This document shows positions 1 through 64,000 of a stretch of 64,000 nucleotides of DNA, piece by piece (position 1 is the first letter of the stretch; each line of letters opens with the position of its first letter). Made by a program: the position numbers and the translations under genes. This DNA is from Natranaerofaba carboxydovora (GTDB lineage Bacteria; Bacillota; Natranaerobiia; Natranaerobiales; Natranaerofabaceae): NCBI RefSeq assembly GCF_022539405.1, contig NZ_CP054394.1, forward strand, positions 126,501 to 190,500, in the 5' to 3' direction. Under the pieces are notes generated by a model that saw only the letters and a program-made list of their open reading frames with translations, was not told where the DNA came from and did no database searches.

Positions 1-53
1 GTATGATGGAGTGGAAGTATAACCCAGAAGAAGATGAAGTCAAAAAACGTTAA
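1..53 (+). CDS. 3' end of an unidentified gene
   Basis: An open frame enters from the left edge and ends at a TAA at 51-53. The visible tail reads MMEWKYNPEEDEVKKR. This is too little to name a family. The larE start lies 55 bases further on, so the two genes could be co-transcribed. Nickel-pincer genes such as larB or larC often neighbour larE, but nothing in these residues identifies one. Confidence 0.4.
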   Translation, partial: MMEWKYNPEEDEVKKR

Positions 54-107
54 GTCTGAGACATAAAAAAGCTTATTTAGTAATAGTTTTGAAAGGAGAA
101 AGAAACT

Positions 108-938
108 TTGCAAAAAGATTCCTTGAAAGCTAAAGTTACAATATTAGAAGAAGTACTACACAGTTTGAATAATTTTGTGCTGGCTTTTTCTGGGGGAGTT
201 GATAGTAGTTTACTAGCTGTAATGGCAAAAGAGGTACTTGGTAGGGAGAATTTTTTGGCGGTTACTGCAGCTGCACCAATCTTCCCTCAGTTTGAGATTA
301 ATGAGGCAAAAGAATTTGCTGAAATCATTGGTATAAAACACCAATTTGTATACCCTAAAATCCTTGAAAAAGCTAGTTTTGTAGAAAATCCTCCAAATAG
401 ATGCTACTATTGCAAAAAAGTTATTGCAGAAGAGCTGTTAAAAATTGCAGCAGAAGAGGGGTATAATCATGTTGTTGATGGCACAAATGCAGAAGATGCT
501 GCAAGTGATTTTAGACCGGGGATAAAAGCTGCAAAAGAATTAAAAATAAAGAGCCCCCTTAAAGATGCTGGTTTTGATAAAGAAGATATTAGACAGTTAT
601 CTAAGGAAAAAGGAATTGTCAACTGGGATAAGCCATCAAATGCCTGTCTTGCTTCTAGGGTTCCTTACGGTTCAATAATAACCAGTGAAAAATTATTAAA
701 AATTGAAAAAGCCGAGGATGTTTTAAGAAATCTAGGTACCTTTCAGGTTAGAGTTAGGCATCATGATAATATAGCTCGGATTGAAGTTTCTAGGGAAAAC
801 TTTGAAACAATTTTAGAAAACAGTAATAAAATAACTGTTGAATTTAAAAAATTAAACTTTAAATATGTAACACTAGACTTAGAAGGTTATAAAACAGGAA
901 GTCTCAACACAGAGGTAAAAAATGACAGTGAAAAATGA
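108..938 (+). CDS. larE: ATP-dependent sacrificial sulfur transferase LarE
   Basis: LarE is a PP-loop ATPase that sulfurates the pyridinium precursor of the nickel-pincer cofactor used by lactate racemase-type enzymes. The 276-residue length is normal. The PP-loop SGGVDSS is at about residues 28-34. The cysteine of NACLASR (C180) corresponds to the residue that donates sulfur in sacrificial LarE. A CYYC pair (C99, C102) gives three cysteines in all, which could instead bind an Fe-S cluster as in cluster-dependent LarE proteins. The start is a TTG at 108, nine bases after a GGAG ribosome site. No larA, larB or larC is visible in the window. The family call is firm; the sulfur mechanism is inference. 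Confidence 0.9.
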   Translation: MQKDSLKAKVTILEEVLHSLNNFVLAFSGGVDSSLLAVMAKEVLGRENFLAVTAAAPIFPQFEINEAKEFAEIIGIKHQFVYPKILEKASFVENPPNRCYYCKKVIAEELLKIAAEEGYNHVVDGTNAEDAASDFRPGIKAAKELKIKSPLKDAGFDKEDIRQLSKEKGIVNWDKPSNACLASRVPYGSIITSEKLLKIEKAEDVLRNLGTFQVRVRHHDNIARIEVSRENFETILENSNKITVEFKKLNFKYVTLDLEGYKTGSLNTEVKNDSEK

Positions 939-1079
939 ATTAATTAGCTCTTTTTTCAGAAGGAAATCAGATTTTTTGACAGAACTATAATATTACATCA
1001 AGATTGGATTGCTCATTATATTCTTAATATTTTTAAAAATATTATTTGAATTAAGGTTAGTTTAAGGGAGGGATCTATC

Positions 1080-1271
1080 CTGTTTAATAAGGACTCATTT
1101 TTTCAGACGGCGTTTGTTTTTGTTGATAGTATTCCTGAATCAAAGGAAAAAGGGGATAAGGAAGAACAAGATTCTAGCAAAGAGGCAGATTTTGATACTA
1201 TAGAAGAAGGGGAAGTTTTCATGGTTGTAGGTGATAAGCTATATAGATTTTCATTTGATGAGATGATCTAA
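1080..1271 (+). CDS. small acidic protein, probable CTG start
   Basis: A 63-codon frame runs from CTG at 1080 to TAA at 1269-1271. A strong ribosome site (GGGAGGG at 1066-1072) ends seven bases before the CTG, and there is no ATG, GTG or TTG at a usable distance. The frame has a hydrophobic start (FFQTAFVFVDSI), a charged Glu/Lys/Asp middle, and an ordered-looking end (VFMVVGDKLYRFSFDEMI). A strong terminator follows about 50 bases later, as expected for a monocistronic gene. The only ATG is at 1221 and would leave 16 residues. I do not recognise the family. The acidic make-up fits the rest of the window. Confidence 0.5.
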   Translation: MFNKDSFFQTAFVFVDSIPESKEKGDKEEQDSSKEADFDTIEEGEVFMVVGDKLYRFSFDEMI

Positions 1272-1320
1272 TATGTGATTAGTAAGACTAGATGGAATTT
1301 GGGTAGTTTAAATTAGTTCC

Positions 1321-1367
1321 AAAAGGGTTTATCTTTTGTGCTACAGACAAAAGATAAACCCTTTTTT
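1321..1367 (+). terminator. intrinsic terminator after the small acidic gene
   Basis: AAGGGTTTATCTTTTG and CAAAAGATAAACCCTT form a near-perfect 16-bp stem with a 9-base loop and a following T-run. A-runs before the stem could let it also work on the minus strand. Confidence 0.85.
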
Positions 1368-1400
1368 ATAATACAGCTTCTATTTTACAGCGCGCATTTT

Positions 1401-1425
1401 TTTTGTTAAATTAATATTAACAAAA
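1401..1425. promoter_or_regulatory. 25-bp palindrome upstream of the pfoR-like gene
   Basis: TTTTGTTAA, seven bases, then TTAACAAAA form a perfect inverted repeat ending 58 bases before the start of the membrane-protein gene. It has the size and symmetry of an operator for a dimeric repressor. No adjacent regulator gene is visible, so the binding protein is unknown. Confidence 0.4.
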
Positions 1426-1483
1426 TACAACACTGTATCCAAAATTTTAAATTAAATAGGGGATCGGGGGAGAGCTGTAGAAT

Positions 1484-2512
1484 ATGGGAATCTTAGAGTT
1501 TTTAGAAAAAAAAGATATACAATTTTCACTTCGTAGATACGGCATAGATGCACTAAGTTATATGGCCCTTGGCCTTTTTGGGACATTAATAATTGGACTT
1601 ATATTGAGAGTCATAGGTGAAAGAACAGGGATAGGGTTTTTGGAAGAAGTGGTTTGGCCGATGGCCAACGATATGATGGGGCCAGCTATAGCTGTTGCAG
1701 TTGCTTATGGTCTCAAAGCTCCGCCGCTTGTTATATTTTCATCTACTGTGTCAGGTATGGCAGGGGCAGATTTAGGAGGGCCTGCAGGTGCTTTGATTGC
1801 AGCAATTATTGGAGCAGAATTTGGTAAGCTTGTTTCTAAAGAAACAAAAGTAGATATAATTGTTACCCCGGCAGTGACAGTAATAATGGGAGTGCTGGCA
1901 GGAACCCAGATTGGACCTGGAGTTAATTGGGTAATGTTAAGATTAGGAGATTTTATTATGCTTGCGACAGAACTTCAGCCAGTACCAATGGGTATTATTT
2001 TGGCAGTTGTTGTTGGGCTTGCTCTTACTTTCCCAATAAGTAGTGTTGCCCTAACCATGATGCTGCAGTTGGAGGGGCTAGCAGCTGGTGCAGCAGCCGT
2101 TGGGTGTGCTTCTCAAATGATAGGTTTTGCTATTATAAGTTATCGGGAGAATGGATTCGGAGGCCTTATTGCCCAGGGACTTGGGACCTCTATGCTTCAG
2201 ATACCAAATATAATCAAAAATCCTTTAATACTTATACCTCCTACAATTACAGCTGCTATTTTGGGGCCTCTTGTTACTACAGTTTTTATTATGACTAATG
2301 GACCGGAAGGAGCAGGGATGGGCACAAGTGGACTTGTAGGACAATTTGGAGCCGTTGCGGCTATGGAAGGGATGAATCTAGGTGGACCTGATATGTTTAT
2401 TAAAATAGCCATGTTTCACTTTGTGTTGCCTGCTCTTATCAGTCTTATTATAGGCATTACAATGAAGAAAACAGGATTGATTAAAGAAGGTGACCTAAAA
2501 TTAGACGTATAA
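1484..2512 (+). CDS. PfoR-like PTS EIIC-type membrane protein
   Basis: A 342-residue polytopic membrane protein with about eight to ten hydrophobic segments and many Gly/Ala-rich turns, such as GMAGADLGGPAGALIAAIIG. This is the pattern of the EIIC-like family that includes clostridial PfoR/PfoS, sometimes annotated as a toxin regulator. No EIIA or EIIB domain lies on this protein or beside it, so sugar transport by phosphotransfer is doubtful. The ATG at 1484 follows a GGGGGAGAG ribosome site. The gene has its own upstream palindrome and stands alone. Substrate and role are unknown. Confidence 0.7.
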   Translation: MGILEFLEKKDIQFSLRRYGIDALSYMALGLFGTLIIGLILRVIGERTGIGFLEEVVWPMANDMMGPAIAVAVAYGLKAPPLVIFSSTVSGMAGADLGGPAGALIAAIIGAEFGKLVSKETKVDIIVTPAVTVIMGVLAGTQIGPGVNWVMLRLGDFIMLATELQPVPMGIILAVVVGLALTFPISSVALTMMLQLEGLAAGAAAVGCASQMIGFAIISYRENGFGGLIAQGLGTSMLQIPNIIKNPLILIPPTITAAILGPLVTTVFIMTNGPEGAGMGTSGLVGQFGAVAAMEGMNLGGPDMFIKIAMFHFVLPALISLIIGITMKKTGLIKEGDLKLDV

Positions 2513-2524
2513 ACGATGTATAAA

Positions 2525-2551
2525 CAAAAAACTTCCAGCTGGCTCAGGAAG
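2525..2551 (-). terminator. intrinsic terminator for the yjfB-like gene
   Basis: Read on the minus strand, CTTCC, an 11-base loop and GGAAG are followed by six T residues. It lies just past the stop of the minus-strand gene at 2595. Confidence 0.6.
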
Positions 2552-2594
2552 CAAACTGAAAGTATATTTTATAAAAATATAAAGTGTTTTTATT

Positions 2595-2813
2595 CTATAC
2601 ATTGATATCTAAGTTACTACCAAGATGAGGGTTAACTAAGGAATCTAGCTCTTTAATTTGATCCACAGTTGCGCTATCTAGTAAGTCCAAAAACTGATCT
2701 TTTGAATTTTCCATAAGATCCATGGACATCTTGGTGATAGAAGCATTGACCTCCCTATGAAGTTCGGCCTGGCTTAGAGCAGTAGACAGTGCAGGTATAT
2801 CCATTTCATTCAT
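2595..2813 (-). CDS. YjfB-like putative motility protein
   Basis: A 72-residue protein beginning MNEMDIPALSTALSQAEL and ending PHLGSNLDINV. Both ends match the YjfB family, short proteins found in flagellated Firmicutes. It is helical and soluble, with no signal peptide. Translation may begin at the second methionine (2804), which matches the usual MDI start of the family and sits nine bases after an AAGGGG site. No flagellar genes lie nearby. The family's molecular role is not established. Confidence 0.7.
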   Translation of the reverse strand: MNEMDIPALSTALSQAELHREVNASITKMSMDLMENSKDQFLDLLDSATVDQIKELDSLVNPHLGSNLDINV

Positions 2814-3052
2814 CCCCTTATCTCCTTATTAGCTTTAGTATAAAATACCTCAATCTTTATACCTTACTACCCAATATCACAATCTGAGTTCTAGTGTTAG
2901 TTATAGTTATTTTAATTGTAATATTATTACTTCATTACTTCTAACTTGGACTTTTTAAATCCTTCTTTTGGTTAAACTTTTTTAATAAAACGACAGAGAT
3001 TTTTTAAAGACTAAATATAAAGTAAGTAATTAATCCACGGGAGTGAGTTTAC

Positions 3053-4447
3053 TTGAGAGACCAATTTAGACTAATGAAGATTACAGTTACATTATTAATT
3101 ATTTGTGGTTTGCTTGCATCAAGTATTTTCAGCAGTAATACTCTTATAGCAAACAATGAGAACGATGTTGTAAATACTGATGAAAATTCTCGAGAATTTG
3201 ATTTGGTTGTTATTCCCATTGAAGGGACAATAACGGCAGGCACGACAAACTTTTTGGAATCAAACTTAGAAAAAGCAATAGAAGGTGAAGCGGATGCAGT
3301 ATTATTAAAGATCAACACTCCCGGAGGCTTAGTGGATGCTACTATGGATATAATAGAAAAGATGTTAAATTCTCCCACCCCTATAATTACCTACGTATCA
3401 CCTTCTGGTGCTATAGCAGCATCAGCGGGAAGCTTAATAATGTCTGCAGGCCATATAGCTGCTATGGCACCGGGGACTACCGTTGGAGCTGCTATGCCGG
3501 TGACAATGGCACCAACAGGAGAAGAACCACAGCAAGCCGATGAAAAGACTGTAAATTTTTTGGCTGAATATGCTGAGAGCATCGCAAGAGAAAGAGGTAG
3601 ACCAGAAAATATAGCCAGAAGATTTGTGACAGAAAATTTGACTTTGAGTGATAGTACTGCAGAAGAAAAAGGGTTTATTGATGTTAGGGCTGCCAATATG
3701 ACAGGTCTATTAGAGATGCTTGACGAGAAAGAGATAACAGTTAATGGCGAAGATGTCACTTTGTTAACAGAAAACGCCAATATAAAGGAAGTCGAAATGG
3801 ACACCAGGGACAGACTCATTCATTTTGTTAGTAACCCTCAAATAGCGTTTTTGCTTTTCTTAATCGGGTTGTACGGCATTATATTTGGTCTTAATATGCC
3901 AGGAACTTTTATTCCAGAAGTAGGAGGAGCCATAGCTTTAATTCTTGCTTTATTTGGTCTTGGCATGTTTGAAGTTAACACCCTTGGTTTGATTTTAATA
4001 GTTTTATCAGTAGCTTTTTTTATCATAGAAGTGTTTACCCCGACTTTTGGAGTTATGACGACCTTTGGAGTGATCACATTAATAATAGGAGGATTAATGC
4101 TTCCCTTTGAACCTATGCTACCTACGGAGTGGTTTAGGGCTTTTAGGTTAACTGTAATAGGTATGGGCCTTGCTACAGGAGGGTTCTTCTTCTTTGTTAT
4201 TGCTAAAGTTGTTAAGTTAAGAAAGAAAGAACCGTATATGACTAAGCACGGCATGTTAGGTTATACGGGAAAAGTAATTAAGGAATTGGCTCCAGAGGGT
4301 CTTGTCAAAATAAGAGGAGAATTATGGCGGGCAAGGAGCAAATCCGGGGAAATAATACCTATAGACGTTGAAGTAACTGTAAAGGAGGAAGACGGGATAG
4401 TTTTAGTTGTTGATAAAATAGGAAAAAACACACAAAGGGAAGATTAA
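3053..4447 (+). CDS. nfeD: NfeD family membrane-bound serine protease
   Basis: The 464-residue long form of NfeD. It has an N-terminal signal/anchor, a ClpP-class protease domain (about residues 45-240, with SASAGS-type serine region ASAGSLIMSAG), four to five membrane segments (about 265-395) and a C-terminal OB-fold domain. Homologues cleave hydrophobic stretches of stomatin-type proteins and act with them in membrane microdomains. The slipin gene follows after 32 bases, the classic operon. The TTG at 3053 lies five bases after a GGGAGTGAG site; an ATG at 3074 would also leave a signal sequence. Confidence 0.9.
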   Translation: MRDQFRLMKITVTLLIICGLLASSIFSSNTLIANNENDVVNTDENSREFDLVVIPIEGTITAGTTNFLESNLEKAIEGEADAVLLKINTPGGLVDATMDIIEKMLNSPTPIITYVSPSGAIAASAGSLIMSAGHIAAMAPGTTVGAAMPVTMAPTGEEPQQADEKTVNFLAEYAESIARERGRPENIARRFVTENLTLSDSTAEEKGFIDVRAANMTGLLEMLDEKEITVNGEDVTLLTENANIKEVEMDTRDRLIHFVSNPQIAFLLFLIGLYGIIFGLNMPGTFIPEVGGAIALILALFGLGMFEVNTLGLILIVLSVAFFIIEVFTPTFGVMTTFGVITLIIGGLMLPFEPMLPTEWFRAFRLTVIGMGLATGGFFFFVIAKVVKLRKKEPYMTKHGMLGYTGKVIKELAPEGLVKIRGELWRARSKSGEIIPIDVEVTVKEEDGIVLVVDKIGKNTQRED

Positions 4448-4479
4448 AAATATGATTAAATCAGGAAGGGGGACATTTG

Positions 4480-5409
4480 ATGTTTGGTAATCAGATTGGT
4501 ATTCTTGGAATATTAGTAGTAGTAATACTCCTCTTAATAATGGCGATCAGAATTGTAAAAGAGTATGAAAGGGGAGTAGTATTTAGGCTTGGAAGACTTG
4601 TAGGTGTTAAAGGGCCAGGGCTTATCTTCATTATTCCTTTCATTGACAAGATGATAGTTGTTCCACTTAGAATTGTGACTTTTGATGTTCCTGTGCAGGA
4701 AGTTATAACAAAGGATAATGTAACCTGTAAAGTAAATGCCGTTCTTTATTACCGGGTGGTAGAACCCTCAAAAGCTGTAGTAAATGTTCAATATTATCAT
4801 GATGCAACTACGCAATTAGCTCAAACTACACTTAGAAGTGTAGTAGGCCAGGCAGAGCTAGATGAACTTCTAGCAGAGCGTGATAAGCTTAATCAAAGGC
4901 TGCAGGAGATAATTGATGATGCGACAGACCCTTGGGGTATAAAAGTTACCACTGTAGAGATAAAAGATGTGGTTATACCAGATAATATGCAAAGAGTAAT
5001 AGGAAGACAAGCAGAAGCCGAGAGGAGAAGAAGATCTATTGTTATCCAGGCAGAAGGGGAAAAACAAGCAGCGATCAAACTAGCCAAAGCAGCTGAGATA
5101 TTATCAAAACAAGCAGGAGGACTTACCCTTAGAACACTTCGAACAGCGTCAGAGATATCTGCAGAAAAAAGTTCAACGTTATTTTTCCCTTTACCAATGG
5201 AGATAGGAGATATATTTTCTAAACACAATTTAGGAGATTTATTAAAAAATAACCCGGATAAAGATGCAAGTGCAGAGGATAATGGTAATGAAGATACTGG
5301 TGATTCTGTTGATGAAAATATAATACCTGAAGCTGGGGAAGAGTTAATTGAAGATGACAATATGCTAGATAATGAAACAAATATTGATGATAAGACGGAT
5401 GACAAATAG
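4480..5409 (+). CDS. slipin (stomatin/SPFH-domain protein)
   Basis: One N-terminal membrane segment is followed by the SPFH core, beginning near [12 protein letters not shown] and including [15 protein letters not shown], then a helical region rich in Ala, Glu and Arg that drives oligomerisation. The last 60 or so residues are an unusually acidic, probably disordered tail rich in Asp, Glu and Asn. It is the partner and likely substrate of the NfeD protease encoded just upstream. A TTG at 4477 precedes the ATG at 4480; the ATG is eight bases from an AGGAAGGGGG site and is preferred. Confidence 0.9.
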
Positions 5410-5475
5410 TGTGAACCTCCCATAAAAATATATATTAAAAGTACATATGTTGATATTTGACAGGAGGTTTTTATT

Positions 5476-6882
5476 ATGAGGATTTTGCTAATTCAGCCGC
5501 GGCGTTTAGGAATTGGCTTTAGAAGTCTTATGCATATTGAACCTCTTGGACTTGAGATGTTGGCAGGAGCCTTGGAAGGTCATGAGCTAAAGATTCTAGA
5601 TTTCATGAGTCCTGAAGAAATAATTAGGGAAGCAATTACTTTCGAACCGGATATGTGTGGTATTTCGTGTTCATTTACTGTAGATTTAGAAAATGCCTTG
5701 AGTATTGCTAGAGGTATAAAGGAAAACTTGCCATCAACATTGATTTTTGTAGGTGGTCACCACGCAGCAACGAACCCTCAACATTTTAAAGATTTGTCTG
5801 TAGATGTGATAGCTTTGGGGGAGGGAGAAGAGATAGTTAAGGATTTAGCAGAATATCATGCTGAGGGTATAGATCTAAAAAAGGTTTCCGGGATAGTTTT
5901 GAATGAAGATGACGGAGACGGGATAAAGCAGCGTTATACAAGTTCTAGGCCCTTGATTTGGGATTTGGATAGACTTCCCCATCCACGAAGAGATCTTGTG
6001 TCAGCTTATAGAAAGAATTACTATTTAGGTTTAAGACGTCCTGTATATGCTCTAGAAACCGCACGCGGATGTCCTTATAAATGCAAATTTTGTAGTGTAT
6101 GGCATTTTTATCGAAGCAGTTACAGGATGAAAAGTGCAAAAAGAGTGTTTGAAGAAATTGTAGACATACCAGGGGATACTGTATTAATTACAGATGATAA
6201 TTTCTTTGCAAATATAGATCGTGCTTACAAAATTGGTGAACTTCTAAAAGAAGCAGGGGTGAAAAAATATTATAATGTTCAAGCTAGAAGCGATGACATA
6301 GTTTCTAATTTAGAACTAATTGATTTGTGGAGGGAAGTAGGCTTATCTTCTGTGTTTATTGGTTTTGAACAGATTGATCAAAAAGGATTAAATGATCTTA
6401 ACAAAAGAAATAGTATAAAAAACAATGAAAAAGCTCTATACGAGTTAAGAAAAAGAGGGATGGGGGTTACTTCATCCTTCATAGTTGATCCATCTTATGA
6501 TGAAAAAGATTTTGATGTAATGCTAAGCTATATAAAAGAAAAAGGAGTAAAAACACCATCTTATTCTATTTTAACTCCCCTACCAGGTACCGTCCTCTAT
6601 GAAGAAATGAAAGACAAAATAGTAACAGAAGACTGCCAGTTATATGATCTACTTCATGTTGTTTTACCAACTAAACTTCCCTTAGAAAAATTCTATAAAG
6701 AATTTGCCAAGCTGTGGAAAAAAACCTATATTGAAGGTGTGAAAAAACCGTGTGTTAGATCTGTAAAAGACGTGGCTTTTAATCCTGCTATGTGGTTTCA
6801 TTCACTAAGTTTACTAAAAGGCATGAACCGCTTCTTTAAAGCAGAAAATTATTTAAAATCCCATGAATACAGAAATATTTAA
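5476..6882 (+). CDS. cobalamin-binding radical SAM enzyme, copy A
   Basis: A 468-residue class B radical SAM protein. An N-terminal B12-binding Rossmann domain (about residues 1-140) precedes the radical SAM barrel with CPYKCKFC (C199, C203, C206). Such enzymes usually methylate unactivated carbons or rearrange rings using methylcobalamin. The EPLGLE and ETARGCPYKCKFCSVW segments resemble hopanoid C-3 methylases (HpnR), but no hopanoid gene is in the window, so the substrate is open. It is roughly 70% identical by eye to the protein at 26442 in the catalytic half. The gene is 104 bases from uppP. The ATG at 5476 follows a strong AGGAGG site. Confidence 0.85.
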   Translation: MRILLIQPRRLGIGFRSLMHIEPLGLEMLAGALEGHELKILDFMSPEEIIREAITFEPDMCGISCSFTVDLENALSIARGIKENLPSTLIFVGGHHAATNPQHFKDLSVDVIALGEGEEIVKDLAEYHAEGIDLKKVSGIVLNEDDGDGIKQRYTSSRPLIWDLDRLPHPRRDLVSAYRKNYYLGLRRPVYALETARGCPYKCKFCSVWHFYRSSYRMKSAKRVFEEIVDIPGDTVLITDDNFFANIDRAYKIGELLKEAGVKKYYNVQARSDDIVSNLELIDLWREVGLSSVFIGFEQIDQKGLNDLNKRNSIKNNEKALYELRKRGMGVTSSFIVDPSYDEKDFDVMLSYIKEKGVKTPSYSILTPLPGTVLYEEMKDKIVTEDCQLYDLLHVVLPTKLPLEKFYKEFAKLWKKTYIEGVKKPCVRSVKDVAFNPAMWFHSLSLLKGMNRFFKAENYLKSHEYRNI

Positions 6883-6985
6883 AATAAGCGATAAGCATAG
6901 TTGATAATATTATCTATATTGTTGACATATAATTTTAATCGGGAAAGAGGTTAGAGGTTTTCAGATTGATTGGAGGTTTTCCCGG

Positions 6986-7807
6986 TTGAATTATATTGAA
7001 GCTATTATTTTAGGGATTATTCAGGGGATAAGTGAGTTTTTGCCTGTATCTAGCACTGCTCATTTGATAATTGCTGAAAATGTATTAGGAATTACATTTC
7101 CAGGCCTTGTTTTTGAAGTTTTTTTACATTTCTCCTCAGTTTTGGCAGTAATAATATACTTTGCTAAAGATTTAGTCAAACTTATTAAAGGGTTTATTAG
7201 TTATACTTTTTTGGGTAATAAAAATTATATTTTTGAATTTAAACTTGGATTATACTTGGTATTAAGTACAGTTGCCACTGGTGTATTAGGGATATTACTA
7301 GAAGGGATTTTGGATGAGCACCTTAGAGGAACGGTTTTGATCTCATTAGGCTTATTTGTAAGTGGTATATTATTATGCCTGGTTGAAAGACATCAAAATT
7401 TTTCTATTAAAAAAGGTAAGAACCAAAAACATATAGATGAGATAGGATGGATAGATTCAGTGATCATTGGGATATGGCAGGGTTTTGCTGTGATCCCGGG
7501 GATATCACGCTCAGGGGCGACAGTTGTTGGGGCTCTCTGGAGAAGCTTAGAAAAAGAAAGCGCCCTATTTTACTCTTTTTTTCTTTCTGTCCCTGTTATA
7601 GTAAGCTCTTCAATTATCAAACTTCCTGATATAGATGGGGCTCTTTTGAGTAATTACCCCGGTGAAATGTTTATTTCCTTTGTTACTTCTTTTGTATGTG
7701 CTTTGCTTGGAATAAAATTTTTGATCTATCTAGTAAAGCAGAGTAAGCTAACCCATTTTTCTGTTTATTTATTTATTCTTTCGAGCTTAACTTTAATTTT
7801 TATTTAG
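6986..7807 (+). CDS. uppP: undecaprenyl-diphosphate phosphatase UppP
   Basis: Recycles the lipid carrier for peptidoglycan by dephosphorylating undecaprenyl diphosphate at the membrane; overexpression of the family gives bacitracin resistance. The 273-residue protein has about eight membrane segments. It carries both family signatures: EFLPVSSTAHL near the N-terminus and PGISRSGATV in the second half. The TTG at 6986 follows a TGGAGG site. It lies downstream of the B12 radical SAM gene on the same strand and may share its transcript. Confidence 0.93.
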   Translation: MNYIEAIILGIIQGISEFLPVSSTAHLIIAENVLGITFPGLVFEVFLHFSSVLAVIIYFAKDLVKLIKGFISYTFLGNKNYIFEFKLGLYLVLSTVATGVLGILLEGILDEHLRGTVLISLGLFVSGILLCLVERHQNFSIKKGKNQKHIDEIGWIDSVIIGIWQGFAVIPGISRSGATVVGALWRSLEKESALFYSFFLSVPVIVSSSIIKLPDIDGALLSNYPGEMFISFVTSFVCALLGIKFLIYLVKQSKLTHFSVYLFILSSLTLIFI

Positions 7808-7809
7808 TC

Positions 7810-7901
7810 GCAAGAATTTGCTAAAATTCTAGCAAAGTAAAAGCTCATTTATGGTAGCAAGGCAGGTGTTTTTAATAAATATCAATAATGAACTGTAACA
7901 G
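7810..7901. repeat. intergenic repeat family 2, copy 1
   Basis: A 92-bp stretch starting GCAAGAATTTGCTAAAA and running through GGTAGCAAGGCAGGTGTTTTT is closely matched by 29442-29516. The second copy lacks a 15-bp segment near the left end. The copy begins right after the uppP stop. It contains local self-complementarity (AGAATTT and AAATTCT). A weak third match (GGCAGGTGTTT) lies near 56562. No coding frame was seen. Confidence 0.6.
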
Positions 7902-8064
7902 AGCTCTTATTTAATAATAGTAGTAAATACTAATGCTATACTCCTAAATAAAATGACTAAGATTAGTAAATTAGAAGGATAAAATATAGGAAGAGTGCAT
8001 CAATAATAATTATTCTTTTTTGTGTTAAAATTTGTTATAAGAACATTAATAATAACAACATTCA

Positions 8065-8091
8065 TTAGAAGCACCTCAGAGGTGCTTCTAA
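8065..8091. promoter_or_regulatory. 27-bp near-zero-loop palindrome
   Basis: AGAAGCACCTC, one base, then GAGGTGCTTCT is a perfect dyad extended by two further pairs. The one-base centre makes a hairpin unlikely and a protein-binding site more likely. The surrounding 7902-8244 region is A/T-rich with no convincing gene. Confidence 0.35.
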
Positions 8092-8244
8092 GTTAAACAA
8101 AAAACATTATAAAAATATTGTTATACTGGGGGAATTATTGATGAGCAAGATTTGAGAGAAAAAGAAAATTTTAGTATCGATGGAGATATTGTAGAAAAAT
8201 GTACTAAACTAGACAAAAGCTTTTATATGAATTTAATGAATAAT

Positions 8245-9348
8245 TTAGGCTGTTTTTCTTTTTCTTTTGATAAGATCTGTAAAAGCCTCAAGTCTTGTTA
8301 CAGTACCTGCTTCACCTGTCTGTTCATCAAATATCATTGACAAAACAGGAAGATTAAAGTCTTCGCTTACTATAGGGAAAACACTTTGAGCTGTAGTTTC
8401 TGGCATACAGGTAAAGGGGGCAACATGAATAATACCATCATAACCTTCGCCTGCGTATATCACTGCTTCTCCTATGGATTCTCTTCCGTGTCCACCGACA
8501 AAGTGTTTGATGTATGGTTTTGCTTTTTCTTCGATTTTCTTTTTCTTTTGTTTATATTTTTGCCTGCCAAGCGGATGAATGTTTTGGCTGACCCACTCAC
8601 TCAAATACACACTTCTTTTGACTTCACATCCCATTTCACCAAGTCTTTTCTCAATATCAAAATTAGCAAAAGATTCGAGAACCATGTATATTTCTCCAAC
8701 AATAGCTACTTGAACAGGATTCTTTGGTCTTGGGGCCAGGCTTAGATTGTCTATTCTGTGGTCAATTTCTTCTTTGACTTGATATATTTTATTTAAATCC
8801 TCTTCTTTATCAACCATTTTTACTATTTGATCTTTAATATTATCGCAACCATCTTTGTTTTTAGAACTTATAATTTCATATGGACGAGTCTTGCTTAATT
8901 TTTTGTCTAGGTAATCTAACACATGCATTTTTGCCCAGGCTTTTTGAAGCGCTGTTTTCGTGTTTTTTATAGAAGAGCCATTTTTTACTTTCCATATTTT
9001 TGATAGCATATCACTAATACTTACCACCGGAGGATCAATAATAACTGCATCAATATCATATCCTAGGTCATTAAGTATCTCTTTTTGGATGTGTCCGTAT
9101 AAACCAAATCGACAAGGGCCACCGCCACCCGCCATAAAAATTGTATCTGCTCCCTTCTCAGCTGCCTCAATAAAATTGCCAAGGGTTACTTTTAAAGGGA
9201 AACAGGCGAATTCAGGGGCATAGGTAGTACCTAGTTCTAGGGTTCTCTTTGTATTTTTTGGTGGCACAATAACTTCATGGCCCAAATTTTCAAACAGGGT
9301 TTTCCCCATGACAGATATATTGCCCATGTGTGGGAAAGCTATCTTCAT
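8245..9348 (-). CDS. 2-hydroxyacyl-CoA dehydratase-related protein
   Basis: A 367-residue protein of the HgdB/DUF2229-related group. Cysteines occur in APEFACFPLK, GGGGPCRFGLYG and PFTCMPETTA, placed as Fe-S ligands in the family. It ends with the DEQTGEAGTVTRLEAFTDL motif, which the upstream partner also has in similar form. Relatives form Fe-S subunits activated by a BadF/HgdC ATPase through low-potential electrons; no such ATPase is encoded in the window. The ATG overlaps the upstream stop by one base (TAATG), so the two are translationally coupled. The reaction is unknown. Confidence 0.75.
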   Translation of the reverse strand: MKIAFPHMGNISVMGKTLFENLGHEVIVPPKNTKRTLELGTTYAPEFACFPLKVTLGNFIEAAEKGADTIFMAGGGGPCRFGLYGHIQKEILNDLGYDIDAVIIDPPVVSISDMLSKIWKVKNGSSIKNTKTALQKAWAKMHVLDYLDKKLSKTRPYEIISSKNKDGCDNIKDQIVKMVDKEEDLNKIYQVKEEIDHRIDNLSLAPRPKNPVQVAIVGEIYMVLESFANFDIEKRLGEMGCEVKRSVYLSEWVSQNIHPLGRQKYKQKKKKIEEKAKPYIKHFVGGHGRESIGEAVIYAGEGYDGIIHVAPFTCMPETTAQSVFPIVSEDFNLPVLSMIFDEQTGEAGTVTRLEAFTDLIKRKRKTA

Positions 9349-10277
9349 TAGTTAGTAATCCTCCTTTCTAGAAGGTCCATAAATGCTTCTAGTCTTGTAA
9401 ACATACCAGCTTCCCCTGTATGTTCATCGAGGGTAAGGGTAAGATTAGGTATAGAACTTATTTGTTTTACTTTTCTTTCGATTAATTCACATACTATGGA
9501 ATCAGGCCCACAACCAAAAGTGATAACCTGCACAATTCCGTCTACAAATCCATTGTTTGCTAAGTAAAGAGCACTCCCAAACAATCTTCTGTTTAAGGTC
9601 CAGTATAACTTTTTGTCAATATGTTTGTTACCTTCATCGATATCTTTGTTACCTATCATATTAGAGGTGATTATATCATAACCTGCTCCTTCGATTTTCT
9701 TTTGTATGCCGATTCCTGTAATTTCGTCGTTAATTATATAATCGCGGCCGATAAGGGCGATCTTTTTGTTATCTTTATTTAACTTATCTTTTAGCTCTGC
9801 CTGTTGGTTTTTAATAGTTTGTTTATGTTTAAGGCTTGCTTTCAGAAATGCCTTGTAACATTTTATGTAAGGTATATTGAGTTGATTACCAACTTCTAGG
9901 GCAGCACTTTTCCAGGTTTCTTTGTTATTATAATTTATTGTAGGAACAATTAAAGGTGGAAGATCTGAAATATTTTGCTCAACTGTATCTGGCAGCCCCA
10001 TAAACCTTGGACACAAAAATTCTTTTTTATTTATACTAACCAACCTGGGTACAAATATATAGTCTACTTTGTCAGCTAATTCTAATACATGTCCGTAATA
10101 AAACTTAACTGGCAAACATGTTTCAGACAAAGCAAGCTTAGTCCCTTCATTTAGGACTTCTTTATTAGAAGGACCTGTAACCTTTACTTTAAAACCTAAT
10201 TCTTCAAAAAAAGTTACCCAACCATCATTAAACAAATGAAAAAATAAGCCTCTTGGTATTCCTATTACGGTATTAAT
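9348..10277 (-). CDS. acyl-CoA dehydratase activase-related protein (DUF2229)
   Basis: Partner of the downstream gene. It carries the family core EELGFKV, ETCLPVKFYYGH, FGCGPDSIVCELI and a C-terminal DEHTGEAG motif. From the first in-frame ATG (10235) it would lack the family's N-terminus, but the same frame upstream encodes VIGIPRGLFFHL, matching the usual IPRGL start. The best initiator there is ATT at 10277, nine bases after GGAGG at 10287-10291. An ATG at 10285 is in another frame and stops after six codons. Either an ATT start or a frameshift is implied. It diverges from cooS across 167 bases. Confidence 0.7.
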   Translation of the reverse strand: MNTVIGIPRGLFFHLFNDGWVTFFEELGFKVKVTGPSNKEVLNEGTKLALSETCLPVKFYYGHVLELADKVDYIFVPRLVSINKKEFLCPRFMGLPDTVEQNISDLPPLIVPTINYNNKETWKSAALEVGNQLNIPYIKCYKAFLKASLKHKQTIKNQQAELKDKLNKDNKKIALIGRDYIINDEITGIGIQKKIEGAGYDIITSNMIGNKDIDEGNKHIDKKLYWTLNRRLFGSALYLANNGFVDGIVQVITFGCGPDSIVCELIERKVKQISSIPNLTLTLDEHTGEAGMFTRLEAFMDLLERRITN

Positions 10278-10444
10278 TTTATCATACCTCCAAGTTTAGT
10301 TGAAACACTTTGTTAAATTATATCTCATTTATCACAAAATAACTACTTCTATAAAGTTGTGGAATTTCCTTTGTATAATTTTATAAAAAGTAATCAGATT
10401 TAACATACTAAAAAAGTAAGTAAATATGACAAGGAGGTAATTCT

Positions 10445-12373
10445 ATGATAAAATCCAAAAATATGGTACATAGAAAAGATGGCAGAATTAGTGTCCATGA
10501 TTCTGTGCAGGAGATGTATGAGAAGCTTTCTAAGGAAGGTCTTACTAACACCTTTGATAGATTTGACCCTATGGAAAGGATAAGGTGTAATTACTGCAGG
10601 CAAGGTATAAGCTGTCAGTTATGTACGAATGGCCCCTGTAGAATTTCTGACAAAGCTGACGTGGAGCTAGGGGTTTGTGGAATTGACAGAAATGCTATGT
10701 CCATGAGAGATATGCTTCTTAGAAATGTGATGGGAGCTTCAACTTATGCTCACCATGCTTATGAAGCTTTTAGGACCTTGAAGTCAACTGCCAATGGGAA
10801 AACACCTTATGAGATAAAGGACACAGACAAACTATACAATCTGGCAGAAATCTTTGGCCTTAATACTTCAGGCTCAAAAGAAGATGTGGCTGTTAGATTG
10901 GCTGAATTTTTCATGGAAGAATTGCATCATGATTATGATAGACCAAGTGAAGTTGTAGAGAAATTTGCCCTAAGGTATAGGAAGATAAAGTGGAGAGATC
11001 TAGGTATTTATCCAGCAGGATTGATGCATGAGATAAAAGATGCTACAGCTAGCTGTTTGACAAATGTTGACGGGGATCATGTGTCTATGGCAAAGAAAGC
11101 TATGAGGCTTGGAATTGCTACTATATATGGGGCACAGCTTGGATTAGAGATGGTTCAGGATATAATGTTTGGAACTCCCATGCCTCATGAGGTTGACGTG
11201 GACTTTGGGATAATGGATCCTGATTACGTTAATCTAGTGTTTAATGGCCATGAACCCTGGATGGGTGCTGCAGCAATAAAAGCTGCCAAAGACCCAAAGA
11301 ATCAGCAAAAAGCTAAAGATGCAGGTGCCAAAGGAATAAGAGTTGTTGGTTCTATAGAAACTGGGCAGGAACTGCTTCAAAGATTTCCTATGGATGATGT
11401 TTTTGTAGGACATATTGGAAACTGGCTAGCCATTGAGCCCCTCCTTGCAACGGGTACTGTAGACGTATTTGCTATGGATGAGAACTGCTCTCCACCTGCT
11501 CTTAAACCTTATGCGGATAAATACCAGGTGACCCTTGTGGCAGTCTCTGATTTGGTTAGAATGCCCGGTGTGGAAAAGATATTAGATTATAAGCCTCCAG
11601 AAGTAGCCCAGATGGCCCAGCAGTTAATTGATTGGGGTATTGAAAATTTCCAAAAAAGAAAAGATACAGTGACTCCTCATGTTCCAAATAAAGTGACAAA
11701 GGCTACAGCAGGTTTTTCTAGTGAAGCTGTGTTAAATGTCCTTGGTGGATCAATTGATCCACTGCTAGATGTGATTAAAGAAGGTCACATAAAAGGAATT
11801 GTAGCTATAGTAAACTGTACGACCCTTTCGAACGGACCTCACGACTATATGACTGTTAATCTGGTTAAAGAGCTAATTAAAAAAGATATACTTGTAATTG
11901 CAGGTGGATGTGGATGTCATGGACTAGAAGTAGCAGGATTAACGAATACAGAGGCTATAAACCAGGCTGGTGAAGGGCTAAAAGCTGTCTGCAACAAACT
12001 TAATATACCTCCTGTCTTGCCCTTTGGAACATGTACAGATACCGGTAGGATTTCAATGCTTGTGACACATATAGCTGATGCTTTGGACGTTGATGTTTCT
12101 GATCTACCAATTGCTGTGAGTGCTCCTCAGTATTTAGAACAAAAGGCTACAATAGATGGAGTGTTTGCTCTAGCTTATGGGACATTAACACATCTATCTC
12201 CAACCCCTCAGGTCACTGGTGCACCTGACCTGGTAGAACTTCTCACTGATCAAGTAGAAGGACTTACAGGCGGAAAGATTATGCTTGGCGACGAACCTAC
12301 TGAAGCGGCCAAGAAGATAGCTTCGCATATTAATAGCAAACGGGAAAAACTTTTGGCTCCACAGGGAAGTTAG
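10445..12373 (+). CDS. cooS: atypical anaerobic CO dehydrogenase catalytic subunit (CooS family)
   Basis: A 642-residue CooS-type protein. C-cluster ligands His269, Cys348, Cys458, Cys489 and Cys530 and the acid-base Lys567 are recognisable. The position normally Cys in CTGNE is Glu305 in ETGQE. The N-terminal cluster region is also rearranged: C48/C51 form CNYC, C57, C60, C65 and C78 match the B-cluster, and the second D-cluster cysteine is Ser56. The scaffold is clear, but CO oxidation is doubtful. Carboxydothermus CODH-V, as I recall, is a divergent member whose active site resembles hybrid-cluster protein. No cooC, cooF or ACS gene is adjacent. The ATG follows AAGGAGGT. Confidence 0.85.
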   Translation: MIKSKNMVHRKDGRISVHDSVQEMYEKLSKEGLTNTFDRFDPMERIRCNYCRQGISCQLCTNGPCRISDKADVELGVCGIDRNAMSMRDMLLRNVMGASTYAHHAYEAFRTLKSTANGKTPYEIKDTDKLYNLAEIFGLNTSGSKEDVAVRLAEFFMEELHHDYDRPSEVVEKFALRYRKIKWRDLGIYPAGLMHEIKDATASCLTNVDGDHVSMAKKAMRLGIATIYGAQLGLEMVQDIMFGTPMPHEVDVDFGIMDPDYVNLVFNGHEPWMGAAAIKAAKDPKNQQKAKDAGAKGIRVVGSIETGQELLQRFPMDDVFVGHIGNWLAIEPLLATGTVDVFAMDENCSPPALKPYADKYQVTLVAVSDLVRMPGVEKILDYKPPEVAQMAQQLIDWGIENFQKRKDTVTPHVPNKVTKATAGFSSEAVLNVLGGSIDPLLDVIKEGHIKGIVAIVNCTTLSNGPHDYMTVNLVKELIKKDILVIAGGCGCHGLEVAGLTNTEAINQAGEGLKAVCNKLNIPPVLPFGTCTDTGRISMLVTHIADALDVDVSDLPIAVSAPQYLEQKATIDGVFALAYGTLTHLSPTPQVTGAPDLVELLTDQVEGLTGGKIMLGDEPTEAAKKIASHINSKREKLLAPQGS

Positions 12374-12437
12374 TTTCTCCGTGAGAAGTTAGCCTCAACA
12401 GATATTAGATAATTTTAATAGTAAGATAATAAACTTC

Positions 12438-12466
12438 AGCCCCCCTGTTGGGGGCTAAATTGTTTA
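12438..12466 (+). terminator. probable terminator after cooS
   Basis: AGCCCCC and GGGGGCT form a G/C-rich hairpin with a short loop. The downstream tract is only moderately T-rich (AAATTGTTTATTTT). Confidence 0.6.
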
Positions 12467-12473
12467 TTTTGAT

Positions 12474-12528
12474 GATTCTACTGCAAAAAGTCATATGAGC
12501 ATGTGAGTAGACTTTTTGCGGTAGAATC
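12474..12528. repeat. GATTC inverted-repeat element, short copy
   Basis: GATTCTACTGCAAAAAGTC and GACTTTTTGCGGTAGAATC are 19-bp terminal inverted repeats with one mismatch, separated by 17 bases. Related ends bound the elements at 34361-34521 and 56306-56525, and the right end recurs near 60074-60092. The bases AATTTTAGTTAA follow the right end here and, nearly identically, at 56306-56525. The element lies between cooS and the DUF2062 gene. Confidence 0.75.
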
Positions 12529-12606
12529 AATTTTAGTTAAACTTCAAAAATTAATTAACAAGTGGTAGAATGTTATACAGGCATATAATATAGTAGTGGT
12601 GATCTA

Positions 12607-13128
12607 ATGGTTAATAGAATAAATGACCTTAAAAATAGAATAATCAACATAATGAGTATGACCGCTACGCCTCAAAAAATAGCAATAGCAGCAGCTATCG
12701 CAGTTTTTTGGAATTTCATCCCTTCTTTAGGAGTAGGGCCTATCTTGACTTTTATGGCAGCTAAGCTATTAAAAGGGAATGTTGTAGCTGCGGTAACCTT
12801 AAATATTGGAACAGGTTTTTTTATACCACTCTTTTATACCTTGAATTTGATTACAGGCAGAGCTATTACCGGAAGGTCTGCTAATAATAATGCTTCGAGT
12901 CCGGGTGAGGGAGAGTATGTGGATTTAGACACTTTTTCTATAGATAGAATAAGAGAACTTTTTGAAGCACCAAAAGGTGTGATTTTGGATACAGTTCAAA
13001 CATTATCTTATGATTTTGTTATTGGTTCTGTTATTAATGCTTTTGTTGCCGGGGGCTTTTTATATATTTTATTTTTATTTATTCTTAAAAGAAGAGAAGC
13101 TAACAAAAAACAAAATATGGATGGATGA
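12607..13128 (+). CDS. DUF2062 family membrane protein
   Basis: A 173-residue protein with membrane helices at about residues 24-75 and 135-160. The segment IAVFWNFIPSLGVGPILTF is typical of DUF2062. The part between helices is hydrophilic. The family is widespread and of unknown molecular function, sometimes linked to envelope glycosyltransferases. The ATG at 12607 follows GGTGATC. The next gene, a B12 radical SAM protein, starts 55 bases later, so they may share a transcript. Confidence 0.75.
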   Translation: MVNRINDLKNRIINIMSMTATPQKIAIAAAIAVFWNFIPSLGVGPILTFMAAKLLKGNVVAAVTLNIGTGFFIPLFYTLNLITGRAITGRSANNNASSPGEGEYVDLDTFSIDRIRELFEAPKGVILDTVQTLSYDFVIGSVINAFVAGGFLYILFLFILKRREANKKQNMDG

Positions 13129-13183
13129 TATTTGGATTTTATGATAATTTTTAAGTAAGACATTGAAAGGGGATGAAAGGAAA

Positions 13184-14557
13184 TTGAAAATTACTCTAAT
13201 TGAGCCAAAGTCACCGGGAGTGCACGTGTACAGCAGGGTGATGTTACCCAGGTTAGGGCTTCCGTTGATTGGAACAATTTTAAGAGATTTGGGCCATGAT
13301 GTTAAGTTATTTGTAGAAGAGATTGAGCAGGTTGATATGGAAAGGGTCAAAGAATCAGATCTAATAGGCTTTTCGTCAACAACTTCCACTGCACCTAGAG
13401 CATATCGCTGGTGTGATGAGATTAAATCAATTAATCCTGAAATACCAATTGTTATTGGAGGAGCCCATGTAAGTTTTTTGGTAGAAGAGGCATTAGAACA
13501 TGCTGATTACTGTGTTATGGGAGAAGGTGAGGCTCCAATACAGCAGTTGGTTAAAGCGTTGGAAAATAATGAAAAACCAGTTGATATTCCAGGGCTTGCG
13601 TATAAAGATGAAAAAGGTGAAATACATAAGCCAGATAGAGCAGCCTTTGCTGAAGTTAATAACTTTCCCCATCCTGATCTGAATTTAATAGAAGGCAGCG
13701 AGAAGATGAGTATTAAGCCTGTGATTGGTTCAAGGGGATGTCCTTATGGATGTAATTTTTGTTCGGTGATCCAGATGTTTGGTCGAAAATACAGGTTCTG
13801 TGATATTGATGGTGTGATAGATCAATTAGAAAATACCTCGGCAAGGCATGTATTTTTCTACGATGATAATTTTGCAGCTAATGTAGAGAGAACCAAGGAA
13901 ATGCTTAGGGAAATGATTAGAAGACAGATTAAAGTTAGCTGGTCTGCTCAGGTTAGGGTTGATATAGCTAAGGATCCGGAGCTTTTGGATTTAATGAGAG
14001 ATGCGGGCGCTAGCATGGTTTATATAGGTTTTGAAAGTGTCAACCCGGAAACATTAAAAGAATACAAGAAAGGCCTAGAAATTGAACAAACGATAGAAGG
14101 TATTAAAGCAATTAGAGAAAGAGGTATTATGATTCACGGAATGTTTGTAATAGGTGGAGATAATGATGACATAAATAGCCCTAAGAAAACTGTAGACTTT
14201 GCCTTGGAGCATAAGATAGACACTATTCAGTTATTGACGTTAACTCCACTGCCTGGGACACCCTTTTTCGAACAATTAAAAGAACAGAACAGATTAATAA
14301 ACACCGACTGGGAGTATTATGATGGACATCATGTGGTTCATATGCCAGCCAAAATGACCCCTTATGAACTACAGGTTCAGCTTATGAAGCAGATGGCCAG
14401 GTTTTATTCACTTAAGCGCTGTATGCAGGTGGCATGTCGTTTGAACTTGATAAGATTATTTTTTAGGTTTTATGGATTCAGGACTGTAAAAAGATGGATA
14501 TCTGATAAAACCAGCCAGGACTATGTTCAGTATTTGAAGGAGAGTTATTCTACTTAA
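13184..14557 (+). CDS. cobalamin-binding radical SAM enzyme, type 2
   Basis: A class B radical SAM protein of about 457 residues. The N-terminal B12-binding domain runs from KITLIEPKSPGVHV to about residue 140 and includes the GGAHVSF segment. The barrel carries SRGCPYGCNFCSV with the CxxxCxxC cluster motif. A helical C-terminal part follows. It is clearly distinct from the two HpnR-like copies at 5476 and 26442. The frame opens at a TTG at 13163, but the TTG at 13184 gives the usual family N-terminus and follows AAAGG. The substrate is unknown; methylation or ring closure of a lipid or cofactor would fit the class. Confidence 0.8.
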   Translation: MKITLIEPKSPGVHVYSRVMLPRLGLPLIGTILRDLGHDVKLFVEEIEQVDMERVKESDLIGFSSTTSTAPRAYRWCDEIKSINPEIPIVIGGAHVSFLVEEALEHADYCVMGEGEAPIQQLVKALENNEKPVDIPGLAYKDEKGEIHKPDRAAFAEVNNFPHPDLNLIEGSEKMSIKPVIGSRGCPYGCNFCSVIQMFGRKYRFCDIDGVIDQLENTSARHVFFYDDNFAANVERTKEMLREMIRRQIKVSWSAQVRVDIAKDPELLDLMRDAGASMVYIGFESVNPETLKEYKKGLEIEQTIEGIKAIRERGIMIHGMFVIGGDNDDINSPKKTVDFALEHKIDTIQLLTLTPLPGTPFFEQLKEQNRLINTDWEYYDGHHVVHMPAKMTPYELQVQLMKQMARFYSLKRCMQVACRLNLIRLFFRFYGFRTVKRWISDKTSQDYVQYLKESYST

Positions 14558-14611
14558 TAATTTTATACACATACCAAAACTTACTTTGTTTGCAAAGGTC
14601 TATTCCGCATT

Positions 14612-14655
14612 AATAGGCAGACGGGGATGTTTTTTCTCCGCCTGCCTATTTTTAA
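14612..14655 (+). terminator. terminator after the type 2 radical SAM gene
   Basis: AATAGGCAG-A-CGGGG pairs with CTCCG-CCTGCCTATT across a T-rich loop and is followed by TTTTAAT. Confidence 0.75.
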
Positions 14656-14866
14656 TATTTTTACCTTATTGTTTTTTTAAAGATGTCCTTCTCAGCGCCA
14701 CATTATCGGTAGTCCTTTAGTACTATTTTATAATTATCAAATTATCAGAAAAAGCTTTGAAGGATAATACTTATTAAAAAAAGAACAACTATATATTAAT
14801 ACAAATTGTAATAGGAACAAAACTAAAAGAATTTTTTTTGAATACTTAATAACTAAAGAAAAAGGA

Positions 14867-15016
14867 ATGTGGGGGTTATCTTTAATAGTAGCATTCCTAA
14901 TAATATTTAGCTTTTTAATAACTGCAGATTTCCTAATAATAGCTAGAATGAGTTTAGTTTTGTTGTTAACTTTTGTTATAACTTATTACTTTAATTGGTT
15001 TAGAAAGAAAGGTTAA
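14867..15016 (+). CDS. possible 49-residue membrane protein
   Basis: A short frame ATG-TAA encodes two strongly hydrophobic segments (GLSLIVAFLIIFSFLITA and MSLVLLLTFVITYYF) followed by a basic end, FRKKG. That is a credible two-helix membrane protein with an inside-facing tail. The frame stays open upstream to about 14768 without a standard start codon. The only ribosome-like site, AAAGG, touches the ATG, so the start is doubtful. It lies 44 bases before the c-di-GMP gene, which itself lacks membrane segments. The rest of 14656-14866 is A/T-rich with nothing recognisable. Confidence 0.3.
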   Translation: MWGLSLIVAFLIIFSFLITADFLIIARMSLVLLLTFVITYYFNWFRKKG

Positions 15017-15060
15017 ATGAACAAAACTGTTTGATGTTATTTCTAGAGGGGGGACATCGA

Positions 15061-18024
15061 GTGGTTAATACTTCACTTTTAAAAGATAACATTTCAGATG
15101 CATATGCTTATCATAAGGTGGTTTTAGATAATGGACAAGTAGTAGACTATATTTTTATAGATATAAATGATAAGTTTACTGAATTTACGGGGTTAGGTGA
15201 AGAAATACTAAACAAACGAGCAACCGATGTTCTGCCTGGTATAGAAAATTCAAGTTTTGATTGGATAGGCATATATGGTGAAATAGCTCAAAATGGTGGC
15301 AAAAAAACCTTTAGTGCTTATTCAGAACCTTTGGGGAAGTGGTATGAGGTTAAAGTATACAGTGACAAACAGGATTATTTTGTGACACTATTTCAAGATG
15401 TCACCTATCATGAAGAAAAAAAATTATTAGATAAAATTCTAGACTATACTATTAAATGTCAACATTTATCGGCAGAGGATTTAGATTATGACTTTTTTAC
15501 CAAGTCAATTAAAGAAATAACAGGAGCAAAATATGTCGTTTTAAACCTGGTTTCACAGGAAGACTATAATGTAACTATAACTAAGTCTGTCAGTGGTATT
15601 TCTGATAAAATAAAAAGATCGCTAGAAAATTTTGGGTTCCAGCCTAAAGGGGCAAAATGGAAAACTAATCACGAAGGCTTAGGTATTAAGGATAAGCTAA
15701 GTCGCGTTAATGATATTGTTGCTTCTGAATTTGTAGGAGATTATTATACTATGGAAATGAGTTATTTAGATGACATCCTGGGTTCTGTATCAATTATTAT
15801 GCCTAAAGGTGCTAGTTTAAAATATAAAGAGGCAGTTGAGATGTATATCAATCATATAGCATCAACGCTTAAAAGGTTACAATTAGAACAAGATTTAATT
15901 GAAAAAGTTAAGGAACAAGAGCTGCTGTTAGATAATATAGAAACTCAAGTATGGTATCAAAAAGATATAGAAACATATGGGAATATAAATAAAGCACATT
16001 CAGAATTTTTGGGTATTGAAAAACACAAACTAGAGAACAAATCATTATGGGAAGTACTGTCTAAAGAAGAAGTCGAAGTTTGCTTAGAAGGCAATCGGCA
16101 GGTCTTTGAAGAGAAAAGACAGATTAAAACTGAGGAATGGGTTGCCAATAAAAATGGTGAAGAAAGACTTTTAGCAATTACTAAAACTCCCAAGTTGAAT
16201 AAAGACGGTGAAGTGGAATTTGTCATATTTTCAGCTGAAGATATAACAGATAGAAAAGAATTAGAAGAAGAATTAAAATTACAAGCCCAAATGCTCGATA
16301 TAGCTCCGGGTGCTATCATGGTGCATGACTTTCAAGGAAATATACTCTATGCAAATCAAAAGACATTTGAAATACACGGTTATGCTGAAGAAGAATTTAT
16401 GAATAAGACTCTACATGAAATAGATACACCTGAAACCCAAGAGCTTATTCCTTTGCGTATGGAAGAGATTAGAAGAAAAGGGGAGGCTTTCTTTGAAGTA
16501 GAGCATTACCGTAAAGATGGCTCAACTTTTCCTATGGAAGTATATGTGAAACTAATAAACTGGCATGGAAGGTCAGCTATGATCAGTGTAGGTTCTGATA
16601 TTAGTGAACGAAAAAAGGTAGAAAAAGAACTGCAAAAAAGCAAAAAGAAATACGAAAAATTAGCTGAAGAGGCTCCTATTGGAATAATGACTTGCGATAA
16701 CCTGGGTGATTTGAATTATATAAACAACCAGATGTTAAGGTACCTGGGTTCTCCTGATGAAAAGAAAACAAAAGAAATAAATCTTTTGGAATTTCACTTG
16801 TTAAGACAATCTGAATTTTCAAACAGGTTAAAGGAATGTCTAAACAGCGGAGAAATAAAAGATTTTGAAATGGAATATACATCTTTTTGGGGTAAACATT
16901 TATGGGTTAAAATCTATATCTCTCCTCTTCTAGAAGATAACGTAATAACAGGTGCCCAGATCATTGCAGATGATATAACTGAACGTAAGCAGTACGAAAA
17001 CAAAATACAATTTTTAAGTTTTCATGACAGCCTTACGGGTCTTTACAACAGGGCTTATATAGAGGAAGAAATGAAGCGGCTAGATACTAAAAGACAACTT
17101 CCTATTTCTATGCTTATGGCTGATTTGAATGGATTAAAATTGGTTAATGATGCTTATGGACATAAAACAGGAGATAAAATGATTAAAAAGGCGGCAGAAA
17201 TATTAAAAGATTCTTGCAGAAAGGAAGATATAATTGCCCGTTGGGGTGGAGATGAGTTCGTTGTATTACTACCAATGACATCAAAGAAAAGCGCTGAAGA
17301 AATTGCTAAACGAGTTTTGTGTAACTGTGAAAATAGTTTCATTAAAACAATACCTGTTTCAATGTCTTTAGGGTATGCTACTAAAGATAGCTTTGAAATA
17401 GATTTGGAAGATGTTTTAGTCAAAGCGGAAAATTATATGTACAAGCAAAAAATTGCTGAAAGTAAAAGTAAAAGCGGCAGCGTTCTGCTTGCTTTGCTGA
17501 GAACTCTACAAGCTAAAAGTTTTGAGACAGAAGAACATGTTCAGCGTATGCAGAAAATCGGGCTTAAGATAGGCGAAAAGATAGGGCTGCCTAATGAAGA
17601 ATTAAACAGGTTGAAAGTTGCAGTTAAATTGCATGATATTGGCAAAGTTAATTTGCCTGAGGAAATTTTAGTAAAACCAACTTCTCCTACTGAAGAAGAA
17701 TGGGAAAAGATTAAGGAACATCCAGAAATAGGTTATAAGATAGCACGAGCAACAGAAGAATTTAGCTATGTAGCTGAAGAAATCTTAGCTCATCATGAAC
17801 GTTGGGATGGCAAGGGCTATCCCAATGGGTTGAAGGGGGAAGAAATTCCTTTATTGGCGAGGATAATTGCAATTGCTGATACATTTGATGTAATGGCTAA
17901 TGGAAGACCTTACAAAAAAGCTGTATCTGATGAAGATATTTTAGCCGAATTTAGAAGATGTTCAGGGACTCAATTTGACCCTAATTTAGTTAAAGTGTTT
18001 ACCAATATTTACAAAGACGTTTGA
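15061..18024 (+). CDS. multi-PAS GGDEF and HD-GYP c-di-GMP protein
   Basis: A soluble sensor of 987 residues with at least three or four PAS-type domains: one N-terminal, others at about 300-405, 410-525 and 530-640, plus a GAF-like stretch at about 120-280. A diguanylate cyclase domain has an intact RWGGDEF near residue 730 and an RKED inhibition site five residues before GGDEF. An HD-GYP phosphodiesterase follows, with KLHDIGK near 857 and DGKGYP near 918. It could both make and break c-di-GMP. The GTG at 15061, after GAGGGGGG, is preferred over the TTG at 15031. It ends 97 bases before the trp promoter. Confidence 0.88.
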   Translation: MVNTSLLKDNISDAYAYHKVVLDNGQVVDYIFIDINDKFTEFTGLGEEILNKRATDVLPGIENSSFDWIGIYGEIAQNGGKKTFSAYSEPLGKWYEVKVYSDKQDYFVTLFQDVTYHEEKKLLDKILDYTIKCQHLSAEDLDYDFFTKSIKEITGAKYVVLNLVSQEDYNVTITKSVSGISDKIKRSLENFGFQPKGAKWKTNHEGLGIKDKLSRVNDIVASEFVGDYYTMEMSYLDDILGSVSIIMPKGASLKYKEAVEMYINHIASTLKRLQLEQDLIEKVKEQELLLDNIETQVWYQKDIETYGNINKAHSEFLGIEKHKLENKSLWEVLSKEEVEVCLEGNRQVFEEKRQIKTEEWVANKNGEERLLAITKTPKLNKDGEVEFVIFSAEDITDRKELEEELKLQAQMLDIAPGAIMVHDFQGNILYANQKTFEIHGYAEEEFMNKTLHEIDTPETQELIPLRMEEIRRKGEAFFEVEHYRKDGSTFPMEVYVKLINWHGRSAMISVGSDISERKKVEKELQKSKKKYEKLAEEAPIGIMTCDNLGDLNYINNQMLRYLGSPDEKKTKEINLLEFHLLRQSEFSNRLKECLNSGEIKDFEMEYTSFWGKHLWVKIYISPLLEDNVITGAQIIADDITERKQYENKIQFLSFHDSLTGLYNRAYIEEEMKRLDTKRQLPISMLMADLNGLKLVNDAYGHKTGDKMIKKAAEILKDSCRKEDIIARWGGDEFVVLLPMTSKKSAEEIAKRVLCNCENSFIKTIPVSMSLGYATKDSFEIDLEDVLVKAENYMYKQKIAESKSKSGSVLLALLRTLQAKSFETEEHVQRMQKIGLKIGEKIGLPNEELNRLKVAVKLHDIGKVNLPEEILVKPTSPTEEEWEKIKEHPEIGYKIARATEEFSYVAEEILAHHERWDGKGYPNGLKGEEIPLLARIIAIADTFDVMANGRPYKKAVSDEDILAEFRRCSGTQFDPNLVKVFTNIYKDV

Positions 18025-18121
18025 AATAAATTTAGTAAAAAGATTATTAATGAAAATTCCAATTAATATGTCACAGTTGATTTTTGTGAATAATTGTTTT
18101 GAGAAGGGTTGCATTTGGGTA

Positions 18122-18150
18122 TTGACAATTGAGCATAATAGTAGTATGCT
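18122..18150 (+). promoter_or_regulatory. sigma-A promoter of the trp operon
   Basis: TTGACA at 18122-18127 and TATGCT at 18145-18150 are separated by 17 bases. Transcription would begin near 18157, just before the T-box leader. Confidence 0.8.
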
Positions 18151-18177
18151 TTGAAATAACTAAAATAAAATAATTAA

Positions 18178-18550
18178 CACCCTGGTTAAAGGCGAAGACT
18201 GGGAAGAGTAGCTGATAAGTTTTCTTTTACAGAGAGCCGGGCTTGGTGAGATCCGGCAAAGAAATTTACAGTGAATGGCCCCGGGAGCTACAAACCGAAA
18301 TCTATATATCATAATGACGTAATGGTAAATGGAGAGTAGGCTTTGTCGGAGAGCTCTACCGTTAAAAGGAGCAGGGTATCGGATAGCTATTAAAGTGATT
18401 TTTTAGATGTATGTTAGTTGTCCCGTACCTCCAAGAGGGGATCGCTTTAATAATATTTTGGACTTAATTATATTAAAGCGATTAATTAAGGTGGCACCGC
18501 GAAAGTAAACCTTTCGTCCTTATATTTATATAAGGATGAAAGGTTTTTTT
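18178..18550 (+). ncRNA. tryptophan T-box leader
   Basis: A tRNA-sensing riboswitch in front of trpE. The T-box AAGGTGGCACCGCGA is at 18488-18502; its TGGC bulge matches the GCCA end expected of tRNA-Trp. In the 3' side of stem I the sequence GTGAATGGCC places TGG (18276-18278) where the specifier codon belongs, so the leader reads tRNA-Trp. A terminator hairpin (AACCTTTC...GAAAGGTT plus seven T) spans 18509-18547. Uncharged tRNA-Trp should stabilise the antiterminator and switch on the operon. Confidence 0.93.
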
Positions 18551-18603
18551 ATTTTATAAAATTATGCTTATAGAAAGCTTATACAAAAAAAGGAGGTTAA
18601 AAA

Positions 18604-20160
18604 ATGGTTAGTCCAAATTTTGAAGAGTTTAAAAACTTAGCAGAAAACTACAGGATTGTGCCTATATATATCTCTGAAGTAGCCGATAGAGAAACTCCTA
18701 TTACTATCTATGAGAAGTTAAAAGAAGAGAACCCGGTGTTTTTACTTGAGAGTGGTATGGGAAGAGAAAAGCTCGCGAGATATTCTTTTGTCGGTTGTGA
18801 TCCTTTTATGGCTTTTGAAAGTTATTCTGATGAAGTTATTATAACCCAAAATGGCGCCAAAACAAGACAAAAAACTAATCCACTAACGGCTCTAAAAGAA
18901 CTGTATAAAGAGTATACTTCTCCACAATTAGAAGATTTGCCTAGATTTTTTGGTGGGGGTGTAGGTTATTTTGGCTATGAAATGATTAACTTTATTGAAG
19001 AAAACAAAAGCTTCTCCAAAAGTCAGGAAGATAGGCTAGAAACCCCTGATATTAGTCTTTTGTTTCCAAATTTTGTGATGATATATGATCATTTGTTTCA
19101 TAAACATACCGGGGTGTTAAACATTGATGTCAAAGGACTATCAGTTGATGAACTTAAAAAAACCTACTATGAAAAAGTAGATAGGCTTAAAGAAATTATG
19201 AAGAAAGCTACTACTAATGAAATTAAAAATAATCCGCAAGATGCAGAAGATGTAGTAAAGGAAAATAAAAGTAAAACAAAAATGAGCAATAATTCTAGTG
19301 ATCGTAACTTTATACAGTCCTTTTATTCTCCTGAAAAGTTTAAGGAAGATGTGAAAAAGGCTAAAGATTACATCCTAGAAGGCGATATCTTTCAGGTGGT
19401 TTTGTCTAGATGCTTAGAGATAGAATTAGATCGTACCTCCTGGGATATCTACCGAGTGCTTCGTACAGTTAATCCTTCCCCTTATATGTACTATATGGAT
19501 TTTGAAGAATTCTCTGTAGTTGGGGCATCGCCGGAGATGCTTGTAAGACAGGAAGGAAGGGATGTGTATACCAGGCCGATAGCAGGTACTAGACCAAGAG
19601 GCAAAAATGAAAAAGAAGATCAAAAGCTTGCAGATGACTTAGTTAATGATCCTAAAGAAAGAGCAGAACACCTGATGCTTATTGATCTTGGCAGAAATGA
19701 TATCGGCAAAATATCTTCCTATGGAAGTGTCAAGGTTACAGAGGAATTTGGAATTGAAAACTTTTCCCATGTGATGCATATGGTTTCTGAAGTTCAGGGT
19801 GAAGTCGATGAAAGTTACGATATGATTGATGTGTTGAAAGCCTGCTTTCCTGCTGGGACCGTTAGCGGGGCACCAAAGATACGTGCAATGGAAATCATAG
19901 ATGAACTAGAGCCGGTCAAGAGAGGCCCTTATTCAGGTGGTGTTGGGTACATGGCCTTTAACGGCAATATGGATGTAGCCCTAACTATAAGAACTTTGGT
20001 TATTAAGGATAATAAAGGCTTCATTCAAGCTGGAGCGGGGATAGTTGCTGACTCGGTACCCGAGAAGGAGTATCAGGAAACTCTCTCTAAAGCTAAGGCA
20101 CTATTAAAAGTAATAGAAAAAGCTCATGGGGGTGAAAGCCTTGATATTGGTATTGGATAA
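18604..20160 (+). CDS. trpE: anthranilate synthase component I
   Basis: Converts chorismate and ammonia to anthranilate, the first step of tryptophan synthesis, with TrpG supplying ammonia. The 518-residue length is normal. Chorismate-binding signatures include [38 protein letters not shown] and [13 protein letters not shown]. An N-terminal LLESG segment resembles the tryptophan feedback site. A low-complexity Lys/Asn-rich stretch near residue 200 may be a flexible linker. The ATG at 18604 follows AAAGGAGG. It is the first gene after the T-box, and its 3' end overlaps trpG. Confidence 0.97.
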
Positions 20161-20740
20161 TTATGATTCATTTACGTATAACCTGGTGCAGTACCTGGGA
20201 CAGATTGATAGTAATATAAAGGTTATTAGAAATGATGAAATAACCTTAAAAGAAGTAACGGAATTAAATCCAAGCAGGATTATTATCTCTCCTGGTCCTG
20301 GTAGACCCGAGGATACAGGGATAGTGCCAGGTGTAATAGATCATTTCTCAAAGAAAGAGGTGCCTGTTTTGGGGGTATGCCTGGGGCATCAGGCTATAGG
20401 CCTCGTATTTGGGGCCAGTGTAATAAAGGCTGATAGATTAATGCACGGCAAAATTTCTACTATTAATCATGATGAAGTTGGGATTTATGAAGGAGTATCG
20501 CAAAACTTCGAAGCTACCCGTTATCATTCTCTAATAATTGATAAAGAAAGTGTACCTATGTTTTTGAAAATAACTGCTAGTACTGATGAGGGTGAAATCA
20601 TGGGGATAAGGCATCGTAACTATCCTGTGGAGGGAGTTCAGTTTCATCCTGAGTCATTAAAGACTTTTGAAGGAAAGAAGATTCTTTATAACTTTGTCAA
20701 GGAAGGGGTGAACTGTGATGAAAGATCAGTTGGAAATTAA
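20141..20740 (+). CDS. trpG: anthranilate synthase glutamine amidotransferase
   Basis: A class I glutamine amidotransferase of about 199 residues that feeds ammonia to TrpE. The catalytic triad is visible: Cys in GVCLGHQ, and His and Glu in VQFHPES. The PGPGRPEDTG oxyanion segment is present. The start is probably TTG at 20141, six bases after GGGGGTG, giving the usual N-terminus [13 protein letters not shown]. The frame also has an ATG at 20126 without a ribosome site. It overlaps the end of trpE, implying translational coupling. It could also serve folate synthesis as PabA. Confidence 0.95.
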   Translation: MILVLDNYDSFTYNLVQYLGQIDSNIKVIRNDEITLKEVTELNPSRIIISPGPGRPEDTGIVPGVIDHFSKKEVPVLGVCLGHQAIGLVFGASVIKADRLMHGKISTINHDEVGIYEGVSQNFEATRYHSLIIDKESVPMFLKITASTDEGEIMGIRHRNYPVEGVQFHPESLKTFEGKKILYNFVKEGVNCDERSVGN

Positions 20741-21800
20741 AGGATGTATCAAGAAAGTAACAGAAGGCTCTAACCTGACAGAAAAAGAAAGTGAATATCT
20801 AATGCGTAAAATTCTTGCTGGAGAACTTACTTCGGCTCAGCTAGCTTCGCTGATAGTAGCTATGAAAATGAAAGGTGAAACAGTTGATGAAATAACGGGT
20901 TTTGCCAGGGTGATGAGGGAGAAAAGTAAGAAAATAAACTTAGATCATAAAACTTTTGCTACAAAAGAGGCTGATGTAGAAGGTGGTCTAAGTGACAGTG
21001 TTATTGATACATGCGGTACAGGCGGAGATATTAGTTCAACATTTAATATTTCAACAGCTTGTGCAATAGTTGTCTCTGGTTGTGGCCTAAAAGTTGCAAA
21101 GCATGGCAATAGAGCGGTTTCTAGCTCGTGCGGAAGTGCTGATATTTTGGAAGAATTAGGGGTAGAAATCACAACTTCTCCTGAAAAGACGAAAGAATGC
21201 ATTGAAAAAGTTGGACTGGGATTTTTGTATGCCCCGATTCATCATGAAGCGATGAAACATGCCAAAGAACCTCGCAGGGAAATGGGGATAAAGACTGTAT
21301 TTAATGTTCTTGGTCCCCTGACAAACCCAGCCGGAGCCAAAAGGCAGCTAATAGGGGTTTATGACGAGAGTTTGACAGAGGTAATGGCTGAGGTGCTAAA
21401 AAAATTAGGTTCCAAAAAAGCATGGGTAGTTCACGGACTTGATGGGATGGATGAGATTACAATGTGTGAGAAAACCAAAGTGACAGAGCTAGACGAGGGG
21501 GAAATCACTACTTTTTATCTAAATCCTTCTGATTACGGGAAAGATATGGTTTCTCCAGAAGAACTTGCAGGAGGAGATAAGAATTATAATGCTGGCTTAA
21601 TATTGGATATCTTGAATGGGAAAAAAGGCCCCTCAAGGGATATAGTTGTCTTAAACTCTGCGGCAGCTCTTGTGGTTGGAGAAAAAGCCAAAGATCTAAA
21701 AGAAGGAATGCAAATTGTAGAAGCACAAATAGATAAAGGCGCCCCCCTTGAGAAGTTAAATATGCTAAAAAGCATGAGTAAGGAGCGTGGAGTGGTTTGA
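20718..21800 (+). CDS. trpD: anthranilate phosphoribosyltransferase
   Basis: Joins anthranilate to PRPP. The 360-residue protein carries the PRPP-binding DTCGTGGD motif, the KHGNRAVSS segment and PLTNPAGAKRQ, all diagnostic of TrpD. A short insertion near residue 75 (ATKEADVEGGLSD) lengthens the loop before the PRPP site. The ATG at 20718 follows a GGAAGGGG site and overlaps the end of trpG by 23 bases. The end overlaps the trpC start (TTGA). Confidence 0.96.
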   Translation: MKDQLEIKGCIKKVTEGSNLTEKESEYLMRKILAGELTSAQLASLIVAMKMKGETVDEITGFARVMREKSKKINLDHKTFATKEADVEGGLSDSVIDTCGTGGDISSTFNISTACAIVVSGCGLKVAKHGNRAVSSSCGSADILEELGVEITTSPEKTKECIEKVGLGFLYAPIHHEAMKHAKEPRREMGIKTVFNVLGPLTNPAGAKRQLIGVYDESLTEVMAEVLKKLGSKKAWVVHGLDGMDEITMCEKTKVTELDEGEITTFYLNPSDYGKDMVSPEELAGGDKNYNAGLILDILNGKKGPSRDIVVLNSAAALVVGEKAKDLKEGMQIVEAQIDKGAPLEKLNMLKSMSKERGVV

Positions 21801-22696
21801 TCCTAGACAAAATAATCGAGAAAAAGAAAGAAAGAGTAGAGAAAGCTAAGATGAAAACAGGCTTTGAAGAGATGAAGAAAAAAGCAGAAGAAATGATTTG
21901 TAATGCGGAGCAAAAAAACAAAAGTGAAAAAAATAAGAGTGAAAAAAATAAGAGTGAAAAAAATAAGTTTTTATTAAAAGAGCATGAAGAATTTATTATT
22001 ATATCTGAAGTAAAAAAAGCTTCACCTTCTAAGGGGAAATTTGATTTTCAGTATGATATACCAGAACTTGTTTCTCATTATGAAGAAGGTGAAGCGGATA
22101 TCATCTCTGTGGTTACTGAAGAAGATTTTTTTCTCGGAGGTGTAGAGCTGTTTGAAGAAGTAAGGCAAAGTACTAAACTGCCTCTTTTGAGAAAAGATTT
22201 TGTCATAGATTCTTATCAAATATATGAGAGTAAAGTACTTGGAGCGAAATTTATTTTGCTTATAAGCTCAGTCCTCACTGAAAATAAGCTAAAGGAGTTT
22301 ATCAATATAAGTCTTAGCCTGGGTATAGAGCCCCTTGTAGAAGTTCATACAAAAGAAGACTTGCAAAAGGCCCTTAATGCAAATGCCAGAATGATTGGGA
22401 TAAACAATAGAAATCTAAAGGAGTTTAAAACTTCTTTAGACAATACAAGAAATATCTTGCCTTTGATCCCAAAAGACAAAGTAGTCATAAGTGAAAGTGG
22501 TATAGAAAATAGTGAAGATATTTTGGAGCTTAAAAAAATAGGGTCTGATGAGGTTTTTGTAAATGGGGTTCTAGTTGGAGAAGCCCTTGTTAAAAACAAA
22601 AACCCGGCAGAAAAAATAAGAGAACTAAAGTTAACAGATAAAATAGATAAAGAGATAACTTCAGGGGGTGGCAAGGAGGGCAGAAAGAATGGCTAG
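21797..22696 (+). CDS. trpC: indole-3-glycerol phosphate synthase
   Basis: Closes the indole ring from CdRP. TrpC signatures are EVKKASPSKG, SVVTEEDFF, LPLLRKDF, GINNRNLKEF and ISESGI. The length of 299 is above the usual 260 or so, because the N-terminal helix carries an insertion built on three NKSEK repeats, encoded by tandem 15-bp units at about 21917-21966. The start is TTG at 21797, overlapping the trpD stop. The insertion lies before the catalytic core, so activity is probably unaffected. Confidence 0.95.
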   Translation: MILDKIIEKKKERVEKAKMKTGFEEMKKKAEEMICNAEQKNKSEKNKSEKNKSEKNKFLLKEHEEFIIISEVKKASPSKGKFDFQYDIPELVSHYEEGEADIISVVTEEDFFLGGVELFEEVRQSTKLPLLRKDFVIDSYQIYESKVLGAKFILLISSVLTENKLKEFINISLSLGIEPLVEVHTKEDLQKALNANARMIGINNRNLKEFKTSLDNTRNILPLIPKDKVVISESGIENSEDILELKKIGSDEVFVNGVLVGEALVKNKNPAEKIRELKLTDKIDKEITSGGGKEGRKNG

Positions 22697-23369
22697 AGTT
22701 AAATACTGCGGCATCACAGACTTAGAAACAGCAAAGTATGCCCAAACTCTAGGGGTTGATGCCCTTGGTTTTGTATTTGCCAAAAGTAAAAGGCAAGTTT
22801 CTACAGATAAAGCAAAAGAGATCGTAGGAAGCCTTGGGCCTTTCGTTAGTGTGGGTGGAGTATTTGTGGGTGAAAGTGAAAATAAAGTAGCAGAAATTGC
22901 TAGTTACTGCAGATTAGATTATGTTCAGCTGCATGGTGATGAAACTGAAAGTTATATCAAAAGCCTTTGTAAGATATTTGACAATCTTAATTTGAATGTT
23001 GATATAATCAAAGCTTTTAAAGTCAAGGATGAGAGCAGTGTTTCGGAAATAATAGATTTTGCTAGTGAAAAGTATTCTTGTAGGTATCTAAGTGGCTATC
23101 TTCTTGATGCTTACAGCAAAGATGGGCACGGGGGGACAGGTAAGACCTTTAACTGGGAGTATTTTGACAGGGTCAAAGATAATATAGATAAGCCCCTTAT
23201 ACTGGCTGGAGGTCTTAACCCGGATAACATTTATGAAGCCCTACAAAAAACAAGTCCTTACGGGGTGGACGTTAGCAGTGGTATAGAATCAAATGCAAAA
23301 AAAGATAAAGAAAAAATGAAAGAATTTATTACACAAGTGTGGAGGTGGCAAAAAGATGTATTTCGGTGA
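22689..23369 (+). CDS. trpF: phosphoribosylanthranilate isomerase
   Basis: Catalyses the Amadori rearrangement of PRA to CdRP in a TIM barrel. Motifs are [11 protein letters not shown] at the N-terminus with the catalytic Cys, VQLHGDE, and LAGGLNPDN near the phosphate site. The catalytic Asp is in [14 protein letters not shown]. The frame opens at a GTG at 22668, but the ATG at 22689 sits after AAGGAGGG and gives the normal N-terminus. It overlaps the trpC stop by eight bases and the trpB start by 14. Confidence 0.95.
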
Positions 23370-24609
23370 ATTTGGCGGCAGATATGTGCCAGAGACTTTG
23401 ATTGCTCCCCTTAATGAATTGGAAGAAGCTTATAACAGTCTTAAGGATGAGCCTGATTTTAAGAAAGAACTGAATGAAGTTTTGCAGAACTATGTAGGTA
23501 GGCCAACAGCTCTATATTATGCCAAGAGGTTTTCTGAGGCTCTAACAAAAGATATAAAAGAAATGGATAATAATATTGATAGTGATTTTGATATTAATCC
23601 GAAAGTATATCTAAAAAGAGAAGACCTCTCCCATACAGGGGCTCATAAGATTAATAATACTGTAGGCCAGGGAATCTTGGCCAAAAAAATGGGCAAAAAG
23701 AAGATAGTTGCAGAGACAGGAGCCGGCCAGCATGGTGTTGCAACTGCTACTGTAGCTGCAAGGCTTGGTTTAGAATGTACGGTATTTATGGGTGAAGAGG
23801 ACATTTCCCGTCAGGGGCTAAACGTGTTTAGGATGAAACTTCTAGGTGCCAATGTAGAGCCTGTCAAGACTGGCAGTAAAACACTTAAGGATGCTACAAA
23901 TGAAGCCATCAGATACTGGGTGAGTAATGTATCTGATACTTATTACTTGCTTGGATCTGCTGTAGGGCCTCATCCTTATCCGACAATAGTTAGGGATTTT
24001 CAGAAAGTAATCGGCCACGAAACAAAGACACAGATAAATGACGTGGAAGGAAGAAATCCTGATTATATCGTGGCCTGTGTTGGTGGAGGCAGTAATGCCA
24101 TTGGCATAATGCATCCTTTTATAGATGATGATGAGGTAGAACTAATAGGAGTAGAGGCAGGAGGCGAAAAAATAGAAAGAGGCTGTCATGCAGCTGTATT
24201 AAATTACGGCACTGCAGGGGTTCTTCACGGTAGCAAAAGTTATCTGCTTCAAGATAGGGAAGGTCAGATTGAACCTGTTCATTCTATCTCGGCAGGTCTT
24301 GACTACCCTGGTGTTGGACCAGAGCATTCATATCTAAAAGATATCAATAGGGCTAAATATGGTGTAGTTGATGATAAAGAAGCTTTAGATGCCTTCAAAC
24401 TTCTTTCAAGTACAGAAGGGATAATCCCTGCCCTAGAAAGCGCTCATGCTATAGCATATACCAAAAAAATGGTTCAAAGCAAAGAATTTTTAGATGAAAA
24501 CCTGTATAACAAGAAAAATAAAGAACCTTTGATTGTAATAAACCTTTCAGGCCGTGGTGATAAAGATGTAGAACAAGTCTCAGATATGGGGGTGTTACTA
24601 GATGGATAA
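23356..24609 (+). CDS. trpB: tryptophan synthase beta chain
   Basis: The PLP-dependent subunit that joins indole and serine. The 417-residue protein has [12 protein letters not shown] at the N-terminus, the PLP lysine in HTGAHKINN, the ammonium-gating [11 protein letters not shown], the phosphate loop GGGSNAIG and the C-terminal LSGRGDKD. This is the ordinary TrpB1 type that pairs with TrpA. A stretch near residue 70 ([17 protein letters not shown]) looks like a local acidic insertion. The ATG at 23356 follows GGAGGTGG and overlaps trpF. Confidence 0.97.
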
Positions 24610-25417
24610 ATATATTGAGTATGATAATAGTGTAATCGAAAAGTATTTTGCCACCAAAAATAAAAACAATGAAAAAGTTCTCATACCTTTTATTATGGCA
24701 GGAGATCCGGATCTATCGACAACTGAAAAGCTAGCACTAGAGATACTAGATAATGGAGGGGACATATTGGAGATAGGACTGCCGTACTCTGATCCCCTTG
24801 CAGATGGCCCTGTAATTCAGCAATCGGCTGAGAGGGCAGGCAATGTAAAAATCGCACAAGTACTTGAACTCATAAAAAAAATAAGAGCCAAAACTGACAA
24901 GCCCTTGGTTTTACTGGCTTATTTTAACCCAATATATAATTATGGCACAGAGAAGTTCATAAATGATTTTTGTGAAGCCGGGCTTAATGGTCTTGTTATC
25001 CCCGATCTTGCCTTTGAAGAAAGAGATGGACTGGAAAAACAAGCTAAAGATAAACTTGACCTGATATCTTTTATCGCTCCCACAAGTGACGAAAATAGAC
25101 TTAAAGAAGTGGCCAAAAGGGCAAAAGGTTTTATCTACTGCGTATCTGTTGCAGGTGTAACTGGTGTTAGGGAAGGTTTTGATTATCAGGTAAGAGAAGC
25201 AGTTGAAAAAATTAAAAATTACACTGATGTTCCCCTGGCAATAGGCTTTGGGATATCAAACCCTGACCAGGCCAAAAAAGCTTCTGAACTTGCAGATGGA
25301 GTTATTGTTGGAAGCGCAATAATCAAAAAAATAGAAAGCCTCCCAAAAAAACCTGACAATAAAGACTTTACAGAAATCATAAACTTTATTAAAGATTTAA
25401 AGGCTTCATTAGTGTAG
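24602..25417 (+). CDS. trpA: tryptophan synthase alpha chain
   Basis: Cleaves indole-3-glycerol phosphate and channels indole to TrpB. The 271-residue TIM barrel shows the catalytic Glu in [16 protein letters not shown], the catalytic Asp region in [11 protein letters not shown], and the phosphate site GFGISNPDQ and GVIVGSAI. The ATG overlaps the end of trpB (ATGGATAA). It is the last gene of the seven-gene trp operon. About 130 bases separate it from the toxin-antitoxin pair. Confidence 0.97.
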
Positions 25418-25545
25418 TAATTCAAGGGTAATTTAACCCTTGTTTAAGTAAAAATTTTTTTAATGACTTAACTTATGTTATAATGTAAGCAACCAATAAA
25501 TTACAGTTAAAAGGTATTGTATGCTAGTCAGAAAGGGGTGTTGAT

Positions 25546-25836
25546 ATGGGCGAGGGCTTTAAAAACAATGAAGAAAATAAGCATGGACATAAAGTACTAT
25601 CTATCCCTGAAAATGTTTACTCAGCTATAAAAGTCCCAGATAAACAAAAAGAAAAGGTCATTCTTAAAGAGCTAGCAGTCACTTTTTATAAGCAGGGATA
25701 TTTATCTTTTGGAAAAGCAAGAGAACTTGCTAATATGTCAAAATGGGAATTTCATGAGGAATTAGGTGAAAGGAGAATAGAAAGACATTATGACTCAGAA
25801 AACCTAGAGGAAGATTTAGAATATGGAAAAAGTTAA
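25546..25836 (+). CDS. UPF0175 family antitoxin-like protein
   Basis: A 96-residue protein. The core (KEKVILKELAVTFYKQGYL followed by SFGKARELANMSKWEFHEEL) is the UPF0175 helical DNA-binding fold, commonly found next to DUF3368 PIN-like genes. It is predicted to be the antitoxin and autoregulator of the pair. It overlaps the toxin gene by 14 bases. The ATG follows AAAGGGGTG. A plausible extended -10 (TGTTATAAT at 25476-25484) lies upstream. The assignment rests on family pairing, not on seen activity. Confidence 0.8.
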   Translation: MGEGFKNNEENKHGHKVLSIPENVYSAIKVPDKQKEKVILKELAVTFYKQGYLSFGKARELANMSKWEFHEELGERRIERHYDSENLEEDLEYGKS

Positions 25837-26332
25837 CCCTGTTGTTTTTAACTCATCACCTTTAATAAATTTGTCTAAAGCAAAATGTTTAAATATAATT
25901 ATTGATTTGTTTGGTCAAATAATGATACCTGAAGAGGTGTATAATGAGTTAATAATAGAAGGAAAGGATAAAGAGGGTGTAAATAAGATATCAGAACTTG
26001 TTGATAAAAATCACATCTTGGTTGAAAAAGTATCGAATATACCGTTGTTAATCGCTCTTAAAAGCCATCTAGATATAGGTGAAGCTGCTGCAATTGTCCT
26101 AGCTTTAGAATTTAAAGCTGATCTTGTAGTAATTGATGAGAAACAAGCAAGAAAATATGCAGGGGATTACAATCTAAACAAAACCGGGGTAATAGGATTA
26201 CTGATTCAAGCTAAAAACAAAGAGTTAATTAGTGAAGTTAAATGTTACCTTGAATTAATTATCAGAAAAGGATTTTATATAAATGAAAACTTGTACTATG
26301 AAATATTAAGACATGAAAATGAATTAGATTAG
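25823..26332 (+). CDS. DUF3368 PIN-like toxin candidate
   Basis: A 169-residue protein with the DUF3368 pattern: VVFNSSPLINLSK at the N-terminus, LDIGEAAAIVLA in the middle and ADLVVIDEKQARKYA. The acidic residues in these motifs correspond to a PIN-type metal site, so RNase activity is likely. It is paired with the UPF0175 gene by overlap, the layout of a type II toxin-antitoxin module. It sits alone between the trp operon and a radical SAM gene, as mobile modules often do. No integrase or flanking repeats were seen. Confidence 0.8.
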   Translation: MEKVNPVVFNSSPLINLSKAKCLNIIIDLFGQIMIPEEVYNELIIEGKDKEGVNKISELVDKNHILVEKVSNIPLLIALKSHLDIGEAAAIVLALEFKADLVVIDEKQARKYAGDYNLNKTGVIGLLIQAKNKELISEVKCYLELIIRKGFYINENLYYEILRHENELD

Positions 26333-26346
26333 CTATATTAATTATG

Positions 26347-26371
26347 TGCCCATGTAGGGCTTTTTTTTTGG
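26347..26371 (+). terminator. probable terminator after the toxin-antitoxin pair
   Basis: GCCC, ATGTA, GGGC is followed by nine T residues. The stem is only four base pairs, but the T-run is long. Confidence 0.55.
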
Positions 26372-26441
26372 ATAATTTTAATTCAAAAAGCACAGTATAA
26401 ATGGAGCGAAATAATTAAATGTAGGATGACGGAGGTTTAGA

Positions 26442-27860
26442 ATGATGAGAATACTTCTTGTTAGAGTCAATCAAAATAGCACCATGGGTTTTAGAGATCT
26501 TATGCAGGTGGAACCTCTAGGTCTATTGATGATTGCAGGAGTTCTTAAAGAGCATGAAGTAAAGATAGTAGATTTTGCAAATCCAGGGGATATTAAGAGT
26601 ATAGTAACTGATTTCCAACCGGATATGTGTGGGATCTCATGCTCCTTTACCGTAGATTATGATAAGACTATAACGATAGCTAAAGAGATAAAAAGTGAGT
26701 CTAAGGAAACTTTTATATTTATCGGAGGCCATCACGCAGCAACAAAACCAGAACACTTTGCTTCTAATTATGTTGATGCCCTGGTAATTGGTGAAGGGGA
26801 AGAAACAATTAAGGAATTAGTAAGTACGTATGAAAATAAAAAAGACTTTAAAGCACTTAAAGAACTTAAAGAAGTTAATGGGCTAGTAATAAACGAGGGA
26901 GGAAGTAAAAATCAGCAGTATCATACTACTCCTCGCTCTTTGATAAAGGATCTAAATAACCTTCCATATCCAAGGCGCGATCTAGTAGCAGAATATCGAC
27001 CTTATTATTACCTTGGGCTAAGACGGCCTGCGTATGCTCTAGAGACAGCCAGGGGATGTCCATATAAGTGCAAATTTTGCAGTGTATGGCGCTTTTACCG
27101 AAGCAGCTACAGGCTGAAAAGTGCCAAGCGAGTCTTTGAAGAGATCGTGAGTATGCCTGGAGATACGATTTTGGTTACAGATGATAATTTTTTTGCCAGT
27201 ATAGAACGGGCATATCGAATTGGTGAGCTGCTAAAAGAGGCTGGAATCAAAAAGTACTTTAGCATTCAGGCTAGAAGTGATGATATAGTTCGAAATATCG
27301 ACTTGATAGATCTATGGCGAGAAGTTGGATTATCTTCTGTTTTTATAGGCTTTGAACAGATTGATCAACAGGGTTTAAATAATCTCGACAAAAGAAATAC
27401 AATCAAAAATAATGAAGAGGCGTTATTTGCTCTTAGAAATAGAGGCATAAATGTGACTTCTTCATTAATAGTCAACCCCTCTTACAGTGAAAATGATTTT
27501 GAAGTGATGTTAAGCTACATAAAAGAAAAAGAAATTAGGGCCCCTTCTTTTTCAGTACTTACCCCCCTTCCTGGAACGATTCTATATGAAGAAGAAAAAG
27601 ATAGGATATTAACAGAAGATTTTCGTCTTTATGATCTGCTTCACGTAGTACTACCAACCAATATGCCCTTAGAGAATTTTTATCAAAATTTTGCAAGATT
27701 ATGGAAAGAATCCTACAAACAAAATATTCCTCGAATAAGGCTTAACTCAACAATAAGGGATGTATTACTTACTCCTTCTAACTGGCTTCATTCGGTAAAA
27801 CTTCTAAGAGGGATGAAATGTATGTTTGATGCAAATAACTATCTATTAGATCATAACTAA
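26442..27860 (+). CDS. cobalamin-binding radical SAM enzyme, copy B
   Basis: A 472-residue class B radical SAM protein closely related to copy A at 5476. The two share ALETARGCPYKCKFCSVW, SAKRVFEEIV, FIGFEQIDQ and the C-terminal LTPLPGT region almost unchanged. The B12 domain contains the same MCGISCSFTVD segment. Differences lie mostly in the domain linker and the C-terminal 60 residues. The next gene (28009) is a SPASM-like radical SAM protein, so the pair may act in sequence. It resembles HpnR-type methylases, but the substrate is unknown. The ATG at 26442 (or 26445) follows GGAGG. Confidence 0.85.
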   Translation: MMRILLVRVNQNSTMGFRDLMQVEPLGLLMIAGVLKEHEVKIVDFANPGDIKSIVTDFQPDMCGISCSFTVDYDKTITIAKEIKSESKETFIFIGGHHAATKPEHFASNYVDALVIGEGEETIKELVSTYENKKDFKALKELKEVNGLVINEGGSKNQQYHTTPRSLIKDLNNLPYPRRDLVAEYRPYYYLGLRRPAYALETARGCPYKCKFCSVWRFYRSSYRLKSAKRVFEEIVSMPGDTILVTDDNFFASIERAYRIGELLKEAGIKKYFSIQARSDDIVRNIDLIDLWREVGLSSVFIGFEQIDQQGLNNLDKRNTIKNNEEALFALRNRGINVTSSLIVNPSYSENDFEVMLSYIKEKEIRAPSFSVLTPLPGTILYEEEKDRILTEDFRLYDLLHVVLPTNMPLENFYQNFARLWKESYKQNIPRIRLNSTIRDVLLTPSNWLHSVKLLRGMKCMFDANNYLLDHN

Positions 27861-28008
27861 TCTAGATGATAAAACTAATATCGTAGGTGATATATCATAG
27901 CTGCTAGAAGTAGACCCTGCCGAATAAGACTCTGCTGAATAAAACTTGTTGTATTGGCAAAAACTTAAAATAAGTTACTGAACTTAGCTAAAAAGGGGGC
28001 TTATATAT

Positions 28009-29379
28009 ATGGCCATTATGATAGAGGGAAGCGTTAGGGAACGGGCCAAACAGTTTATGGGTGATAGAATATTTAAAAAAGCTTTAAATTACATGGAAAA
28101 GGCCCCATATAATAACTTGATTAAGACAATGGAAATGATACAAAAGGCTCCTATAGCTTCTCATCACCATAAGATGATACAAGATGCCAAATATCAACTA
28201 CAGACTGATCAGGTAAAACAAGAGTACTTAAAAAGAATCTTCGGAAACGTTAGTATAAATGTGCAGCAAAAAGGGCTGGTTAATCTATTTCTGAATGCTA
28301 TGTTGATGGGTGTACCCAAACAGAATAAAATGGCTGAGGAATTAGGGGTTAGTGTACCGTTTTCTATTCTGATAGACCCGACTAGTAAGTGTAACTTGAA
28401 CTGTTTTGGCTGCTGGGCAGGGGCATATGAGAAACACAATTCTCTTAAATTCGAAGAAGTTGACAGAATAATAGAAGAAGCAAAAGAGCTTGGAATATAC
28501 TTTATAGCTCTTTCTGGCGGAGAACCTTTTATGTGGCCGCGTCTTTTTGAGCTGTTTAGAAAGCACGATGACATGGCGTTTATGGTCTATTCAAATGGGA
28601 CCTTGATAAATGAACAGATTGCCGAGAAACTTGAAGAGATTGGCAATGTTAGTGTAGTTTTGAGCCTTGAAGGAAAAGAAAAGACAACAGATGATAGGCG
28701 TGGGCAAGGGGTCTTTAATAAGGTTATGAAAGCTATGGATAACCTTAGAAAAGTCGGGGTGCCATTTGGTTTTAGTGTAACCCTTACAAGTGAAAACTGC
28801 GAAGAAGTCATGTCAGATGAGTTTATCGATCTTATGATTCAAAAAGGAGCACTATATGGATGGTCATTTCATTATATCCCCGTTGGTAGTGACCCAGATT
28901 ATTCCTTGATGTTAACAGCATCTCAACGCAGCTGGCTTATTGAAAGGGTGAGGCAGATAAGAACAGAGAAAACCCTGCAGATGGCAGACTTTTGGAATGA
29001 TGGCTCACTGCCTCAAGGCTGTATCGCAGGAGGGCGAAGATACTTCCATATAACTGCCAAAGGCGATGTGGAACCGTGTGCTTTTATTCATTTTGCTGCG
29101 GATAATATAAAAAGGAAATCATTAAAGAAAATCTTAAATACCCCGATATTTAAAGCTTATCAAAAAAGACAGCCTTTTAGTGACAATATGCTTCGTCCGT
29201 GTCCCCTTATAGATGTTCCGGAAGCTTTGAGAGAGATTATTCAGGAGTCAGGGGCAAAACCGACTCACCCGGGAGCAGAAAAAGTTCTTGAAGGGCTAGA
29301 AGCGCATAAGATGGACGAGATTGCTAACAATTGGAAGGAAAAAGCTGAAGATAAGTACGAAGAGATAAAAAAGGCCTGA
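28009..29379 (+). CDS. radical SAM protein with cysteine-rich C-terminus
   Basis: A 456-residue protein. A helical N-terminal region of about 110 residues precedes the radical SAM barrel with SKCNLNCFGCW (C128, C132, C135) and ALSGGEPFMW. The C-terminal part has cysteines in LPQGCIAGG, DVEPCAFIH and LRPCPLID, suggesting one auxiliary cluster as in SPASM or twitch proteins. There is no B12 domain. It follows the B12 radical SAM copy B by 148 bases. The family occurs in anaerobes and I cannot name the reaction. The ATG at 28009 follows AAGGGGG. Confidence 0.78.
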   Translation: MAIMIEGSVRERAKQFMGDRIFKKALNYMEKAPYNNLIKTMEMIQKAPIASHHHKMIQDAKYQLQTDQVKQEYLKRIFGNVSINVQQKGLVNLFLNAMLMGVPKQNKMAEELGVSVPFSILIDPTSKCNLNCFGCWAGAYEKHNSLKFEEVDRIIEEAKELGIYFIALSGGEPFMWPRLFELFRKHDDMAFMVYSNGTLINEQIAEKLEEIGNVSVVLSLEGKEKTTDDRRGQGVFNKVMKAMDNLRKVGVPFGFSVTLTSENCEEVMSDEFIDLMIQKGALYGWSFHYIPVGSDPDYSLMLTASQRSWLIERVRQIRTEKTLQMADFWNDGSLPQGCIAGGRRYFHITAKGDVEPCAFIHFAADNIKRKSLKKILNTPIFKAYQKRQPFSDNMLRPCPLIDVPEALREIIQESGAKPTHPGAEKVLEGLEAHKMDEIANNWKEKAEDKYEEIKKA

Positions 29380-29390
29380 TGACCTTTTTT
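29367..29390 (+). terminator. weak terminator overlapping the radical SAM stop
   Basis: AAAAAAGG and CCTTTTTT pair across eight bases around the TGA stop. The stem is mostly A-T pairs. Confidence 0.4.
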
Positions 29391-29441
29391 ATGAAGCTCT
29401 TTTTAGTATAGCCTTAAGCACCTGTCTATTACCAACGTGTT

Positions 29442-29516
29442 GCAAGAATTTGCTAAAAAGCTCACTTTTGGTAGCAGGCAGGTGTTTTTAATAGATATCA
29501 AAAATAAACTATAACG
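29442..29516. repeat. intergenic repeat family 2, copy 2
   Basis: The match to 7810-7901 covers GCAAGAATTTGCTAAAA, AGCTCA, GGTAGCA, GGCAGGTGTTTTTAATA, ATATCA and CTATAACG, with a 15-bp deletion relative to copy 1. Both copies follow the 3' end of a plus-strand gene. The remainder up to 29637 shows no gene. Confidence 0.6.
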
Positions 29517-29646
29517 CATCCTTTTATTAATCAATTTCACAAATCGGGACCAAAGCCTCAGGAAAAGTTTTGTCTATTTAGTAAAATAGAATCAGTGATT
29601 AATTTCAATAATTGGTTCCTATTTAATTCTTAGGGGGATGATAAAA

Positions 29647-29808
29647 GTGAAAGAAACAGATTATAATTATGATTTTGATAAAGATATGGTTTTATCAGAA
29701 GAAGAGATTGATGAAGTACTAAAAGAGCTAAAGACTGATATAGTCGAAAATGATTCAATTAAGCTTGATGAAAACACTTATGAAGAAATAAATCAGATGT
29801 TAGAATAG
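29647..29808 (+). CDS. small acidic protein of unknown function
   Basis: A 53-residue frame starting at GTG 29647, nine bases after TAGGGGG. An in-frame ATG at 29638 abuts the ribosome site and is less likely. The product is strongly acidic and helical (SEEEIDEVLKELKTDIVE, then DENTYEEINQMLE). It lies alone between the radical SAM gene and the SAM-riboswitch promoter. No family is recognised. The good ribosome site and biased composition support a real gene. Confidence 0.55.
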   Translation: MKETDYNYDFDKDMVLSEEEIDEVLKELKTDIVENDSIKLDENTYEEINQMLE

Positions 29809-29858
29809 CAAATGGAATATAAATTTATAAGTACAAGGTTTATATAATAAGTTAGTTG

Positions 29859-29887
29859 TTGACAATACTGTATTTTAAGTGTATATT
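29859..29887 (+). promoter_or_regulatory. sigma-A promoter of metY-metX
   Basis: TTGACA at 29859-29864 and TATATT at 29882-29887 with a 17-base spacer lie about 55 bases upstream of the SAM riboswitch. Confidence 0.8.
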
Positions 29888-29942
29888 ATAGGCTAAATAT
29901 TTATTTAGTGAATTCGTTCATACGAAAAGTATATAGCGTTTC

Positions 29943-30146
29943 CTTATCCAGAGAGGCTGAGGGACTGGCCCTATGACGCCCGGCAACCAGCGAAAATGAC
30001 CCGTTAATTGATTTTCGCAAGGTGCCAATACCTGCGGTACCGGTAAATAGGTACCGGTACCGGATGATAAGGTTTTTTGGAGTTACCGGTGGATAATAGG
30101 CAGTTAACAGCCTCCTGGATAAGAAAATTAAACAGGAGGTTTTTTT
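29943..30146 (+). ncRNA. SAM-I (S-box) riboswitch and terminator
   Basis: The S-box core is nearly consensus: CTTATCCAGAGAGGCTGAGG, then GACTGGCCCTATGACGCC and CGGCAACC, closing with GGATGATAAG at 30061-30070. One arm is a GGTACCGG-rich stem at 30037-30062. The terminator CCTCCTG (30111-30117) with CAGGAGG (30133-30139) and seven T follows. The right arm is also the ribosome site of metY, so SAM binding should block both transcription and translation. Expression is expected when SAM is low. Confidence 0.95.
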
Positions 30147-30147
30147 G

Positions 30148-31437
30148 ATGGTTGAATTTAATGAATCAGGATTTGAAACTAGACAGTTACATGCAGGTCA
30201 TGAACCGGACAAAGAAACGGCTTCTAGAGCTGTTCCTATCTATCAGACAACTTCATACGTGTTTGAAAGCCCAGAATATGCTGCCAAAATTTTTGCTTTA
30301 GAGCAGGAGGGTTATATATACACAAGAATTACAAATCCAACTCTTGAAGTATTAGAAAAAAGGCTTAGTTCCCTTGAAGGTGGTGTTGGAGGGCTTGCCG
30401 TTGCATCTGGGCAGGCTGCGATAACATATTCTTTACTTAATATTGCCGGGGCAGGAGATGAAGTGATATCCTCTAGCCATTTATATGGAGGGACCCATAC
30501 GTTATTTACTAATACCCTGCCTAAGTTTGGGATCAAAGTAAAATTCCTAGAGGATCCTAACGATACTGATGAGATAAAAAGATTAATTAATGATAAGACA
30601 AGGGCTGTATTTGCAGAAACTATCGGGAACCCCAAAGGAAGTATATTAGATATCGAAAAGGTTGCCAAAACAGCAAATGATCATGGTCTGCCTTTGATTG
30701 TAGATAATACCTTTGCAACCCCTTATCTATGCAGGCCAATTGACTATGGTGCAAATGTCGTCATTCATTCAGTGACCAAGTTTTTGGGAGGGCATGGAAC
30801 TTCAATAGGCGGTGCTATTGTAGACGGTGGTAATTTTGAATGGAATAAAGAAAGATTCCCTGAGTTTAACGAACCTGATCCTTCCTATCATGGTCTGGTA
30901 TATAACGACATAGGTGAAGCTGCTTATATTACAAAAGCAAGGGTACAGCTTTTGAGAGATGTTGGTGCCTGCATGAGTCCTTTTAACGGCTTTTTGATTT
31001 TGCAGGGCATTGAGACTCTATCCTTAAGAATGGAGCGCCATGTTGAGAATTCTCTTGAAGTTGCTAGATTTTTGGAAGAACATTCTTGTGTTGAGTGGGT
31101 AGAATATGCTGGACTAAAGAGCCATAAAGACCATGAACTATCTAATAAATATTTGAATAAAGGGCCAGGAGCGGTATTTACCTTTGGTATCAAAGGTGGC
31201 TCTGAAGCTGGCGAAGAGGTTATAAAAAACGTGAAGGTGTTTTCTCATCTTGCCAATGTAGGTGATGCCAAATCCTTAATCATTCACCCGGCGAGCACAA
31301 CCCATCAGCAGTTATCAAAGGAAGAGCAGCAAAAAGCTGGAGTGCTACCCGAGCTTATCCGTATTTCTGTTGGACTTGAAAACGTAGAAGACCTAAAAAA
31401 CGATCTAGACCAAGCATTAAAGAAATCATGCAGCTAA
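30148..31437 (+). CDS. metY: O-acetylhomocysteine sulfhydrylase-type aminocarboxypropyltransferase
   Basis: A PLP enzyme of the Cys/Met metabolism family that makes homocysteine from O-acetylhomoserine and sulfide. The 429-residue length and the insert after the lysine site are typical of MetY rather than MetB or MetC. Motifs are FETRQLHAGHEPD, the YTRITNPT substrate region and the PLP lysine in HSVTKFLGGHG. It is under the SAM riboswitch and followed by metX, which makes its substrate. The ATG at 30148 is eight bases after the GGAGG buried in the terminator stem. Confidence 0.95.
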   Translation: MVEFNESGFETRQLHAGHEPDKETASRAVPIYQTTSYVFESPEYAAKIFALEQEGYIYTRITNPTLEVLEKRLSSLEGGVGGLAVASGQAAITYSLLNIAGAGDEVISSSHLYGGTHTLFTNTLPKFGIKVKFLEDPNDTDEIKRLINDKTRAVFAETIGNPKGSILDIEKVAKTANDHGLPLIVDNTFATPYLCRPIDYGANVVIHSVTKFLGGHGTSIGGAIVDGGNFEWNKERFPEFNEPDPSYHGLVYNDIGEAAYITKARVQLLRDVGACMSPFNGFLILQGIETLSLRMERHVENSLEVARFLEEHSCVEWVEYAGLKSHKDHELSNKYLNKGPGAVFTFGIKGGSEAGEEVIKNVKVFSHLANVGDAKSLIIHPASTTHQQLSKEEQQKAGVLPELIRISVGLENVEDLKNDLDQALKKSCS

Positions 31438-31565
31438 ATATATAGTTTAAATACAGTGATTTACATTGACTGAAGAATATAAAGATTGATTAAAAAAAAG
31501 ATAGATTAATTTAAGAATAGATTGTAGATTTTAGTAAGATTTGATTATAAAGGAGTAGATCTTTT

Positions 31566-32681
31566 GTGAATACATCATATTATGAACTAAAAACTCCTTT
31601 TGAACTTGAAAACGGAGACATACTTGAGAATGTTCAGATAGCTTATGATACTTATGGAAAACTAAATGATAGTGGTGATAATGCCATCCTGGTTTGTCAT
31701 GCTTTGACAGGAAGCAGTCAGGCAGGGGTAGAAGGTGGTAGTGATAACCTGGAGGATGGTTTTTGGGCACCTATAATTGGCCCGGGAAGATTATTTGATA
31801 CCAACAGATACTTTGTTGTCTGTATGAATATTTTGGGCAGTTGTTATGGGACCACGGGGCCTATGTCGAAAGATCCAAATACAGGCGAACCTTATGGTCC
31901 TGATTTCCCCAAAATAAATATCAAAGATATTGTCAAATTACAGCATGAAATGATGGATGTTTTGGGGATTAAAAGGTGGTATGCGGTAGCTGGTGGCTCA
32001 ATAGGTGGTATGCAGGCGTTAGAGTGGGCCATAATGTACCCCGAAAAGCTTGAAAAGACCATCGTTATAGCAGCACCATTTTGGCTAAACTCCCACGCTA
32101 TAGGGTATAATTGGATAGGTATTAGGGCAATTAAGCAGGATAGAAACTTTCACCAAGGTTACTACTATAAATATGGTGTAAGACCTGACGAAGGGTTGGC
32201 CCTTGCAAGGATGGCGGCGATGCTCACGTACAAAAGTGGTGAGCTTTTGACAGAGCGTTTTGATAGGCAGGGCAAAGATGTAAGATACGGGGAAGCAGAA
32301 TATGAGGTGGAAAGTTATCTAGAACATCAGGGCGAAAAGTTCATTAATCGATTTGATGCTAACTCTTATCTTACTCTTGTTGATGCCATGAATTCTCACG
32401 ATGTTAGGTTGCCTTATAATGGTGATTTGAAAAAAGCTCTTTCTAGGATAAAAGCAAAAGTACTGCTTGTAGGTATAGAAGAAGACTTACTCTATCCGCC
32501 ATCACTAAAAGAATACATGAAAGACGAACTTAGAAAAGCCAGTGTTGATGTAGAACATGAAGAGTTTAGTTCACCACATGGGCACGATGCTTTTCTTGTG
32601 GAATTTAACAAGTTAGCAAAGGTGATAAAACCTTTTTTGGAAAAAAAGTCGATATCTGATGTAAAAAGCGGTATCTTTTAG
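31566..32681 (+). CDS. metX: homoserine O-acetyltransferase
   Basis: An alpha/beta-hydrolase of 371 residues that acylates homoserine for methionine synthesis. The nucleophile serine is in VAGGSIGGMQALEW; His in SPHGHDAFL and an Asp near GIEEDLLYPP complete the triad. The oxyanion region LVCHALTGSSQAG is present. Whether it uses acetyl- or succinyl-CoA cannot be told with certainty, but pairing with MetY favours acetyl. The GTG at 31566 follows AAAGGAG. It is the second gene of the SAM-controlled pair. Confidence 0.94.
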   Translation: MNTSYYELKTPFELENGDILENVQIAYDTYGKLNDSGDNAILVCHALTGSSQAGVEGGSDNLEDGFWAPIIGPGRLFDTNRYFVVCMNILGSCYGTTGPMSKDPNTGEPYGPDFPKINIKDIVKLQHEMMDVLGIKRWYAVAGGSIGGMQALEWAIMYPEKLEKTIVIAAPFWLNSHAIGYNWIGIRAIKQDRNFHQGYYYKYGVRPDEGLALARMAAMLTYKSGELLTERFDRQGKDVRYGEAEYEVESYLEHQGEKFINRFDANSYLTLVDAMNSHDVRLPYNGDLKKALSRIKAKVLLVGIEEDLLYPPSLKEYMKDELRKASVDVEHEEFSSPHGHDAFLVEFNKLAKVIKPFLEKKSISDVKSGIF

Positions 32682-32721
32682 TTTTTATCAGAATGTATGA
32701 ATCGGAATGTTTGAAGAATTT

Positions 32722-32773
32722 GAGAGATAGCAGTGATCATTAAAGTTGTGATCGTACCTGTTGTCTCTTTTTT
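32722..32773 (+). terminator. terminator after metX
   Basis: AGAGATAGCAG-TG-ATCA pairs imperfectly with TTGTGAT...CTG-TTG-TCTCT and is followed by six T residues. Confidence 0.7.
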
Positions 32774-32915
32774 ATACCTTCAGTTTACTGAATTTTCTTG
32801 ATTTTTTTCTTCGATTTATGTAGAATTGATGAAAAGTAAATATGTACAAGCCTTTAATATCTAACTTTACCTGGATTTTTATTAACTCTTATGAGAGGAG
32901 GCAGCAGGATATTGT

Positions 32916-34355
32916 TTGATTTTGTTAAGAAGAGCTGAAATGATAATGCACCCTTTTTCTCCTGATCTAGAAGGTGAAAATGTAGAAGACATGGAGGACC
33001 CTGACGGGGTGTATTTATTTCAAGAATTTGTTGATGTTGCCACAGAAGAAGGGGAGGGGCACGTAGAATACCAGTGGCAGTATTATGATGATGAGGACAG
33101 GATTGAACCCAAGATATCATATGTAATAGGGTTTGAACCCTGGGGTTGGATTGTAGGGACAGGTATATATGTAGAAGATATTAACCCGCTGGTTATGAAT
33201 AGAACTTTGGTAATATTAGGGTTGATTGCCGGCACAATAGTTATATCAATTGTATTAACTAAAATAGCGGCAAATAAAATGATTTTAACACCGCTCAAAA
33301 GTCTTGTTGATGGTGCAAAAGAAATTGGCAAGGGTAACTTGAACAGAAAAGTTGATGTACAGTCAGCTGACGAGATTGGACAGCTGGGGCTAGCTTTTAA
33401 CAATATGACAGAAAATGTAAAAAATTTGATAAAAGATATAAATGATAGTGCTTCTACACTATCAGAGTCAGCTGCTCAAATGAATAAGGGCATTGAAGAG
33501 GCTAACTCCTCTATGTCGGAAATTAGCAGTGGTATCGAAAGAGTCTCTGAAGGGGCAAGTGAAAATGCAAAGGCACTTAAGGATACTAATGCATCTGTAG
33601 AAGAAGTTTCAAAAGCTGCTCAGAGTATAGCAGAGTCAGCCCAAAATGCTGCTGAGGAAAGTGCAAATACAAATGATAATGCTCATAAAACTTTAGAAAC
33701 TGTGGAAGATGTATCTCAAAAAATGCAAAAGGTAGACGAAGGAAGAACTGAAGTGGAAAGTATAATTGAAGAGCTATCTAGCGCGGTAGCAGAGATTAAT
33801 AGTTTTGTTGATACTATCTCTGATATAACTGAACAGACTAATTTACTTGCTCTTAACGCTGCGATTGAGGCGGCAAGGGCAGGAGAAGAGGGAAGCGGCT
33901 TTACTGTAGTGGCAGATGAAGTACGCAAACTATCTGAAGAATCGTCTAACTCTGCTAAAGAGATTGAAAGGATAGTGTCTAATATTAGGGAAAATACTGA
34001 CAAAGCCCTTACCTCCACCACTGAGGAAGGCAAAGAGATCAAGGCATCTGTTGAAGCAGTAGCTGATGTTAAAGAGAAAATTAATGAGATAGTAAATGCA
34101 ATTGAAAGAGTTGATGGACAGATACAAGATATTGCTTCTGCATCTGAAGAACAATCTGCAGCGAGTGAAGAGACGAGCTCTTCAGTGGATAGCGTCCTTG
34201 AAGTTGTTGAAGACACAGCCAAAAATGCTGATACAATCTCAAGTGGAACTCAGCAGCAGGCTTCAAGTTTAGAAGAGATGAGTGCTAGCATGGAAGATGT
34301 AGAAAGGATTGCTAAGGAATTAATGGAGAAAGTAGATAAATTTAATGTAAATTAG
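32916..34355 (+). CDS. 5'-truncated methyl-accepting chemotaxis protein
   Basis: The 479-residue frame has only the second half of a Cache sensor domain (HPFSPDLEG to [13 protein letters not shown]), one membrane helix (about 90-112), HAMP and a full signalling domain with [16 protein letters not shown] near 308. The first membrane helix and half the sensor are missing. In-frame codons run back to 32895 as [16 protein letters not shown], which still resembles the family, then meet a TGA. No upstream frame supplies the missing part. It is probably a decayed chemoreceptor or one with altered topology. TTG at 32916 is 15 bases from the nearest GAGGAGG. Confidence 0.75.
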
Positions 34356-34360
34356 ATTAT

Positions 34361-34521
34361 GATTCTAGTGCAAATAGTCTATTCACATAAGTATAGTGTT
34401 TTTTATAAACCTATAATGTGTACTAAAGCCCTTCTATGGTAGAATAGAGATAAATGTCTACTTATAGAAGGGCTTTTTGTTGTTACAAAACTTTGTTAAT
34501 ATGAATCTTTGCACCAGAATC
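34361..34521. repeat. GATTC inverted-repeat element with terminator cargo
   Basis: The left end GATTCTAGTGCAAATAGTC and right end GAATCTTTGCACCAGAATC are imperfect inverted repeats. The inner left flank TATTCACATAAG and inner right flank ACAAAACTTTG match the element at 56306-56525. The interior differs from that copy and holds a strong terminator hairpin. The element directly follows the chemoreceptor gene. Confidence 0.7.
34425..34478 (+). terminator. terminator inside the GATTC element
   Basis: AAAGCCCTTCTAT and ATAGAAGGGCTTT form a 13-bp stem ending in TTTTTGTTG. It serves the chemoreceptor gene and lies inside the repeat element. Confidence 0.8.
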
Positions 34522-34556
34522 AATTTTTGCTATTTTGACGGACTGGAGGGATACTT

Positions 34557-35441
34557 ATCTTTAAAAATATCATCAAAAGTATTTTAATTCACCCTGAGAG
34601 AGGGGTGAGGGGTGGATGGAAGCTAGCTTTAATAGTGGTTATTACCCTTGTAATGTTTAATATTTTGGGCATGTTGGTTGGTCAGATTTTGACAGCTGTA
34701 GGAGATTTTGAGTTTGAAGAGTTTATATTAAGTCCTGCAGCCGACACTATCTACTTTTATATTTTCATGTCTATACAGCACATAAGTATTTTACTTGGAA
34801 TATTGCTGGTTCTAAAGTTAATCGACAAAAGCAGCATTGCTGAGATTGGTTTAGATTCTATACGGGATAATTTTCGCGATCTTGTGTCTGGACTTATGCT
34901 TGGGGCGTTGTCCATAGTACTCATATTTACATTTTTGTTTACGCTAGATCAAATATCTATTGAAAAGTCACTGTTTCAGCCTGAATTTACACCTCATATA
35001 TTTTATGGGTTGTATTTATTCGTCCTTGTAGGTGTGATTGAAGAGGTCTTTGCCAGGGGATACTGTATGAAAAAGGTGTTAAATCACGACAATGTATTGG
35101 TTCCGGTGATCGGATCATCGGTTATTTTTATGGTGATGCATCTAATGAATCCAGATCTTTCTTTTTTGGGTCTTTTTAATATTTTATTAATTGGAATTTT
35201 ATTTGCGTATATGTTTATAAAGACGGGGAATCTCTGGATGCCTATTGGGTATCATATTACATGGAATTATTTCCAGGGTAATATTTTTGGTTTTTCTGTA
35301 AGTGGTATGTCGATGGAGGGAATATATAATGTAAGCTCGATGGAAGAGAATATAATGACAGGAGGAGGATTTGGCCTAGAAGGAGGACTACTTGCAACTT
35401 TTGTTATTTTATTAGGCTTTTTGGCTGTGAAGAGATATTAG
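34557..35441 (+). CDS. CPBP family intramembrane metalloprotease
   Basis: A polytopic protein with about seven to eight membrane helices. CPBP motifs are EEVFARGY (with the EExxxR pattern), a later FMVMHLMN histidine and HITWNYFQGN with HxxxN. Family members are Abi/CAAX-type proteases of uncertain substrates. The first standard start is GTG at 34605, but its ribosome site is almost touching. The same frame upstream reads FKNIIKSILIHPERGVRGGW, typical of CPBP N-termini, and begins at ATC 34557, six bases after GGAGGG (34545-34550). That suggests a non-standard start; if not, translation begins at 34605. Confidence 0.75.
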   Translation: MFKNIIKSILIHPERGVRGGWKLALIVVITLVMFNILGMLVGQILTAVGDFEFEEFILSPAADTIYFYIFMSIQHISILLGILLVLKLIDKSSIAEIGLDSIRDNFRDLVSGLMLGALSIVLIFTFLFTLDQISIEKSLFQPEFTPHIFYGLYLFVLVGVIEEVFARGYCMKKVLNHDNVLVPVIGSSVIFMVMHLMNPDLSFLGLFNILLIGILFAYMFIKTGNLWMPIGYHITWNYFQGNIFGFSVSGMSMEGIYNVSSMEENIMTGGGFGLEGGLLATFVILLGFLAVKRY

Positions 35442-35443
35442 CG

Positions 35444-35548
35444 AGGACGGTGCTGCTGCATCCTATCAGAGAAAGTATAAGAAGAACAAAATCGCACGGG
35501 GACGGCTATACTGCTATTTTTTTTGCAGTAGAACCGTCCCCGTTCTTC
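35444..35548. repeat. GGGGACGG-type REP pair
   Basis: ACGGGGACGG (35496-35505) and CCGTCCCCGT (35534-35543) form a perfect stem, with TACTGC and GCAGTA forming an inner stem and GAAGAAC/GTTCTTC an outer one. A degenerate partial copy (GAGGACGGTGCTGCTGC) lies at 35443-35459. This pattern resembles the REP-type palindromes common in Firmicute intergenic DNA. The hairpin could also end CPBP transcription. Confidence 0.55.
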
Positions 35549-35652
35549 GTTTCCAAAAATTAAAAGTCAAATAAACTTATTAAATTTACAGTTTTTATAA
35601 ATAATAAAAAGACCTGGTTATTTATAAAAAAAGAAACTGAAAGGAGCAAATT

Positions 35653-36183
35653 ATGAATAAGATAAAAGACAGGTTAATTGCTGGTGCTTTAAGTGGGATT
35701 GCTGCTAATGTGGTCAAAATTGGTATCGAACATGCATCGAAGACATTTGGTTATACTGAAGAGACAGGGATGGATAAAGCAGCAGGATTTTTCTTATCTC
35801 CAAGTAAAGTAATGACTCCTAAAGGTAAGTTAATCGGTTTTATAGGCGATACTACTATAGCAGGCGCTCTTGGAGTGTTTGCAAGTTATTTGATGACTAT
35901 CACTGGTAAAGACTATTATGCCTTAAAAGGGCTAACTATTGGAAATATGTCGTGGAGTACTATGTATGGAGTTATGGCCTCACTTGGATCTACAACTACA
36001 AAGTCTGATGAACCTAATACCTATCTAACCTCTTTAATATCTCATACAGCATTTGGCATTACAAAAGCTTATATTTTAGTAAATATAGCTGATTCTGGGA
36101 TTTTTAAGCCTCATTATCAAGCACTGGGAAAGCCAAAAGAAGAATCTGATTCTGCTAGTGTTAAGTCCTCAAATAATAGTTGA
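35653..36183 (+). CDS. uncharacterised membrane-associated protein
   Basis: A 176-residue protein I do not recognise. It has moderately hydrophobic Gly/Ala-rich segments near residues 8-25, 58-82, 92-112 and 125-145, suggesting three to four membrane passes, and a polar Ser/Asn/Lys tail. The N-terminus (KDRLIAGALSGIAANVVK) is typical of small integral proteins of clostridia. It has its own ribosome site (AAAGGAG) and a terminator, and probably forms a single-gene unit upstream of the ger operon. Confidence 0.6.
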   Translation: MNKIKDRLIAGALSGIAANVVKIGIEHASKTFGYTEETGMDKAAGFFLSPSKVMTPKGKLIGFIGDTTIAGALGVFASYLMTITGKDYYALKGLTIGNMSWSTMYGVMASLGSTTTKSDEPNTYLTSLISHTAFGITKAYILVNIADSGIFKPHYQALGKPKEESDSASVKSSNNS

Positions 36184-36206
36184 GGCAAATTAAGCAAGAT
36201 AAAAAG

Positions 36207-36247
36207 GCTAAACTTAGCTGGTCTAACTAAGTTTAGCTTTATATTTT
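36207..36247 (+). terminator. terminator upstream of the ger operon
   Basis: GCTAAACTTAG and CTAAGTTTAGC form a perfect 11-bp stem with a nine-base loop, followed by TTTATATTTTA. Confidence 0.8.
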
Positions 36248-36346
36248 AGTTTGTATAGTTTTTACAGACATACTTGAAATCTTTAGAGAAAGAATAAAGC
36301 ATAACAATAACAAAAAGCAGCTCAAGAAAAAGGGGCAAAAATTTAG

Positions 36347-38053
36347 ATGCGTTTTATGAAAAAATTAAACGAACTAAAATCAAAATTAAAAAGTAAAACC
36401 CAAAAAAAAGACAGCCATTACTGGTTAAAAGATGATTATAACCTTGAGAAGCGTCATGAACTTATAAATAAAGAAAATGTTAAAAAAAGCTTGGACGAGA
36501 ATATTGAAAATATAAGGAAAATACTCGGAAAAAGTGATGACCTGATTATAAACAGCCTGGAACTAGGCGATAAAGATATAAAAGCTGCTGCAATTAATAT
36601 TGACGGTCTACAAGATTCCAGGGGAGTGGAGAGGATTTTTGCCGATATAACCGGGGAAATCCATAAAACTAACCTGCCGGCTTCATCAAATGAAGAAATC
36701 TTTGAAACCATCCATAAAAAAATCAGCAGTAACGAAGAAGTAACTCCAGAAACAGAATATGAGAAGATATTCGATAAACTTCTTATAGGTGAAACTGTCA
36801 TATTAATCGACGGCATTGATAAGGCCTTAATATTTGATACTAAAAGCTGGGATGTAAGACAGGTAGAGGAGCCAGAAACTGAACGTACCATTCGGGGATC
36901 AAGAGATGGATTTGTCGAATCGGTCAAAGTGAATACAGCCCTTATTAGGCGAAGGATAAGAAGTCCTAACTTTTGGATTGAAAGCATGGATATAGGAAGG
37001 GTTACAAAGACCAAGGTTTCCTTTGCTTATCTAAAAGGTTTGGCAAATGAAGACTTGATTAATGAGGTTAGAACCAGGCTGCAAAAGATCGATACAGATA
37101 GAATTCTAGAAAGCGGTGAAATAGAGGAGTTTATAATGGATACTCCTTATACTATATTTCCCCTTGTTCACAAGACAGAGAGAACAGATATAGTAACATC
37201 TAATATTTTGGAAGGGAAAGTAGCTATATTTACCCAGGGTACACCAATAGTCCTTTCGGTACCTAATGCTTTTGATGAGATGCTTCAAGCACCAGATGAT
37301 TATAATGAAATTTTCCCTATAGGTTCATTTATTAGACTGGGCAGACAATTAGGATTTTTAATTTCTATGCTTTTGCCAGGTTTTTATGTAGCTATATTTA
37401 ATTTTCATACAGAGCTTGTTCCAACTTCACTACTGTTAAGGGTAACTGCAGCAAGGCAGGGGGTGCCCTTTCCCAAAGTTATAGAAGTGCTTCTTATGGA
37501 GTTTGCATTTGAATTACTTAGGGAAGCAGGGCTAAGGCTTCCGGGAATGATAGGGCCGGCAATTAGTATTGTAGGAGCTTTGATCCTTGGAGAGGCAGCT
37601 ATCCAGGCGGGAATTGTATCTCCTGCAGTGGTGATAATTGTTGCCCTGACTGCTATAGCTTCTTTTATGACCCCTTCATTTAGCCTTAGCATTTCCGGTC
37701 GAATTTTAAGATTTGTGATAATTTTGGCTGGGGCTACTATGGGGCTTTTTGGAGTGCAATTTATTTTTATTCTGGTGGCGATCCATCTTGCATCTCTTAG
37801 ATCCTTTGGTTATCCCTTTTTTGCTCCTTTGGCTCCTTTGATTATATCGGATTGGGGTGACTTTTTGGTTAGAATTCCCTGGTGGGCCAAAAAAGTAAAG
37901 CCAAAACTAACTACTGGGCGTTCTCCTAATAGGTTTAAAGGTAAAAAACAGTTCATGCCTTCTGGACTTGAAACAAGAGATGAACCCTATTCTTTAAATG
38001 AAGACAAAAGAAATGAAGAAGGTAATAACGGTAAACAAGGAGATGAGTCTTAA
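36347..38053 (+). CDS. GerA family spore germination protein (A subunit)
   Basis: The A subunit of a germinant receptor in the spore inner membrane. The 568-residue protein has a large polar N-terminal domain (to about 300) and about five to six membrane segments (about 320-510). Signatures include RGSRDGFVESVKVNTALIRRRI, PFPKVIEVLLMEFAFELLREAG and LRSFGYPFFAPLAP. The C-terminus is charged and probably disordered. The stop overlaps the ATG of the B gene (TAATG). It is the first gene of an A-B-C receptor operon, good evidence for a sporulating lineage. Confidence 0.93.
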   Translation: MRFMKKLNELKSKLKSKTQKKDSHYWLKDDYNLEKRHELINKENVKKSLDENIENIRKILGKSDDLIINSLELGDKDIKAAAINIDGLQDSRGVERIFADITGEIHKTNLPASSNEEIFETIHKKISSNEEVTPETEYEKIFDKLLIGETVILIDGIDKALIFDTKSWDVRQVEEPETERTIRGSRDGFVESVKVNTALIRRRIRSPNFWIESMDIGRVTKTKVSFAYLKGLANEDLINEVRTRLQKIDTDRILESGEIEEFIMDTPYTIFPLVHKTERTDIVTSNILEGKVAIFTQGTPIVLSVPNAFDEMLQAPDDYNEIFPIGSFIRLGRQLGFLISMLLPGFYVAIFNFHTELVPTSLLLRVTAARQGVPFPKVIEVLLMEFAFELLREAGLRLPGMIGPAISIVGALILGEAAIQAGIVSPAVVIIVALTAIASFMTPSFSLSISGRILRFVIILAGATMGLFGVQFIFILVAIHLASLRSFGYPFFAPLAPLIISDWGDFLVRIPWWAKKVKPKLTTGRSPNRFKGKKQFMPSGLETRDEPYSLNEDKRNEEGNNGKQGDES

Positions 38054-39168
38054 TGGCTGTTGAAAAAATCCATAACCGCCAGCTGCTTATAATGACTTTT
38101 ATTCTTCGCACTACTGTTGCATTTGCTTTTTTGCCAGTGCTGACTACAGGTACTGCAAGACAGGATGCCTGGGCATCAAGTATTTTGATGTATATTGGAA
38201 CAGTAGTGCTTTTACTTATAATCGTAGGACTTGCAGTAAAATTCCCCGATAAAACTATCGTTCAGTATAGTGAGATACTTCTTGGTAGTGTCCTTGGGAA
38301 AGTGATAAGTTTTCTGGTATTATGGATGTTTTTACACATGGCGGCGACAGAAGCAAGGATATATGGGGAACTTATTAATATAGCGTTCCTCACAAGGACG
38401 CCGGTATTTCTAATACAGGCAGGAATGATTATCCTAGCAGCTATAACAGTATATCTGGGGATAGAGGTAATCGGCAGAATGGCAGATTTTGTGCTGCCCT
38501 GGTTTATAATTTTAATATTTGTTACCATTATATTTTCTCTTGTTGATGTTACTCCAGAAAATTTTGAGCCTATACTTGCAAGGGGGATGGCCCCGGTTAT
38601 TAAATCTTCTCTGACCCCTATAGCCATTGCAATACAGATCTTAACTGTTGCTATGATTTTACCCCGGACGAATGAGCCGAACAAAGGTATAAAAACAGTC
38701 TTTGTTTCTATAACCTTTGCATCTTTTATGGTTTTGGTGGTGTCTGTCGTAGTAGTGCTAGTAATAGGGCCTGAGTTAGGGAATAACGCTGTTTTTCCTT
38801 TTTTGTTTACTATTAGAAACGTTGAAACTGGTGAAGTATTAGAAAGGATAGAGATTTTTACTGTGCTTGCCTGGGGTCTTGGTATATATATCACTCTTTC
38901 TGTATACCTTTACTGTGGTGCCAAAGGCATTTCTCAGTGGCTTAACCTTGAGAGCTATCGCCCCTTAGTCTTCCCCATGGCAGCAATATGGACGGCTCTT
39001 TCAATTCATTCCTTTGATACAGTATATCAGTTAGAAAGTTTTCTGGCACCTGAGATAATTTTTCCTTATGCAATGACAGCTATAGGTATAATATATGGCT
39101 TCTTATGGGGTGGATATTTATTTAAAAAACTATTTGTTAAACGAAAAGGAGGAAACTTAGAAAATTGA
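38053..39168 (+). CDS. GerB family endospore germination permease (B subunit)
   Basis: A 371-residue protein with about ten membrane helices, related to amino acid permeases of the APC superfamily. The N-terminus (KIHNRQLLIMTFILRTTVAF) and the TGTARQDAW segment are typical of GerB proteins. It is thought to bind the germinant. It begins one base inside the gerA stop and ends inside the gerC start, so all three receptor genes are coupled. Confidence 0.92.
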   Translation: MAVEKIHNRQLLIMTFILRTTVAFAFLPVLTTGTARQDAWASSILMYIGTVVLLLIIVGLAVKFPDKTIVQYSEILLGSVLGKVISFLVLWMFLHMAATEARIYGELINIAFLTRTPVFLIQAGMIILAAITVYLGIEVIGRMADFVLPWFIILIFVTIIFSLVDVTPENFEPILARGMAPVIKSSLTPIAIAIQILTVAMILPRTNEPNKGIKTVFVSITFASFMVLVVSVVVVLVIGPELGNNAVFPFLFTIRNVETGEVLERIEIFTVLAWGLGIYITLSVYLYCGAKGISQWLNLESYRPLVFPMAAIWTALSIHSFDTVYQLESFLAPEIIFPYAMTAIGIIYGFLWGGYLFKKLFVKRKGGNLEN

Positions 39169-40406
39169 AGCTTTGTATGTTTAAAGATATATATTTGTAT
39201 CTAATTATGATTATTATGATAATATCTGTGTTTGCTATTTTTTATGGTGCTGGATGTTGGGATAGAAGAGAACCAGAAGATTCAGCCTTTGTACTTGCTA
39301 TGGGTTTTGATTATGATGAGGATGAGGAACTATATGAGATAATAGTGCAAATTCCTGATCCCCAGGGAGCGGCAGGAGATCCAGGCGGTGCAATGGGTGG
39401 TGAAAGTCCTGGTGTAAAGGTGGCAAGTGGGAAAGGAGTAACCCCTTTTAAAGCTGCAAGAAATTTGCCGGCTACCAGGGATGTATTTTTTGGTCAAAAT
39501 AAAATAGTTATTTTTTCCGAGGCTGCAGCAAAAAATGGGTTAGGTTCTATATATGACTTCCTTGCCAGGGAACGCCAGGCAAGGCTTGTTGCTACTCCAG
39601 TTATACTAAAAGGTGAAGAAAGTATTACTCAGTTTTTACGTACAGAGGTTCCATTAGATGAAGTTTTGGCAGATGCGCTAGAAAGACAGTTCTCTCTTAT
39701 AATTGAACAGAGAGGGATTTTTCCTCAAAAATCCCTGATTGATATATTTGATATGTATACTATTGTAGGCAAGGAGCCTGTAATGGGAAAAGTAAAACTA
39801 GGAGAACAAACAGAAGAAGATATGATCGGGGAAGATAAAGAAGCTGTAAAAGCATCAATAGAAATTGAAGGAAGTGGATTTTTTGAAGGTGATAGTTTGA
39901 AGGGATGGTTAGACCCTGATCAGACTGAAGGATACCTTTGGTTGAGAGGTGATCTTCTAAGGGGCCTTACAGTTATTAAATGTCCTGTACATGATGAGCA
40001 TCCAATAAGTATCGAAGTATTAAACACTGATGTTAATAAGATACCTGTAATAACCGAAGAAGGAGAAGCAGAAGTGCACCTGGAAGTAAAAGCTGATGGA
40101 AGGATACAACAGCAGAACTGTCCTGCTACATATGAGCGCCATGGTGAGCTTTCTGAAGCTTTAGATAGAAGATTTGCAACAGTTATAGAAAATAATATAA
40201 AAGAGACTATAGAAGTAGCTCAAGAAAAAAATGTAGACTTTTTGGGTTTTGGTAATTTATTTTACAGGAAGAAGTATAACGAATGGACAGAAGAAGACAT
40301 TGGAGAAAACTGGGAAGAAATATTTGAAGACTTGACGGTCAAAACAGATATAGATGCTAATGTTAGAAGGGCAGGATTGATTCAGGCACCTATAATTAGG
40401 GAATAA
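39165..40406 (+). CDS. Ger(x)C family spore germination lipoprotein (C subunit)
   Basis: A 413-residue lipoprotein. An N-terminal hydrophobic segment ends in the lipobox YGAGCW, and the CWDRREPEDSAFVLAMGFD stretch is a hallmark of GerC. The C-terminal domain includes VDFLGFGNLFYRK. It anchors to the spore inner membrane and completes the receptor. TTG at 39165 overlaps the gerB stop; an ATG at 39177 is also possible. Confidence 0.93.
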   Translation: MKLCMFKDIYLYLIMIIMIISVFAIFYGAGCWDRREPEDSAFVLAMGFDYDEDEELYEIIVQIPDPQGAAGDPGGAMGGESPGVKVASGKGVTPFKAARNLPATRDVFFGQNKIVIFSEAAAKNGLGSIYDFLARERQARLVATPVILKGEESITQFLRTEVPLDEVLADALERQFSLIIEQRGIFPQKSLIDIFDMYTIVGKEPVMGKVKLGEQTEEDMIGEDKEAVKASIEIEGSGFFEGDSLKGWLDPDQTEGYLWLRGDLLRGLTVIKCPVHDEHPISIEVLNTDVNKIPVITEEGEAEVHLEVKADGRIQQQNCPATYERHGELSEALDRRFATVIENNIKETIEVAQEKNVDFLGFGNLFYRKKYNEWTEEDIGENWEEIFEDLTVKTDIDANVRRAGLIQAPIIRE

Positions 40407-40477
40407 TAGATTTAGATTGAATAGATGATGTTATTATGGCTTTAAGCAAATAAACAAATTATTATGGTGGTTAAATT

Positions 40478-40705
40478 ATGTTAGTTATATTGATTTGGTT
40501 TGTTATGATAACAATTGCAATAGTAGAGTTTTTAAAGATGAAAAAAGAAGGGCAAAAAAAAACTATGATAGCTTTCTTTCCTATTTGGTTTTTTGCGACT
40601 ATTTATGCAACCTTAGTATTTCTTGAGGTGCCTATACCAAATCCTACGGATGTTTTAATGTGGATAATACCGATAGTTCTTGAGATTTTTGGCTATAATA
40701 TATGA
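40478..40705 (+). CDS. small membrane protein beside the ger operon
   Basis: A 75-residue protein with two hydrophobic segments (VILIWFVMITIAIVEFL and a longer one from about residue 27) joined by a basic loop (KMKKEGQKKT). The ATG follows TGGTGG. It lies 71 bases after the gerC gene on the same strand, and small membrane D-type proteins are known next to germinant receptors. A link to germination is therefore possible but unproven. Confidence 0.6.
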   Translation: MLVILIWFVMITIAIVEFLKMKKEGQKKTMIAFFPIWFFATIYATLVFLEVPIPNPTDVLMWIIPIVLEIFGYNI

Positions 40706-40783
40706 TGGCAAAGTTTTTCTGAGTCTAAATTTTCTGCTAAAATATACCTATGACAGGAAATATAAAACGAAAGGATGATTAAG

Positions 40784-40975
40784 ATGCCAACTATTTTCTT
40801 TTATGGGCCAGAACTAGACAAGGACAAAAAAAGAGAGCTCATCGACAGCTTCACCAAAAAGGCAAGCGAGCTGACTGATATTCCAGAATCTGCATTTGTA
40901 GTATATCTTCAAAGTTCGACACCAGACCAAGTAGGAGTGGGAGGGAAGCTATTAGAAGACAAGCAGAAAGAATAA
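40784..40975 (+). CDS. 4-oxalocrotonate tautomerase family protein
   Basis: A 63-residue protein. The start at ATG 40784, after AAAGGATGA, exposes the catalytic Pro1 (MPTIFFYGP); an earlier in-frame ATG at 40775 would bury it. The sequence LDKDKKRELIDSFTKKASE fits the family's first helix. Family members tautomerise keto-enol groups as small oligomers. The substrate is unknown. Confidence 0.8.
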   Translation: MPTIFFYGPELDKDKKRELIDSFTKKASELTDIPESAFVVYLQSSTPDQVGVGGKLLEDKQKE

Positions 40976-41026
40976 ATAATAAAGAAGAAAAAAGGCTTAA
41001 AAACAAATTTATAATTTTAAATTATA

Positions 41027-41063
41027 CCTCCTGAAATAGTGTTTTAGGGGGATTATTTTTTTA
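41027..41063 (+). terminator. probable terminator after the tautomerase gene
   Basis: CCTCCT and AGGGGG pair, with wobble, over a 13-base loop, followed by ATTATTTTTTT. Confidence 0.5.
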
Positions 41064-41158
41064 TAAAATATTTTTAACAGCTAGTATTTTATATCATAGT
41101 CTTAATTGATAGAGAATATTATACATACTATAAGACAACTTTTTTAGGGGAGATAGTT

Positions 41159-42868
41159 ATGTATAATTCTTTTTTGTTAGAGTCTGCTTTGAATGCTGCT
41201 TATAATGGGATTATTATAGTTGATAAAGACTCCAAAGTAGTTTTCTGTAATGATGCAGCAGCCAAGATGATTGGTTTAACAAAGAATGAAATGTTTTATC
41301 AGGACATAAAGAAAGTTAACCCTCATACCCAAATTGAAGAAGTTTTAAAAGAAGGGAAAGAACATCTCAATAAAAAAGTAAAGTTAAATTCAAAAGTAGT
41401 TATTACAAACCGTTCTCCAATATTTAAAAATGGAGAAATCGAAGGTGCTGTTGCTGTTTTTCATGATATAACAGATTTTCAAAAGACACTTAATGAACTT
41501 GCAAACACAAAAGATGCTTTAACTAAGCTTGAGACAGGCTTAGAGCAGGTCTCAGATGGGATAGTAATGGTAGATAATAAGGGATATATAACAAGGATTA
41601 CTGAAAGCTATTGTGAATTCTTAGGTACAACTTGTGAAAAAGCAGTTGGAAAACATGTGACAGAAGTTATAGAAAACACCCGGATGCATCAAGTTATAAA
41701 GACAGCTAAAGCTGAGCTTGGACATATCCAGTATATCAATGGAAAACAGGTCGTGGTAAATAGAATACCTATTGTGATAGAAGGAAAAGTTGTAGGTGGG
41801 ATCGGGCAGGTTATTTTTCAGGAAGTATCAGATCTATTGAAACTTGTCAGGCGTCTTGACATTGCAGAAAGTAAGTTGGAATACTATGAAAAGGAAGTTA
41901 AACGCCATAAGAGAACCCGTTATTCATTAAACAACATTATTGGAGAGAGTGAAAAAACCAGTCAGATGAAAAATATGATTAAAAAAGTAGCCAAATATCC
42001 TTCGACGGTCCTTGTCCGGGGGGAAAGTGGAACGGGGAAAGAACTTGTTGCCCATGCTATTCATGATGAGAGTAATAGAAGGGATGGCCCCTTTGTTAGG
42101 GTTAACTGTGCTGCTATGCCAAAAGACCTTTTGGAAGCTGAACTGTTTGGGTATGAAGAAGGGGCATTTACGGGGGCAAAGAAAAAAGGAAAACCCGGGA
42201 AGTTTGAACTGGCTGAAGGAGGGACAATATTTTTAGATGAAATTGGAGATATGCCCTTGGAGATGCAGGTAAAGCTGCTTAGAGTTTTGCAGGAAAAGGA
42301 AATAGAAAGGGTCGGGGGAACAAATTTAAAAATAATTGACGTTAGGGTAATTGCTTCTACTAATAGAAATTTAGAAGAATTAGTAGCTAAAAAATTATTT
42401 CGCAAAGATTTGTACTATCGTTTGAATGTAGTAACCTTAAAAATCCCCTCATTGATAGAGATACGTGAGGATATGAATAATATAGTTTTTTATTTGTTAA
42501 AAGAGTTAAATAGTGAATACGGTACTGCTGTAGAAAAAATTTCACCTGAAGTTGAAGAATTATTTTTAAATTATCACTGGCCGGGTAATGTCAGGGAACT
42601 TAGAAATGTGCTAGAACGGGCCATTAATATTATGGATGGAATAGTTGTTAACTTAGAAGATCTTCCCATGTACATACAGGAGTATAGTTATAAGAATAAT
42701 GCCAATGATACCTCTAACTTAAATAAAACATTACAAACTTCTGAAAAGAGTACCATAATAAAAGCTTTAAAAGCTGCTGGAAATAATAAAAAGAAAGCAG
42801 CAAAGATTTTGAATATACATAGGACTACGTTATATAGAAAAATTGACAAATACAATATTAGTGTTTAA
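41159..42868 (+). CDS. sigma-54-dependent activator with PAS domains
   Basis: A 569-residue enhancer-binding protein. Two PAS domains (about residues 1-110 and 120-230) are followed by the AAA+ domain with Walker A GESGTGKE near 287, the sigma-54 contact loop GAFTGA near 335 and Walker B FLDEIGD. A Fis-type helix-turn-helix ends the protein (NNKKKAAKILNIHRTTLYRK). There is no receiver domain, so activity is probably set by a small ligand or redox state sensed by PAS. The next operon is a TRAP transporter preceded by a sigma-54 promoter and TGTTGCA-type repeats, its likely target. The ATG follows GGGGAGAT. Confidence 0.93.
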   Translation: MYNSFLLESALNAAYNGIIIVDKDSKVVFCNDAAAKMIGLTKNEMFYQDIKKVNPHTQIEEVLKEGKEHLNKKVKLNSKVVITNRSPIFKNGEIEGAVAVFHDITDFQKTLNELANTKDALTKLETGLEQVSDGIVMVDNKGYITRITESYCEFLGTTCEKAVGKHVTEVIENTRMHQVIKTAKAELGHIQYINGKQVVVNRIPIVIEGKVVGGIGQVIFQEVSDLLKLVRRLDIAESKLEYYEKEVKRHKRTRYSLNNIIGESEKTSQMKNMIKKVAKYPSTVLVRGESGTGKELVAHAIHDESNRRDGPFVRVNCAAMPKDLLEAELFGYEEGAFTGAKKKGKPGKFELAEGGTIFLDEIGDMPLEMQVKLLRVLQEKEIERVGGTNLKIIDVRVIASTNRNLEELVAKKLFRKDLYYRLNVVTLKIPSLIEIREDMNNIVFYLLKELNSEYGTAVEKISPEVEELFLNYHWPGNVRELRNVLERAINIMDGIVVNLEDLPMYIQEYSYKNNANDTSNLNKTLQTSEKSTIIKALKAAGNNKKKAAKILNIHRTTLYRKIDKYNISV

Positions 42869-42893
42869 CGTAACGAGAGTTAGCAAAATATTG

Positions 42894-42992
42894 TGTTGCA
42901 ACATGTAGCGAGGATGCAACATTACTATAATAAGCTTGTTTTCTTGTCAATCTTTTAGAACGGTATTATTGTGTTGCACTGATGCTACAACA
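42894..42992. promoter_or_regulatory. two activator-site candidates upstream of dctP
   Basis: TGTTGCAACATGTAGC...GATGCAACA (42894-42921) and TGTTGCACTGATGCTACAACA (42972-42992) are similar interrupted palindromes with TGTTG/CAACA ends. They lie about 100-195 bases upstream of the sigma-54 promoter, the usual range for enhancer-binding proteins. Confidence 0.6.
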
Positions 42993-43088
42993 AATTTTCA
43001 AATAAGTAAATTTAAATAAAGAATAATTAGAGCTTTTTTTGCCGCTATGAAGATTTTTTGAAAATTTGATCATGGATAAACTTATAGT

Positions 43089-43103
43089 TGGTACAGAACT
43101 TGC
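43089..43103 (+). promoter_or_regulatory. sigma-54 promoter of the TRAP operon
   Basis: TGGTAC, five bases, TTGC matches the sigma-54 consensus TGGCAC-N5-TTGC at all but one position, with the key GG and GC at the required spacing. The start point should be near 43115, about 36 bases before the dctP start codon. Confidence 0.85.
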
Positions 43104-43130
43104 TTTTCTAAATGAATAGCAAGTTTTTTT
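43097..43130 (+). terminator. terminator overlapping the sigma-54 promoter
   Basis: AACTTGCT (43097-43104) and AGCAAGTT (43118-43125) form a perfect stem followed by a run of T to 43130. The left arm includes the -12 element, so RNA started at the promoter would lack it. The hairpin should stop only transcripts arriving from the regulator gene. Confidence 0.7.
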
Positions 43131-43150
43131 AATTACAAAGGAGGGGTACT

Positions 43151-44302
43151 TTGAGAAGGTTTATTACTGCTAAAAAGTTGTTGGCTCTTGGTCTTTGTTT
43201 AATCTTAGTATTTTCATTGCTAGGGTGTGCAGATGTTGAAAAGGATGAAGAAAATGCTGAAGAAAATGATGAGGCCGCAACTGCTGAAGCAGATCCAGAT
43301 GAGGTTCACGAATGGACAATACAAACATCATGGCCTACTGGAATATTGCTGCATGAGATGGCAGAAAAGTGGGCAGAGAGAGTTGAGATTGCAAGTGGAG
43401 GAAGGATAGAAATTGAAGTTCTTCCTTCAGGTGCAATGGTAGGGGCTATGGAAGTGTTGGATGCTACTCATGAGGGGACGATCGATGGAATGCACAGCTG
43501 GTCTGGCTATTGGCTAGGAGATCATGATGCGGCACCACTTTTCTCGTCTATTCCAATGTTATTTGAGACCCAGTCTCACGTGCTATGGATGTATGATAGA
43601 GGGCTTGAGTATCAAAATGAGATTTATCAAGATGAAATGGGCTATAATGTCAAAGCCTTTTTGGGAGGAGCTACTCACCCTGAGATAGGTGCACATTCTA
43701 ATGTGCCCCTTGAAGAGTTAGAAGACTGGCAGGGTACTAACTATCGCGTTCCTGGCTGGATGGCAGAAATCTTAACTGACATGGGAGTATCTGTTGTTAC
43801 GTTAGAAGGTGATGAAGTATATCCTTCTCTTGAGAGAGGAGTAGTTGATGCCGCAGAATTTAGCTCTCCTGTAGTGAATCATGAGTTAGGTTTTCAAGAG
43901 GTTACAGATTATTATACTGGTCCTGGTATCCACCAGCCTAGCTGCTTGTTTGAAATAGTATTAAATAAAGATTCTTACGAGGCGCTTTCTGATGACTTAA
44001 AGGAAATAGTAGATCAAGCCACCTATGCTGTTACTATGGAGTCCTGGACAGAAGACGTAGTTGGCGGCCAGGAAGTTTTGGATACTTGGGAAGAAGAATA
44101 TGATAATGAACCTGTCGAAGTTTCCGAGGAAGCACAGCTAGAATTTCGAAAAGAAGCCTGGGATTTCATTGAAGAAGAAGTAGATGGTGCTGCTCAAGAG
44201 GTTTGGGATGATGCTCGTGACTTTTATATAGAATTTAATAACTATGATGAGTTTATGAACCCTAGTAGAGAAATACCAGAAGAATGGGAAGTTGAAGATT
44301 AA
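43151..44302 (+). CDS. dctP: TRAP transporter substrate-binding lipoprotein DctP
   Basis: The extracytoplasmic solute receptor of a tripartite ATP-independent transporter. The 383-residue protein has a lipoprotein signal ending in SLLGC, then a very acidic linker, then the DctP fold (WTIQTSWPTGILLHEMAEKWAERV, with YPSLERGVVDAAEFSSPV near residue 230). Substrates of the family are usually organic acids; which one cannot be read here. TTG at 43151 follows AAAGGAGGGG. It is first in the operon under the sigma-54 promoter, with a hairpin separating it from dctQ. Confidence 0.92.
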   Translation: MRRFITAKKLLALGLCLILVFSLLGCADVEKDEENAEENDEAATAEADPDEVHEWTIQTSWPTGILLHEMAEKWAERVEIASGGRIEIEVLPSGAMVGAMEVLDATHEGTIDGMHSWSGYWLGDHDAAPLFSSIPMLFETQSHVLWMYDRGLEYQNEIYQDEMGYNVKAFLGGATHPEIGAHSNVPLEELEDWQGTNYRVPGWMAEILTDMGVSVVTLEGDEVYPSLERGVVDAAEFSSPVVNHELGFQEVTDYYTGPGIHQPSCLFEIVLNKDSYEALSDDLKEIVDQATYAVTMESWTEDVVGGQEVLDTWEEEYDNEPVEVSEEAQLEFRKEAWDFIEEEVDGAAQEVWDDARDFYIEFNNYDEFMNPSREIPEEWEVED

Positions 44303-44338
44303 TAGTTGATAAAACTTGAGTGTAAAAATTAATTTTAT

Positions 44339-44395
44339 AGAGCATCCCCAGTGTTTACCCAGTTTTGGGGCATCATAAAGCTCTGTGGATGCTCT
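44339..44395 (+). promoter_or_regulatory. intra-operon hairpin between dctP and dctQ
   Basis: AGAGCATCC and GGATGCTCT form a perfect nine-bp stem with internal pairing in the loop. No strong T-run follows. It likely protects dctP mRNA or lowers dctQM expression, which suits a binding protein needed in excess. Confidence 0.5.
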
Positions 44396-44437
44396 TCCTT
44401 AACCAATAATCTTAAATATAATTTATCCCGGTAGGGG

Positions 44438-44959
44438 GTGATGTGGTTGGGAAGATTAACAAGGATAATCGGTGTGATTGACAAGATAAATGATTATGCG
44501 GCAAGGGCTGTGCAGTGGTTTGTGCTTATCTTGGTCGTAACTTTGGTGTATGAAGTGATCATGAGATATGTTTTTAATAGTCCTACTTTGTGGAGTTTCG
44601 ATGTTTCTTATATGAGTGCTAGTATATTTTTGATGCTTGGTATGGGTTATACTTTAAAGGAAGGCGGGCATGTAAACATTGACATAATTGTAGGAAATCT
44701 AAGCAGGCGTAATCAAGCAATCCTCAATTTGATTTTCTTTGCGATACTTTTTTTCCCCCTGTGGTTTTCTGTACTTTATGCATTTACTCCTAACTTGATC
44801 AATTCCTGGGCAATAGGAGAAACAGCTGCAGTTGGAACATGGCGTCCTCCGATCTACCCATACAAAACATGGTTGTATGTAGGAATGTTCTTGCTTTTAA
44901 TTCAGGGGATATCAGAGTTTTTGAAGGAACTATTGATTATTTTTAGGGGGGAAGAATAA
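44438..44959 (+). CDS. dctQ: TRAP transporter small permease DctQ
   Basis: A 173-residue membrane protein with four helices, the standard DctQ topology. The YEVIMRYVFNSPTLWSFDVS segment and the GGHVNIDII loop are diagnostic. It links the binding protein to the large permease DctM. Three starts (GTG 44438, ATG 44441, TTG 44447) lie close behind GTAGGGGG; the last has the best spacing. It ends two bases before dctM. Confidence 0.9.
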   Translation: MMWLGRLTRIIGVIDKINDYAARAVQWFVLILVVTLVYEVIMRYVFNSPTLWSFDVSYMSASIFLMLGMGYTLKEGGHVNIDIIVGNLSRRNQAILNLIFFAILFFPLWFSVLYAFTPNLINSWAIGETAAVGTWRPPIYPYKTWLYVGMFLLLIQGISEFLKELLIIFRGEE

Positions 44960-44961
44960 TA

Positions 44962-46290
44962 ATGGTTCTAAGTGCAGAACTTGTGATACTTTTAATGGTT
45001 GCTGTACTGCTATTGTTAATCGTGCTTGGACATCCGATTGGCTTTGTACTTGGTGGGGTTGCAACTATATTTGGCCTGGTGTTTATTGGTAATCAAGCGA
45101 TGCACATGTTTTATTTGAGATTAGTGTCTGTGTTTCAGGACTACACTTTAATTGCTATTCCCTTGTTTGTATTCATGGGTATAATTATAGAGCAAGCTGG
45201 GATAGCAGAAAAGTTATATGAAGCAGTGAGAATATTGATGGGTCGTCTAAATGGTGGGCTTGCAATCACCGCAATACTTACAAGTACGATTTTTGCTGCT
45301 GCTACAGGTGTAATCGGAGCTTCTATTGTAACTGTAGGAATTTTGGCTCTTCCCTCAATGAAAAAATATGAATATAATAATTCTCTTTCGACGGGTTCTA
45401 TTTGCGCAGGGGGAACCCTTGGAATTTTGATTCCTCCTAGTATCTTAATACTGGTTTATGGCCCAACGGCTGCTATTTCAGTAGGAGCATTATTTGCGGC
45501 AGCTATAATTCCAGGGCTTTTGTTATCTATGATGTACATGATTTATATAGGTGTTCGCTGCAAGATAGATCCTTCTTTTGGGCCTGGTATGAGTGCAGAG
45601 GAATTAGCCCAGTACACAACAAATGACAAGGTCAGACTGTTTCTTACATCGGTAGTTCCGGTAGCTATTATAATTCTTGCAGTATTAGGAGTGATTGTGG
45701 TTGGAGTGGCAGCTCCGACAGAGGCGGCTGCAGTTGGTGCGCTTGCAGCTATGATACTTGCGGCATTTAATAAAAAGTTAACTTTAGAAGGTGTTAAAGA
45801 AGCTTCTCTTAGAACAATCAAAACCAGCTGTATGGTATACATGGTGCTTATAGGGGCTAACTTTTTCACCGGAGTTTTTATGCGCCTTGGTGGTGGAGAT
45901 ATTGTAAAGGAATTGGTAATTGGCCTTCCTTTTCCAGATTGGGGACTTCTTTTAACCATGTGGTTTGTGATTTTCATCTTAGGGATGTTCATAGATTGGA
46001 TTGGAGTAATTATGATAGCTATACCTTTATTTACTCCAATTGCTGCAGAATTAGGCTATGATCCCATTTGGTTTGCGATGATGAATATTGTCTTGCTTCA
46101 AACCTCTTTTTTAACACCGCCCTTTGCATATTCGATATTTTATGTCAAAGGGATTGCACCAGAGGGAATTACCACCGTGGATATATACAAAGGAGTTGTT
46201 CCTTTTGTAGGCATTCAGCTTGTAACCTTAGTGATCCTTGGAGCTTTTCCACAAATTATAATGTTCTTACCTAAGGCTTTTGGATTATAG
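44962..46290 (+). CDS. dctM: TRAP transporter large permease DctM
   Basis: A 442-residue protein with about twelve membrane segments and the DctM signatures GHPIGFVLGG, GASIVTVGILALPSM, LGILIPPSILILVYG and TEAAAVGA. It is the sodium-coupled transport channel. In a saline, sodium-rich habitat this coupling is useful. The ATG is preceded by GGGGGGAAG inside the dctQ end. The 100 bases after it hold a short frame without a proper start and no clear terminator. Confidence 0.93.
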   Translation: MVLSAELVILLMVAVLLLLIVLGHPIGFVLGGVATIFGLVFIGNQAMHMFYLRLVSVFQDYTLIAIPLFVFMGIIIEQAGIAEKLYEAVRILMGRLNGGLAITAILTSTIFAAATGVIGASIVTVGILALPSMKKYEYNNSLSTGSICAGGTLGILIPPSILILVYGPTAAISVGALFAAAIIPGLLLSMMYMIYIGVRCKIDPSFGPGMSAEELAQYTTNDKVRLFLTSVVPVAIIILAVLGVIVVGVAAPTEAAAVGALAAMILAAFNKKLTLEGVKEASLRTIKTSCMVYMVLIGANFFTGVFMRLGGGDIVKELVIGLPFPDWGLLLTMWFVIFILGMFIDWIGVIMIAIPLFTPIAAELGYDPIWFAMMNIVLLQTSFLTPPFAYSIFYVKGIAPEGITTVDIYKGVVPFVGIQLVTLVILGAFPQIIMFLPKAFGL

Positions 46291-46391
46291 GAGGGATAAA
46301 AAAAGAGCCCTCTGATGTAAAACTAAAGTTTGAGCTCATGGAAGAAATTGTGAAAAGTATTAATGGTTGGCCTGAGGTTTTTGAAGTATCC

Positions 46392-46769
46392 TTATTTGAT
46401 AATCCCTAAATTACTCCTTATTTTCTTTTTATATGCTTTTAATACTGATTTCTTGATTCCTCGTTTTTCAAGCATGAAATTAAACCGAAGAGTCTTTTCA
46501 TTTAATCTTTTTCTGTATGTTTCTTTTTCCTCTTCATCATGGCAGCTTTCAATTAATTTTTCGAGGTTTACCATATCTTTTTTTAGTTCAAGCTCCTCTG
46601 GTAGATGGCCTGAATTTTTGAGTAGGATATATCCTGTTCTTAAATCTTTGGGTACTTGGGAAAGATCATCTAATTTGAGGGGCTTTCCTTTGTTTTCAAG
46701 ATTATCAAAGGCGCCTTCACGTTTGGCTTTTTTTATCTCTTCTTCGCAAAGCTGGTGGATAAGGTCCAT
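46392..46769 (-). CDS. DUF1992 (DnaJ-related domain) protein
   Basis: A 125-residue, highly charged helical protein. The N-terminus contains EEEIKKAKREGAFDNLENKG and KPLKLDDLSQVPKDLR, the classic DUF1992 motif. The C-terminal half is Lys/Arg-rich with RGIKKSVLKAYKKKIRS. The function is unknown; the domain is sometimes described as DnaJ-related. It is encoded alone, convergent with the TRAP operon. The ATG at 46769 follows GGAGAGG on the minus strand. Confidence 0.8.
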   Translation of the reverse strand: MDLIHQLCEEEIKKAKREGAFDNLENKGKPLKLDDLSQVPKDLRTGYILLKNSGHLPEELELKKDMVNLEKLIESCHDEEEKETYRKRLNEKTLRFNFMLEKRGIKKSVLKAYKKKIRSNLGIIK

Positions 46770-46961
46770 AATAATCCTCTCCTATTATTATAGTTTAACT
46801 TATAAAACAGCTAGCTAACTTAAGTTATGCTTTGTTGCAAAAGTTATAGAACATGATATAGAACACGACATGCTTAAGTTTTAATGTCAATGTTATTATA
46901 TAAAATTTAATTATAATTCACAATATAACAGCTATAATAACTTCAGTAACTAAGAAATAAC

Positions 46962-46989
46962 AAAAAGCCACTGGAAAAATCCAGCGGCT
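46962..46989 (-). terminator. terminator of the betaine/deaminase operon
   Basis: On the minus strand AGCCGCTGG and CCAGTGGCT pair (one mismatch) over a six-base loop and are followed by TTTTTG. It lies just after the CofE-like gene. Confidence 0.8.
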
Positions 46990-47023
46990 AAAGAGTAAAC
47001 TAAAGCTATCAAATTTAATTTTA

Positions 47024-48199
47024 TTATAAAAGATTCTTGATCAAAATCAGCGGTGTTCCTGCATCAGCAGAACCGCTTATTAGGTCAGCAAGACTTGCCA
47101 TTAAGTCCTGGGCCTGTCTTGGTGTTGTACCTTCAGTTTCGATTTCGTCGTAGCTTCTTTTGCTATTAGCTTCTTTATCAAGAATTTCTGCAATTTCTTC
47201 TTCTGATTTGCCCTGATTGTGATAAAGATCAACTAAATACTTGTATTTGACACCTTCTCTGAAAGTGTTTTTAAGTCCAGGTGTTGTACCAAAGGCGGGC
47301 TTTGGATCAGCAAGTTCATAGATGCCGCTTGTAGGGTCTTTGTATGCTCCATCACCACTAACAAGGACTTCTACCTTTTTACCGGTTTCTTTTTTGACTT
47401 CATCCTGCACTGCACATGCAAAGTCATCGGCATTGTATGGTGCAAGTTTTAGCTTGTCATCAGAGGACATATTGCTTCCTAGAAGTCCCCACTCAGACCA
47501 GACTTCTTTGCTGCTGTCATTAAATAGGTCCTGAAGGGTGCAGGTTTTAACTTTCTTTTCTAGTTTCTTTCTGTTCTTTTCTCTGGTGTGTATATCCGCA
47601 GATACTGCAGCGTCAAGATTATAATCAGTCATAGCAAGGGGATCATTAGATAGAATTATTTCGTAATCAGCACCAGTTTTTTCGATGACATCCTTATACA
47701 GCTGTAGGTAATTAACACCTGTGATTGGGTGCAAAAGATCTTCTTGATTTAGTTCATCTTCAGTAATGACCTTTTTGCCAGCTTCATCAAATTCCTCTGC
47801 TAGCTCTTCTGGTATTAGCTGATTACCTACTTCATCATCAGGATAAGAAAGCTGTACAATTACTTTCCCATTAGGAACAGCCATTGCAATACCTTCCATC
47901 ATCATGGAGAAACGGTTCCTACTAAGGATAGGGAATAGCACTCCAATAGTTGCATCATCTGAAATATTAAGTTTACTTCTAACTTCTTTTGCAATGTCGT
48001 CTGTTGTAATGTAATTCTCCTGAGCTCTTGCAAGAACTGACTCTGTGATACTAAGAGCATCACCATCATCTAGAAGAGAGTCATTATTTATTTTTCTGAC
48101 CTCTTCCATAATCATACTTTTTAGATCGCTTCCTGGAAGAACCACACCCATTTTAATTCCAAAGGCGCATGGTCCTACATAGTCTGGTAATTTAACCAA
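47024..48199 (-). CDS. CofE-like gamma-glutamyl ligase family protein
   Basis: A 391-residue protein of the coenzyme F420-0:L-glutamate ligase superfamily. The N-terminal GDALSITESVLARAQENYIT segment matches CofE's GD...SEN region, and the middle VEVLVSGDGAYKDPTSG holds further conserved acidic residues. It is longer than archaeal CofE, with a helical C-terminus. No other F420 gene is in the window, so the acceptor may be another molecule, such as a folate or a cofactor of methyl transfer. It is last in a minus-strand series after the SAH/MTA deaminase gene, 58 bases away. Confidence 0.7.
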   Translation of the reverse strand: MVKLPDYVGPCAFGIKMGVVLPGSDLKSMIMEEVRKINNDSLLDDGDALSITESVLARAQENYITTDDIAKEVRSKLNISDDATIGVLFPILSRNRFSMMMEGIAMAVPNGKVIVQLSYPDDEVGNQLIPEELAEEFDEAGKKVITEDELNQEDLLHPITGVNYLQLYKDVIEKTGADYEIILSNDPLAMTDYNLDAAVSADIHTREKNRKKLEKKVKTCTLQDLFNDSSKEVWSEWGLLGSNMSSDDKLKLAPYNADDFACAVQDEVKKETGKKVEVLVSGDGAYKDPTSGIYELADPKPAFGTTPGLKNTFREGVKYKYLVDLYHNQGKSEEEIAEILDKEANSKRSYDEIETEGTTPRQAQDLMASLADLISGSADAGTPLILIKNLL

Positions 48200-48257
48200 G
48201 ATTTAGCCTCCTCAGTATATGTTTTTTAACCTTCTGAACTTATTAATTGAACTTAAT

Positions 48258-49583
48258 TTATTTGTTAAGAAGGTTAGTTATCTTAGTATCAATTTCATCA
48301 AGTATACTTTTTACATCCATTAATTGAAGTTCTTTATCCTGCACTAACTTTTGCCCATTGACCATAACCATGGTAATATCATCGGCTCTTGCGGAGTATA
48401 CAATGTTTGCTATAACGTCGTGTGTTGGTGCAAGATGTGGCTTGTTTAGGTCAAGCATTATGAGGTCTGCGCACTTTCCTTCTTCTAGGCTGCCTATTTG
48501 ATCTGCAAGGCCTAGTACCTCAGCACCGCCTCTTGTTGCCATGTATAATGTTTGGTAAGCGGGCATGACTGTTGGATCTAATGTTTGAACTTTTTGTAGA
48601 AGTGCTGCGCTTCTGGTTTCTTCAAGCATGTCTAGATTATTATTACTTGAAGCTCCGTCTGTACCTATACCTAACTTTAATTTTTTATCTAACATCTTTG
48701 GAATTGGAGCGATTCCACTTCCAAGTTTCATGTTACTTTCTGGGTTGTGAGCAACACCTACATTATTGGCTTTCAGTATATCCATCTCTTCATCGTTGAC
48801 ATGGACACAGTGAGCTGCAAGAACCGGAACTTCAAAGAGTCCAAGGTCATTTACGTGCTCTACTGGTCTCTTTTCGTACTGTTCTTGAATCTGATTAAGC
48901 TCATCCAAAGTTTCAGCAAGATGAATGTGTATACTTGCTCCCACATTTTTGGCTGATTCAATAACTTTTTCCAAAAATTCAGGAGGGCATGTATAAGGTG
49001 CATGGGGTCCATACATTATATTAATACGGCCATCTGAAGTGTTGTTCCAGTTCTTAAAGAGTTCCTCGTTTTCTTTTAGTGCATCTACTGCATTATCCTG
49101 AAGCCCTATCATACCTCTAGATAAAGAAGCTCTTATGCCTGTCTCTTTAACTGCTAAGGCTACCCCGTCCATTTTGTCGTACATATCAGCAAAGGTGGTA
49201 GTGCCAGATAATAACATTTCAGATATGGCAAGGATGGTACCCCAGTAAATATCATTTTCGTCTAACTTGCTTTCTAAAGGCCAGATTTTTTCTTCTAGCC
49301 ATTTCATCAGGGGTAAGTCGTCTGCATAACTTCTAAGAAGGGTCATTGCAGCGTGAGTATGGCAGTTGACAAAACCGGGCATTACAACTTTATTTTTGCC
49401 GTCGATAACCTCATCTGGGGTCCAGTATTCTGGGATATTGCCTGGAGGTGATATTGCAAAAATTTTGCCATCTTCTATAGCTATGCTTCCTTTGTAAAAA
49501 TTATCATCTTTATTATCTTCAGGCTTGTTTGTCATAGGAACTAAAAAACAATCTTTAATCAAGACTTTATTATTTTGTACCAC
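48258..49583 (-). CDS. mtaD: 5-methylthioadenosine/S-adenosylhomocysteine deaminase
   Basis: An amidohydrolase of 441 residues that deaminates the adenine ring of SAH, MTA or adenosine. Metal ligands are in HTHAAM, IHIHLAET and HCVHVND, and TDGASSNN carries the catalytic Asp. The MtaD-specific region MKWLEEKIWPLE is present. In an operon with an SAM-using methyltransferase and a nucleoside kinase, it should help clear SAH or adenosine, which inhibit methylation. Plain adenosine deaminase activity is an alternative. The frame starts at ATG 49583. Confidence 0.9.
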   Translation of the reverse strand: MVQNNKVLIKDCFLVPMTNKPEDNKDDNFYKGSIAIEDGKIFAISPPGNIPEYWTPDEVIDGKNKVVMPGFVNCHTHAAMTLLRSYADDLPLMKWLEEKIWPLESKLDENDIYWGTILAISEMLLSGTTTFADMYDKMDGVALAVKETGIRASLSRGMIGLQDNAVDALKENEELFKNWNNTSDGRINIMYGPHAPYTCPPEFLEKVIESAKNVGASIHIHLAETLDELNQIQEQYEKRPVEHVNDLGLFEVPVLAAHCVHVNDEEMDILKANNVGVAHNPESNMKLGSGIAPIPKMLDKKLKLGIGTDGASSNNNLDMLEETRSAALLQKVQTLDPTVMPAYQTLYMATRGGAEVLGLADQIGSLEEGKCADLIMLDLNKPHLAPTHDVIANIVYSARADDITMVMVNGQKLVQDKELQLMDVKSILDEIDTKITNLLNK

Positions 49584-49634
49584 TGCCTAACACCTTTCTT
49601 TCAATTAAAATATAAAATAATATGAGCAGCTATA

Positions 49635-50252
49635 TTATATAGCCTCTTTAGCGTTTTTTACTACTCCTTCTAACTCTTCATCAATATTATCAAGGTTAAG
49701 GCTTTCAGTATCTATTTCAATTATTTTGCTTTCTTTCTCATTTTCCATTATACTTTTTACATGTTCCTGATAAGCTTGGTATAGTGCCCACCAGTAGTCT
49801 TTGCCAAGTCTTAATTCATCTTCTCTTCCTCTTTCTTCAATTCTGTTCATTACCTCATCGAATGAACATGTAAGAATTATCATGCATTTTGGCTTTTTTA
49901 TTGTTTCCATCAAGGTGTTAAAAAAAGTTAAATAATTATTGTATTCTTTTTCTGATAGATGACCAAACTCATAAAAAAGTTTTGCATAAACGGGATCGCT
50001 GAATATACTTCTATCCAAAATATACTTTTCGTTATCTGAAGCTACTGTATATTGTATAAAACGAGTCATTAAAAAATTTAGCTGCATTGGGTAACACCAT
50101 TTGGAATCTTGAGAGTATTTATTTAGAAGGTCGTAAGGATCTCTAAATTCCTCTGGCATTACTTCCAAATTAAGTTTTTCGGCTAAATGGTTTACTAAAG
50201 TACTTTTTCCTGTTCCTGTCATTCCATCAACTACTACTGGTACTTGTCCCAA
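49635..50252 (-). CDS. deoxynucleoside kinase family protein
   Basis: A 205-residue P-loop kinase of the dCK/dGK family. The P-loop GMTGTGKST is at residues 10-18, the DRS motif in LDRSIFSDP, and the lid RIEERGREDE follows. The frame opens at ATG 50285, but TTG at 50252 lies six bases after GAGGAGGGG and gives the standard N-terminus QVPVVVDGMTG. Family members phosphorylate deoxyadenosine, deoxyguanosine or cytidine nucleosides. Beside SAH-recycling genes it might salvage adenosine, but that is conjecture. Confidence 0.82.
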   Translation of the reverse strand: MGQVPVVVDGMTGTGKSTLVNHLAEKLNLEVMPEEFRDPYDLLNKYSQDSKWCYPMQLNFLMTRFIQYTVASDNEKYILDRSIFSDPVYAKLFYEFGHLSEKEYNNYLTFFNTLMETIKKPKCMIILTCSFDEVMNRIEERGREDELRLGKDYWWALYQAYQEHVKSIMENEKESKIIEIDTESLNLDNIDEELEGVVKNAKEAI

Positions 50253-50311
50253 TTGATTCCCCTCCTCGAAAAAAATATACCACATAAAACTAATATTCCT
50301 ATTGATTGTGT

Positions 50312-50338
50312 AGGGCTTAACCTTAACGGTTAAGCCCT
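50312..50338 (-). promoter_or_regulatory. perfect hairpin between methyltransferase and kinase genes
   Basis: AGGGCTTAACC and GGTTAAGCCCT form a perfect 11-bp stem with a five-base loop. No T-run follows on the minus strand, so it looks more like a processing or partial attenuation site than a full terminator. Confidence 0.5.
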
Positions 50339-50367
50339 AGATTTAATTAAATTTAATTAATAATATA

Positions 50368-51201
50368 CTATTTTTTCTTAGCTACAAATAATCCCCAGTT
50401 GATTTTTCCTTCGCTTGCTTTTTCTACCCAGTATTTTAATCCCTGTAGAGCGTTATTGATTGGCTCTTCTGGCAGATTTCTGTCATTAATTAGATAATCT
50501 TTCTTTTCATCTAAGATGTCGTGTACAGACTTATAAGATTTACCTAAATTTGAGCTCCCATATTCAATCACTTCTACGACTTCAAAACCTGCGTCTTTTA
50601 ATTTTTCTTTATAGAATTCAAATGTTCCAAGATCAGGGACGTTAACTCTGTCATATACTTTTTCTGCTTCTTCCTGTGTTAGTTCTGGCATTTGAAGTAT
50701 GTCAGAAAATACAAAAGTACCACCTTTTTTAAGTACTCTATTGCATTCTCTTAATAGATCTGCTTTGTCAGGGCTGTGCAGCATTGCGTCCTGACTTACC
50801 ATAATATCAAATTCCCCATCATCAAAAGGCATATTGTTAAAATCGCCTTCGTAAACATCGATTTTGTCTCCTAGGCCTTCTTCTTTATTTTTGTTTCTTG
50901 CGTATTCGTTTTCCTTTTCTGATATGTTTAATGCTACTACTTTTTCACATTTGGTATTCTTTGCAATATAGCGTGGTAGGCCGCAGAACCCACTACCTAT
51001 ATCAATTACTTTATCTCCTTCTTGAATTTGTAGCTTTCTTAAAAGGTTTTCGTTCGCCTTGTCAGCTGCCTCATAGAAATCATCAGTGTTATCAAAAAGT
51101 CCTAAATGGTGGTTTTCTCCACCCCAACATTCTAAATAAATGTCATGCGCAGCACTATTATAGTACTCCTTTGCAATCTTAGCATACTCGTTACTGGCCA
51201 C
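50368..51201 (-). CDS. sarcosine/dimethylglycine-type N-methyltransferase
   Basis: A class I SAM methyltransferase of 277 residues. The SAM site is DIGSGFCGLPRYIA, and the N-terminal YYNSAAHDIYLECWGGENHHLGLF matches the WGGE(D/N)xHxG signature of sarcosine dimethylglycine methyltransferases, which make glycine betaine. The QDAMLHSPDK segment is also typical. Glycine itself would need a second enzyme (GSMT) not seen here, unless this one is bifunctional. It diverges from metK-ahcY, which make SAM and remove SAH. GTG at 51201 follows AGGAGG. Confidence 0.85.
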   Translation of the reverse strand: MASNEYAKIAKEYYNSAAHDIYLECWGGENHHLGLFDNTDDFYEAADKANENLLRKLQIQEGDKVIDIGSGFCGLPRYIAKNTKCEKVVALNISEKENEYARNKNKEEGLGDKIDVYEGDFNNMPFDDGEFDIMVSQDAMLHSPDKADLLRECNRVLKKGGTFVFSDILQMPELTQEEAEKVYDRVNVPDLGTFEFYKEKLKDAGFEVVEVIEYGSSNLGKSYKSVHDILDEKKDYLINDRNLPEEPINNALQGLKYWVEKASEGKINWGLFVAKKK

Positions 51202-51422
51202 AAGTTAGCCTCCTTTTAGTGTTTTCAAAAAAAATAGTAATTCTAAAATATTACCGTCTCTAAAATAGTAATCCCTGAACGAAAAAATATCAAACCTGTT
51301 ATTTATTCATCTCAGGGGCTTATAGGCAGTCTCACGTGTAACAAAGTAAATAGCTAGAGTAGTCTTACAATGATTAGCTCTGATAGTGGTTATACTACGG
51401 CAAACGTTAGTTGCGATATTAT

Positions 51423-51497
51423 TGATATATGTTACACTTGATATATCAGCAGGTTAAAGGATTAAAAATCCAAATAGGTTGGAAGTGCTTTTTTTGT
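51423..51497 (+). promoter_or_regulatory. attenuator-like leader upstream of metK
   Basis: In the 398-base divergent gap, TGATATAT/ATATATCA forms an eight-bp hairpin (51423-51448). Then GGATT/AATCC (51469-51481) competes with TCCAA/TTGGA (51479-51493) for the same bases, and a T-run (51489-51496) follows. GTGTAAC (51336-51342) could also pair with GTTACAC (51431-51437). This looks like a switchable terminator but matches no SAM riboswitch I know. A 25-codon frame from ATG 51533, behind AAAGGAGG, overlaps the metK start and could be a leader peptide. The rest of the gap shows nothing clear. Confidence 0.35.
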
Positions 51498-51599
51498 GTT
51501 TTAAAATCCAAAAGGAGGCAGGTTTAATTCTAATGATTAATTTTACACAAAAGAAATGTAAATTTAACATTGTACAGAAACATATAGGAGGTGTAAGAA

Positions 51600-52823
51600 G
51601 TGGCTATTAAGGATAGACCTGATAAAGAGATGGAAGAAGAAAACCGTTATCTAATTACTTCTGAATCTGTTACAGAAGGTCACCCGGACAAAATATGTGA
51701 TCAGATATCAGATGCAGTATTAGATGCTATCTTAGAGAAGGACCCTGAAGGAAGGGTTGCATGCGAAACTGCTATAACTACTGGGCAGGTTAACATCTTA
51801 GGAGAGATAACTACTAAAGCTTATGTGGATATCCCTACTATTGTAAGGGAGACAATTAGGGAAATTGGTTATGACAGAGCAAAGTATGGATTTGACTGTG
51901 ACACCTGCGGAGTTTCTGTTTCTATTGATGAGCAGTCTCCTGACATAGCTATGGGGGTAGATGATGCTTTAGAAAGCAGGACAGAAGAAGATGAGAAAGA
52001 CACAGGTGCTGGAGACCAGGGAATGATGTATGGCTATGCTGCAAATGAAACTCCAGAGCTAATGCCAATGCCTATAATTCTTGCACACAAAATGTCTAGA
52101 AGATTGTCTGAAGTAAGAAAGAATAAAGAGCTTGATTATTTGAGACCAGACGGAAAAACTCAGGTTACAGTAGAATATTTGGACGGAAAGCCGGTAGCAA
52201 TCAAAAATGTAACAGTATCAACTCAGCATAGTGAAGATGTAGATAATGAAACTATAAGGAAAGATATGATAGAAAAAGTTATTAAGCCAACAGTTCCAAG
52301 CGAGCTTATTGATGATGAAACTGAATACCTGATTAACCCAACAGGAAGATTTGTTGTTGGTGGTCCTCAAGGTGATGCAGGTCTAACAGGAAGAAAAATA
52401 GTTGTAGATACTTATGGCGGTGTTGGCCGCATGGGTGGAGGAGCTTTTTCCGGGAAGGACCCATCAAAAGTTGATAGATCTGCTGCTTATGCAGCTAGAT
52501 ATGGAGCTAAAAATATAGTTGCAGCTGGCCTTGCTGACAAATGTGAAATTCAGGTTGCTTATTCAATTGGTGTAGCAAAACCTGTTTCACTATGGGTTAA
52601 TACCTTTGGAACTGGGAAAGTAAGTGAAGCTAAATTGTCTAAGTGGATTGCGGAAGTATTTGACTGGAGGCCATCAGCTATAATGAAGTCTTTTGACTTG
52701 AAGCGTCCGATTTATAGGCAAACTGCAGCATATGGACATTTTGGCAGAGAAGATTTAGACTTGCCATGGGAGAAAACTGATTTAGTAGATAAACTTAAGA
52801 AAAAATGGGAGGAGGACAAATAA
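51600..52823 (+). CDS. metK: S-adenosylmethionine synthetase
   Basis: Makes SAM from methionine and ATP. The 407-residue protein has GHPDKICDQ, the [11 protein letters not shown] loop and [10 protein letters not shown], all in order. The N-terminal ten residues are charged and extra. It is divergent from the betaine methyltransferase and coupled to ahcY (three-base gap), so it probably supplies SAM for osmolyte synthesis. GTG at 51600 follows TAGGAGGTG. It lacks the SAM riboswitch that controls metY, possibly so that SAM production can continue when demand is osmotic. Confidence 0.96.
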
Positions 52824-52826
52824 TTT

Positions 52827-54074
52827 ATGTATGATAAAGAATTAGCAAGACAAGGGCAAAACAAAATCGAATGGGCTAGTAACAAAATGCCTGTTCTTGA
52901 AAGTATTTCAGAGAGGTGGAAAAAAGACAAGCCTTTATCAGGAGTAAGGGTGGCAGCATGTCTTCATGTAACAGCTAAAACTGCTAACCTTTTGATCACC
53001 CTTAAAGCTGGAGGAGCTGAGGTGGCTCTTTGTGGATCAAACCCTCTAAGTACTCAGGATGATGTAGTTGCTGCGCTAAATGATATATACGGGGTTGCTA
53101 CCCATGCCAAAAGAGGCGAAGACACAGAGTCATTCTTCCAGAGAATTAAAGACGTGCTTGAAATAAAGCCGCATGTTACAGTGGATGATGGTGCAGATTT
53201 AATAAATGTTGTTCAAAGTGAAAAGAAAGATCTGATTGACAACATTGTTGGAGGAACAGAAGAGACTACAACCGGTGTTACACGTCTTAAAGCTATGGCA
53301 AAAGACGGGGTGTTACCTTTCCCTGTTATTGCTGTTAATGATGCTATGACAAAGCACATGTTTGACAACAGATATGGAACTGGTCAGTCAACTCTTGATG
53401 GGATTATGAGGGCTACTAACTATCTGTTTGCTGGTTCAAGCTTTGTAGTAGTTGGCTATGGATGGTGCGGCCGTGGTGTTGCTAAAGACGCTGATGGACT
53501 TGGAGCAAGAGTTACAGTTGTTGAAGTAGACCCTGTTAGAGCTCTTGAAGCTTCATTAGATGGATTTAGAGTAACCACTATGGAAGAAGCCGCTAAAGAT
53601 GCTGATTTTGTTGTAACTACGACAGGTAACAAGAATGTGATTGACAAGCATCATCTAGAAAATATGAAAGATGGGGCTATTATCTCAAATGCAGGACACT
53701 TCAACGTAGAGATTAATATAGAGGCTCTTGAAGAGATGTCAACTGAAACAAAAGAAGCACGACCAGAAGTGATGGAGTACAATACAAAAGATGGAAGAAA
53801 AATTTATGTAATCGGTGAAGGTAGACTTGTTAACCTCGCTGCAGGAGAGGGTCATCCGGCAGATGTTATGGATATGAGCTTTGCCAACCAGGCTCTATCT
53901 GTAGAGTATCTAGCCAAAGGTGAGGACAAATTAGAGAAGAAAGTTTACCCTGTGCCAGAGCATCTTGATGGAGAGATAGCTGCTCTGAAGTTAGAGCGTA
54001 TGGGAATGAAATTAGAGAAGCTAACCAAAGAACAGGAAACTTACTTGAATTCTTGGGATGTAGGAACTAGCTAA
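52827..54074 (+). CDS. ahcY: S-adenosylhomocysteinase
   Basis: Hydrolyses SAH to homocysteine and adenosine, pulling methylation forward. The 415-residue length matches the short bacterial/archaeal type. The NAD site is VVGYGWCGRGVA, with ISNAGHFNVEI and GEGRLVNLAAGEGHP downstream and the NDAMTKHMFDNRYG region in the middle. It lies three bases after metK. SAH hydrolase together with the MTA/SAH deaminase across the divergent promoter gives two routes for SAH removal. Confidence 0.96.
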   Translation: MYDKELARQGQNKIEWASNKMPVLESISERWKKDKPLSGVRVAACLHVTAKTANLLITLKAGGAEVALCGSNPLSTQDDVVAALNDIYGVATHAKRGEDTESFFQRIKDVLEIKPHVTVDDGADLINVVQSEKKDLIDNIVGGTEETTTGVTRLKAMAKDGVLPFPVIAVNDAMTKHMFDNRYGTGQSTLDGIMRATNYLFAGSSFVVVGYGWCGRGVAKDADGLGARVTVVEVDPVRALEASLDGFRVTTMEEAAKDADFVVTTTGNKNVIDKHHLENMKDGAIISNAGHFNVEINIEALEEMSTETKEARPEVMEYNTKDGRKIYVIGEGRLVNLAAGEGHPADVMDMSFANQALSVEYLAKGEDKLEKKVYPVPEHLDGEIAALKLERMGMKLEKLTKEQETYLNSWDVGTS

Positions 54075-54155
54075 TAAGATAACAATAAAGAATAACCTAT
54101 ATAGAATAACTATGTAGCAACAATATAGTTCGTATAGAAATAGGAGGAAATTAAT

Positions 54156-55019
54156 TTGTATTCTAAAAAAATCTTAGTGTTTATATTAGTAGCTGTTTTT
54201 GCTATTGGAACACTGTTTGTTGGTTGTGGAGAAGAAGCAGGTGAGGGGTCAGTAGATATAGCTTATGTTAACTGGGCTGATAATGTGGCGGTAACATATC
54301 TGGCTCAGGCAGTATTAGAAGAAGAGATGGGTTACGATGTTAATGTAACTATGGCCGATGCCGGCGCAATTTATGAAGATATAGCAGGAGGAGACCATGA
54401 TGTTTTCCTTGCTACATGGCTTCCTATAACTCATCAGGATTACTGGGAACAGCACGGAGATGATATTGATCAAATAGGACCAAACTTTACTGAAGCCAAG
54501 ATAGGTCTTGTAGTGCCTGAATACGTTGATATAGACAGTATAGAAGAAATGGACGATTACGTTGATGAATTTGATGGTCAGTTAATTGGAATTGACCCTG
54601 GTGCTGGTATTATGCAGGCTGCTGGAAATGCTCTAGAAACATATGATAGTCTTTCTGAGTATGAGCTTTTGGATAGTAGTGATGTAGGTATGACATCAGA
54701 GCTATCCCAGGCTGTGGAAGAGGAAGAGTGGGTAGCAGTTACAGGTTGGATACCGCACTGGAAATTTGCTAGATACGATCTTAAATTTTTAGAAGATCCA
54801 GAAGGAGTTTTTGGTGAAGCTGAAGACATATATAATGTTGGTAGGATGGGACTAGGTGACGATATGCCAGAAGTGAGAGAATTCTTTGAAAACTTCTATC
54901 TTGAAGATGATGAATTGCATGAGTTAATGGTTATGATCGAAGAAACAGGAGATGAAGAAGGTTCTGCTAGAGAGTGGATGGAAGATAACATGGATATTGT
55001 AGAAAACTGGCTCCCATAA
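54156..55019 (+). CDS. glycine betaine-type ABC substrate-binding lipoprotein (OpuAC family)
   Basis: A 287-residue lipoprotein with signal sequence ending in LFVGC. The fold is OpuAC: VNWADNVAVTYLAQAVLEEE, LATWLPITHQDYW and TGWIPHWKFARYDL supply the tryptophans that form the aromatic box for quaternary amines. It is very acidic, as expected for an exported protein of a halophile. No permease or ATPase gene is adjacent, so it either works with a transporter elsewhere or as an orphan receptor. TTG at 54156 follows TAGGAGG. It is third after metK and ahcY. Confidence 0.88.
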   Translation: MYSKKILVFILVAVFAIGTLFVGCGEEAGEGSVDIAYVNWADNVAVTYLAQAVLEEEMGYDVNVTMADAGAIYEDIAGGDHDVFLATWLPITHQDYWEQHGDDIDQIGPNFTEAKIGLVVPEYVDIDSIEEMDDYVDEFDGQLIGIDPGAGIMQAAGNALETYDSLSEYELLDSSDVGMTSELSQAVEEEEWVAVTGWIPHWKFARYDLKFLEDPEGVFGEAEDIYNVGRMGLGDDMPEVREFFENFYLEDDELHELMVMIEETGDEEGSAREWMEDNMDIVENWLP

Positions 55020-55074
55020 ACGATGTATAAAAATCTTTAATGGTTACAGTATGATATTTAGGAAAGTATAAAAA

Positions 55075-55107
55075 CTAAGGGGCTTAGTGCCCCTTGGTTT
55101 TATTTTT
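55075..55107 (+). terminator. terminator after the OpuAC gene
   Basis: CTAAGGGGC and GCCCCTTGG pair over a short loop, with TTTTATTTTT after it. It lies 18 bases before the next start codon, so the MetE-like gene may depend partly on read-through or its own promoter. Confidence 0.75.
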
Positions 55108-55124
55108 AGTTAGGGAGTGATAAT

Positions 55125-56204
55125 ATGGCAAAGAAAAAACTTACCGGTGAGATTGGTGCAATAGGTAGTCTGCCTTTTGAAGATACAGATAAAGCAATTG
55201 ATTTTGTCTTCAAATATTTAAAAAATTTCCCCCATTGGCCTCAGCTGCCTAATTTGGGCGAAAAAGAGGACTTCATTCAGCAGTATGTTTCTAACTTGAT
55301 CGATCGCGATTTTTTATACAAAAATGAAAAAGGATATTTAAGGGCCAGAACAGGATCAGATGATAGTGAGTTTACCAATAAGTTAACAGACTTTATGGAG
55401 ATAACCCTTCAAGTGGAAGAAGGTGATGACAGCTTACTTAGTGAATTTGCTTTTCCAAGAGAAAATGCGGAAGGGTTTTATAAATTTTTGGATATTTTAA
55501 ACAATTCTAATAATCTAGATTTTGATTTCCTTAAAGGCCAGGTCAGTGGTCCCTTGACCCTAGGGTTAGAGTTAAAAGATGGTGAGGGAAGAAGCGTATT
55601 TTTTGACCCACAGTGGCAGGAAATTATATCCATGAATCTAGCTAACAAAGCAAAGTGGCAGACCAAGGAACTAAATAAGTTTAATAAAAATACCGTTGTA
55701 TTTTTTGATGACCCTGGGCTAACAGCTTATGGTAAAAGTTCCTACGTTGGCCTTGACAGAGATGATATTGTTAGATGTTTTGAGAGAATTGTTAGAGGAG
55801 TTAGGTCAGAAGGTGCTTATGCAGGTATACATGTTTGTGCGGGAGCGGATCTTTCAATACCCCTTGATGCAGGGATTGATATTCTTAACTTTGATGCCTA
55901 TGAATTTTTCAACTCTGCCCTACCCTATACTGACAAACTAAATAGCTTTTTGTCTCATGGTGGTTATATTGCCTGGGGTCTTGTACCTTCCGATGAAAGG
56001 ATCTTTGATGAATCTGCTGATTCTTTAATAGATCAATTAAATGAAAAAATTGAAAAGTTAGATAGCATGGGTGTGTCTTCTGATTTGGTGAAAAAACAGT
56101 CTTTTATAACTCCTGCATGTGGTCTTGGAAGCAGGAGTGAAGATGTAGCTGTTAAAGTATATGAAATGTTAAACGAGATTTATAATAAAAAGGTATTGGG
56201 ATAA
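55125..56204 (+). CDS. UROD/MetE-like barrel protein, possible methionine synthase
   Basis: A 359-residue protein of the cobalamin-independent methionine synthase/uroporphyrinogen decarboxylase superfamily. The zinc-site pattern is His236 and Cys238 in GIHVCAG, a possible Glu260 and Cys332 in TPACGLGSRS. It lacks the N-terminal half of full MetE, like the short folate-independent methionine synthases described in archaea and some anaerobes. The KGQVSGPLTLGL segment fits the barrel. Beside metK and ahcY, it could regenerate methionine from homocysteine, with a corrinoid protein as donor. Another methyltransferase role is possible. Confidence 0.75.
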   Translation: MAKKKLTGEIGAIGSLPFEDTDKAIDFVFKYLKNFPHWPQLPNLGEKEDFIQQYVSNLIDRDFLYKNEKGYLRARTGSDDSEFTNKLTDFMEITLQVEEGDDSLLSEFAFPRENAEGFYKFLDILNNSNNLDFDFLKGQVSGPLTLGLELKDGEGRSVFFDPQWQEIISMNLANKAKWQTKELNKFNKNTVVFFDDPGLTAYGKSSYVGLDRDDIVRCFERIVRGVRSEGAYAGIHVCAGADLSIPLDAGIDILNFDAYEFFNSALPYTDKLNSFLSHGGYIAWGLVPSDERIFDESADSLIDQLNEKIEKLDSMGVSSDLVKKQSFITPACGLGSRSEDVAVKVYEMLNEIYNKKVLG

Positions 56205-56216
56205 TATCTAAATAAA

Positions 56217-56258
56217 AGCCGGGTTCTAATGAAAACTTTTTGGAACCCGGTTCTTTTG
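56217..56258 (+). terminator. terminator after the MetE-like gene
   Basis: CCGGGTTC and GAACCCGG form a perfect eight-bp stem with a 16-base loop, followed by TTCTTTT. Confidence 0.8.
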
Positions 56259-56305
56259 GTTTGCTAGCATGAGTTAGATAAGTTAGCTTTTAATTGCGAA
56301 ATTTT

Positions 56306-56525
56306 GATTCTGGTGCAAAAAGTCTATTCACATAAGATAGAGTTTTTAATTGATACATCTAAAACTCGTCAGCGGTCGAAATAAGGCTTCCAAATCAATG
56401 AACTCATCCTGAGTTCGATTAGCTAATGACATCCTGTCATTAGACCTTATTTCTCCCGCTTCCTCGTCAAGATGTATTATAATTAAAAACAAAACTTTGC
56501 TCATATGACTTTTTGCACCGGAATC
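56306..56525. repeat. GATTC inverted-repeat element with multibranch interior
   Basis: A 220-bp element. Ends GATTCTGGTGCAAAAAGTC and GACTTTTTGCACCGGAATC differ at one position. Inside are nested stems: 56353-56360 with 56470-56477, 56371-56375 with 56456-56460, and 56379-56386 with 56445-56452. The last encloses two perfect hairpins (56400-56416 and 56423-56443), both with loop TCC (GGA on the other strand). It sits in the probable 3' UTR of the minus-strand BCCT gene. No protein frame is seen. Confidence 0.75.
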
Positions 56526-56574
56526 AATTTTTAGTTAATTCTAGCGATAAGTTAGTAGCTAGCTAGGCAGGTGT

Positions 56575-58185
56575 TTAGTCATCAGGGTCATCGCTGCTTA
56601 AAGTTTTAAATAACTGCTTGAATTTTTTCTGGTCTAAGATTTTCATCTGTTTTTCATGGGTGAATTTAACCCCTTTAATTAGAGAAAAACTCATTAAGAT
56701 CAGAATAATTGACAGTGGAAGACCTGCACTTATGACTGCAGTCTGTAAAGCCATTAAGGCTTTTTCACCACCAATTAATAGCAGTGTGGCGGCAAGTAAT
56801 CCTTCGATAACAGCCCAGAAAACCCTTTGTTGTCTGGGTGAATTTATAACACCTCCGGATGTTAGCTTGTCTACTACCAGTGAACCTGAATCCGAAGAAG
56901 TTATGAAATATGATACGACTAGGGTTGTAATCAAAACAAACATGATGACACGTATAATCTCTGTTAAGAAAGGTATGTGCAATAAACTGACCATTTCAAA
57001 TAAAGCGACAGGGTAGTTTTCCTGTACTGTTGAAAAAAGTGCACCATCAGAGCCAACATCCAGGAATATGGAAGTGCCTCCAAATACAGTTAACCAGAAA
57101 AATGACAGTAGTGAAGGTACCAATAAAACTCCAAGAACTAGCTCTCTGATAGTCCTTCCTTTAGAGATTCTTGCAATAAACATTCCCACGAAAGGCGACC
57201 ATGAGATCCACCAAGCTAAGTAAAAAATAGTCCAATCTGCTTGCCACGCTGAATTATCCCCTATGGCAACAAAAGATGCATATTGTATGATGTTACTAAA
57301 ATATAAACCTAAAGAGTTAGAGAATAACTGAATTATATAAAAAGTCGGCCCTAAAATAAAAATAGCAACCATAAAAACAAAAGCCATTTTGATGGTGAGT
57401 TCTGATAAGAATCTAACACCTTTATGAATACCTGCCATAACGGAAATAGTAGCAAGCAAAGTTATAATAACTATCAATCCCACTTGAATATTTACACTAA
57501 AACCAATTCCTAGCATGTAGTCAAGACCACTATTAATTTGCTGCGCACCTAGTCCTAAAGAGGTTGCTAGTCCAAACATAGTTGATATGACTGCAAAAGT
57601 ATCTATTATATCTCCTGTAACACCATAAATTCTATCCTTTATAAAAGGATAAAAAACTGACCTTAATGACAATGGAAGCTTCTTATTAAAAGAAAAGTAA
57701 GCAAGTCCCAATGCTAGAAGTGCATATATTCCCCATGGATGTAGTCCCCAGTGATAAAAGGTTGAAGCCATGGCAGAAGCAGCAGGATCGGAACTCTCAA
57801 ATATGGGAGTTTCATTAACAAAATGTGTAAGTGGTTCACCTACAGCCCAAAACATTAATCCAATACCCATTCCAGCTGAAATAAGCATAGAATACCATGC
57901 AAGATTTGAGAATTCAGGCTTGCTATATATACCACCTATTCTTACATTTCCAAGCTTTGTTAAAGCTAAATAAAAACAAACAATTACGAAAAAATTACTA
58001 GATAAAATAAATAACCAGTCAAAATTTGTAACAATACTTTCATTCAAAAAGTTTAACATTCTGTTAGCCTGGTCTAAATTTAAAAGCGCATAAATGGTAA
58101 AAATTAAAATAAAAATTGTACTCGTAAAGGAAACTACAGGATTCATATTAAGTCCAAATTTCGTAAAGTTTCTTTTTGATTCCAC
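56575..58185 (-). CDS. BCCT family betaine/choline/carnitine transporter
   Basis: A 536-residue secondary transporter with twelve membrane helices. It carries the glycine-rich helix GMGIGLMFWAVGEP (residues 105-118) and the BCCT tryptophan signature WTIFYLAWWISWSPF (318-332), whose aromatics bind trimethylammonium substrates. The charged C-terminal tail is short, with little sign of a long osmosensor. It likely imports betaine with sodium. It closes the betaine/methyl-cycle island, convergent with the MetE-like gene. GTG at 58185 follows GGGAGAG. Confidence 0.93.
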   Translation of the reverse strand: MESKRNFTKFGLNMNPVVSFTSTIFILIFTIYALLNLDQANRMLNFLNESIVTNFDWLFILSSNFFVIVCFYLALTKLGNVRIGGIYSKPEFSNLAWYSMLISAGMGIGLMFWAVGEPLTHFVNETPIFESSDPAASAMASTFYHWGLHPWGIYALLALGLAYFSFNKKLPLSLRSVFYPFIKDRIYGVTGDIIDTFAVISTMFGLATSLGLGAQQINSGLDYMLGIGFSVNIQVGLIVIITLLATISVMAGIHKGVRFLSELTIKMAFVFMVAIFILGPTFYIIQLFSNSLGLYFSNIIQYASFVAIGDNSAWQADWTIFYLAWWISWSPFVGMFIARISKGRTIRELVLGVLLVPSLLSFFWLTVFGGTSIFLDVGSDGALFSTVQENYPVALFEMVSLLHIPFLTEIIRVIMFVLITTLVVSYFITSSDSGSLVVDKLTSGGVINSPRQQRVFWAVIEGLLAATLLLIGGEKALMALQTAVISAGLPLSIILILMSFSLIKGVKFTHEKQMKILDQKKFKQLFKTLSSDDPDD

Positions 58186-58359
58186 TAATATCTCTCCCTT
58201 TCCTCATTGTAGGCTAAGTACACAGTTTCTATCTGGTATTAAAAAATCCTGTCAATCATAATAAAAAGTGTGTTATAGATTATATTATATGAATTGTGAG
58301 ACTTACATGAGGGAAAATAAAATAAAACGCTTATATTAATTGTTTTAGGGAGGGTTATA

Positions 58360-58929
58360 ATGACAACGATTTCGGATAATCACCTGCATTTTGACTTAAT
58401 TCAACTAAACGAAAGGCTTATAACTTTAGAAGTAAATCTTGAAAAATCTCTTAGAGATTTAACAGATCAATTTCATAAAAATAAACAGGAAATGATATCT
58501 TTACAAAACAAAATCTCCAGGTTTAAAAGTCAAATTTCAAATAAATTCAAAAATTTGGAGGACAAAACCACATCGGTAGAGAAACTTGACGCAATAATAG
58601 GGAAAACTTTTCCTCTAAAACATGATATTATGCAGGATAAGTTTACTTTAAATGAAGAATGTTCAAGGATTATACAGTTATTAAGCGATTTGATTCAAAA
58701 ACAAAATAATATAGGTTACAAAATTCAAGAGATAAACATTAATCTTCAATCCTTAAAGGCAATTAGAAGTCTGTCTATGCAGCTAGAAAAAAATTTGGGC
58801 AGTAAAATTAGTCCCGAAGAATTCATGGTAAGTCCAACTATAGATTATCAGCCTTTATATATGATTCAAGAAGTATTGGATAAATTAAATGAGTATGAAG
58901 ATGTCTATTTGAATGATAGTTACTATTAG
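58360..58929 (+). CDS. coiled-coil protein of unknown function
   Basis: A 189-residue protein with heptad-rich Leu/Ile/Lys/Glu helices over most of its length (for example LEVNLEKSLRDLTDQFHKNK and IQEININLQSLKAIRSLSMQ). There is no signal or membrane segment. The C-terminal 40 residues (SPTIDYQPLYMIQEVLDKLN) look more ordered. No family is recognised. The ATG follows AGGGAGGG. It lies 109 bases before the glutamine-rich protein gene on the same strand, and a shared transcript is possible. Confidence 0.6.
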   Translation: MTTISDNHLHFDLIQLNERLITLEVNLEKSLRDLTDQFHKNKQEMISLQNKISRFKSQISNKFKNLEDKTTSVEKLDAIIGKTFPLKHDIMQDKFTLNEECSRIIQLLSDLIQKQNNIGYKIQEININLQSLKAIRSLSMQLEKNLGSKISPEEFMVSPTIDYQPLYMIQEVLDKLNEYEDVYLNDSYY

Positions 58930-58989
58930 ATAGTTTTTATGGGAAAAAAAACCTTACATATATAGCTCTAGCACGGGAGAAATTATTAA

Positions 58990-59038
58990 TGCAGGGAAAT
59001 CACCTGCAAAAAAATTCGGATAGGAGGAGGCCTTATCC
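58990..59038 (+). promoter_or_regulatory. leader with ribosome site in a hairpin loop
   Basis: GCAGG/CCTGC forms a hairpin at 58992-59008. Just before the ATG, GGATA...TATCC (59018-59037) encloses AGGAGGAGG, so the ribosome site is displayed in a loop. This could control access to the message for the glutamine-rich protein. Confidence 0.4.
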
Positions 59039-59851
59039 ATGACAAAAAGAAAAGATAAGGAAAGCGCTTTGGAAAGGCTGACTAAAAGAAGGTCGGATGA
59101 GGAAATATCAAGAGAGTTTTCTGGAGTAGATCAAGGCACTAATAGCTCAAGCAATCAACAATCAAGTGGGCAAAGTAGTGTAAATAGTCAGCAGGATTAC
59201 AGTCAACAGCAGCAGAATCAGAATACGACTCAGTATCAACAAAACAGTCAAAACCAGCAGAACAGTCAAAACCAGAATATGCAGCAATCAAGTGGGCAAC
59301 CAATGCAGCAATCCGGACAGCAGTATTCTCAGCAGCAAAACCAAGCAGGGCAGAGTCTTACTGACAAATATCGTCAAGGATTAAGCCAGCAGCTGCAGGT
59401 GAGCGGTGGTTTTAATAACCAAATGCAGTCTGGTTCTAATTATCAAAGATCCCAAATGTATGCAACACAGGCGGGAGGACAGCAGTCGCAGCAGTACCCT
59501 CTTTCTCAATTTCCTCAAATGTTAGGTCAGTTGAAGAGGCAAGCGCAGCAGCAGCAGATAAAAACTGACTCAGAAGTTTCAAAGGCACTTCAATCTGCTA
59601 TGAGTGCAATAAGCCAGGCGCAGCAGTTAATCAAGAATAACCAGATTTACAATCAACTAAACCAGGTTATTGAGCAGTCAAACGCCCAGCTTCAAAACGA
59701 AATTGGTCAATTAGGCCAAACGCAGCAACAAGAGACAGCGCAGGCAATGCAACAACCACAGCAGACACAACAGCAGTTGCAGCAGCAAGCACAACAACAA
59801 CCACAACAACAGCAGCAGCAACAACAGCCACAGCAAAATCAGATGCAGTAG
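59039..59851 (+). CDS. glutamine-rich low-complexity protein
   Basis: A 270-residue protein. A charged N-terminus (KRKDKESALERLTKRRSDEE) is followed by long Gln/Asn/Ser stretches (about residues 35-110), a mixed middle with helix-like segments (VSKALQSAMSAISQAQQLIK at about 180-200) and a C-terminal run of almost pure Gln and Pro (about 230-270). Codons alternate CAG and CAA, so it is not a simple slippage repeat and the glutamines seem to be selected. There is no signal or membrane helix. It may be a prion-like or spore-coat-like scaffold; neither is shown. Confidence 0.7.
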   Translation: MTKRKDKESALERLTKRRSDEEISREFSGVDQGTNSSSNQQSSGQSSVNSQQDYSQQQQNQNTTQYQQNSQNQQNSQNQNMQQSSGQPMQQSGQQYSQQQNQAGQSLTDKYRQGLSQQLQVSGGFNNQMQSGSNYQRSQMYATQAGGQQSQQYPLSQFPQMLGQLKRQAQQQQIKTDSEVSKALQSAMSAISQAQQLIKNNQIYNQLNQVIEQSNAQLQNEIGQLGQTQQQETAQAMQQPQQTQQQLQQQAQQQPQQQQQQQQPQQNQMQ

Positions 59852-59924
59852 ATTAAGCGCCAATCATACCTTAACAACACAACACCTAAAATCAGTTTAG
59901 AAGGACTCCTCCCTGAACTGTTAC

Positions 59925-59967
59925 GGGGCTGCCACAAAAGATATATACTTTTGGGCAGCCCCTTTTT
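59925..59967 (+). terminator. terminator after the glutamine-rich gene
   Basis: GGGGCTGCC and GGCAGCCCC pair, extended inside by CAAAAG/CTTTTG, and are followed by TTTTTGT. Confidence 0.9.
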
Positions 59968-60019
59968 GTATTTAATGTAAGTAAGTGCAAAGGATTGATT
60001 AGTATGATAAAATAATAGC

Positions 60020-60092
60020 GATTCTTATTTGATAAAAATTTTATTGCAATCAAAAACAAAAGTTTGTTTATATGACTTTTTGCAGTTGAATC
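60020..60092. repeat. GATTC element, degenerate copy
   Basis: The right end (TATGACTTTTTGCAGTTGAATC) and the inner AACAAAAGTTTG match the right half of the elements at 34361 and 56306. The left part, from GATTC at 60020, is poorly preserved. It lies just upstream of uvrB. Confidence 0.55.
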
Positions 60093-60130
60093 ATGTTTAA
60101 ATGGAATGGAAGAATTGGAGGAATGTAACT

Positions 60131-62134
60131 ATGAAAAACAATTTTAATTTAAATATGGATTTTCCTCCTAAAGGAGATCAACCAAAGGCTATTGATGAGC
60201 TTGTTGATAGTATAGAAAAAGGTGACAAAAATCAAACACTTCTTGGTGTCACAGGCTCAGGCAAGACCTTTACAATGGCAAATGTAATTCAAAAAGTACA
60301 AAAACCTACTTTAGTCATAGCACACAACAAAACTCTTGCAGCTCAGTTATGCAGCGAATTTAAAGAGTTTTTTCCTGAGAATGCAGTGGAGTATTTCGTT
60401 AGTTACTATGATTATTATCAACCAGAAGCTTATATACCACAAACAGATACCTATATAGAGAAAGATTCTTCGATTAATGATGAGATAGATAAGTTAAGAC
60501 ACTCAGCTACAAATGCCATTTTAGAACGGCGCGATACCATCGTTGTTGCAAGTGTCTCATGTATATATGGCCTTGGGTCGCCGGGAGATTACAGCGACCA
60601 GGTGCTATCTTTACGGAGAGGGATGGTCAAGGATAGAGACGAGATAATTAAAAGACTTGTGGAAATTCAATATAGTAGGAATGATATTAATTTTACCCGG
60701 GGGACTTTTAGGGCTAGAGGAGACGTGCTTGAAGTTTTTCCGGCTTCTTTTACCGAGAGAGCAATACGAATAGAAATGTTTGGTGATGAGATTGATAGTA
60801 TGAGTGAAATTGATACCTTGACTGGTGAAATTATGGCTGAGAGAGAACACGTTGCAATCTTCCCTGCGTCTCACTTCGTCACCGGTAAAGACAGGCTAAA
60901 GCAGGCTATTTCGAGTATAGAAAAAGAACTAAATGAAAGACTTCAGGAATATAAAGAACAGGGTAAGTTAGTTGAAGCTCAAAGATTAGAACAAAGGACA
61001 AATTATGACCTTGAGATGCTTCAAGAGATGGGCTTTTGTCAGGGAATAGAGAACTATTCACGGCATCTGACAAATAGAGAACCTGGCAGTAGACCATATT
61101 GTTTACTTGATTTTTTCCCCGATGATTATCTAATAATAGTTGATGAGTCTCATATGACACTGCCCCAGATTAGAGGGATGTATCAGGGGGACTATTCCAG
61201 GAAAAAGACTTTGGTAGAACATGGATTTAGACTACCATCTGCTTTGGATAACAGGCCGTTAAAATTTGAGGAGTTTGAGAAGATGATAAATCAGGCTCTG
61301 TATGTTTCTGCTACACCTGGTCCATACGAAAAGGAAAACAGCACAAGAATTGTTGAGCAGATAATTCGTCCAACAGGTTTACTTGACCCATCTGTGGATG
61401 TAAGACCGATAAAAGGCCAGATAGATGATCTTCACAGCGAAATCAAAAAAAGAGAAGAAAGAAAAGAAAGGGTTCTTGTTACCACTTTGACTAAAAAGAT
61501 GGCTGAAGACTTGACTGATTACCTTAAAGAACTGGGTGTTAGAGTAAGGTACATGCACTCAGAAATAGATACTATAGAGCGAATGGAAATAATAAGAGAT
61601 TTGAGACTAGGAAATTTTGATGTACTTGTTGGTATAAACCTTCTAAGAGAAGGGCTTGATCTTCCAGAGGTAAGTCTTGTGGCAATTTTAGATGCCGACA
61701 AGGAAGGTTATCTGCGCGACGAGAGATCTTTGATACAGACAATGGGAAGAACTGCTAGAAATGAACAAGGCCATGTTATAATGTACGCTGACGAAATTAC
61801 TGACTCAATGCGAAACGCAATTGATGAAACTTATAGAAGACGTAAGATTCAGCAGGAATTTAATGAAAAACACGGAATAACTCCACAAACTATTCAAAAA
61901 GATGTCCGTGAAGTGATAGAAGCTACCAAGACCGTTCAAAATAGCAATATCAAAAATTTGAAAGACAAAAAGCTAGACAAGATTAACAAAAAAGATGCAG
62001 ATAAAGTTATTGAAGACCTAAAATCTGAGATGAAAGAAGCTGCAAAGAACTTAGAGTTTGAAAAGGCAGCGGAACTTCGTGATATAATAGCAGAGCTAGA
62101 GTTAAAATCAAAGGGAAAGAGTAGTTATGCATAG
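60131..62134 (+). CDS. uvrB: excinuclease ABC subunit B
   Basis: The helicase-like damage-verification subunit of nucleotide excision repair. It has Walker [11 protein letters not shown] near the N-terminus, the beta-hairpin region [29 protein letters not shown], the QTMGRTARN motif VI and a C-terminal UVR domain ([18 protein letters not shown]) that binds UvrC. The 667-residue length is normal. The frame opens at ATG 60101, but ATG 60131 lies eight bases after TTGGAGG and gives a normal start. It is followed by uvrA after 18 bases. Confidence 0.97.
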
Positions 62135-62152
62135 ATTTGGAAGGTGATGATT

Positions 62153-64000
62153 ATGAAGGAAAAATTAATCATAAAAGGTGCAAGAGAACACAATCTAAAA
62201 AACGTCAGTCTGGAAATACCAAGGGACAAACTTATAGTTATGACTGGGATCTCAGGTTCTGGCAAGAGTTCTCTTGCTTTTGATACTATATATGCCGAAG
62301 GGCAGCGCCGGTATGTGGAATCTCTAAGCGCTTATGCTAGACAGTTCCTTGGTCAGATGGATAAGCCTGATGTAGATTATATTGAAGGGTTAAGTCCGGC
62401 CATATCTATTGACCAAAAATCCACCACCAAAAACCCTCGTTCAACCGTTGGTACAGTAACAGAGCTATATGATTATTTAAGACTTTTATTTGCCAGGATT
62501 GGCCTGGCGCACTGTCCCCACTGTCACGAAGCAATATCACAGCAGAGTGTTGATCAAATGGTGGATCAAATAATGACCCTGCCTGAAGCAAAGAAGTTTC
62601 AGATTTTGGCCCCTGTGATTAGGGGAAAGAAAGGTCAGCATGTAAAGCTGCTAGAAGAGATCAAGAAAAGCGGTTTTGTCAGGGTCAGAGTAGATGGTGA
62701 GATAAGGCTTTTGTCTGAAGAGATTAATCTTGATAAAAATAAAACCCACACCATAGAAGTAGTAGTTGATAGATTAAAGATGAAAGAAGGCCTTGAGAAT
62801 CGTTTGGCAGATTCACTAGAAAGTGCTCTTAGTCTAAGCAATGGCCTTGTAAAAATTCATCTAATTGAAGAAGATGAAGAAATGAGTTTTAGTCAAAAAC
62901 ATGCCTGTATTGACTGCGGTTTTAGCTTTGAAGAAATAACACCAAGGATGTTTAGCTTTAACAGTCCTTATGGCGCATGCCCTAAATGTGATGGTCTTGG
63001 TGCCAAAAAAGAGATAGATCCAGACCTTATTATACCGGATCAAAGCCTTAGCTTATCAGAAGGAGCTATAGTCCCCTGGAGTAGAAATAAAGGCTATTAC
63101 TATCAACTTTTAACCTCCTTTTGTAATCATTTTGGGATAGATATGAATAAGCCCTTTGAAGAGTTATCAGATGAAGAAAAAAATGCAATCTTTTATGGCT
63201 CTACTGAGGAAAAGTTTTTGTTTAGTTATGAAAACAAATGGGGGAGAGTAAAAGAAAGAATGAGATACTTCGAGGGAGTTATCCCCAACTTAGAGCGTCA
63301 TTATATAGAGACTTCATCGGATAATTTTAGAGAAGAGATTGAGAAGTATATGACCTCAAAAAACTGCAACAGCTGCAAAGGAAAAAGATTGAGGGAAGAA
63401 AGTCTTGCTGTAAAAATAGATGGTTATGATATTGGTGATATAACTGAGATGACAGTGGATGAAGCTATTAGATTTTTTGATGAACTAGATTTAACAGAAA
63501 GAGAATACAAAATCGGAGAACTTGTCCTAAAAGAGATAAATGAAAGACTTGGTTTTCTAAAAAACGTCGGCTTAGAATATCTTACCCTAGAAAGGGCAGC
63601 TAGCACTTTGAGCGGAGGTGAGGCTCAAAGGATAAGGCTTGCTACCCAGATTGGCTCTAGCTTAACAGGGGTGCTTTATGTTCTAGATGAGCCAAGTATA
63701 GGACTTCATCAGAGGGATAATGAGAGATTAATCAGAACCCTTGAGAACCTCAGAGATCTTGGTAATACTTTGATCGTTGTAGAGCATGATGAGGCTACTA
63801 TGAGAAGGGCTGATCACATTGTTGATATTGGTCCTGGCGCAGGTGAAAAAGGCGGAGAAGTTGTTGCTGAGGGTACTGTTGAAGAGATTATGGAATATGA
63901 AGACTCTATCACAGGCAAATATCTTAATGGCAAAAAAGCCATCTCTGTTCCTGAGAAAAGAAGAAAACCTAATGATAAATTTTTAGAGATCAAAAAAGCA
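62153..64000 (+). CDS. uvrA: excinuclease ABC subunit A (3' end beyond window)
   Basis: The ATPase dimer that locates bulky DNA lesions and loads UvrB. The first 616 codons are present; the usual length is about 940. Visible are the first Walker [15 protein letters not shown], the zinc-binding CPHCHE and CIDCG/CPKCDG clusters, the ABC signature [10 protein letters not shown] and Walker [14 protein letters not shown]. The frame is open to the window edge. The ATG at 62153 follows GGAAGGTGATG. It forms an uvrB-uvrA operon. Confidence 0.97.

Follow-up and report, generated by a model that had tools for sequence, protein, structure and literature searches.

The window, a 64,000-nucleotide stretch of the Natranaerofaba carboxydovora genome, encodes a protein that is very probably an orthologue of CooS-V, with a hybrid cluster and without the capacity to oxidise CO. 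Its best match in the PDB is entry 7B7Q, the CooS-V (CODH-V) of Carboxydothermus hydrogenoformans (CooS-V_Ch; entries 7B7T, 7B95, 7B97 and 7B9A are of the same protein), at 903 bits; the next matches, all named carbon monoxide dehydrogenases (CODHs), reach at most 382 bits. The two proteins are about 62% identical over 624 residues, have identical hybrid-cluster, B-cluster and D-cluster residues, show Tyr at the acid-base position and belong to the same clade. They differ within motifs (ETGQE in the window protein vs ESGQE in CooS-V_Ch; DENC vs DMNC), and the window gene is from another organism and another gene neighbourhood. A first-pass annotation had proposed a CODH-V-like, HCP-like cluster, and both the degree of identity and the conservation of every ligand (PMC9311411) support this. 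The interpretation was essentially right, yet it is already published for the type member: the group was described by Inoue et al. (2019) and the chemistry of CooS-V_Ch in 2022. The modest new details are the single clade of Glu proteins and their want of conserved gene partners, the distribution of the type and a ligand-poor orthologue.

The gene starts with ATG, just 3′ of a ribosome-binding site, aaggaggt. In profile searches the protein scores 480 bits with Prismane (PF03063) and 818 bits with the CODH catalytic subunit model TIGR01702 (cut-off 478), but only 43.6 bits with TIGR01703, the hydroxylamine reductase (HCP) family model, whose cut-off is 360.8. The central residue is Glu305, found in GSIETGQE (Table 1). 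It aligns exactly, without a gap, with the Cys that serves as ligand in the canonical G-x-C-C-T-G-N-E (CCTGNE) motif, and in the alignment to CODHs no other Cys occupies the site. Replacement of the CTGNE cysteine, as read from the sequence in the first pass, is thus borne out by the GAA codon and the alignment, and His269, Cys348, Cys458, Cys489 and Cys530 are all present as claimed. The comparison that had been proposed as a check, an alignment to the CODH clades and CODH-V, places Glu305 on the ligand Cys with every CooS-V ligand conserved; another cysteine filling the site, which had been named as the result that would overturn the idea, was looked for and none does. Functional Ni,Fe-CODHs have five Cys and one His as ligands, together with an acid-base His + Lys pair. 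In the window protein the Cys295 equivalent is Glu305 and the His is Tyr101, and Lys567 is kept. Two relevant residues, Glu565 and Tyr101, had been missed earlier. Glu305 is neither chance nor a sequencing error, as every one of the 49 Glu-clade proteins in the tree discussed below has Glu there.

Table 1. Positions of the CooS-V-type gene, its metal-ligand codons and related loci (window coordinates unless a locus or contig is given)
Feature	Position	Strand	Basis or remark
CooS-V-type (clade D, structural group D-1) hybrid-cluster protein gene, 642 aa	10445..12373	+	PDB match, TIGR01702, Prismane, alignment, tree
Type III D-cluster motif C48-N-Y-C51...S56; intersubunit [2Fe-2S] site in CooS-V_Ch	10586..10612	+	alignment; PMC6344411, PMC9311411
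B-cluster Cys57, Cys60, Cys65, Cys78 ([4Fe-4S])	10613..10678	+	alignment
His269 codon (CooS-V_Ch His259)	11249..11251	+	alignment
Glu305 codon GAA (CooS-V_Ch Glu295, CODH-II Cys295); Fe ligand	11357..11359	+	alignment
Cys348 codon (CooS-V_Ch Cys338), Asn347 directly before	11486..11488	+	alignment
Cys458 codon (CooS-V_Ch Cys449)	11816..11818	+	alignment
Cys489 codon (CooS-V_Ch Cys480)	11909..11911	+	alignment
Cys530 codon (CooS-V_Ch Cys521, persulfide gate)	12032..12034	+	alignment; PMC9311411
Glu565 codon in EQKA (CooS-V_Ch Glu556, HCP Glu494); second Glu ligand	12137..12139	+	alignment; PMC9311411
Terminator-like hairpin	12435..12459	none	3′ of the CooS-V-type gene
ACS-linked canonical CODH, own genome	L013:8045-10060 (G000:C1 about 3134045-3136060)		
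Second canonical CODH region, own genome	L012:7826-13606 (G000:C1 about 1193825-1199605)		
Intact CooS-V orthologue L131	G142:C21:59441-61324	minus	alignment

The residues place the protein in structural group D-1 of the clade D Ni-CODHs as defined by Inoue et al. (2019; PMC6344411), whose complete row it matches: ligands H, E, C, C, C, C, the Tyr/Lys pair and a type III D-cluster. The D-cluster cysteines had been described as rearranged. CNYC and Ser56 are as stated, but the arrangement is not irregular; C48, C51 and C57 form the C-x2-C-x5-C pattern of the published type III motif (PMC6344411). D-1 loci are reported to have a HypA/HypB or COG1063 gene nearby (PMC6344411), whereas ORF and profile searches around the window gene revealed neither. 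Against the loss of CO oxidation stands genetic work with Methanosarcina acetivorans, cited by Inoue et al. (2019; PMC6344411), which suggested that group D-1 takes part in oxidising CO.

CooS-V_Ch is without Ni, and its cluster, described as a [4Fe-3S-nO] hybrid cluster, is [4Fe-3S] in the reduced and [4Fe-2S-S*-2O-2(H2O)] in the oxidised state; neither CO oxidation nor CO2 reduction was found (Jeoung, 2022; PMC9311411). Hydroxylamine is reduced slowly, with a kcat of 0.13 s-1 and a kcat/KM of 20 M-1 s-1, and NO reduction was not detected (PMC9311411). As the window protein has the same ligand set, the proposal that the window enzyme may not oxidise CO is well supported. The further proposal, reduction of a nitrogen or oxygen species, is weakly founded even for CooS-V_Ch, given these low hydroxylamine values and no detected NO reduction.

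The relationship with HCP (prismane) calls for some care. HCP and the window protein belong to the same Pfam superfamily (PF03063) and have the His, four Cys and the EQKA Glu in common; HCP has no D-cluster, whereas the window protein does. The other Glu ligand of HCP, in THGE/THSE, aligns with Glu309 of ETGQE, four positions past Glu305, and the same offset between HCP and CODH-V was seen by Fujishiro and Takaoka (PMC10502027). The parallel drawn earlier between Glu305 and the HCP glutamate therefore holds in that both are hybrid-cluster ligands, but the two do not align: the resemblance is functional, not positional.

A 66-sequence tree groups all 49 Glu proteins, CooS-V_Ch and the window protein among them, in a single clade (SH-aLRT 99), and requires one Cys/Glu change. 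Cys-type clade D relatives (groups D-2 and D-3/D-4; L032-L035 and L135-L139) already have Glu565 and Asn347 but retain Cys at position 305, and L032 and L135-L139 have a type II D-cluster. Two views of the origin of the Glu have been published. Fujishiro and Takaoka (2023; PMC10502027) regard it as ancestral, in the order HCP to CODH-V to CODH; Jeoung (2022; PMC9311411) regards it as derived. The HCP-rooted tree nests the Glu type inside Cys lineages, but the AU test does not reject the alternative (p-AU 0.21, log-likelihood difference 6.3), and the HCP branch is 2.5 changes per site long. Glu565, Asn347 and Tyr101 (Asn in the D-2 type) are common to HCP, clade D and clade-C-like CODHs, and therefore look older than the Cys-to-Glu change.

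One orthologue, L131, departs from the pattern. The gene is intact, but its product shows the hybrid-cluster changes C348S, C458G, C489S, C530S, E565D and N347G, while the B- and D-cluster cysteines are all retained, as are Glu305 and His269. L131 has downstream neighbours in common with L115, a normal copy from the same family; its branch, at 0.57 vs 0.11, is longer by a factor of five. The two differ by 0.20 nonsynonymous and 0.76 (saturated) synonymous changes per site, which indicates that selection has acted on L131 over much of its past. The ligand-poor form was seen in one genome only (G142). Of the same family, G091 and G012 were read residue by residue and have the normal ligands; homologues were also found in three of its other genomes (G118, G309 and G310).

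The window gene stands alone. Divergent genes upstream and the hairpin downstream suggest a single-gene transcript, the hairpin being weak evidence by itself with three terminator-like sites found against 1.9 expected. The divergent genes, at window positions 8245-10235 on the minus strand, are two adjoining DUF2229 genes that resemble CoA-enzyme-activase/2-hydroxyglutaryl-CoA dehydratase; none of the other CooS-V genes examined has a homologue of this pair beside it. The region is flanked by two genes for B12-binding radical SAM proteins (5476-6882 and 13163-14557), and matches of both to the BchE, HpnR and HpnJ models fall far under the cut-offs. A comparison of 55 loci revealed no conserved neighbour or operon partner of the Glu-type genes. 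Of the five Cys-type loci of clade D that were examined, four (L135-L138) show a CooS-ferredoxin-FAD oxidoreductase arrangement, whereas the Glu type has no such arrangement. Gene solitude in clade D is already on record, with 64% lacking neighbours (PMC13056359). At another locus (L078:526-1794, minus strand, G237:C32) there is a 422-aa shortened CODH-like open reading frame with D/B-cluster-type cysteines and an adjoining ferredoxin-like gene. We take this possibly to be of the ‘mini-CooS’ type.

Homologues at 52% identity or more are found in 51 of 299 Bacillota genomes, as counted from the match list. In 15 genomes, 14 of these 51 and G028, a search for the whole family yields a single CooS above the cut-off, and it is of the Glu type. 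These genomes contradict the published statement that CooS-V-type enzymes occur only beside another CODH. Thirteen of the 15 are draft assemblies and the claim covers profile-detectable genes, but G156 and G306 are single contigs, so that in these two missing contigs cannot explain the sole CooS. Profile searches gave no ACS match in 14 of the 15, and no HCP over the cut-off in six. The Glu-type genes have no ferredoxin/FNOR partners and, in these 15 genomes, persist without another CooS and, with one exception, without ACS, which favours a hybrid-cluster protein that does not oxidise CO.

The host of the window gene is differently equipped. Its genome, one 3.26 Mb contig searched by family profiles, has three other Prismane-family genes. 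Among them is a true HCP, which scores 773 bits with TIGR01703. A canonical CODH (L013) adjoins ACS and the ACS gamma and delta subunit genes; it has Arg (GASSRSEHG) at the position of the acid-base catalytic His of CODHs. A second canonical CODH (L012) adjoins NuoE-, NuoF-, HoxU/NuoG-like and ferredoxin-like genes, which suggests an NAD-linked CO dehydrogenase complex. With two canonical CODHs, one of them beside ACS, the CO chemistry of the host is covered by other enzymes.

The cluster, its gating, the missing CO chemistry and the slow hydroxylamine reduction are properties of CooS-V_Ch that the window protein probably shares. It would then be a homodimer of CODH fold with a redox-switching Fe/S/O hybrid cluster in place of the Ni,Fe C-cluster. 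The entry point for electrons would be the intersubunit [2Fe-2S] D-cluster, bound by Cys48/Cys51 from each of the two subunits, and from there they would pass by way of the B-cluster (Cys57/60/65/78) to a hybrid cluster held by His269, Glu305, Cys348, Cys458, Cys489, Cys530 and Glu565. Oxidation would turn the sulfur of Cys530 into a persulfide and shut the substrate channel; reduction would return the persulfide sulfur to the cluster and open the channel, so that substrate meets only the reduced state. Such a protein would be a low-potential reductase acting on some small oxidised molecule, not a CO oxidiser. The reductase reading leans mainly on the channel gating, since the only activity known in the family is slow hydroxylamine reduction, with no NO turnover.

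This raises the question of whether turnover is the function at all. The protein might instead be a redox sensor or regulatory protein whose output is the reversible cluster rearrangement. The very slow turnover of CooS-V_Ch and the closing of its channel on oxidation (PMC9311411) fit such a role; clade D has been suggested to serve in regulation (PMC13056359), and a Crp/Fnr-like gene, named from its sequence, lies near seven of the 55 clade D loci, five of the seven being of the Glu type. However, a sensor is unlikely, as the 55 loci have no conserved partner gene, and nine consensus operators searched in 48 upstream regions showed no excess over shuffles, and hence no shared operator site above chance (CRP/HcpR, FNR, CooA, Rex, PerR, Fur and NsrR). 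Nor would a pure sensor obviously need the B and D electron-transfer clusters, which are conserved, and the 15 sole-CooS genomes do not bear out the proposed link with a functional CODH. Alternatively, the protein might duplicate HCP in the detoxification of NO or hydroxylamine. The clusters are alike, Glu565 and its EQKA motif are common to both, and the six sole-CooS genomes that have no HCP look as if the two proteins could replace each other. This too is rather improbable, as HCP is kept beside the CooS-V type in the other nine and in the window's own genome. Finally, it is hardly credible that the protein is still a working Ni,Fe-CODH with Glu305 standing in for the Cys ligand of the unique iron: the TIGR01702 match, five of six C-cluster ligands and Lys567 speak for it, but CooS-V_Ch with the same ligand set has neither Ni nor CO activity, the CODH-II variant C295E loses Ni and no longer oxidises CO (PMC9311411), Tyr stands in place of the acid-base His, and the full CCTGNE motif is already found in two other CODHs of the host, one adjoining ACS.

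What is established for the window protein itself is its sequence, conserved ligands, clade and solitary gene. A stress-related, CO-independent reductase is the best guess at its physiological role, one about as apt to prove right as wrong. Standard annotation names the gene a CO dehydrogenase, which is very probably wrong, and the gene should be left out when CO metabolism is predicted. Genomes with CooS-V as their sole CooS provide clean hosts for deletion tests of its function. Tentatively, the CooS-V type may represent a class of stand-alone reductases with a low-potential substrate of their own, unrelated to CO metabolism, and retained by anaerobes without CODH or ACS, some of which are without HCP as well; the window copy would be one of these, maintained beside a full CO-fixing system.
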